A stretch of DNA of 32,556 nt, from contig JAKAKS010000040.1 in NCBI GenBank assembly GCA_021813405.1, forward strand, positions 1 through 32,556, in the 5' to 3' direction. The notes under the pieces were generated by a model. The model did not search any database and was not told where the DNA came from. It saw nothing but the letters and a program-made list of their open reading frames with translations. The translations under genes were made by a program, and so were the position numbers. Positions 1-32,556 of this stretch are shown in pieces. The stretch is from Nitrospirota bacterium. Lineage in GTDB: Bacteria > Nitrospirota > Thermodesulfovibrionia > Thermodesulfovibrionales > JdFR-88. Position 1 is the stretch's first letter, and every line of letters starts with the position of its first letter.

Positions 1-1
1 T

Positions 2-298
2 ATATCAGAAGAGGAAATCTCAAGTCAAGAGCTTTTGGCCTCCCATGCTTTTACATGGCCAGTGCTTCACATGGCCCTGAATCCCGGTTTTTGGTATTTG
101 TGCATATTAGCTTCGGCCAGTTCAATATCAGGGATCTTACGATGGGAAAAACTCTTTGCCCCTGATAATGCGCAGGCTCTGGCATGCGCCATCATAAAAA
201 AATTCGCTCCGGATGTGCTATCTGTTGATGAAACAGACGCTAATCCGGCCGCGCCTGAGAATTTTTTTAATCAATACAGGGCGCAACTTGACACTTAA
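2..298 (+). CDS. C-terminal fragment of unidentified protein (cut by window edge)
   Basis: The frame is open from the first bases of the window to a TAA stop at 296-298, so this is probably the 3' end of a gene that begins to the left. The first possible start inside the window is a TTG at 35, with no convincing ribosome site, so I do not treat it as a real start. About 98 residues are visible. A hydrophobic stretch containing NPGFWYLCILASAS lies around residues 26-39, and an acidic/Ala-rich tail ends in FFNQYRAQLDT. I do not recognise the family. The gene is followed directly by a small inverted repeat. It could be a real gene end or a remnant. Confidence 0.4.
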   Translation: MSEEEISSQELLASHAFTWPVLHMALNPGFWYLCILASASSISGILRWEKLFAPDNAQALACAIIKKFAPDVLSVDETDANPAAPENFFNQYRAQLDT

Positions 299-314
299 AC
301 GAACCTTTGTTCGT
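299..314. other. Short perfect inverted repeat after the first gene
   Basis: ACGAAC (299-304) and GTTCGT (309-314) are perfect complements around a CTTT loop. The repeat directly follows the TAA of the left-edge reading frame. No T-run follows, so it is not a clear intrinsic terminator. It may be a transcript-end hairpin or a protein-binding site. Confidence 0.35.
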
Positions 315-684
315 GAGAAGTAGAATTGGAAAAGCTCATCTTTTGGAGTCCTCGATAATGCACGGTGTATCAAGCGCATCAGACACCAGCGCACCGCTTT
401 GCGCCCCTAAACCCATGACATAAACTTCATGACACATGTCATATGGACGATGCCATGTTTTTGCGGTTAACATCAGGGCGGCTAAGAAGCACAGGGCTGC
501 TTTTGGGCCGGGCGCTTCCAGCCAATGCTCTTTGAAAAGACCGGGGTTATACAGAAGGAACAAGTTTCAAAAATCATGGCCGGATTGAACGGCATTGAAC
601 AAGGATTTATCTTAACACATTGAAAACAAAGCAAAAAAGCCAGGGCAGGTTGAACACTAAAAAAGAGAGCAGAAACTGCGGGGT
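315..684. other. Non-coding stretch between left-edge gene and rnj
   Basis: I see no convincing gene here. A minus-strand reading frame at 336-563 (ATG possible at about 470) has plausible codons but no recognisable product and no ribosome site. CATGACA occurs at 414-420 and 428-434. ATGACA (429-434) and TGTCAT (437-442) form an inverted repeat with a 2-nt spacer, which would suit a small operator. A weak minus-strand hairpin at 669-679 is listed separately. Confidence 0.35.
659..679 (-). terminator. Weak candidate terminator after rnj
   Basis: Read on the minus strand, GCAG-TTT-CTGC (679-669) is followed by TCTC and then six T residues (664-659), a few bases after the rnj stop codon. The stem is only 4 bp, so this is a weak candidate. 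It is the only terminator-like signal at the end of the argD-argF-rnj operon. Confidence 0.3.
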
Positions 685-2370
685 TTACACTTCCATGATT
701 ATGGGCATGATGAGAGGACGGCGGTCCAGCGTATTGCGGAGGTATTTTTTAAGCGAGCTTCTTATCTTGGCCTGCAAGAGGGCGCTGTCCGCGATAATCT
801 CCTTGTCCAGCCCGGCAATGGTCTCTGAAAGGAAATCCTTCACGTCTGACACAAATTCAGGCGAGGCGTCCTCGAAAATAAACCCTCTGGACACAACATC
901 TGGGCCGGAGATTATCCCGCCGGTTAGCTTTTCCACGCCAAGCAGCACTATTACCACGCCGTCGTGGGCGATGCGCATGCGGTCCCGCAGCACCATCTCC
1001 TCCACGTCCCCCTTGCCGTCTATGAATATCCTGCCGGTGTCCACCTTCCCGGCCTGCAACGCGCCTTCGGGCGATATCTCCAGTATGTCGCCGTTGCCCA
1101 TGATGAATATGTTTTCCCTGGGGATGCCCTGCTTGGCGGCCAGCCCGGCGTGAATGCAGAGGTGCCTGTATTCGCCGTGCACCGGCATGAAATATTTGGG
1201 CTTCACCAGGTTCATAAGCAGCTTCAGCTCCTCCTTGGAGGCATGGCCGGACACGTGTATCTCCGACACCTTTTCATAGATCACGTTGGCCCCGCGCTTG
1301 AACAGGTGATTTATTATTCTCCCGATAGAGCGCTCGTTGCCGGGTATCATCTTGGCGGAAAGGACAACCGTGTCGCCCTCCTTGATCTGTATCTGCTTGT
1401 GCTCACCCGTGGCTATGCGGGTAAGCACGCTCATCGGCTCACCCTGGGAGCCGGTTGTTATTATTACCGCCTGGTCGTCGGGCACGTCTTTAAGGTTTTC
1501 AAGCTTAAGCCATGTTTCGCGCGGGATTTTCAGATAGCCAAGGTCCAGCGCAATCTGGGCGTTTGACACAATGCTCCTTCCGCACAGCACAACCTTCCTG
1601 CCGTAAGAGGCCGCCACGTCTATGGCCTGCTGTATGCGGTGGATATTGGAAGAGAAGGTGGATATTATTATCCTGCCTTTGGCCCTGGCAAACACGTTTT
1701 CGAAAGCGCGGCGCACTTCCTTTTCAGAGAATGTGAACCCGCCTTTTTCCGCGTTGGTGCTGTCTGAAAGAAGAAGCTCCGTACCCTTTTCGCCGTATTC
1801 GGCAAACGTTTTGAAATCAAGCAGCTCGCCGTCAACGGGAGTGGGGTCCACCTTGAAATCACCGGTGTGGATAACCCTGCCCACCGGGGTCTCTATGCCC
1901 AGCGCCACGCCGTCCACTATGCTGTGGGTAACTCTTATGAACTCGATATCGAAGGCCCCAAGGCTTATCCTGCCTCTGGGCCGCACGGCGTGCATCTCAG
2001 AACCCTCAAGGTGGTGCTCCCTCAGCTTTTCCCTTATCAGCCCGATTGTAAGCGGGGTGCCGAATACCGGGACCGGCAGTTCCTTCAGGATGAATGGCAG
2101 CGCGCCCACGTGGTCCTCATGGCCGTGGGTGATTACTATGCCCCTTATCTTTTCACGATTTTCAAGAAGGTAGGTGAAATCCGGGATGACGAAATCGACG
2201 CCAAGCATGTCTTCTTCGGGGAACATAAGGCCCGCGTCTATGACCACTATGTCGCCGTTGTACTCAAGGACGGTCATGTTGAGGCCGCCCACTTCCTCCA
2301 GCCCGCCAAGCGGGATTACATAGAGGGTATTGTCCTTGAGGCCGCCGTTCACATTATCATTATCATTCAC
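685..2370 (-). CDS. rnj: Ribonuclease J
   Basis: RNase J is a cytoplasmic metallo-beta-lactamase/beta-CASP nuclease with 5'-to-3' exonuclease and endonuclease activity in mRNA turnover and rRNA maturation. The 561-residue length fits the family. The HxHxDH zinc motif is seen as THGHEDH around residues 81-87, with a conserved N-terminal VIPLGGLEEVGGLNM stretch, an LLSDSTNAEKGG beta-CASP segment and an HVSGHAS segment late in the catalytic core. The start is a GTG at 2370. It overlaps the argF TGA by 4 nt (GTGA), so translation is probably coupled to argF, and no separate promoter is visible. RNase J as the last gene of an arginine operon is an unusual neighbourhood. Nothing suggests inactivation. 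Confidence 0.95.
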   Translation of the reverse strand: MNDNDNVNGGLKDNTLYVIPLGGLEEVGGLNMTVLEYNGDIVVIDAGLMFPEEDMLGVDFVIPDFTYLLENREKIRGIVITHGHEDHVGALPFILKELPVPVFGTPLTIGLIREKLREHHLEGSEMHAVRPRGRISLGAFDIEFIRVTHSIVDGVALGIETPVGRVIHTGDFKVDPTPVDGELLDFKTFAEYGEKGTELLLSDSTNAEKGGFTFSEKEVRRAFENVFARAKGRIIISTFSSNIHRIQQAIDVAASYGRKVVLCGRSIVSNAQIALDLGYLKIPRETWLKLENLKDVPDDQAVIITTGSQGEPMSVLTRIATGEHKQIQIKEGDTVVLSAKMIPGNERSIGRIINHLFKRGANVIYEKVSEIHVSGHASKEELKLLMNLVKPKYFMPVHGEYRHLCIHAGLAAKQGIPRENIFIMGNGDILEISPEGALQAGKVDTGRIFIDGKGDVEEMVLRDRMRIAHDGVVIVLLGVEKLTGGIISGPDVVSRGFIFEDASPEFVSDVKDFLSETIAGLDKEIIADSALLQAKIRSSLKKYLRNTLDRRPLIMPIIMEV

Positions 2371-3275
2371 AATGATAAGAGTTTCTCCAGCAGTGCCTTC
2401 CCGGTATGCAGCCGGTTTCCGGCCTGCTCAAATACTACGCTATTTGGGCCGTCAATAACGCCGGAGGTTATCTCCTCGCCCCTGTGGGCGGGCAGGCAGT
2501 GCATCACTATAACGTCCTTTCTGGCGCACGCCAGCAGCGCCTCATTTATCTGGTATCCGGCAAAGCGTTTCTTGCGTTCTTCTCCGCCGTTTTCCTGGCC
2601 CATGCTTACCCATACGTCCGTGTATATCACGTCCGCCCTGCCCGCTGCCTCCTTTGGCTCCCTGAGCACAAGTATCTCGCCCTTGGCCGTTTCCCTCACC
2701 TTCTCAAGCACAAGCGGGTCCGGCTCGAACCCTTCCGGGCAAGAAAGCGATATATTCATCCCGGCAAGCGCGGCGCCTTCCATCAGGGAGTTGGCCACGT
2801 TGTTGCCGTCGCCTATATAGGCCACGCGCACGCCTTCCAGGCGGCCTTTCTTCTCGTATATGGTCATAAGGTCCGCAAGGGCCTGGCATGGATGGTGCGT
2901 ATCGGTAAGCGCGTTTATAACGGGAATGGAGGAACAGGACGCAAACTCCTTAAGCCTGGCATGGCCAAACGTGCGGATTATCATACCGTCCAGATAAAGC
3001 GAAAGGGTGCGGGCGGTATCGGCCACGGTCTCGCCCCTGCCAAGCTGAATTTCCCCGGGGGAAAGGAAGATGGAATTGGCACCAAGCTGGTAGAGCGCGG
3101 ACTCAAAGGATACCCGCGTGCGTGTGGAAGCCTTCTCGAAGAAGAGGCCAACACTCTTTCCTATAAGCGGGCATTTGTTCCTGTCCACGCCTTTTTTCAA
3201 GGCAATGGCCCTGTTTATCAGTTCATGCAGTTCTTCCGGCGTGATGTCCAGAAGCTCGATAAAATCCCTTTTCAC
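2367..3275 (-). CDS. argF: Ornithine carbamoyltransferase
   Basis: This enzyme makes citrulline from ornithine and carbamoyl phosphate, the sixth step of arginine synthesis, in the cytoplasm. The 302 residues carry every family signature. The carbamoyl-phosphate loop STRTR is at residues 50-54, HPCQ at 128-131, the ornithine-binding DxxxSMG at 220-226, and the HCLP catalytic loop at 259-262. The start is a GTG at 3275 that overlaps the argD TGA (GTGA). A GGAGG ribosome site lies 4-5 nt upstream inside argD. It sits between argD and rnj in one transcript. The anabolic form is favoured because argD is its neighbour and no arginine-deiminase genes are nearby. Confidence 0.96.
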   Translation of the reverse strand: MKRDFIELLDITPEELHELINRAIALKKGVDRNKCPLIGKSVGLFFEKASTRTRVSFESALYQLGANSIFLSPGEIQLGRGETVADTARTLSLYLDGMIIRTFGHARLKEFASCSSIPVINALTDTHHPCQALADLMTIYEKKGRLEGVRVAYIGDGNNVANSLMEGAALAGMNISLSCPEGFEPDPLVLEKVRETAKGEILVLREPKEAAGRADVIYTDVWVSMGQENGGEERKKRFAGYQINEALLACARKDVIVMHCLPAHRGEEITSGVIDGPNSVVFEQAGNRLHTGKALLEKLLSL

Positions 3276-4486
3276 CTGGCCTCCCCCGCCAGCACCTCAG
3301 CCAGAATATTTACAGCGATGTCTATATCGGCATCCTGCACTATAAGGGGCGGCAGGAACCGCAAAACGTTGCCGGCCGTGCAATTTACCAGGAGCCCTTT
3401 TTCCATGCAGCCGGCAACTACCGCGGCGCACGGCTTTGAAAGCTCCATCCCGATAAGAAGGCCCATCCCCCGGATGTCCTTTATCAAATCCGGGAACCGG
3501 ACTTTCAGGGCATCCAGCTTCTCCCTGAAATATGTTCCCATCCTCTTTGCATGACCGAGCATGTAATGGTTGTCTTCAAGCAGCACCTGAAGGACGGCAA
3601 CACCGGCGGCGCAAACCACCGGCCCTCCGCCGAACGTGGACGCATGGGAGCCGGGCGTAAACGCCTCCGCAACATCTTCCCGCGCCAGGACGGCCCCTAT
3701 GGGCATCCCGCCGCCAAGCCCCTTGGCAAGCGTCATTATATCAGGCTTTACACCCCAGTGCTTGTATGCAAACAGCTCACCTGTCCGGCCGATGCCGGTC
3801 TGCACCTCGTCAAATATCAGCAGCGCCCCGGCGGAGTCGCATATCTCCCGCACCTGTTTCAGGTAATCCTGGCCTGGCACCCTGACGCCGCCTTCACCCT
3901 GTACGGGCTCCAGCATTACGGCGCAAATTTTCCCCTTTTCACGTTCCACTGCTTCCCTGAGCGCCCCGGTATCGTCATATGGCACATAGATAAAACCGTC
4001 CAGAAGCGGCTCGAACCCGGCATGGAATTTAGGCTGTCCCGTTGCCGAAAGCGCGCCGAAGGTCCGCCCGTGGAACGAATTTATAGCCGTGATTATCCTG
4101 TATTTCTCCGGCCCGGAGTGCTCTTTGGCATATTTCCTGGCCAGCTTTATAGCCGCCTCATTGGCCTCGGCCCCGGAGTTGCAGAAGAAAGCCCTGCCGG
4201 CAAAGCTGTTTTCTATCAGCAGGCGGGCAAGCTTTACCTGGGCCTCCGTATAATACAGGTTGGAGACGTGTATCAGCCGCTGCACCTGTTTCTGCACTGC
4301 AACCACAACCTTGGGGTGGCAATGCCCAAGCACGTTTACAGCTATGCCGCCCACAAAATCCAGGAATTCGCGGTCATCACCGGACCAGACGCGCACCCCT
4401 CTGCCCTTCCTGAGCACAAGAGGCTGCCTGGTATAGGTATCCATCTGATACCTGCCGCTTTCCTCGGTTATTTTTTTTATATCCAT
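3272..4486 (-). CDS. argD: Acetylornithine aminotransferase
   Basis: This PLP-dependent class III aminotransferase converts N-acetylglutamate semialdehyde and glutamate to N-acetylornithine; some members also act in lysine synthesis. The 404 residues match the family. Key features are the PLP-phosphate segment NSGAEANEAAIK around 103-114, SFHGRT around 137-142, FDEVQTGIGRTG with the PLP-ring Asp at 226, and the Schiff-base lysine in LAKGLGGG at K255. It is the first gene of argD-argF-rnj. The start is an ATG at 4486 with no Shine-Dalgarno; a TATATT hexamer lies only 10 nt upstream, so the mRNA may be leaderless. argH lies elsewhere in the window; argB, argC and argG are not seen. Confidence 0.95.
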   Translation of the reverse strand: MDIKKITEESGRYQMDTYTRQPLVLRKGRGVRVWSGDDREFLDFVGGIAVNVLGHCHPKVVVAVQKQVQRLIHVSNLYYTEAQVKLARLLIENSFAGRAFFCNSGAEANEAAIKLARKYAKEHSGPEKYRIITAINSFHGRTFGALSATGQPKFHAGFEPLLDGFIYVPYDDTGALREAVEREKGKICAVMLEPVQGEGGVRVPGQDYLKQVREICDSAGALLIFDEVQTGIGRTGELFAYKHWGVKPDIMTLAKGLGGGMPIGAVLAREDVAEAFTPGSHASTFGGGPVVCAAGVAVLQVLLEDNHYMLGHAKRMGTYFREKLDALKVRFPDLIKDIRGMGLLIGMELSKPCAAVVAGCMEKGLLVNCTAGNVLRFLPPLIVQDADIDIAVNILAEVLAGEAR

Positions 4487-4496
4487 GAAGTTTAAT

Positions 4497-4524
4497 AATA
4501 TATCAAAAATGCATGAAAATTCAA
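4497..4524 (-). promoter_or_regulatory. Candidate argD promoter
   Basis: On the minus strand TTGAAT (4524-4519) and TATATT (4502-4497) are separated by 16 nt, and 10 nt separate the -10 from the argD ATG. That puts transcription start within a few bases of the start codon. Confidence 0.4.
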
Positions 4525-4580
4525 ACAGTTTCTGGTTTTTAAATAAAAAACCTGCAAATCTTAAGTACGTTTAAATTCTG

Positions 4581-4609
4581 TTGAAACCTGCCTTTTTCGT
4601 GTCTATAAT
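4581..4609 (+). promoter_or_regulatory. Sigma-70-type promoter of the GGDEF gene
   Basis: TTGAAA (4581-4586), exactly 17 nt, then a consensus TATAAT (4604-4609). This is the best-matching promoter in the window. The ATG at 4619 is only 9 nt beyond the -10, so transcription would begin almost at the start codon. Confidence 0.7.
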
Positions 4610-4618
4610 TAATTCGGG

Positions 4619-5863
4619 ATGGGGAAATCTGCCGGAGAAAACAATACCACAGTTTTGTCTTTATGTAGCCAGGAGGCAAACCCGTTTTCGCTGAGGGTTA
4701 TTATCAACCCGGCCCTCCAGCTTCTAATACCCATTCTGGTAATATTGCTTGCCCAGCAGGCAAGCACCTTTGTGCTCTCAAAATTCATCACGTTTTCGGA
4801 ATTTGAAAGAGGCTTGTTTTCCCCGGCGCTGCTTGCGCTTACAGTTGCACCCATCCTCTACTTTTCGATGCTCAGGCCGCTCAGGGAAAATGTTGCCGAA
4901 CTCAAGCGGGTGGAGGCTGCTCTCCGTGAAAAGGAGGCTTTCCTGCACACCATTATGGATACCGCGCGTGAGCAGATGCACGCCGAAAAGGCGCTTATTG
5001 AAAGCGAGGGGAAATACCGTTCGCTGGTGGAATCCACTGACGATTCCATTTATGTTGTTGACGGCGAATGCAGGTTTATCCACATGAACAGGAAACATAG
5101 CGCCAGGATGGGTTTTTCGGGCAGCCAATACGCAGGCCGGAAGTACTCTGAATTCCACAGCCCGGAGCAAACGGAGAAGTTTGCCGCCGAGGTCTCAAAA
5201 GTGATGGCAACAGGAGAGTCCCAGAGTAACGAGCATAGAAGCAGCAGGGATGGCAAATATTTTGCGCAGACATTAAGCCCGGTGCGTGGAACAGACGGCA
5301 CCGTGGTGGCTGTGACCGTAATTTCAAAGGATGTCACCCAGCTTAAGGAAATGGAGGCCAGGCTGCGTACCTTGTCGCTTACAGACGAGCTTACCGGACT
5401 TTACAACAGGCGGGGATATGCCACCTTTTGCGAGCAGATGCTGAAAGTATGCAACCGCAGGAGAAAGAGCATGTACCTGCTTTATGCAGACCTTGACAAC
5501 CTGAAATATATAAACGACACCTTCGGCCACCCTGAAGGAGACCACGCGCTGGTGGACGTTGCGGAGGTGCTGAAGGCCACATTCAGGGATTCCGATGTTT
5601 TAGCGCGCATAGGCGGCGATGAATTCGTGGTAGTGCCGGTCAATGATGAAAACGACATCGAAAAGATCACCGCAAGGCTAAACGACAATGTGCAGAACAA
5701 AAACCTTCAGGGCGGGCGCCCGTACACCCTTTCAATCAGTTACGGTTTTTCGTATTACGACCCTGCGGACCCATGCTCCATTCATGAGCTTGTTGCGCAC
5801 GCCGAAAAATCCATGTACGACCAGAAGGTTAAGAAACGGATGGGGGCCAGAAACCTGGTATAA
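4619..5863 (+). CDS. Membrane PAS-GGDEF diguanylate cyclase
   Basis: The protein is predicted to make cyclic di-GMP from two GTP at the inner membrane. The 414 residues contain two likely membrane helices (about 33-50 and 66-84), a short coiled-coil linker with ALREKEAFL, a PAS domain (about 131-245) and a GGDEF domain (about 250-410). The active-site motif GGDEF is intact at 332-336. An RxxD inhibitory site (RDSD, 323-326) sits five residues before it, so product inhibition is likely. The ATG at 4619 lies 9 nt after a consensus -10 and has no Shine-Dalgarno. A strong AGGAGG occurs downstream at 4671-4676, but only CTG (4691) or ATT (4700) follow it in frame, so I keep the ATG. It is a single-gene unit, divergent from argD. 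The PAS ligand is unknown. Confidence 0.9.
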   Translation: MGKSAGENNTTVLSLCSQEANPFSLRVIINPALQLLIPILVILLAQQASTFVLSKFITFSEFERGLFSPALLALTVAPILYFSMLRPLRENVAELKRVEAALREKEAFLHTIMDTAREQMHAEKALIESEGKYRSLVESTDDSIYVVDGECRFIHMNRKHSARMGFSGSQYAGRKYSEFHSPEQTEKFAAEVSKVMATGESQSNEHRSSRDGKYFAQTLSPVRGTDGTVVAVTVISKDVTQLKEMEARLRTLSLTDELTGLYNRRGYATFCEQMLKVCNRRRKSMYLLYADLDNLKYINDTFGHPEGDHALVDVAEVLKATFRDSDVLARIGGDEFVVVPVNDENDIEKITARLNDNVQNKNLQGGRPYTLSISYGFSYYDPADPCSIHELVAHAEKSMYDQKVKKRMGARNLV

Positions 5864-5902
5864 AAGCCCGGTCTCCAGCCCCCGGCCGTCTTTAATAAAT
5901 AC

Positions 5903-7444
5903 CTACTGTGCTTTCATCTGTACGTCTACCCCTGATGCATTAGTTCCGTTTATGAGGTCAAACGCAGACGGAGCGCCAATATACAATCCCGGGTTCCAGG
6001 CTAAAGCGTTAATGTGGTAACGCGCACCCGCAAAATTTCCTGGCAGGTCATTTACCGTATAGGGCAATGTGGAGCCGGACAAAGCACCCGTGTACAAGGC
6101 ATTCACAATTATGCCGCCCTGGGTGACAAATGTTACACCGTTGAAGAGTGACACGTTGCTGGCAAACAGCAGGTTGCCTGAAACCTGGTCTGCCGTGCCC
6201 GAAGCCGGCGCCAATGCACCGAAAGCAAGCGGCTCTGCCGAGGAAGCGTTGGCTATCAACGCAGTTGAAGGGTTATACAGGTAGGCGCGGGCAACCGCCT
6301 GGAAATTACCAGTACCTTCGGCCGGCACCGTATTGGCAAACACAGGGCTGCCGCCGTTATTAAATGGGGCAACCTGCAGCGGACCGCTTGAAAGCAGGAA
6401 GTTGGAGAACGTGCCGGTAAAGGGATTGAAGTGCCTGTACCGAACCACGTAAGGGGTGGCCATTCCCGGCACGGTCTGCTCAAAGTCGGCCCATGCGCCT
6501 GTAGGGATAACGGCGCCGCCCACGGCAAAATCCGGGGCCGGGCTGTTTACCATCGCGCATTGCCCGATATTGGTGGGGCTGGAAGCAGGCGTTGTACCTT
6601 TTACAGCCGGAACGTTTTGCACGATGGCGGTATCATAGCCAATGCCCCTTATCATCACATCGTAAGTGCCGGGCCACAGCGGGTAAAGCATGAATGACCC
6701 GTTGCTCTGGAGCGCGGCAACACGCCGTATCACAAAGCGGTCTCCAGCCTGGTCAACCTGCTCCGCTTTTATGATGAAGTGCGCATTCGGGGCGTTTGCA
6801 ATGGCACCGGGGTCCAGCTGTCCCACTATAGCCGCCGCGTTATCCAGGTCGAAATACTGGAGGTCCGGCTTAAGCACGTATTCGGTTATGGAATCGCGGG
6901 TAAAGCTTATCACGTCGTGGCTAACGTCAAATTCAAGGGCCAGGTTCAGAGGGGTTGAGGCTGCCACGCTGAACGTGCCTGAAATTTTTATACCCTTATC
7001 CGGAGTGGGTATCCGCAGCGGATATGCAGTACCGTTGACCACGGCTTCGTTATTATACGAAAGCCCCTGGGTGCTGGCCGATTGCGCAAGCGCATTTTCC
7101 GTAGGGACCAGAAACAGGCGAATCTGCTGATAGTTGCCGGCAGGCAATGTCAGGCCGCTCCATATCTGGCTGCTTACCTTTCCGCTCAGGCTCTCAAGGT
7201 CTATGCTTACCGGGCTTGAAAGATCGTATTTCAGCCAGCCAGCATCGTCCGGCCCAGCCGCGTTGCTTGTGTGGAACCAGACGGATTTAACGGTTATCCA
7301 TACATGGTCGAAATCCCCAGGGGCGTCGCTCATCGAGATGTTTACGCTGCCTGAAGATGATCCCGCACTGCTGCCGCTGCTTCCTGCGCCGCACGCGGTA
7401 ATGGCGAAAACAAAAATTATCAAGAAAATTCCATACCTTCGCAC
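5903..7444 (-). CDS. DUF4382-type lipoprotein
   Basis: This is a large exported lipoprotein of unknown function. From a GTG at 7444 it begins VRRYGIFLIIFVFAITAC, a type II signal peptide with lipobox ITAC and lipidated Cys18, then a Gly/Ser-rich linker. The next segment (SVNISMSDAPGDFDHVWITV and what follows, about residues 32-200) resembles the DUF4382 domain of Gram-negative lipoproteins. The rest is Ala/Gly/Thr-rich beta-type sequence, including a PLWPGTYDVMIRG stretch like a carboxypeptidase-regulatory or CnaB-like fold. The frame stays open up to an ATG at 7489, but the GTG has a good AAGGAG site 7-8 nt upstream and places the signal peptide correctly. It converges on the GGDEF gene and follows the WGxW lipoprotein. 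Confidence 0.75.
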   Translation of the reverse strand: MRRYGIFLIIFVFAITACGAGSSGSSAGSSSGSVNISMSDAPGDFDHVWITVKSVWFHTSNAAGPDDAGWLKYDLSSPVSIDLESLSGKVSSQIWSGLTLPAGNYQQIRLFLVPTENALAQSASTQGLSYNNEAVVNGTAYPLRIPTPDKGIKISGTFSVAASTPLNLALEFDVSHDVISFTRDSITEYVLKPDLQYFDLDNAAAIVGQLDPGAIANAPNAHFIIKAEQVDQAGDRFVIRRVAALQSNGSFMLYPLWPGTYDVMIRGIGYDTAIVQNVPAVKGTTPASSPTNIGQCAMVNSPAPDFAVGGAVIPTGAWADFEQTVPGMATPYVVRYRHFNPFTGTFSNFLLSSGPLQVAPFNNGGSPVFANTVPAEGTGNFQAVARAYLYNPSTALIANASSAEPLAFGALAPASGTADQVSGNLLFASNVSLFNGVTFVTQGGIIVNALYTGALSGSTLPYTVNDLPGNFAGARYHINALAWNPGLYIGAPSAFDLINGTNASGVDVQMKAQ

Positions 7445-7564
7445 CGGTTGTCTCCTTTCTGTGCCGTTGGACGCAACTCCTCTTATCATCTAGCCGCAGG
7501 CGATATTCTTGGATCGAATGCGTCCTTCATTTTTTAATTAAGTGAATGGGCCTGATCCCGCCCG

Positions 7565-7861
7565 TTATCTCCAGTGGCCGCCGCGCCACCTCCAGCCTCC
7601 TGGTGTCTCTCTCCAGTGGCCAGGCACCCAAATGGCGCCCCGCCATGGCCTTCTTGCCCAATGTCCCGGCCGCCAGACATAGCGCCCATAACTCCATGCC
7701 CAGAAGCCTCCTACCCATACGGCCCCCGGATATGGGGCAGCGCCAACAACCTCCACCCTGGCCGCTGGCGGAGGGGTGCGCACTTCCGCCACACACCCTG
7801 CGGAGGCGGCCACAATGGCCGCCATCACCAGCGGGACCAGAAACCTGCGAACCTTTTTCAT
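7565..7861 (-). CDS. Small WGxW/YxWGxW-repeat lipoprotein
   Basis: This 98-residue protein has a type II signal peptide (lipobox ASAGC, Cys23). The mature part is dominated by Trp/Gly/His/Arg repeats such as VWVGGFWAW, RYVWRPGHW, AIWVPGHWRE and WRWRGGHWR, the pattern of the WXXGXW/YXWGXW repeat family. The family is envelope-associated with no proven biochemical role. An AAAGGTG ribosome site lies 8 nt before the ATG at 7861. It is the last gene of the run starting with the ECF sigma factor, about 50 nt after the Spy-like gene. A role in envelope stress is inferred only from this context. Confidence 0.75.
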   Translation of the reverse strand: MKKVRRFLVPLVMAAIVAASAGCVAEVRTPPPAARVEVVGAAPYPGAVWVGGFWAWSYGRYVWRPGHWARRPWRGAIWVPGHWRETPGGWRWRGGHWR

Positions 7862-7912
7862 TCTTGTTTCACCTTTCTTTTTGTTTAGCGTATTGATTGC
7901 CGTTTAAATTTT

Positions 7913-8464
7913 TCACTGCGCAGGGCTTTCCGCAAACGGCCTGCCGCCCTGGAGGCGTTTACCCCTGGCCTCGGAAATCATCTTTTTTATCTGGTTATTG
8001 AACCGGACCTGAAAGAGCAGAAATTTGGCCTGCTGCTCAACAGTAAGCACCTTTTTAAGCTCCGCCCGTTCCGAGCCGTTAATGCGTTCCAGCGCCTCAT
8101 GGTTTGCCTCAAGATTGTCCAGGACCGTTTGTAGCCTTGCATCGTCCCGGTTTGCAAGGGCCATCCTCAGGTTGCGCATTGCCACCCTCTGGTTATACTC
8201 GATGTCCGCCCGTCTTCTGTCATATTTGTTCAGGATTGGGAAAACCCGCGAAGCGGAGTCCTCATTAAGGTTTAGCACCCTTGTAAGCTTCCATATGCGC
8301 AGGGTGTTTATCTTTTCCCGCATCTTTTCAAACTGCTGACGCGGTGGTATCTGGCCATAAGGGCCGCTGGCCGCCACGGCCGCGCCGGAAAGAAAGACAA
8401 CAAAGAAGACCACGGCGGCGGTCTTAAGAAAAATTGAAACAAACCTGTTACCTTTGCTTTTCAT
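7913..8464 (-). CDS. Spy/CpxP-like periplasmic protein
   Basis: A 183-residue exported protein with an N-terminal signal sequence (about residues 1-32, ending near AAVAAS). The mature part is highly charged and helical, with regularly spaced Leu/Arg/Glu, as in the Spy/CpxP/CnrX group of periplasmic chaperones and metal or stress sensors. The segment LKKVLTVEQQAKFLLFQVRF corresponds to the LTxxQ motif. Its ATG at 8464 overlaps the end of the anti-sigma gene by 4 nt. In such operons the periplasmic protein commonly tunes the sigma/anti-sigma pair; that is inference here. No metal-binding cluster is obvious. Confidence 0.72.
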   Translation of the reverse strand: MKSKGNRFVSIFLKTAAVVFFVVFLSGAAVAASGPYGQIPPRQQFEKMREKINTLRIWKLTRVLNLNEDSASRVFPILNKYDRRRADIEYNQRVAMRNLRMALANRDDARLQTVLDNLEANHEALERINGSERAELKKVLTVEQQAKFLLFQVRFNNQIKKMISEARGKRLQGGRPFAESPAQ

Positions 8465-9165
8465 CCCATTATCCTTTCGTTTGAATAGCCAGAGGCATTG
8501 TCATCATGGGGCCGGCCCCCGGCCTTGTACTCGTTCAGAATCCTGCCAAGTCTCTCCAGCCCTTTTGGCCCCAGCGAATCCAGATCCGTTCCATAGTCAG
8601 GGGCGTAGTCAGCCTGCCCTGTATCTTCAATGGCAACCTGCGAACTGGCTGGCGAATTTACCGCACCTTCCTGATTCGATGCAAGGGCCTCCCCGATCTC
8701 GGTATCCACCTGCCCCTCAAAGCCGGAGGATGCGCCATTGGCATTGCCGGTGGCGGGAAGCGCGAACTCCGATGAAAGCGGGTCCCCGAAATACACCTGT
8801 GCAATGGTTGGAGGCTGTTTTTCGCCTTGATGCGCGCCATGTATCAAAAAGCCAAGCAGCAGGGCCGCGGCGGCCGCGGCTGGAGGAAGAATGTATCTGA
8901 ATTTAAAGTTTGAAATCCGAAACAGCGGCTTGCGAGCCTTCACATCCCCGGCAGCGGAAACCGCTTGTGCAGGGCATGTTTCCCAGAATTCCGGCCCCGG
9001 ATCGGGGACTTCTATATCATTAATATCTTTCAGCAGGCTTAATTCACCGGCGCATTCCGCGCATTCGGAGATATGCTGCTCCACCCGCTTTTCAAGTTCT
9101 CCGGCAAGCAGCCCGTTTACATAATCCGGCAGCAGTCCGCTTATTTTTTCATGCATGGTTGCCAT
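8461..9165 (-). CDS. Zinc-finger (ZAS) transmembrane anti-sigma factor
   Basis: Predicted to bind and hold inactive the ECF sigma factor encoded immediately upstream. The N-terminus contains the Hx3Cx2C anti-sigma zinc motif (HISECAEC: H31, C35, C38). A single membrane helix (about 91-109, Ala/Leu-rich) follows, then an acidic periplasmic domain of about 125 residues without a recognised fold. The 234-residue length fits the family. The gene overlaps the sigma gene by 17 nt and the Spy-like gene by 4 nt. The start could be the ATG at 9165 or another ATG three codons later at 9156, which is better placed behind AAAAGG. Release of sigma by a periplasmic signal is the usual model. Confidence 0.85.
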   Translation of the reverse strand: MATMHEKISGLLPDYVNGLLAGELEKRVEQHISECAECAGELSLLKDINDIEVPDPGPEFWETCPAQAVSAAGDVKARKPLFRISNFKFRYILPPAAAAAALLLGFLIHGAHQGEKQPPTIAQVYFGDPLSSEFALPATGNANGASSGFEGQVDTEIGEALASNQEGAVNSPASSQVAIEDTGQADYAPDYGTDLDSLGPKGLERLGRILNEYKAGGRPHDDNASGYSNERIMG

Positions 9166-9688
9166 AGCCTTTTGCCATTACCGAGCCCTTGAGTTTCTTT
9201 ACAGCCAGGCTGTAATGGGCCTTTACGGCCCCTTCAGTGCAACCCATGACAAGTGCCGTTTCCGAAATGCTTAACCCCTGATAAGCCCTTAGCGTAATGG
9301 CCGTGCGCTGCCTTTCCGGCAGGCCTGAAATCTCTTTTTTTATGATTTCCCGCTTCTCCTTTTCAATAAGGCAATCCGTCCGGTCCGCCTGGGCCGGCGT
9401 GGATTCGTCTATTTCTGTTTCCTCGCGCCTTTTGGCCAGGTGGTTGAGGCCGGCATTCATGGCTATTTTGTAAATCCAGGTCTTGAAGGAAGCATCCATC
9501 CTGAAGCCCGGGAGCCCCTTGAGTGCGCTTACAAATACGCCCTGGGTAAGGTCTTTGGATTCCTCGGCATCACCGGTCATCCTGTAAAGGAATGCGTATA
9601 TCTGCTTTTGATATCTCATCACAAGCTCTCCGCCGGCCTCCGCGTTTCCGTTGAGGTATTGGTTGATGAACACCATATCATCGTTCAT
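9149..9688 (-). CDS. RNA polymerase sigma factor, ECF subfamily
   Basis: A 179-residue two-domain extracytoplasmic-function sigma factor. Region 2 is seen in the stretch ESKDLTQGVFVSALKGL and FKTWIYKIAMNAGLNHLAKRR (about 40-92). Region 4 is seen as LPERQRTAITLRAYQGLSISETALVMG (about 128-154), followed by the recognition helix TEGAVKAHYSLAVKKLK. It leads the operon sigma, anti-sigma, Spy-like, WGxW. The ATG at 9688 has no Shine-Dalgarno. An ECF-like promoter (AAACC, 17 nt, TCAGT) ends 8 nt before it, which suggests autoregulation. The envelope character of the downstream products points to cell-envelope stress, but the inducing signal cannot be read from sequence. Confidence 0.92.
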   Translation of the reverse strand: MNDDMVFINQYLNGNAEAGGELVMRYQKQIYAFLYRMTGDAEESKDLTQGVFVSALKGLPGFRMDASFKTWIYKIAMNAGLNHLAKRREETEIDESTPAQADRTDCLIEKEKREIIKKEISGLPERQRTAITLRAYQGLSISETALVMGCTEGAVKAHYSLAVKKLKGSVMAKGYGNHA

Positions 9689-9696
9689 CTGCTTAT

Positions 9697-9723
9697 ACTG
9701 ACAGGCCTGGCGGCAAAAGGTTT
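9697..9723 (-). promoter_or_regulatory. Candidate ECF-type autoregulatory promoter
   Basis: On the minus strand AAACC (9723-9719), a 17-nt spacer beginning TTTTGCCG, and TCAGT (9701-9697) resemble the GGAACTT/TCxxA pattern of RpoE-like sigma factors. It lies 8 nt before the sigma-factor ATG, consistent with self-activation and a nearly leaderless transcript. Confidence 0.45.
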
Positions 9724-9834
9724 AAAGCCGGAGGAAGATTTGTTTGAGTCCTGCATTGGGCAGAAAAAAACCGCGTTCAACATTTATTAATGAATATGAG
9801 GGCAAAGCGCAGCAAAAGGCAAGCGGGAAAGTTG

Positions 9835-10197
9835 TTATCCCAGGATCGATGCCAGTACGGATTTCAGCCTGTCAAGGTCTATCGGCTTTACAAGGTATCC
9901 GGCAGGTGATGCCGCTTCGGCCCGTTTCCTTATCTCGCTGTCGGTGTAGCCGGTAACAAAGACCACTGGCACCTGGATCATCTGCCGGATTTTTTTTGCC
10001 GTCTCGATCCCGTCGGCCTCACCCTGGATCCTGATATCCAGTATCACCAGGTCCGGCTTCTGGGCCGCCACCCTTTCCAGGGCTTCAGAGGCGGTTGCGG
10101 CAGGCTCCAGGGGCTCATATCCCCAGAGTTCCAGCATGTCCGTCATCCCCATTGCGGTGATGACTTCATCTTCCACTACCAGTATTTTTTTTGTCAA
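9835..10197 (-). CDS. Single-domain response regulator (CheY-like receiver)
   Basis: A 120-residue stand-alone receiver domain with no output domain. The conserved residues are present: acidic pair E9/D10, phospho-acceptor D54 in VILDIRIQG, T82 and K104 in LVKPID. The start is a TTG at 10197 behind a GGGGGAG ribosome site. It begins 3 nt after the upstream PAS/HisKA_2 kinase, so the two form one transcript and the kinase is its likely phosphodonor. Single-domain regulators of this kind often act through protein contacts or phosphorelay rather than DNA binding. It may also serve the second, paralogous kinase at 13778. Confidence 0.92.
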   Translation of the reverse strand: MTKKILVVEDEVITAMGMTDMLELWGYEPLEPAATASEALERVAAQKPDLVILDIRIQGEADGIETAKKIRQMIQVPVVFVTGYTDSEIRKRAEAASPAGYLVKPIDLDRLKSVLASILG

Positions 10198-10200
10198 GGG

Positions 10201-11310
10201 CTACTCCCCCTTGAAAATCATCCGGAACACCGTACCTTGTCCGGTTTCAACATCAATCCTGCCGCCAAGCTGTTTTGTGGCAAGATTGTTTACAAGGCGG
10301 AGGCCCAGGGTCTCCACCCCTTTGATTTCTACTGTTGGCGGCAGGCCTATGCCGTCGTCCGAGTAGTCAAAACCTATCTGGCCGCCTTCCCTGCGGTGCA
10401 GGGATATCCTGATGGATCCGGCCTTGCCGCCGGGAAACGCGTATTTCAACGAATTGGAGATAAGCTCGTTCAGGATAAGCCCGCAAGGGGTTATGGTGTC
10501 TATGGACATCTGGATGCTGTCTATATCCAGGTCCAATATTACCTTTTGTGCCTGTTCCTGATAACTGAGCACCATGGCATTGGCCAGCACTTCTATATAG
10601 TCCCGGATATCCAGCCTTGCCAAATCCCTGGATTTGTACAGGAATTCATGCACAAGCGACATGGCCCTTATCCTGTCCCTGGTGTCTTTCAGCATGCCCC
10701 TGACGCGGCCGTCGGCAACGGAGGCGGTCTGAAGGTCGATAAGACTGGATATCACCTGCATATTGTTCTTTGTGCGGTGATTAAGCTCCCTCAGGAGCGT
10801 CTCTTTTTCCTTCAATGCCAGATTAATTTGCTCTTCCGCCTGTCTGATTTCCGTTACATCGGATACACTGCCTACAAGGCCTTCAATAGAGCCGTCTTCC
10901 TTTTGAAAAACCGCCTTTCGCACGATAATATCCCGAATCTCGCCGTTAGCGCGCCTGAAAGACGTCCCGTACAACTGCACACCCCCGTTCCGGAAAAGCG
11001 ATCTGTCGGCCTCTGTATAAAAATCCGCAAGCTCCTTGGGCGCAATATCGTAAGCCGTTTTCCCATGGATTACGGCAGGGGGGACCCCCATGAAATCGCC
11101 GAAGGCAGTATTGCAGTTCAAGTAAACTCCCGCCATGTCTTTCATAAAAAGAGGGGCCGGGACAGCATCCGACAATGCGTAAAAAAAATTCATCTGCGCG
11201 GAGCCCCCCGGCAAACCACCCCGGCATTTATTCAATTCCAGCGTGGCATCATCAAGGGCCTGCCTCAGCCGGCTGATCTCATTTTCAAGCTGTTTTATAT
11301 CTTTTCCCAC
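10201..11310 (-). CDS. PAS-domain HisKA_2 sensor histidine kinase (soluble)
   Basis: A 369-residue cytoplasmic kinase. It has a short N-terminal coiled coil (about 1-30), one PAS domain (about 38-160, ending in a typical VGSVSDVTEIRQAEEQI PAC region), a HisKA_2 domain with the acceptor His178 in ELNHRTKNNMQ, and a HATPase_c domain with N-box NELISNSLKYAF and G-box DDGIGLP. There is no membrane segment, so the PAS domain probably senses a cytoplasmic signal. The start is a GTG at 11310 without a clear ribosome site. It precedes the response-regulator gene by 3 nt. Its catalytic half is very similar to the kinase at 13778-15571, so the two are paralogues. Confidence 0.92.
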   Translation of the reverse strand: MGKDIKQLENEISRLRQALDDATLELNKCRGGLPGGSAQMNFFYALSDAVPAPLFMKDMAGVYLNCNTAFGDFMGVPPAVIHGKTAYDIAPKELADFYTEADRSLFRNGGVQLYGTSFRRANGEIRDIIVRKAVFQKEDGSIEGLVGSVSDVTEIRQAEEQINLALKEKETLLRELNHRTKNNMQVISSLIDLQTASVADGRVRGMLKDTRDRIRAMSLVHEFLYKSRDLARLDIRDYIEVLANAMVLSYQEQAQKVILDLDIDSIQMSIDTITPCGLILNELISNSLKYAFPGGKAGSIRISLHRREGGQIGFDYSDDGIGLPPTVEIKGVETLGLRLVNNLATKQLGGRIDVETGQGTVFRMIFKGE

Positions 11311-11543
11311 AAAAAGTTTTTAAAGCCTAATCTTGATTAAAATTGTATCAGAAATTCCAGCCAATGGATTCCAAGCGCCTCCAAAATGGGAATTTTAAAT
11401 CAAATTGCCGGTTGCCGCAAGTGAATTCGCAAAGAGCGGGCCTGGCATATGAAAAAGAATGTACAAGCAGTAATCACGGCCTGGCCCCGAATATTATGTG
11501 TTATCATAATTTGTTAGGGAAAATTTCCGGAGGGCATAACCAA
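11311..11543. other. Divergent intergenic region, kinase / hpt
   Basis: This AT-richer spacer lies between two divergent genes and must hold both promoters. -10-like hexamers on the plus strand include TATTAT (11492-11497) and TATCAT/CATAAT (11502-11510), but none has a good -35 partner. I see no RNA gene or riboswitch fold. The frame of hpt is open back to a TTG at 11343, but that upstream part lacks family similarity. Confidence 0.4.
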
Positions 11544-12065
11544 ATGGTAACGGGCAAGCCGCTTTTCAGCGTGGACCAGATACAAAAGAGGGTCCGGGAA
11601 CTCGCCGACAGGATAACCAGGGATTATGAAGGAAAGGACCTGGTGGCCGTGTGCATCCTGAGCGGCGCATTCATGTTTTTTTCGGACCTGGTGAGGAACA
11701 TCCGTATACCGATCAAGGTGGATTTTGTCACCTGTTCCAGTTACGTTAAAACTGACACCACCGGAGAAGTCACGGTGCATTCCGATATCCGTGAGGACAT
11801 AAAGGGCAAGCACGTCCTTCTGGTGGAAGATATTGCGGACACAGGGATTACCCTCAACTTTCTGCGGGAGCATTACAGCCAGCGCGGGCCCGAAAGTATC
11901 AAAATTTGCACCCTCCTGGACAAGAAAGCCAGGCGCGCCGTGGACATCCCCATCGATTACTCCGGTTTTGATATACCCAACGAATATGTAGTCGGCTACG
12001 GACTGGATTATTCAAACAGGTTCAGGAACCTGCCATACATATCTGTCTTTAAAAAGTCCGTTTAG
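11544..12065 (+). CDS. hpt: Hypoxanthine phosphoribosyltransferase
   Basis: This purine-salvage enzyme converts hypoxanthine (and usually guanine) plus PRPP to IMP/GMP in the cytoplasm. From the ATG at 11544 the protein is 173 residues, the normal family length. GGAGG ends about 10 nt upstream, whereas the longer open frame begins with a TTG and adds 67 unrelated residues. The PRPP-binding loop VLLVEDIADTGITL is present, as are the substrate-loop region CSSYVKTDTTGEV and the C-terminal YVVGYGLDYSNRFRNLPYI, all diagnostic. queD follows after 15 nt. Confidence 0.95.
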   Translation: MVTGKPLFSVDQIQKRVRELADRITRDYEGKDLVAVCILSGAFMFFSDLVRNIRIPIKVDFVTCSSYVKTDTTGEVTVHSDIREDIKGKHVLLVEDIADTGITLNFLREHYSQRGPESIKICTLLDKKARRAVDIPIDYSGFDIPNEYVVGYGLDYSNRFRNLPYISVFKKSV

Positions 12066-12080
12066 ATAAAAGGAGCACAC

Positions 12081-12449
12081 ATGTACGAACTTACGGTAGA
12101 GGGATCATTTGCAGCCGCTCACCAGTTGAGAGGCTATGGCGGTAAGTGCGAGAAACTGCACGGCCATAACTGGAAGGTGCAGGCCCATGTGACCGCAGAC
12201 AGGCTTAATGAGATAGACATCGCGATGGATTTCAACGACCTTAAAAAGATGCTCAGCGAGTGCCTGGCCCCGCTGGACCACGCATTCCTTAACGATGTTT
12301 TCCCGTTCACGGAGAAAAACCCTTCAAGTGAAAACGTGGCCAAATGGGTGTATGATTCTCTTAAAAGGAGATTGAATAACGGCGTGCAGCTTTCGGCTGT
12401 TACCGTTTGGGAGAACGAAACATCTTCGGCAACATACTATGAGGATTGA
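12081..12449 (+). CDS. queD: 6-carboxytetrahydropterin synthase (QueD/PTPS family)
   Basis: QueD converts 7,8-dihydroneopterin triphosphate to 6-carboxy-5,6,7,8-tetrahydropterin on the way to queuosine. The 122 residues match bacterial QueD. Zinc ligands are H14, H27 and H29 (AAHQL and LHGHNW), and the catalytic Cys is C23 in CEKLHGH. A C-terminal VTVWENETSSATY holds the conserved pterin-binding Glu region. An AGGAG ribosome site precedes the ATG at 12081. The substrate comes from GTP cyclohydrolase I, encoded in this window at 17076. queC, queE and queF are not seen. Its last 11 nt overlap pmbA. Confidence 0.92.
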   Translation: MYELTVEGSFAAAHQLRGYGGKCEKLHGHNWKVQAHVTADRLNEIDIAMDFNDLKKMLSECLAPLDHAFLNDVFPFTEKNPSSENVAKWVYDSLKRRLNNGVQLSAVTVWENETSSATYYED

Positions 12450-13788
12450 GACAGATTTCGCGGAGTCCGCGCTGGATATGGCCCTTAAAGGGGGCGCGGA
12501 ATCGGCTGAGATATTCATCAAAAGCAGGGCCGGGGTAAGCGCCGAGTCCAAGGGCGGGGCGCCGGAGTCGGTCAAATCATCCGAGGACCTTGCCTACGCA
12601 ATCAGGGTATTTGCCGGCGGCGGCACGGGCCTGTCCTATTCCACCCGCAAGGAGGACGCCGCAGAAGTAGTGCGGGCCGCCATTGAATCCGCACGGCACA
12701 CTTACAAGGACGCGGCCTCTGCCGAGGCCGGACTGCCGGAAGGCCCCTTTGAATATACGGAAATAGACATTTACGACTCCGAAGCGGCCCAGCTGGATTC
12801 AAAACTGGTTTTTGAAAAAGCCAGGGAGGTGGAACTGGGGGCCACTTCAGCAGATCCGCGCATTAAAAATATCCGGAGCGCCACCGCCTCTTTCTCCGTG
12901 TCCGAAGCCCTTATAATGAACACAAAAGGCGTGGCCGGCTCCTATTCGGCCACATCCGCCTCCGCGCAGGTAATGGCCGTGGCGGAAGAAGGCGCAGATA
13001 CCCAGATGGGATGGGATTTTCAGAACAGTTCTTACCTTGCCGGGGTTAATTTCGCAGAGGTGGGCAGAAAGGCTGCGGGCAGGGCGCTGGAGCTTTTGGG
13101 GGCCGGAAGGACAACGCCTTCCAAGGCGATGATTGTGATAGAAGCGCCAATAATGGCGGAACTGCTGGAGGTGCTTTCGTCCATGCTGTCGGCCGAGGCC
13201 GTGCAGAAAGGGAAATCTCTTCTTGCTGGCAAGCTGGGCCAGAAGATAATATCCCCCATGCTGAACATAATAGACGACGGGCTTATGGCAAGGAGGCCAG
13301 GCTCCAGGCCATTTGACGATGAGGGGGTTGCTGTGTCAAGGAAGGCGCTGGTGAAAAACGGCGTGCTCCAGGGCTACATGCATAACTCGAAGACAGCGGC
13401 AAAAGACAAAATAAAATCCACTGGAAACGGGGTGAGGCCGTCGATAATGGCGTTCCCGGGCGTAGGCCCGCTGAATATCTACCTGGAAAACGCATCCAGC
13501 CAGCCAGTAAGCAAAAATTCACTCTTCAGCCAGGCGGGAAACGGCGTGTACATAACAAACGCAATGGGCATGCACACCATCAACCCGATCTCCGGCGAAT
13601 TCTCCATAGGCATATCGGGCCTGCTCATTGAGGGAGGCAAGGCAGGCAGGCCGGTGAAGGAGATGGTGGTCTCCGGCAACGTGCTGGACCTGTTTGCAAG
13701 CATAGTTGCACTGGGGGATGATTTCAGGTTCTACGGCGAGGCGGGTTCATCAAGCGCCCTGGCCGGCCCGGTGGACATCAGCGCGTAG
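12439..13788 (+). CDS. pmbA: TldD/PmbA-family protein (TldE-like)
   Basis: A 449-residue member of the TldD/PmbA (TldE) family, whose heterodimers are proteases that process peptides such as microcins and modified peptide antibiotics. The family pattern runs full length, including SVSEALIMNTKGV, the SPMLNIIDDG segment and a C-terminal INPISGEFSIGISGLLIEGG block. I see no HExxxH motif, which fits the PmbA/TldE subunit rather than the metal-binding TldD subunit. No tldD partner is in the window. Its ATG overlaps queD by 11 nt. Its 3' end overlaps the convergent kinase gene by 11 nt. Confidence 0.92.
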   Translation: MRIETDFAESALDMALKGGAESAEIFIKSRAGVSAESKGGAPESVKSSEDLAYAIRVFAGGGTGLSYSTRKEDAAEVVRAAIESARHTYKDAASAEAGLPEGPFEYTEIDIYDSEAAQLDSKLVFEKAREVELGATSADPRIKNIRSATASFSVSEALIMNTKGVAGSYSATSASAQVMAVAEEGADTQMGWDFQNSSYLAGVNFAEVGRKAAGRALELLGAGRTTPSKAMIVIEAPIMAELLEVLSSMLSAEAVQKGKSLLAGKLGQKIISPMLNIIDDGLMARRPGSRPFDDEGVAVSRKALVKNGVLQGYMHNSKTAAKDKIKSTGNGVRPSIMAFPGVGPLNIYLENASSQPVSKNSLFSQAGNGVYITNAMGMHTINPISGEFSIGISGLLIEGGKAGRPVKEMVVSGNVLDLFASIVALGDDFRFYGEAGSSSALAGPVDISA

Positions 13789-15571
13789 CCGTATCCGGCT
13801 CCAGCTTAAACCTTATCCGGAATTCCGTCCCTGCATTTGATCTGGCTTCAAGGGTGCCGCCAAGCTGCTTGGCAACCAGGTTGTTAACCAGCCTCAGGCC
13901 AAGGGTCTCCACTTTTTTCATGTCCCCGGGCAGTTTGAATCCTACGCCATCGTCCGCGTAAACAAACTCAACCTGGTTTTCAGCGGCGCGCCGCATGTAT
14001 ATGCTGATAGTACCGCTCCTGTCTCCCGGGAAGGCATATTTAAGTGAATTGGAGATCAGTTCATTCAGGACCAGCCCGCACGGCATTACAACGTCTATGG
14101 GAAGGGCGAAGCTTTCTATGTCCAGCAAAAGGCTCACCTTTTCCGGCTGGCTCTGGTAGCTGAGCACCATGACATTGGCCAGTACTTCCATATAGTCCTT
14201 GATATCCAGGCTGGCCAGGTCCTGAGATTTGTATAACTGCTCGTGCACAATGGACATGGCCCTGATCCTGTCCTGGGTATCCTTTAAAACATCCAGGACT
14301 TTCTTGTCTTTTAACGAGGAGGCCTGAAGGCTCACCAGGCTTGAGATCACCTGCATATTGTTCTTTGTGCGATGATAAAGCTCGCGCAGGAGCATCTCTT
14401 TTTCTTTCAGGGCCTGGCTTATCTGGCCTTCCGTCTTTTTAAGGCGGGTGATCTCGCGCGCTATGCCCTGCACGCCGGTTATTGTGCCGTGTTCGTCCCG
14501 CAGCAGCTTCATATTATGGAGCATATATATTATCTTTCCGCTTGAGGAAACCAGCCTGTTTTCAAACTCGAAGGTGTCCACGGCCTGCTCGATCATTCTT
14601 GTAAACACCTCTTTGCTTTTTGCCCTGTCTTCCGTGTGCACCCATCTGTCCCACGGCTCCCCGATCACTTCTCCGGGCGTGGCCTCCAGCACCTTGTAGA
14701 AGGCATCGTTTACAAATGTCTTTATGCCATTTGTGGATGTCTGATAAATAATGTCGGGCGTCAGTTCTATAAGGTTTTTGTATTTTTCCTCGGACCGCCG
14801 GAGGCGGGCATTTGCAAGTTCCAGTGCGGCGGTGCGCTCGCTCACACGGTTTTCCAGCTGCGCCCGGGCCTTCTTCAGGGCATTGATGGACTCCAGCTCG
14901 AAAACGCCTAGAACCCTTACAAGCCAGTAGGCCACAAAAACAACCGAGATGGCGCGCAACAGCTGCACCGCATATCCGGCACCCCCATGGGGCATTCTAT
15001 AGTCCAGAACGGATGCCGGGAAAAAATGGCCTAACGGCACTATTACGGCGGAAAGGACACCGTAAAAGAAAAACCCGGCCGCCGCAAGCCTCAGATGCCG
15101 CACCGGCCCTTCCTTTGCAATCATTTTTACCTGGTTGGCATGAAGCAGCAGGGCGGCAACGGCCAATCCCGTCCCCGGGATGCCCAGCAGATACCGCGAT
15201 ATTATTTCACTTGTAAGGTGTTTTTGCCCGGACGGAACAACGATTGCCGCCCAGGCCGTCAAAAGCAGGAGGGGCACGGCATTGAAAATGCCGGGTTCCC
15301 TGTTCTTCAGGCTGGCAAAACTGCTGATGCCAAACTGGACCAGGAAATAGAATGACAGCGGCAATGTAACAAAATGGATTACTTTAAATCCATCGGTTTC
15401 CCCTGCCGGAAACATCTCAAGCCAGTCATGAACGCCGTGCAGCACCGCGAAAATTGAGAGCAGCCACAGGTTTTTTGCAAGCGCAAACCGGCTTGTCCTT
15501 TTCGGGTATATAAAAATACTGAACCCGAGGATGAAAAAGGCCAGCCCGGAAATAAAAAAAATGAATTCCAA
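13778..15571 (-). CDS. Membrane-sensor PAS HisKA_2 histidine kinase
   Basis: A large membrane kinase. The N-terminal ~240 residues contain about seven hydrophobic segments, resembling an integral membrane sensor. A coiled coil (RVSERTAALELANARLRR), a PAS domain (TPDIIYQTSTNGIKTFVNDAF), a HisKA_2 domain (acceptor His in ELYHRTKNNMQ, residue 406 of the longer form) and HATPase_c (NELISNSLKYAF, DDGVGF) follow. The frame is open to a TTG at 15589. A second TTG at 15571 has GGAGG about 9 nt upstream and is my choice. A TTGCTT-N16-TATAAT promoter lies upstream. The kinase half is closely similar to the one at 10201-11310. No receiver gene is adjacent, so it may share that kinase's regulator. Confidence 0.9.
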   Translation of the reverse strand: MEFIFFISGLAFFILGFSIFIYPKRTSRFALAKNLWLLSIFAVLHGVHDWLEMFPAGETDGFKVIHFVTLPLSFYFLVQFGISSFASLKNREPGIFNAVPLLLLTAWAAIVVPSGQKHLTSEIISRYLLGIPGTGLAVAALLLHANQVKMIAKEGPVRHLRLAAAGFFFYGVLSAVIVPLGHFFPASVLDYRMPHGGAGYAVQLLRAISVVFVAYWLVRVLGVFELESINALKKARAQLENRVSERTAALELANARLRRSEEKYKNLIELTPDIIYQTSTNGIKTFVNDAFYKVLEATPGEVIGEPWDRWVHTEDRAKSKEVFTRMIEQAVDTFEFENRLVSSSGKIIYMLHNMKLLRDEHGTITGVQGIAREITRLKKTEGQISQALKEKEMLLRELYHRTKNNMQVISSLVSLQASSLKDKKVLDVLKDTQDRIRAMSIVHEQLYKSQDLASLDIKDYMEVLANVMVLSYQSQPEKVSLLLDIESFALPIDVVMPCGLVLNELISNSLKYAFPGDRSGTISIYMRRAAENQVEFVYADDGVGFKLPGDMKKVETLGLRLVNNLVAKQLGGTLEARSNAGTEFRIRFKLEPDTATR

Positions 15572-15609
15572 TGGGAAGGGCCTCCACAAAAGCGATTTTG
15601 ACGAATTAA

Positions 15610-15637
15610 ATTATAGGGCCAATCAGAAAATAAGCAA
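15610..15637 (-). promoter_or_regulatory. Candidate promoter of the membrane kinase
   Basis: On the minus strand TTGCTT (15637-15632), 16 nt, then TATAAT (15615-15610). The predicted leader contains GGAGG at about 15585-15581 before TTG 15571. Confidence 0.5.
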
Positions 15638-15694
15638 ATGACGCTCATGGTACCACATTGCCCGGATTGCCGGGCCTGAAAAACCCGTACCTGT

Positions 15695-15723
15695 TTTCCA
15701 TGCGGCCTGAATAATGATATAAT
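15695..15723 (+). promoter_or_regulatory. Extended -10 promoter of the cooC-metF operon
   Basis: TGATATAAT (15715-15723) is a perfect extended -10 element. The -35 position 17 nt upstream (15695-15700, TTTCCA) is poor, as extended -10 promoters tolerate. The cooC ATG (15733) begins 9 nt after the -10 with no ribosome site, so the mRNA is probably leaderless. Confidence 0.55.
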
Positions 15724-15732
15724 TTCGCTCTT

Positions 15733-16518
15733 ATGAAGATAGCGGTAACAGGCAAGGGAGGCGTGGGCAAAACCACCATTTCAGCGGCATTGGCTAACGA
15801 ATTTGCCGGGGAAGGCAGAAAGGTGCTTGCCGTGGATGCGGACCCTGATGCCAATCTGGCATCGGCCTTCGGAGTGCCGCCGGACAAGGCAATGAAAATA
15901 AGGCCGATAGCCGAGATGTCGGACCTCATAGAGGAACGCACTGGGGCCAGGCCAGGCGCGCCAGGCGGCATGTTCCGGATAAACCCGCGCGTGGACGACA
16001 TCCCGGAAGAGTTTGGCTACAGGGTAAAAGAAAACCTCATATTGATGATAACCGGCAGGTCCAAAGAGGCATCGTCCGGATGTTACTGCCCGGAAAACAT
16101 ATTTCTACGCAGGCTTCTGAGGCACCTTGTGCTGGAGAGGGGCGATGTGGTAGTGATGGACATGGAGGCTGGTATTGAGCACCTCACAAGAGGCACCTCG
16201 CAGGGGGTGGATGCCTTTGTGGTGGTTGTTGAACCCGGCCAGAGGAGCATCCAGACAGCCCGTACGGTCCTTGCCCTGGCCGGAGACCTTGGGGTAAAAC
16301 GGGTGCTGGCCATAGCAAACAAGGTAAAAAGACCGTCGGACACTGAATTTATCAAGGAATCGCTTCCGGGCATCGAACTTCTGGGGAGCATTTCTTATGA
16401 CGACCAGGTAATCGATGCAGACATGAAAGGCGAACCGCCCTTTGCCTCATCCGGGGAACTGACCTTAAAAGTAAAAGAGATAAAAAAGAGGATCGAGGAG
16501 CTTGCAGCCTCTGGATAA
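15733..16518 (+). CDS. cooC: CooC/AcsF-type nickel-insertion ATPase (CODH maturation factor)
   Basis: A MinD/SIMIBI-class ATPase of the CooC group, which helps insert nickel into the active cluster of carbon monoxide dehydrogenase / acetyl-CoA synthase. The 261 residues carry a deviant Walker A (GKGGVGKTT, residues 7-15, signature K8) and VDADPDAN around 35-41. The Cys-x-Cys (C117, C119 in GCYCPEN) forms the metal site at the dimer interface in known CooC. The segment MDMEAGIEHLTRGTSQGVD is also typical. It leads a tight operon with folate C1 enzymes, which supports a Wood-Ljungdahl role. The CODH itself is not in the window. It overlaps the next gene by 17 nt. Confidence 0.88.
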   Translation: MKIAVTGKGGVGKTTISAALANEFAGEGRKVLAVDADPDANLASAFGVPPDKAMKIRPIAEMSDLIEERTGARPGAPGGMFRINPRVDDIPEEFGYRVKENLILMITGRSKEASSGCYCPENIFLRRLLRHLVLERGDVVVMDMEAGIEHLTRGTSQGVDAFVVVVEPGQRSIQTARTVLALAGDLGVKRVLAIANKVKRPSDTEFIKESLPGIELLGSISYDDQVIDADMKGEPPFASSGELTLKVKEIKKRIEELAASG

Positions 16519-17086
16519 AGCCTCTATCAGGGCAGATGCCCTTGAAAAAAGAAGCGCAATACCCGGAGCGCAAAGGTCGGCCAGAAGCTGCGAAATAGCG
16601 GCACGGCTTGCCGCCATGCGCCAGTTCAACACCGCCCTTACCGTACTGCTCTATGCCTCTTTCAAAAGCGAAGTGGATACATCGGGGCTAATCCGGAAAT
16701 CGCTGGAGGCGGGCAAGAAGGTCCTTTTGCCGCGGGTGGCAAAGGACGGGCTGGAAGTTTTCGAGATAAAAGGCCCGGAAGACATGGAAAAAGGGGCCTG
16801 GGGCATACCGGAGCCCAAACGGTCATCCAGGGCGGCCGATGTGAACGAAGCGGATGTGATAATCGTGCCCGGAGTGGCCTTCGATTCAGCGGGAGGAAGG
16901 GTGGGTTACGGGAAAGGCTATTACGACCGTTTGCTTTCCGGGCTGAAACATCCCGTCCCGTTAATCGCGCTTTCTTTCGAAGCTCAGATGTATAATAATA
17001 AACTTCCCGTTTCCGGGCATGATATATTGATGGACTTCATAATAACCGAGCTTAGGACCATTGAGGCCAAAAAACATGGACGCTAA
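16502..17086 (+). CDS. 5-formyltetrahydrofolate cyclo-ligase
   Basis: This enzyme (MTHFS, also YgfA/FthC) converts 5-formyl-THF with ATP to 5,10-methenyl-THF, returning a storage or dead-end folate to the C1 pool. The 194 residues include the conserved N-terminal Lys/Arg-rich segment ([15 protein letters not shown]), [16 protein letters not shown], and the ATP/folate signature [15 protein letters not shown]. The start is a TTG at 16502 behind AGAGGA (16487-16492), inside the end of cooC. It overlaps folE by 11 nt. Translation is probably coupled through this part of the operon. Confidence 0.92.
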
Positions 17087-17648
17087 AAAGATTGAAAAAG
17101 CCGTAAGGCTTCTGCTTGAGGGCATCGGGGAGGACCCGGACCGCCCTGGGCTTAAGGCCACGCCGCAGCGCGTTGCCCGCATGTGCGAGGAGATATTCGG
17201 GGGGCTCAAGGCTCCGGAAGAGCCTCTTTTAAAGGCCATAGAGGGTGAGTCCCACACGGAGATGGTGCTCCTGAAGGACATCCCGTTTTACTCGATGTGC
17301 GAACACCATCTGCTGCCTTTTACAGGCAGGGCGCATATCGCATATATACCAAACGGGCAGATAGCCGGCCTGAGCGAGCTTGCAAAGGCGCTGGAGCACC
17401 TGGCCAGAAGGCCGCAGGTGCAGGAGAGGCTTACGGCCCAGCTTGCGGATATGCTGATGGAAACTCTTAATCCCCAGGGCGCAATGGTAATAATTGATGC
17501 CGAACACCTCTGCATGATAATGAGGGGGATAAAGAAACCCGGCTCCAGGACCATCACTTCGGCAGTGCGCGGCATATTCAGGAGCAAGCAGTCAACACGC
17601 GAAGAAATGCTGATGCTTACCAACTACAGGAATAAAGGAGGGTTTTAG
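17076..17648 (+). CDS. folE: GTP cyclohydrolase I
   Basis: It converts GTP to 7,8-dihydroneopterin triphosphate, the first step of folate synthesis and also the precursor for queuosine. From the ATG at 17076 the protein has 190 residues. The zinc ligands C75, H78 ([12 protein letters not shown]) and C146 (DAEHLCM) are intact. [13 protein letters not shown] and [20 protein letters not shown] are also diagnostic. This type IA enzyme is complete. The open frame starts slightly earlier at a TTG (17061), but GAGG at 17063-17066 favours the ATG. It overlaps the cyclo-ligase gene by 11 nt and is followed by folD after 5 nt. Its product also feeds QueD at 12081. Confidence 0.95.
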
Positions 17649-17653
17649 CAGAT

Positions 17654-18520
17654 ATGTCCGCCGTGATTATCGATGGGAAGAAAGTGGCCGCCGAGATGCG
17701 GGAGAAGCTAGCCAAAGAGATAGAGGGCCTGAAGGCAAAAGGGATAACCCCCGGCCTTGCCGTTGTCCTGGTGGGCGAAAACCCGGCCTCAAAAAAATAC
17801 GTGGCATCCAAGGAAAAGACCTGCGGAGAGCTTGGAATAAAGAGCTTAGGGTATAAAATGCCGGAGACCATCTCGCAGGCCGAACTTATTAAATTAATAG
17901 ATGACCTGAACGCTAACCCGGAGGTGCACGGCATTCTGGTTCAGCTGCCGCTTCCAAAGGGGCTGGATTCCAAGGCGGTGATGAACCGCATATCCCCGGC
18001 CAAAGATGTCGACGGCTTTGGTCCGGACGCGCTGGGCAAGCTTGTTCTGGATGAACCCGGTTTTGTCCCCTGCACACCGCATGGCGCGATGAAAATGCTT
18101 GAGTCCTACGGGGTAGACCCGGCAGGCAAGCATGCGGTTGTGGTGGGCAGAAGCATAATAGTGGGCAAGCCGCTTGCGATGCTTCTTCTGAGGAAAAACG
18201 CCACTGTCACCATATGCCATAGCAGGACCAAGGACCTGAAGGCAGAATGCCTGAGGGCAGACATCCTGTGCGCCGCAGTTGGCAAGGCCAGGATGATAAC
18301 CGGGGACATGGTTAAAGAAGGTGCGGCGGTCATAGATATTGGAATAAACGTCACCCCCGAGGGTAAAATAGTCGGAGACGTGGACTTCGATGCGGCCAAG
18401 GAGCGGGCGGGCCATATAACCCCCGTGCCGGGCGGCGCCGGTCCGATGACAATAGCCATGCTGATGTACAACACCGTCCTTTCGGCGAAGATGTCGGCCG
18501 GGCTTGCGCTGGATTTTTAG
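17654..18520 (+). CDS. folD: Bifunctional methylene-THF dehydrogenase / methenyl-THF cyclohydrolase
   Basis: FolD interconverts 5,10-methylene-, 5,10-methenyl- and 10-formyl-THF with NADP(H), part of the methyl branch of the Wood-Ljungdahl pathway and of ordinary C1 metabolism. The 288 residues show the catalytic-lysine motif [14 protein letters not shown] (about 50-63), the GILVQLPLP stretch, the cofactor motif [17 protein letters not shown] and a C-terminal [15 protein letters not shown]. The usual PGGVGPMT has Ala in place of Val, a conservative change. A strong AAAGGAGGG site precedes the ATG. It lies between folE and metV. No formate-THF ligase gene is in the window. Confidence 0.96.
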
Positions 18521-18538
18521 ACAGGAGGTTTAAGGCGT

Positions 18539-19231
18539 ATGATAATCACAAAGAAAAAGGACAGGAAAAAACTCCTCGAAAGCATGGGCAGATACAACAG
18601 GTTCTTCCTGCTTGGATGCTCCGAGTGCGCCACGCTTTGCGGCACCGGAGGCCAGCCTGAGATTGAGGAACTGAAGACGGAACTGGAGGCTGCTGGCAAA
18701 ACCGTGACCGGCGGCTTTGTGGCCAAAACCGGCTGCCAGGCGCTTGGCACCAAGGTGGAACTGAAGCAGTTCAAGGAGGCCCTGGACCAGACGGATTGCG
18801 TAATCGTCATGTCCTGCGGGGCCGGCACCCAGAGCGCGGTGGAGATATTCCCGGAGAAGGCCGTCTATCCCTCAAATGACAGTCTGTTCCTTGGAAATAT
18901 GACAAGGCTGCAGATGTTCGACGAACGGTGTTCGCTCTGCGGAGAGTGCGTGCTGGACTTGACCGGGGGGGTATGCCCGGTAACTGCCTGTCCGAAAGGG
19001 ATTTTAAATGGCCCTTGCGGCGGGACAAAAGATGGCCATTGCGAGATAAGCGCGGAAATACCCTGCGCATGGGTGCGCATATACGACCGCATGAACAAAC
19101 TGGGCAGGCTTGAGGAGTTCGGGCAGACCACGCTTGCCGCAAAAGACTGGTCAGCCTCGATAAAGCCCAGAAAACTGAATGTCAGGGAACAGAAAGATAA
19201 AAAGTCCGGCGGGGAGGAAAAGAAAAAGTGA
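18539..19231 (+). CDS. metV: MetV-type methylene-THF reductase partner (MTHFR C-terminal-like, Cys-rich)
   Basis: A 230-residue Cys-rich protein of the group annotated as methylenetetrahydrofolate reductase C-terminal domain, the MetV partner of MetF in acetogens and sulfate reducers. There are about sixteen cysteines, in clusters such as GCSECATLCGTGG, MSCGAGT, RCSLCGECV, VCPVTACPKG and GPCGG, suggesting zinc and possibly Fe-S binding. The C-terminal tail is Lys-rich and low complexity. A strong AGGAGG precedes the ATG at 18539. The end overlaps metF by 4 nt, so the two subunits are probably made together. In related systems MetFV allows reduction of methylene-THF with electron donors other than NADPH; the donor here is unknown. 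Confidence 0.85.
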   Translation: MIITKKKDRKKLLESMGRYNRFFLLGCSECATLCGTGGQPEIEELKTELEAAGKTVTGGFVAKTGCQALGTKVELKQFKEALDQTDCVIVMSCGAGTQSAVEIFPEKAVYPSNDSLFLGNMTRLQMFDERCSLCGECVLDLTGGVCPVTACPKGILNGPCGGTKDGHCEISAEIPCAWVRIYDRMNKLGRLEEFGQTTLAAKDWSASIKPRKLNVREQKDKKSGGEEKKK

Positions 19232-20115
19232 GTTCTTCTTTCAGGGAGGCGTTGGAATCCGGCAAGTTCGTTGTAACGGCCGAGGCGGGGCCGCCAAAGG
19301 GGACGGACATATCCACGCTGCTGCACGACCTTGACCTTATGAAGGGCAAGGTGGACGCCATAAATGTGACGGACAACCAGTCGGCCGTGATGAGGATATG
19401 CTCCCTGGCCATCTGCAAGATCGTCCTGGACAAGGGGATGGAGCCTATATTGCAGATGACCTGCCGGGACAGAAACCGCATCGGGCTCCAGTCGGACCTG
19501 CTTGGGGCGGACGTTCTGGGCATCAAAAACGTGCTCTGCATGACAGGCGACCACGTGCTGGCAGGCGACCATAAGGGTGCAAAGCCGGTCTATGATGTGG
19601 AATCGGTTCAGCTTTTAAAGGTTGTTGACGGCCTGAATACCGGAAAAGACATGTCCGGCAACGAGCTTAAGGGGTCCACCCATTTCTTTCAGGGCGCGGT
19701 GGTCACCCCGGAGGCCACCCCTCCGGAGCCTCAGATGCTCAAGTTCCAGAAGAAAGTTGCAGCCGGGGCCAGGTTCTTCCAGACCCAGGCCATTTATGAT
19801 ATAGACAAGTTCAAGGAGTTCATGGCCTTCGCCAGGAAGTTCCCGGTAAAGGTGCTTGCAGGGCTAGTTATCCTGAAAAGCGCCGGCATGGCGAATTTCC
19901 TGAACGCAAACGTGCCCGGCATACGTGTGCCCCAGGAGCTTATAGACGAGATCAGGGGGGCCGAAAAAGGCAAGGCGCTTGAAACGGGCATGAATATAGC
20001 GGCCAGACATATAAGAAGACTAAAAGAAGAAAAAATCTGCGACGGGGTGCATATAATGGCCATCGGCATGGAAGACAAGGTGCCGGTCATAATGGAAAAA
20101 GCAGGGCTTCTTTAA
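19228..20115 (+). CDS. metF: Methylenetetrahydrofolate reductase
   Basis: This flavin-dependent TIM-barrel enzyme reduces 5,10-methylene-THF to 5-methyl-THF, the methyl donor for methionine synthesis or for acetyl-CoA synthase. The 295 residues include VTAEAGPPKGTD near the N-terminus, INVTDNQSAVMRICSLA, the LQMTCRDRNRIGLQSDLLGA folate/FAD block and a central FQTQAIYD region. It starts with GTG at 19228, overlapping metV (GTGA). It is the last gene of the cooC-metF operon and is followed by a strong intrinsic terminator. Pairing with MetV and the lack of metE/metH here favour a Wood-Ljungdahl role, by inference. Confidence 0.94.
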   Translation: MSSSFREALESGKFVVTAEAGPPKGTDISTLLHDLDLMKGKVDAINVTDNQSAVMRICSLAICKIVLDKGMEPILQMTCRDRNRIGLQSDLLGADVLGIKNVLCMTGDHVLAGDHKGAKPVYDVESVQLLKVVDGLNTGKDMSGNELKGSTHFFQGAVVTPEATPPEPQMLKFQKKVAAGARFFQTQAIYDIDKFKEFMAFARKFPVKVLAGLVILKSAGMANFLNANVPGIRVPQELIDEIRGAEKGKALETGMNIAARHIRRLKEEKICDGVHIMAIGMEDKVPVIMEKAGLL

Positions 20116-20134
20116 GCCCAACCCGGATTAAACC

Positions 20135-20175
20135 AAAAAGACCTTCCAGGCAAATGCCCGGAAGGTCTTTTTTTT
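20135..20175 (+). terminator. Strong bidirectional intrinsic terminator (metF / ssrA)
   Basis: GACCTTCC (20140-20147) pairs perfectly with GGAAGGTC (20160-20167), with a second small stem GGC/GCC inside the loop, followed by eight T residues (20168-20175). Five A residues precede the stem (20135-20139), so it can also end minus-strand transcripts from ssrA, which converges on metF here. Confidence 0.9.
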
Positions 20176-20224
20176 GTCCTCTTGATGGCAAAATTTGTCA
20201 GGAAAGCGGGAAACTGCCTGGAGA

Positions 20225-20238
20225 AAAAGACGTCTTTT
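20225..20238. other. 14-nt perfect palindrome at the tmRNA 3' end
   Basis: AAAAGACGTCTTTT is self-complementary and overlaps the last base of the tmRNA CCA end. It may affect 3' processing or be coincidental. Confidence 0.35.
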
Positions 20239-20589
20239 GGTGGAGGCGGCGGGAATTGAACCCGCGTCCGAAAGCACTGTACCCAAACCTCTACATGCTT
20301 AGGCCGCTTTTTAAATCTCGGCCCGCTTAGCGCGAGCGGCCGCGCTCACTGCAGGCCCAGTCTCCTCTTTGGTTTTAGTCCCCCGGGTGAAGACTCCCCT
20401 TGGGCTTAGCCCGCTAGCTGTCGCTTCCCCGGACCGCAGGCCCGCCCATGGAAAGCGTGCTGCTTTTAGTTAAGCAGCGAGTGCCAGTTCGTTATTGGCG
20501 TTTGTGTTTTCCCTGCCTTTTTACGTGGCGGCAGAGACCCACGGCATGCCATCAGGGCCTGGTAACCCCCGTCGAGACCTTTCGCCCCC
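20238..20589 (-). ncRNA. ssrA: Transfer-messenger RNA (tmRNA)
   Basis: tmRNA rescues stalled ribosomes and tags the nascent peptide for proteolysis. On the minus strand the 5' end GGGGGCG (20589-20583) pairs with CGCCTCC before the encoded ACCA (20238). This includes a G3-U pair, the alanine identity element. The T arm reads CGGGTTCAATTCCCG. The 352-nt length and the internal pseudoknot-rich GC segments fit a one-piece tmRNA. The tag reading frame lies at 20517-20470, ends in a TAA, and most likely encodes GRENTNANNELALAA. The first tag codon (GGC at 20517-20515) is inferred from the GUAAAAA before it. Helix 5 (GCTGCT/AGCAGC) surrounds the stop. smpB lies just upstream. Confidence 0.95.
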
Positions 20590-20630
20590 TTGCAAGCGGC
20601 AAGCAACAAGCGCAAAGAGATACTTTGCCT

Positions 20631-21080
20631 TTACCTGTTCCTTGCCTTCACCGCCCGTTCAATCTGGCGGCGGGCCTCTTTCTCCTTAATCGTGTCCCGC
20701 TTGTCAAAGAACTGCTTGCCTTTGGCAAGCCCTATCTCTATTTTAACATGAGACCCCTTAAAGTAGAGTTTCAGTGGTATTAACGCATATCCCTTCTGGG
20801 CGATTTTGCCCCTGAGTTTTTCGATCTCTTTGCGGTGCAGAAGGAGCTTCCGGGTCCTCAGGGGATCGTGGTTCATTATGTTGCCATGGCTGTACGGGCT
20901 TATGTGGCAGTTCAGAAGCCAGGCCTCAGAGTTCTTTATAAGCACATAGCTGTCCCTGAGATTGGCCTTCCCCTGGCGTATGGACTTTACCTCTGTGCCA
21001 ACAAGGGAAATACCGGCCTCATAGGTTTCCTCGATAAAATAATCGTGGAACGCCTTCCTGTTTTCAGCAACCGGGCGCAT
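20631..21080 (-). CDS. smpB: SsrA-binding protein
   Basis: SmpB binds the tRNA-like part of tmRNA and delivers it to stalled ribosomes. The 149 residues are full length. The OB-barrel core has [39 protein letters not shown] and HISPYSHGN. The basic C-terminal tail ([29 protein letters not shown] region) enters the ribosomal A site and decoding centre. The gene lies 41 nt upstream of ssrA on the same strand, so the partners may be co-transcribed. The ATG at 21080 has no ribosome site. A TATTCT hexamer lies only 6 nt upstream. Confidence 0.96.
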
Positions 21081-21137
21081 TTAACTAGAATACTAGAAAC
21101 AGGAGGCCGGATACCATAGTGCGCCTCCGGTTCCTGC

Positions 21138-21389
21138 CTATTTGCTATGGTTTCCGTTCAGCTTTGTGCGGAAAAGGTGTTTCCGGTATTCGTCAATGTA
21201 AGGCTGTATCTCGAACATCTTTTCCTGGATCCTGCTTTCGTCCGCGCCCTCAAGCTCCCTGGCGAAGATCAGAAGCAGGGTCCCAAGTTCAGCAGTAGCG
21301 GTGGCAAAATCCGGCGGTATTTTGCTCTTTAAACAGTTGCTGCCGCGCATCGAGGCAAATTCCATAAGGCATTCAAGCGGTTTATCCAT
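21138..21389 (-). CDS. Small hypothetical protein
   Basis: An 83-residue protein I do not recognise. It is predicted mostly helical, with one more hydrophobic stretch (ATAELGTLLLIFAREL) and a charged C-terminus, and no signal peptide. The ATG at 21389 has a very good AAGGGGG ribosome site 4 nt upstream, which is the main reason to accept it as a gene. A small hairpin (ACCCT/AGGGT, 21407-21420) lies just upstream in its leader. smpB follows after 57 nt. Confidence 0.6.
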   Translation of the reverse strand: MDKPLECLMEFASMRGSNCLKSKIPPDFATATAELGTLLLIFARELEGADESRIQEKMFEIQPYIDEYRKHLFRTKLNGNHSK

Positions 21390-21604
21390 AAGTCCCCCTT
21401 ATTTTTACCCTGAAAAGGGTCGAAAGGCCGAATTTACCATTTTCTGCGCCATTTGGCCAGCCTTGTACGGACTGGAAAGCGCCGGTTGCGTCATTTAACA
21501 TATTCCCCTGCCGGTTTTCATTAATTCAGTTCTCTTCTCTGAATATTAGAAAGCAAATCTCATACCGGAAACTGGGAAAAACCGCAATTACGGATACAAG
21601 CTTT
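21390..21604. other. Intergenic region with small hairpin
   Basis: No gene is evident. ACCCT (21407-21411), a GAAA loop and AGGGT (21416-21420) form a short hairpin beside the ribosome site of the minus-strand small gene. A weak minus-strand terminator candidate lies at the other end (CCGTAATTGCGG, 21593-21582, then five T), just after the FN3 lipoprotein gene. Confidence 0.4.
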
Positions 21605-22522
21605 TTACCGTACGGTTACAGGATCGGAAGGAAGACTTTCTTTTACCGGGCCAAGCGCTGTCACCCGGTAACGGCCGCTGCGGGCGCCAAGGTCCAGGAA
21701 AGAGGGAATTGTTCGATTTCCAACGGGCTTGAACGCGCCATTGATTTCCTTGTAGACGCGGTATCCCTGCACCCAGGTCTCCGGATTGGGGGCCCAAACC
21801 AGCATTACCCCGTTTGAGATTACCGCCTCCTGCGGCTGGGCAGCCTTTGAGGGCACATAATCACCGGGGGTTATGGAAACCGATGACGCATCCCCTTCGC
21901 AGGGCACAGGCCCGTTTATAAACGAAACAATCTTGTAAGTAACTATCTGCCGAGGCTCAGGCATATCTGTAAAGCTGGTCTCCTGTATCGGAGCAGGTGT
22001 CACGAGGGCCGCACCCGCACCCGGCCCCCCGGTCTGCCTGTAAACCTGGAAGAGTATTTTTTCATTCCCAATGGCCGGCGGGCTTGCCCATTTAATTTGA
22101 ACTCTGTCTGTTTGTATTGAAAACCCAAGCCCCTGTGGCGGGCCGGGCGGCACGATAGTCTTAATCAGGATGTAGGCCGGATAGCCGGGCACGTCCACCT
22201 TTGAAATTGCCCGTATCCTGTATTCGTATTGCTTGCCTGGGTCTATAAGGTCCGCCAGGGAAGTGTGCTTAGGGTCCGCAATTTCGGCAAATGCACCCCC
22301 CTGCTGCCTCCGTTCCACCATGAAAAATCTGATGTGCTTTTCTGCAAAAGACCAGTGCAATGCAAGTATATCCTTAGCCTGGCTTGCCGAGAGAGCGGTT
22401 GGGGCCGGCAAACTAAGGTAAGGCGCCACGGAGAGCGGCCCTTTTTTGCCGCATCCAAATAAAAGAAAGGCAGCCAGGCTGGCTGCCGCCGCGAATGAGA
22501 GCAGAAAGCTTTTCTTTTTCAA
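21605..22522 (-). CDS. LptM-like/fibronectin type III lipoprotein
   Basis: A 305-residue predicted lipoprotein. The signal peptide ends in a lipobox before Cys24, and the mature end CGKKGPL is the signature of the small LptM/YifL lipoproteins. Here it is followed by two or three fibronectin type III-like repeats, recognisable from LPAPTALSASQ, PPGPPQGLGFSIQTDRVQIKWASPP and NGVMLVWAPNPETWVQGYRVYKEI. The start is a TTG at 22522 overlapping the argH TGA (TTGA), behind AAGGG. CGKKGPL-type lipoprotein genes often sit beside amino-acid biosynthesis genes such as argH or lysA. The function is unknown; a role in outer-membrane assembly is possible only by analogy with LptM. Confidence 0.8.
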   Translation of the reverse strand: MKKKSFLLSFAAAASLAAFLLFGCGKKGPLSVAPYLSLPAPTALSASQAKDILALHWSFAEKHIRFFMVERRQQGGAFAEIADPKHTSLADLIDPGKQYEYRIRAISKVDVPGYPAYILIKTIVPPGPPQGLGFSIQTDRVQIKWASPPAIGNEKILFQVYRQTGGPGAGAALVTPAPIQETSFTDMPEPRQIVTYKIVSFINGPVPCEGDASSVSITPGDYVPSKAAQPQEAVISNGVMLVWAPNPETWVQGYRVYKEINGAFKPVGNRTIPSFLDLGARSGRYRVTALGPVKESLPSDPVTVR

Positions 22523-23958
22523 CCCTTCTTCCGCGCCGGGCCCTTCCGTGCCTGCTGTGCTCCCTTTGCAAGCCTTTTTTCAGTTGCGCCCAGGCTTTTG
22601 CGGACCAGTTCCGGCGCAGTGCCGCCAAGGCTTTTTTTGGCGCGCACCGAGGCCTCGGGGCCAAGCACTGCAAAAACATCCTTTTCAAAAGCAGGGCTCA
22701 ATGCCTTAAGATCAGCCAAAGGCAATTCCTCAAGTTCTTTCCCGCTTTGCAGGGCCAGAAGCACCGCCTTTCCCGTTATCCCGTGCGCCTGCCTGAACGG
22801 GACGCCTTTTTTTACCAGGTATTCGGCCATGTCGGTTGCCGTGGAATAGCCTTCCGCCGCAGTCTCCCGCAGCCGCCCTGTCTTAAACGCAATCCCCCGC
22901 ACCATGGGTGCAAGCACCCCCAGAACGGATTTAAGCGTGTCCACGGTGTCAAACAGAAGCGGCTTGTCTTCCTGCATGTCCCGGTTATATGAAAGGGGAA
23001 GCCCTTTCATAATCGTGAGCATTCCCATAAGGTTTCCGTACACCCTGCCTGTTTTTCCCCTCGCCAGCTCCGCCACGTCCGGGTTCTTTTTCTGCGGCAT
23101 GATACTGGAGCCCGTGGTAAAAGAGTCCGGCAGTTCTATAAAGGAAAATTCCGTTGAGGCCCAGAGTACCAGCTCTTCAGAGAACCTGGATATGTGGCTC
23201 ATAAGTATTGCCGCATTAGACAGGAACTCCATTACAAAATCCCTGTCAGACACGGAATCCATGCTGTTTTCAGACACTTCCTTAAACCCCAGGAGCCGCG
23301 CAGTGATCCGCCTGTCCGTGGGCAGCCCCGTGCCTGCCAGGGCGCAGGCCCCAAGCGGCAGAACGTCCAGTCTCTTAAGGCAGTCCTCCAGCCTGTCCCT
23401 GTCCCTTTCAAACATGGCTATATAGGCAAGCAGGTAATGCGAAAGCAGCACCGGCTGCGCCCTTTGCAGGTGCGTATAGCCCGGCATGATTGCGCCGGCA
23501 TGTCTTTGCGCCTGCGCCAGGAACTCCTTTTCAAGGCCCCTTACAAGCCCCTGTATTGCCTGAATTTCATCGCGCAGGTAAAGCCTCAGGTCCAGCGCTA
23601 TTTGATCATTGCGGCTTCTGGCCGTATGCAGTTTGGCCCCGGCCTGGCCGGTGCGCTCTGTAAGGGCGTGCTCTATGTTCATGTGCACGTCTTCAAGCCC
23701 CTGCCGGAACTTGAACCTGCCATCTGCGATATCCCGTGCAATACCGTTTAAGCCCTTTATTATCAGGTCCGCATCCAGCCTGGAAATTATCCCCTGTTTT
23801 GCAAGCATGGTGGCATGCGCTATGCTGCCTTGTATATCGTATTTCCAGAGCCTCGCGTCAAACGAAATGGATTCGGTAAACGCCTCCACCTCGCGCGCGG
23901 TGCCCTCGGTAAAACGCCCGGCCCATGGTTTTTTGCCCTGGTTCTTCTTTTTTGGCAT
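22519..23958 (-). CDS. argH: Argininosuccinate lyase
   Basis: The last enzyme of arginine synthesis, splitting argininosuccinate to arginine and fumarate. From the ATG at 23958 the protein has 479 residues. The superfamily signature GSSIMPQKKNP is at about 283-293 with the catalytic serine loop, and the general-acid region YTHLQRAQP at 161-169. HTARSRNDQ (111-119) is also diagnostic. The frame extends two codons to a TTG at 23964. No ribosome site is visible, but a TTGACC-N17-TTATCC promoter ends 8 nt before the ATG. It is translationally coupled to the downstream lipoprotein gene. Confidence 0.96.
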   Translation of the reverse strand: MPKKKNQGKKPWAGRFTEGTAREVEAFTESISFDARLWKYDIQGSIAHATMLAKQGIISRLDADLIIKGLNGIARDIADGRFKFRQGLEDVHMNIEHALTERTGQAGAKLHTARSRNDQIALDLRLYLRDEIQAIQGLVRGLEKEFLAQAQRHAGAIMPGYTHLQRAQPVLLSHYLLAYIAMFERDRDRLEDCLKRLDVLPLGACALAGTGLPTDRRITARLLGFKEVSENSMDSVSDRDFVMEFLSNAAILMSHISRFSEELVLWASTEFSFIELPDSFTTGSSIMPQKKNPDVAELARGKTGRVYGNLMGMLTIMKGLPLSYNRDMQEDKPLLFDTVDTLKSVLGVLAPMVRGIAFKTGRLRETAAEGYSTATDMAEYLVKKGVPFRQAHGITGKAVLLALQSGKELEELPLADLKALSPAFEKDVFAVLGPEASVRAKKSLGGTAPELVRKSLGATEKRLAKGAQQARKGPARKKG

Positions 23959-23966
23959 AAGCAAAA

Positions 23967-23995
23967 GGATAAAATTTTAACGGCGCCGCGGTCAA
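23967..23995 (-). promoter_or_regulatory. argH promoter
   Basis: On the minus strand TTGACC (23995-23990), exactly 17 nt, then TTATCC (23972-23967). Only 8 nt separate it from the argH ATG. Confidence 0.5.
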
Positions 23996-24065
23996 GGAAT
24001 TTGTAAGGGGGTTAGCTGGAAACCGGTAAATCTGCGGACATGCGGCCAAACGGCAAGCATGGAAA

Positions 24066-24653
24066 TCAATTTATCGTCTTGAGGGTCTTCAGCTGCGTTT
24101 CGGCAGTACCGGCAGCCTTCCTTATCTCCGCGTTTGCCGGGTCCATCAGAAGGGCCTTGCGCCACTGCACAATAGCGGCCTGGAGCTTTCCCTGCCTGTA
24201 AAGGGCAAGGCCTTCGTTTTCCAGCCGCGTGGAGCAGCCCTTTATCCGCCTTGCGTCAGCACCCGCGGCTTCTTTCTGGCCGTCAAGCAGGTAATAAAGC
24301 CATCCGGCCGTGGCGCAATCCTTTCTCTCGTAAAAATGGTCCGCGTCCACCCTGATGGCTTTATATAAGCCGGAGCACCCGGCCCTGAGTGGTTCTTCAG
24401 ATGGATGGGCCGCCTCTGCTGCCCTGCAAATCCCCACAGCCCCCGCGTAATTACCCTTTGAAAGCATCAAATTCGCGCTCTCAACCGTTTTGGCGGAATT
24501 GAAAACCGGCTTTTTCACGGTTGTTGCCGGGGCGGGCTTAATCTCTTTGTGGGTGCACCCGGCAAAAAAAACAGAAAACAGCAGAAGAGCAAAAAGACTC
24601 CCCGCTAAAAATGGCCACCTCTGGCTGTATTGTGCGCAGCCGGAAAGGAGCAT
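24066..24653 (-). CDS. TPR-like lipoprotein
   Basis: A 195-residue predicted lipoprotein with a lipobox FAGC (Cys33) after a long n-region. The mature part is helical with TPR-like repeats, clearest in ENEGLALYRQGKLQAAIVQWRKALLMDPANAEIRKA (about 149-184) and SANLMLSKGNYAGAVGICRAA. Such proteins act as envelope scaffolds. The ATG at 24653 follows the stop of the HD-GYP gene by 1 nt, and AAGGGA inside that gene serves as its ribosome site. It is therefore in the same transcript and may be a partner of the HD-GYP protein, by inference only. Confidence 0.72.
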   Translation of the reverse strand: MLLSGCAQYSQRWPFLAGSLFALLLFSVFFAGCTHKEIKPAPATTVKKPVFNSAKTVESANLMLSKGNYAGAVGICRAAEAAHPSEEPLRAGCSGLYKAIRVDADHFYERKDCATAGWLYYLLDGQKEAAGADARRIKGCSTRLENEGLALYRQGKLQAAIVQWRKALLMDPANAEIRKAAGTAETQLKTLKTIN

Positions 24654-24654
24654 C

Positions 24655-25977
24655 CTAGATCATCCCTTGCAATACGTCCTGAAGCCCATTGTTATAAATT
24701 TTAATGAAGATACCGGCTATCTCCGGATCAAACTGGGTGCCGGAGCACCGGCGCAGTTCCTCCAGGGCCTCCGCGTGGCTCCTGGGTTTGCGGTATGGCC
24801 TTGTAGAGGTCATTGCATCGAATGAGTCCGCCACCGAGATTATAGACGCAAGAAGCGGTATCTGGCCGCCTGAAAGCCCGTCAGGATATCCCTTGCCATT
24901 AAACCATTCATGATGGTGCCTTACGGCCGGGATGTATCTTTCAAGTGACGCAGCCTTCCCAAGTATCTCGGCCCCGTGGTGGGTGTGCATGGCCATCTCC
25001 TTGAACTCCGGCTCGTCAAGCCGCCCAGGTTTCAAAAGCACGTGGTCCGGCGTCTTTATCTTGCCCACATCATGAAACAGGCAGGCCACTTCCAGGTCCT
25101 CCAGCTGTTTTCTGCTGAGCCCCATCGCCTTGCCCAGGGCTTTAGAAAGGGCCGCCACTCTTTCGGAGTGGCCCATCGTGTAAGGGTCCCTCGCGTCTAT
25201 CGCGGCCGCTATTACCTTCAGCAGGGAGGCAAAGGCATCTTCAAGATCGCTGGCGTACTGCCCCAGCTTGTCTTTCTGCTCGGTTATAAGCGAGGACATC
25301 TCGTTAAAACTTGCCGTAAGCTGGCCAAACTCGTCTTTGGAATATATTCTAAGTTTTTTTTGCCTTCCCTCTTTCAGCTCCTTGACGCCCTCGGAGAGTT
25401 CCTTTACCGGCGCGGTTATGAAAGAGGTGAGCACAAATACGCCAAGCGCGCCCAGGATGAGCGCCGCGGCAAGCCCCTTCAGCACAATGCCCCTTGCAAT
25501 GTTGCGCGCCCCTCCGAAAATAGAGCGGTTGACGCCTACTACGGCAAAACCAAGCTGCTTGTTCATAAAGGACACGGGGGTAAGCACAAGCATCTGCCCT
25601 TTTGCCCCGCTTAATACCGCAGCGTTGCGGTCCAGGGCCATCAGTTTGCCAGCAGCGGGCAACACCTTGCCCCTTAAGGAAATACGGCTGTGGGCCACCG
25701 CTTTCATGTTATTGTCCACAACGGCAATGAAGTCCAGGCCGCTATGGGCCTTGCTGATCTTGGACACCAGGTTGTCTACGGCCAGAACGTCCTGCGAGGC
25801 CAGGCTGTATGCCGCGCTTGCCGCCACGCTTGCGCCTGCCGATTCGGCGTTGCTTATCTCCGCCTGCACAAGGTAGCCGCTTACCGCTCTGATTGAAAGC
25901 ACGGAAAACGCTATTGCAATCGCAGCCAGCAGCGTGAATATAACGAGGAAGAATTTGAACCTTATTGTTGCAGTCAT
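24655..25977 (-). CDS. Membrane HAMP/HD-GYP cyclic di-GMP phosphodiesterase
   Basis: A 440-residue inner-membrane signalling protein. A first membrane helix (about 7-29) is followed by a periplasmic sensor region with cache/PAS-like VVDNNMKAVAHS (about 40-160), a second helix (about 166-188), a HAMP linker (about 189-240) and an HD-GYP domain (about 245-440). The domain has the key residues: H270, H302-D303 in LFHDVGKI, H331, H354-356 and GYP at 363-365 in GKGYPDGLSGG. It is predicted to hydrolyse c-di-GMP, opposing the GGDEF protein at 4619. An AAGGTG ribosome site precedes the ATG, and TACAAT lies 23 nt upstream. Confidence 0.92.
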   Translation of the reverse strand: MTATIRFKFFLVIFTLLAAIAIAFSVLSIRAVSGYLVQAEISNAESAGASVAASAAYSLASQDVLAVDNLVSKISKAHSGLDFIAVVDNNMKAVAHSRISLRGKVLPAAGKLMALDRNAAVLSGAKGQMLVLTPVSFMNKQLGFAVVGVNRSIFGGARNIARGIVLKGLAAALILGALGVFVLTSFITAPVKELSEGVKELKEGRQKKLRIYSKDEFGQLTASFNEMSSLITEQKDKLGQYASDLEDAFASLLKVIAAAIDARDPYTMGHSERVAALSKALGKAMGLSRKQLEDLEVACLFHDVGKIKTPDHVLLKPGRLDEPEFKEMAMHTHHGAEILGKAASLERYIPAVRHHHEWFNGKGYPDGLSGGQIPLLASIISVADSFDAMTSTRPYRKPRSHAEALEELRRCSGTQFDPEIAGIFIKIYNNGLQDVLQGMI

Positions 25978-26082
25978 TTAAACACCTTGCGGAACGCAAT
26001 ATTGTAACACAAATCACCAGAATGCCGCCGCACTGCTTCATGCCGCTCTGCAATGCCGCACTGTCTCTGTGCGGGAGCACTG

Positions 26083-26091
26083 TGCTAAAAT
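26083..26091 (+). promoter_or_regulatory. Candidate extended -10 of priA
   Basis: TGCTAAAAT (26083-26091) fits an extended -10 element. The priA ATG (26097) is just 5 nt further, about where transcription should begin. No clear -35 is visible. Confidence 0.35.
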
Positions 26092-26096
26092 CCGTG

Positions 26097-27953
26097 ATGG
26101 CCCTGGCGGACTTGGTATTCCCCCGCAAACTGAAACCCCTCACCTACCGGATTCCGGCGCACATGGGCCGGCTGAGGCCCGGCGCAATCGTACTGGCGGA
26201 GCTTGGCAAAACAGTTCTAAATGCGCTTGTCCTGGATGTTTTTGAAAAGGCAAACGGCGCCGCTTCCGGCCTGAAATTAAAAGAAATCACGGGGCTTGCC
26301 GAAACAAAAGCCGCGCTTTCACCAGCGTTGGTAAAGCTGGTCAAATGGGCTTCCGGCTATTACATGGCTGAAGAGGGGCTGGTGCTGAAAGCCATGTTCG
26401 GCGGCGGGTTGTTCGAAAAGAGGAGGCCGCGCAAAAAAACAGTTCCCGGGCCCGTCCAGATGGCCCCGGAAACTGTTGGCATTGAAGAACCGGCCCTGGC
26501 AGACGGCATCGCGGGAAACGGTTATAAAACATTCCTTCTGAAAGCTCCTGACACCGCTTTTGAGCGCGCTTTTGCCATTCGGGCCTCCAAAGGCCAAAAA
26601 GGCGTAGTCCTGCTTTGCCCGGAGATTACCATGATACCCGCGATAGAGCCCCTTGCCAGAAACACGTTTGGTGACAGGCTGCGGGTGCTGCACAGCGGCA
26701 TAAGCCAGGCCGCCAGAAGCCGGATATTCAGCGAGATCGCCGATGGCGTGGTGGATGCGGTGCTTGGCACGCGGATAGCCGTTTTTGCGCCCTTTGAAAG
26801 GGTGTCCATGATAGCTGTAACATGCGAAGAGAACATAAACTACAAAAACATGGAATGGCTTAAATACCACGCCAGGGATGTGGCCGTTATGAGGGGATAT
26901 CTGGAGGGGGCCAGGGTGCTTCTGTCCTCAATTTGCCCCTCTGCGGAATCCTGGGCAAATGCGGCGCGCGGCAAGTACCAGCTGATTGAACCCCCGCCCG
27001 CCCGGAAGGAATTCCGGCTGAAGACCGTGCGCTTCAGGCAGGCGGACGGCAAAAGTGAGGGCTGCGTGGCCGGCACGGTGCGCGACGCGCTTTCAAAAAA
27101 GGTTTCATCCGGTGGCCGGGCGCTGGTAATAGGAAGCCACACGGGCCATTCCGTCCCGCTCTGCGAGGACTGCGGCCACATCTCGCGCTGCAGCAACTGC
27201 GGCCTGCCGCTTATCTTTCATAAATCCGGCGGGGGAAATCTCCGGTGCGGCTGCTGCGGGTTGCAACAGAGCGCCAGGTCCGGCTGCGCCCGCTGCCGGG
27301 GGGTAAATATAAAGCTGCTTGGGGCTGGAACCGAAAGGCTTGAAGAGGAACTGAAGGCGTGCTGGCCTGTAAGGCCTGAGGACGATAAGGACGGACAGGA
27401 AGAAACAAAACAGGCATTTGTAATTGGCGCCAGGCCGGCTGTCCGCAGCAAAAAAACAGGCAGTAAAACACCGGAGGAAAAATTCGATATCGTTGTTATA
27501 GTGAACCCGGAGGGGCCGCTCTTCAAGCCGGAGTTCCGCGCCAGGGAAAGGGCATTCCAGGACATGTGTTACCTTTCAGAAAAAATAGCGCCCGGCGGCT
27601 CGTTTTTATGGCAGACGGCGCAGCCCGGCCTGCTTGGGAATTTAAAAAGGCTGGATTACCGCGAGTTCATGGATGCCGAACTTCAGGAAAGAAACAGCAT
27701 CGGGCTGCCCCCTTTCTGGAGGACCGCGCTGATATCATTCAAATCCGCCCCGAAAGGCAAATTCCCGGACATGCCGGATGTCCTGTTTCTGGGCCCGGTC
27801 CAAAGGCTTGGAAAGAAAGGGGCCAAAAGCTTTTCCGTAATCGTGAGGGCAAAGGACGCCAAAAGCCTTAAAAAGGCGGTGGCCGGATACCTCGAACTGA
27901 TTGGGTTTAAACCCGGGCGGGAAAAACCCGTTGTGGATATAGACCCTCTGTAA
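26097..27953 (+). CDS. priA: PriA primosomal protein, predicted helicase-inactive
   Basis: PriA restarts stalled replication forks. From the ATG at 26097 (ALADLVFPRKLKPLTYRIP is the family start; the frame extends upstream without similarity) there are 618 residues. The 3'-DNA-binding domain is present. All eight zinc-cluster cysteines remain (C356, C359, C365, C368, C384, C387, C397, C400). LLCPEITMIP, VLHSGISQAARSRIF and LGTRIAVFAPF are also recognisable. The ATPase core, however, is degenerate. The Walker A place (usually GVTGSGKT) reads KAPDTAFE (149-156), the DEEH place reads TCEEN (242-246), and the QxxGRxGR motif is gone (about 490-500). The frame is intact, so this looks like a conserved non-helicase PriA, as known in actinobacteria, rather than a pseudogene. 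Confidence 0.88.
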   Translation: MALADLVFPRKLKPLTYRIPAHMGRLRPGAIVLAELGKTVLNALVLDVFEKANGAASGLKLKEITGLAETKAALSPALVKLVKWASGYYMAEEGLVLKAMFGGGLFEKRRPRKKTVPGPVQMAPETVGIEEPALADGIAGNGYKTFLLKAPDTAFERAFAIRASKGQKGVVLLCPEITMIPAIEPLARNTFGDRLRVLHSGISQAARSRIFSEIADGVVDAVLGTRIAVFAPFERVSMIAVTCEENINYKNMEWLKYHARDVAVMRGYLEGARVLLSSICPSAESWANAARGKYQLIEPPPARKEFRLKTVRFRQADGKSEGCVAGTVRDALSKKVSSGGRALVIGSHTGHSVPLCEDCGHISRCSNCGLPLIFHKSGGGNLRCGCCGLQQSARSGCARCRGVNIKLLGAGTERLEEELKACWPVRPEDDKDGQEETKQAFVIGARPAVRSKKTGSKTPEEKFDIVVIVNPEGPLFKPEFRARERAFQDMCYLSEKIAPGGSFLWQTAQPGLLGNLKRLDYREFMDAELQERNSIGLPPFWRTALISFKSAPKGKFPDMPDVLFLGPVQRLGKKGAKSFSVIVRAKDAKSLKKAVAGYLELIGFKPGREKPVVDIDPL

Positions 27954-27966
27954 ATTTATTCAAGAA

Positions 27967-28920
27967 TCAGACTATAACCGTTTTGCGCGAGGCAAGTATT
28001 TTCCGGGCGGCTTCGATGTCTCTGGCGATGGCTTCCTTAAGCGCCTGCACTGAGGCGAAGGTCTCCTCGCTTCTCAGCCGCTCCACAAAGTAAACGCTTA
28101 ACTGGCTTCCAAGCAAGTCCGCCTTGAAATCCATTATATGTACCTCGCAGGCAAGCGTGTTGACCCCGAAGGTAGGGTTTCTGCCAATGTTTAAAACCGC
28201 GTCCCGCAGTTTGCCCTTCACAAGGGCCTTGACCACGTAAACCCCTTCTTTTGGTATCAGCTCGTGCGGGGTGCGTATATTGGCCGTGGGGAACCCCAGA
28301 AGGCTTGCGCCCCTCCCGGCCCCCTTCTCCACCGTCCCCTCTATCATGTATGCCCGGCCAAGCATCCCGGCCGCCTCTGAAACCCTGCCTCTTTCAAGAA
28401 GCGCCCTTATCCGGCTGCTGCTTACCACCTGGCCTTTTGCCATGGCGTGCCTTACTACATGAAGGCCAAAGCCGTACTTGCGGCCAAGCTTCCTTAAGAG
28501 TTTTGTATCGCCTTTCTTGGCCCTGCCAAAGGTGTAATTGTGGCCGACAATCACATGCACCGGGGATATCTTTTCAACAAGCACGCGCCTCACAAAATCC
28601 TCCGGTTCCAGCCTGGCAAACTCCCGGTTAAAGTTTACAAGCAGCAGTTTTTTAATCCCCTGCGCCGCCATAAGCCGCGCCTTCTCTTCAACGGGGGTCA
28701 GAAGCCTCAGCGGGCTGTCGGGTGAAAATACTTTTACCGGATGGGGGTCGAAGGACATCGCCATCGGCGTACCGCCCACCTGCCCGGCCTTGCGGGCAAC
28801 CTCCCGCATGATCTTCTGGTGGCCAATATGAACCCCATCGAAATTGCCGATGGTTAGCACAGTTTTGGGATATGGTTTTTTGAGTGCCGGGAGGCCTCTT
28901 ATTATCTCAATGCCGCTCAC
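27967..28920 (-). CDS. ribF: Bifunctional riboflavin kinase / FAD synthetase
   Basis: RibF phosphorylates riboflavin to FMN and adenylylates FMN to FAD. The 317 residues have both domains. The N-terminal nucleotidyltransferase contains TIGNFDGVHIGHQ (about 21-33), FDPHP and VGHNYTFGRAKKGD. The C-terminal riboflavin kinase contains GAGRGASLLGFPTANI and NIGRNPTFG. The start is a GTG at 28920, inside the end of coaE with a 14-nt overlap. It converges closely (13 nt) on priA, with no terminator visible. Co-transcription with coaE groups two adenine-nucleotide cofactor enzymes. Confidence 0.95.
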   Translation of the reverse strand: MSGIEIIRGLPALKKPYPKTVLTIGNFDGVHIGHQKIMREVARKAGQVGGTPMAMSFDPHPVKVFSPDSPLRLLTPVEEKARLMAAQGIKKLLLVNFNREFARLEPEDFVRRVLVEKISPVHVIVGHNYTFGRAKKGDTKLLRKLGRKYGFGLHVVRHAMAKGQVVSSSRIRALLERGRVSEAAGMLGRAYMIEGTVEKGAGRGASLLGFPTANIRTPHELIPKEGVYVVKALVKGKLRDAVLNIGRNPTFGVNTLACEVHIMDFKADLLGSQLSVYFVERLRSEETFASVQALKEAIARDIEAARKILASRKTVIV

Positions 28921-29500
28921 GTCCGGCCTCCGTCAGCCTGCGGTAAATCCGGCCCACCTGCCAGCGGGCCTGCTTTACAGAGCCCTGATTGTTTATGATA
29001 ATCCCGGCCCGCCTTGCCTTCTCCAGCGCGGGCAACTGGGCCTGAAGCCTTCCGGCCGCCTCCTGTCGCGGGATGCCGTTTTTTTCAAGACGGGCAAGCG
29101 CCGTTTCGTTGTCGGCGTACACATCCATTGCCACGTCGAACCTGGATTCGTACCCGCACTCAAAAAGAAGCGGTATCTCAACAACCGCTACGTCCCCTTT
29201 GCATGCCGCAATGGCATTATCAATCTTTTCAAGAACAGGCGGGTGCAGTATGGCCTCCAGCCTCTCTCTGCCGGCAGGGTCTGAAAAAATTATCGAGGCC
29301 AGCTTCTTTTTCTGAAGCTGCTCTCCTTCAAAGACCGCGCCGCCAAATGCGGAATGGATCCTTTGCAGTATCATGGGATCGGACAAAAGCTCTTTCACAA
29401 TATCATCAGCGCTCAGGCAGCATGCCCCAAGCTCGGCGAAAAACCCAAGCACGCTGGATTTCCCGCTGCCGTAATTGCCGGTTAATGCCGCCCTGATCAC
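28907..29500 (-). CDS. coaE: Dephospho-CoA kinase
   Basis: CoaE catalyses the final ATP-dependent step of coenzyme A synthesis. The 197 residues include the P-loop GNYGSGKSS (8-16), LSADDIVKEL, the LHPPVLEKI segment and VVEIPLLFE, all conserved in the family. The start is a GTG at 29500. TATAAT lies 8 nt upstream and there is no Shine-Dalgarno, so the transcript may be leaderless. It precedes ribF and is divergent from proA, with a shared spacer of about 100 nt. Confidence 0.93.
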   Translation of the reverse strand: MIRAALTGNYGSGKSSVLGFFAELGACCLSADDIVKELLSDPMILQRIHSAFGGAVFEGEQLQKKKLASIIFSDPAGRERLEAILHPPVLEKIDNAIAACKGDVAVVEIPLLFECGYESRFDVAMDVYADNETALARLEKNGIPRQEAAGRLQAQLPALEKARRAGIIINNQGSVKQARWQVGRIYRRLTEAGRERH

Positions 29501-29508
29501 GAATTCGT

Positions 29509-29514
29509 ATTATA
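29509..29514 (-). promoter_or_regulatory. coaE -10 element
   Basis: A consensus TATAAT on the minus strand (29514-29509) ends 8 nt before the coaE GTG. No good -35 is seen at normal spacing. Confidence 0.4.
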
Positions 29515-29543
29515 ACTCAGAAAACGGCAGCGCCCGTAAAATC

Positions 29544-29572
29544 TTGAAAAATGGCCTTTCATCCTATATCTT
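29544..29572 (+). promoter_or_regulatory. Candidate proA promoter
   Basis: TTGAAA (29544-29549), 17 nt, then TATCTT (29567-29572); a TATATC at 29565 is an alternative. An AGGAG ribosome site (29591-29595) follows before the ATG at 29603, so this gene has an ordinary leader. Confidence 0.45.
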
Positions 29573-29602
29573 AAAACTAGAAACAATTACAGGAGAAATA
29601 TC

Positions 29603-30859
29603 ATGAATATAAAGGACTTAGTCAGCCAAAAGGCCGTTGAGGCCAAGGCCGGGGCAAGGGACCTTCTGAAGGCAAGGCCGGGCGTAAAAAGCGATCTGTT
29701 ATTGAAAATGGCCGGCGCCCTGGAGGCCGCCACGGGCAAGCTGATAGCTGAGAATGCAAAGGACGTGGAGGCGGCAAAAAAGAAGATACTCTCCGGCGCG
29801 CTTATAGACAGGCTTACGCTTGATGAAAAGCGTGTAAAGGAGATGGCCTGCGGGCTGAGGGAGGTTGCGGCCCTGCCAGACCCGGTGGGCGAGATAACAG
29901 GCGTCCGCCAGAGGCCAAACGGGATGTCCGTGGGGCGCATGCGCGTGCCCATCGGGGTAATAGGGATAATCTATGAATCCAGGCCTAATGTTACAGCGGA
30001 CGCAACGGCGTTATGCCTTAAATCTGGCAACGCGGTGCTTCTTCGCGGCGGCTCCGAGGCGATAAACTCCAACCGGGCCATCGTGGAGATACTGCGGGCG
30101 GAGGCCAAAAAGGCAGGCATAAACGAGGGCGCAATAAGTTTCATAGACATCCCGGACAGGGAAGCCATACTGGAGATGGTAAAGCTTGAGGGGCTGGTGG
30201 ACGTGGTAATCCCGCGCGGCGGCGAAGGGCTTATACGCACCGTTACGGAAAACTCCCGCATACCCGTTTTGAAGCATTACAAAGGGGTGTGCCACATATT
30301 TGTGGACAGGGATGCGGACCTTATCATGGCCGAAGAGCTATGCATAAACGCCAAGGTGCAGAGGCCGGGCACTTGCAACGCCATGGAGACGATGCTTGTG
30401 GACGAGCAGATAGCCGAGGGCTTCCTGCCAAAGGTCCTTGCGGCAATGGAGAAAAAGGGGGTTGCCGTAAAAGGGGACCAGAAGACCCGCGCCATTTATC
30501 CTAAAGCGGACGAATTGTCTGAGGACGATTATTACAAGGAATATCTGGACCTGATACTAAACGTGCGCGTAGTGGCGGGCATCGACGAGGCGATGGACCA
30601 TATAGCCAAATACGGCTCCGCCCATTCCGACGCCATCGTAACCATGAACTACGAAAAGGCGATGAGATTTTTAAGGGAGGTGGATTCGTCCGCGGTGCTT
30701 ATAAACGCGTCCACAAGATTAAACGACGGCGGCCAGTTCGGGCTGGGCGCGGAGATCGGAATCTCCACGGACAAGATACACGCCAGGGGGCCGATGGGGC
30801 TGGAGGAGCTTACCTGCGCCAAGTTCGTGGTGCTTGGCAGCGGACAGATACGGCAGTAG
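29603..30859 (+). CDS. proA: Gamma-glutamyl phosphate reductase
   Basis: ProA reduces gamma-glutamyl phosphate with NADPH to glutamate semialdehyde in proline synthesis. The 418 residues are full length with the family landmarks: VPIGVIGIIYESRPNVT, the cofactor region LKSGNAVLLRGGSEA, the catalytic Cys258 in RPGTCNAMETML, and the C-terminal FGLGAEIGISTDKIHARGP. The ATG at 29603 has an AGGAG site 7 nt upstream. No proB is adjacent in the window. It is the last gene of typical chromosomal composition before the AT-rich right end. Confidence 0.96.
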   Translation: MNIKDLVSQKAVEAKAGARDLLKARPGVKSDLLLKMAGALEAATGKLIAENAKDVEAAKKKILSGALIDRLTLDEKRVKEMACGLREVAALPDPVGEITGVRQRPNGMSVGRMRVPIGVIGIIYESRPNVTADATALCLKSGNAVLLRGGSEAINSNRAIVEILRAEAKKAGINEGAISFIDIPDREAILEMVKLEGLVDVVIPRGGEGLIRTVTENSRIPVLKHYKGVCHIFVDRDADLIMAEELCINAKVQRPGTCNAMETMLVDEQIAEGFLPKVLAAMEKKGVAVKGDQKTRAIYPKADELSEDDYYKEYLDLILNVRVVAGIDEAMDHIAKYGSAHSDAIVTMNYEKAMRFLREVDSSAVLINASTRLNDGGQFGLGAEIGISTDKIHARGPMGLEELTCAKFVVLGSGQIRQ

Positions 30860-30887
30860 AATCCCCCTTTCCTGCAAGCAGCAAATT

Positions 30888-30912
30888 GGCCCACGTTCAA
30901 TAAACGGGGGCC
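30888..30912 (+). terminator. Strong hairpin after proA
   Basis: GGCCCACGTT (30888-30897) and AACGGGGGCC (30903-30912) pair over 10 positions with one mismatch around a CAATA loop, 28 nt after the proA stop. No T-run follows, so it may be a terminator of non-classic form or a 3'-stabilising hairpin. Confidence 0.45.
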
Positions 30913-31130
30913 TGTTCTCACAGGAGGCGTGACTCAGGCGCATCCAGAAGTGACTTTCAGTTACGTCCAGAAGACCTCATCCGGCAGTATAATAAAAATT
31001 GTGCACAGTTCGGCCATAACTCGGGAGGGATTACGAATCAACAACGGTGCGGATTTCCAAAGGAAAGCCGTGAAGTGTCCCCAGTTTTATTGTAGCCACG
31101 TTTTTTATTTTGGAAATAATCAAGGAAGGG
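30913..31130. other. Non-coding boundary region
   Basis: I see no gene. A plus-strand open frame (30929-31192) resembles nothing and runs into the oppositely oriented RT-like gene. Composition shifts from typical chromosomal sequence to AT-rich across this stretch. A TATAAT at 30988-30993 has no -35 partner. It probably contains the left boundary of an acquired segment, but no integration repeat was identified. Confidence 0.35.
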
Positions 31131-32429
31131 TCATGTGCTTTGGTTCGAGGCCGCGATTAATTCAAGAAAGGCAGCTTGCAAACTTGGTCTGATTGTATAT
31201 AGATCGCGATGTTTCAATCTTCTTGTTGGCTGACCTGCCTTGTCTCTCGGATGGGCCGTTAATGATTGCAATCTCAACTGATGTAATAGATTAAAGGCAA
31301 GACAGGTTTTTGGTAAGTTCTCCTGCATTGTAGGATTTTGAAGCATGGAGCCATATTTACCGTAAGTTCTATCCGGCAAAATTCTTTTAAATAAGCATTC
31401 AAATAATAAATCACAGAAGCTGTCTAATGCTATTAAACAAGCATTTATATTTGATTCGTAATCTTTTTTTATCGTGAAGGCAATCATTTCGCCATTTTTA
31501 TGCTTATCGCCTAACACTCTCGCCCAATCAAATGAAGGAAGTTGTATACCGATCACTTGACAAATTACTTTTCCAATTAAACTTTCAATTTTGCCAATGT
31601 GTCGAATTTTTCCCGCGCTAAAAAATAATAAGCGGGCCGCTTCATGAGCATCCACCGCCGATCCTATATCAAGGCCATCCTCAATAATTTTTAGTGCTGC
31701 TATACGGCTTACGTCACTACTTCTGGATTTAATGGCCTCGTGCAAGAATGCTTGATAGCTGGCTTTGCCGTACTGGTTTATTTCTAAGTACTTAAGAGAA
31801 TTCTTTGTTATCCACCAATCAATTTCTTCAATTAATAAATCATGCATTTCAGCATAGGTGATATTGTTATTTTTTAGAACCCACGCAATTAATGCAGCTT
31901 TTAAAGTGCACTGCGTAGCAACAACATCACCAGTATTTTTAAAGAGCCTCTTGTAGCAAAACCCTAAACATAAACTCTTATAGGGTTCATTCATAATATC
32001 TAGTGTTGCAAAGAGTACATCGGCTTGCACAGCATGAAATATATCTTCATTGACGATAAAAGAAAGCAGTTCCTCTGAGGCTCTTTTGGGCAGCTTACTA
32101 TATCTGCCAAAATAGGAACAAATATTTGTTGACAAATGAGGATATCTTTTCAGGATTTCTATCAGCTTACGATTTAATTGACTGGCCGGTGTAGTTCTAG
32201 ATAGCAGATATTTAAATTTTGTTAAAGATGTGCTCTCAAGATTTCCGCGCCTGCATAATTCCGAAATTTTAGAACGCACACGGGGCTGATCGGCTGCTGG
32301 ATCAAATGGCTCCTCATTCGGCAGACTTATTGATTTGATTTCCTTGCGAGGATCAAAGACTTCTCTTAAATTGATTTTTGAGCTTTGTGGAAATAATCCA
32401 ATCTCTTTAGCTGCAAGATCGAGAGAAAC
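31131..32429 (-). pseudogene. C-terminal part of a putative antiviral-type reverse transcriptase, interrupted by IS66
   Basis: An AT-rich frame unlike its neighbours. Reading backward from the stop it stays open to 32430 with no usable start: the only candidate is a GTG at 32279 without a ribosome site, and no ATG occurs before the break. The first visible residues include LAAKEIGLFPQSSKI, which resembles the segment after the YxDD box of reverse transcriptases (GLxLNxxKT, motif D). The following ~380 residues are alpha-helical, HEAT-like (LIEILKRYPHLSTNICSYFGRYSKLP and similar), as in the C-terminal halves of AbiA/UG-class antiviral RTs. The finger and palm domains with the catalytic Asp pair are missing and would lie on the far side of the IS. 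The RT assignment is inference. Confidence 0.5.
32422..32429. repeat. Predicted 8-bp IS66 target duplication (one copy visible)
   Basis: AGAGAAAC directly precedes the IS terminus. IS66-family insertions duplicate 8 bp, so the second copy should follow the far end of the element, outside this window. Confidence 0.4.
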
Positions 32430-32556
32430 GTAAGCGTTTAATTAACCGCATCTACCACTGAAACAGCCTGCCGTGCCATGCTATGCCTGAATAAAAAAAA
32501 GGAGGCACTGCATGGAAAAATCATCGAGCATTGAACGGCGTAAATACTGGACAGGG
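32430..32556 (+). mobile_element. IS66-family insertion sequence (left end, continues past window)
   Basis: The element starts GTAAGCGTTTAATTAACCGC at 32430, matching the GTAAGCG-type terminal repeat typical of IS66. About 80 nt further the accessory gene tnpA begins. The RT-like reading frame is continuous up to 32430 and hits an in-frame stop (32444-32442) only inside the IS end, so the boundary is supported from both sides. tnpB, the transposase tnpC and the other end are outside the window. Confidence 0.72.
32512..32556 (+). CDS. tnpA: IS66 accessory protein TnpA (N-terminal fragment)
   Basis: Only 15 residues are visible: MEKSSSIERRKYWTG. This matches the usual beginning of IS66 Orf1/TnpA proteins, where a short Ser/Thr-rich start is followed by RRxYWxxHI. 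A GGAGG ribosome site (32501-32505) lies 6 nt before the ATG at 32512. The gene is cut by the window edge. TnpA is an accessory protein needed for IS66 transposition. Confidence 0.7.
   Translation, partial: MEKSSSIERRKYWTG

Follow-up and report, generated by a model that had tools for sequence, protein, structure and literature searches.

The window, the 32,556-nucleotide stretch of Nitrospirota DNA analysed here, carries towards its right end a UG19 reverse transcriptase (RT) gene of which only the C-terminal part is present. The best explanation, to which we assign a probability of roughly 0.9, is that this feature is half of a horizontally acquired UG19 defence RT gene that was split by an IS66-type mobile element, and that the intact gene encodes an AbiA-like enzyme of three domains.

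The gene fragment in the window

The window covers contig C14 in full, in a genome assembled in 56 pieces, and its right edge falls inside an insertion because the contig ends there. A minus-strand frame at 31131–32435 is open over 434 codons with no stop. Its first two residues derive from the insertion, and therefore the gene part spans 31131–32429 (minus strand; 432 codons and the stop). The GC content of the fragment is 37.9% compared with about 55%, and with 56.5% in the adjoining proA gene, in line with the earlier note, which was made from the sequence alone and had remarked on a composition unlike that of the neighbouring housekeeping genes. Elsewhere, the window contains a tmRNA gene (20238–20589, minus strand; Rfam RF00023, E 4.8e-72) and, at 336–461, a member of a dispersed repeat family of about 50–150 bp that also occurs at C53:2077–2143 and on many other contigs. 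One query from a same-genus genome matched this repeat at more than 50 places in the source genome with 73–96% identity, and the repeat is present repeatedly in the same-genus genome as well.

Pfam and NCBIfam did not recognise the fragment protein. The PADLOC profile RT_UG19 matched it with an E value of 5.2e-49 over 427 residues, covering profile positions 254–560 of 562, and among the PADLOC profiles the next-best RT group reached only 2e-4. The suspected remnant of a defence-type RT is thus borne out far beyond chance. Its description as the helical C-terminal half of a large protein also holds, the AlphaFold2 model of the fragment being helical with a mean pLDDT of 90.7. The fragment shares 56% identity with the corresponding part of an intact relative. 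The segment at 32289–32429 (minus strand; VSLDLAAKEIGLFPQSSKI...) is motif-D-like and adopts a low-confidence fold in the model of the isolated fragment. It includes IGLFPQSSKI, the stretch from which the earlier note took its RT reading, and alignment of the relatives shows that this is a real, conserved element of the UG19 family (GLFPQSxK) directly following the palm. Since the fragment belongs to UG19, a group that has been numbered in print and is represented by a model in PADLOC, its class is already known, and the proposal of an undescribed class is ruled out.

The palm half and the fit of the two halves

A profile search of the source genome yielded two RVT_1 matches. One lies on contig C53 (766–1593, minus strand), in a 275-codon frame whose last codons are insertion-derived; the palm that had been postulated beyond the insertion is therefore present. 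Searched against the RT groups, this half matched RT_UG19 with an E value of 4.6e-108 over profile positions 2–256, the next best being UG21 at 4e-43, and its catalytic YVDD motif is intact (RYVDD; KYLRYVDDIKIF). Together the palm (2–256) and the window fragment (254–560) tile the 562 positions of the profile. The genome holds a single UG19 palm and a single C-terminal part, with no further match. The other RVT_1 gene (C4:10358–10834, in locus L009, C4:7000–14000) has three direct repeats of about 195–220 bp and 83–86% identity approximately 1.3–2 kb to its left.

The octamer GTTTCTCT (gene strand) forms a target-site duplication, with one copy at window 32422–32429 and an exactly matching one at C53:791–798, directly adjoining the insertion end. 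When it is counted once, the halves join in frame, and the joined protein is 60.9% identical to an intact relative (L074/L016, 697–718 aa, from the same-family genome G004) with no gap at the joint. The GC contents of the two halves are nearly equal, 37.6 and 37.9%. The assembly itself does not bridge C14 and C53. From the shared octamer and the in-frame fit, the halves read as one UG19 RT gene, split by an IS66-type mobile element with the duplication of 8 bp.

The insertion

The boundary of the insertion is at 32429/32430. Its window-side end (32430–32556, plus strand) has GTAAGCG as its terminus and contains a ribosome-binding site together with the opening 15 codons of an ORF (MEKSSSIERRKYWTG), which we take to resemble IS66 tnpA. 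This end repeats elsewhere in the genome; 118 bp are identical at C44:62779–62896 and a copy with 85% identity lies at C50:37528–37595, all copies starting with GTAAGCG. The C53-side end carries an IS66 tnpB gene (TnpB_IS66, 1.4e-27) and a small ORF upstream, and has no second copy in the source genome. Relatives carry partial matches to it, which stop near C53 position 790.

Target-site duplications of IS66 elements are usually eight base pairs long. Terminal inverted repeats were not found at the two ends, which differ (GTAAGCGTTTAATT on the window side and GTGTCCTTCCGGC on the C53 side), and the genes at the two ends converge, both pointing inward. Therefore, the insert, the middle of which is unassembled, is not accounted for by one plain IS66 copy and is probably a composite or two neighbouring elements. 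The insertion sequence foreseen beyond the frame thus stands as an insertion with an IS66 tnpB at its C53 end, but not as a simple copy of one element.

Relatives and conservation

A contig scan with the window fragment as the single query protein found no relatives. These were retrieved with a query alignment built from three closer full-length relatives, an initial alignment having been too diverse for pattern searches. The set comprised 54 loci drawn from many phyla along with two viral contigs, and intact UG19 relatives occur in Nitrospirota as well as in many other phyla. In the plasmid and phage collections only generic RT matches were obtained, the best among the matches listed reaching 61% of the query and none 80%. 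In 48 aligned rows W304, D338, G362, P375, H385, R388 and H395 are invariant, and no other position beyond residue 20 of the window fragment is. The signature H-x2-R-x6-H, present in all 47 full-length relatives, reads HQLRLQSLTAH in the window (31251–31283, minus strand). No test of a UG19 protein was found among the papers searched.

Predicted fold

AlphaFold2 modelled the full-length intact relative with a pLDDT of 90.1 and a pTM of 0.90 as a palm that is followed by a solenoid and, at the C-terminus, by a unit of four helices. Among solved structures, group II intron RTs are closest to the palm. In the fragment model the alpha-solenoid (HEAT/alphaRep-like) corresponds to 31551–32288 (minus strand); model residues 40–281 align to alphaRep/HEAT proteins with VIA-align Z scores of 12–13, values that are only suggestive for helical repeats. 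The remaining four helices (residues 304–328, 330–352, 375–389 and 409–432) form a predicted HEPN-like domain at 31140–31526 (minus strand). Helix 330–352 holds the invariant D338 as well as D342, R388 closes the third helix and H395 is located in the next loop, and the full-length model places its R and H likewise. HEPN domains carry their R-x4-6-H site at the same place (PMC3710099). When the isolated C-terminal model was compared with the PDB, only generic alpha-solenoids were returned, AbiA being absent among the matches listed.

Structural alignment of the full-length model with AbiA (8oz7) spans residues 2–697, with 500 aligned, a Z score of 19.8 and an RMSD of 5.9, and is the sole whole-length alignment among the solved structures listed. 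DRT6, DRT4, AbiK, Abi-P2 and UG15 align over 405 to 448 residues of palm and solenoid, stopping at about residue 515. The predicted layout is thus AbiA-like, with an RT palm, an alpha-solenoid and a HEPN-like four-helix domain; this three-domain enzyme is derived from the structural models and the relatives, whereas the existence of both halves, their fit in frame, the duplication and the family assignment are matters of sequence. The earlier note had anticipated an AbiA/UG architecture of a palm followed by HEAT-like helices, which these alignments support, but had missed the C-terminal HEPN-like domain.

Gene neighbourhoods and the question of a template

Restriction-modification genes were present in 12 of 56 loci, a raw count from comparison with a few reference proteins, and Pfam assigned N6_Mtase to 7, Methylase_S to 6 and Fic to 3 of 74 adjacent genes. 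The gene of the source genome is not placed in such an operon. At L017:2937–12988 a UG19 gene is embedded in a type I operon (HsdM, HsdS, RT, Fic, HsdR) and at L018:1043–8609 one follows a type III pair in the order Mod, Res, RT, the gene names in both loci having been given by eye and partly by Pfam.

The class 2 systems examined to date depend on a noncoding RNA in cis, a template encoded near the enzyme gene (PMC13174585), and UG19 might likewise be a class 2-like enzyme. We regard this as unlikely. In three loci (L031, L032 and L053) the RT gene overlaps or abuts both neighbours, with gaps of −8/−7, −11/−7 and −4/+2, which therefore leaves no space there for a cis noncoding RNA; Rfam gave no RNA match near the palm half; and the C-terminal layout of UG19 is that of class 1 enzymes. 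With no room for such an RNA in these three loci, untemplated, class 1-like DNA synthesis would be the best inference, by analogy, for UG19.

Origin, disruption and fate of the gene

UG19 is absent from the same-genus genome G001, whose DNA homology to the window is lost around position 30964, close to where proA ends. An empty site was not found in G001, where proA and the C53 flank are on different contigs with different neighbours. The lack of UG19 in G001 and the foreign base composition of the fragment count towards horizontal acquisition, which forms part of the best explanation. Both halves are free of stops and frameshifts, and over 118 bp the window-side end of the insertion shows no difference from another copy; because of this the break looks recent, as had been suspected. 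Decay of UG19 genes has occurred repeatedly in the phylum, as copies elsewhere contain one in-frame TGA (L023) or nine stops (L026). An Aquabacterium UG19 gene (L080:7986–8639) stops right after HGIPQG, near a contig end, and may be another case of cutting by a mobile element.

The halves lie on separate contigs of a fragmented assembly, and could in principle derive from separate UG19 genes or strains that were brought together by binning and never formed one gene here. This is highly improbable given the exact 8-bp duplication, the in-frame fit, the equal GC contents and the fact that the genome contains neither a second UG19 palm nor a second C-terminal part. It is also very unlikely that the C-terminal fragment is now a functional stand-alone solenoid-HEPN protein, for example in RNA binding, expressed from its own start or from an insertion promoter. 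The 434-codon frame without a stop and a possible GTG start at 32279 are compatible with such a protein, but a recent disruption also predicts an open frame, and the fetched relatives are almost all full length, in a search by palm motifs that would miss free-standing C-terminal proteins. A split UG19 gene remains the preferred reading. As the insertion lies between palm and solenoid, the source genome most likely has a dead system, and the gene is presumably inactive there, so that the loss of an anti-phage gene by insertion is documented for this genome.

Comparison with known systems

By analogy with AbiA and class 1 RTs, phage infection would lead the intact UG19 enzyme to synthesize untemplated, probably protein-primed DNA. 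The models suggest that the palm would make the DNA, the alpha-solenoid would hold the product, and the HEPN-like domain would bring about dimerisation and may also bind RNA or cut it. UG19 gains a testable layout from this analysis, consisting of a predicted HEPN domain with an invariant R-x6-H, placement in restriction operons and, in some loci, no room for a cis RNA. The HEPN-like C-terminus is the point of wider use, and may already be known. A further proposal, which we consider doubtful, is that UG19 represents a second, sequence-distant branch of AbiA-type RT-solenoid-HEPN enzymes, often built into restriction operons of type I or III, and that its strictly conserved HEPN site is an active RNase controlled by the DNA product of the RT.

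The source-genome copy is covered over the full-length RT_UG19 profile by its two halves and differs from UG19 in being broken by the insertion. The insertion shares the IS66-type tnpB and the 8-bp duplication with IS66-family elements, but its two ends are not inverted repeats. The class 1 trait of a C-terminal alpha-solenoid is present in the predicted fold, which resembles DRT4/UG15, DRT6, AbiK and Abi-P2 in palm and solenoid, whereas no HEPN-like part aligned in these enzymes. Lactococcus AbiA (8oz7) shares the succession of palm, helical solenoid and C-terminal HEPN, and its RNSNPVSH has the same six-residue R-x6-H spacing, with RNSN in place of the mostly RLES or RYES of UG19; the UG19 profile did not retrieve the AbiA chain at E 1. 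The HEPN domain of AbiA is required for dimerisation and polymerisation, no RNase activity was detected for it, and its motif is dispensable for defence (PMC11077055).
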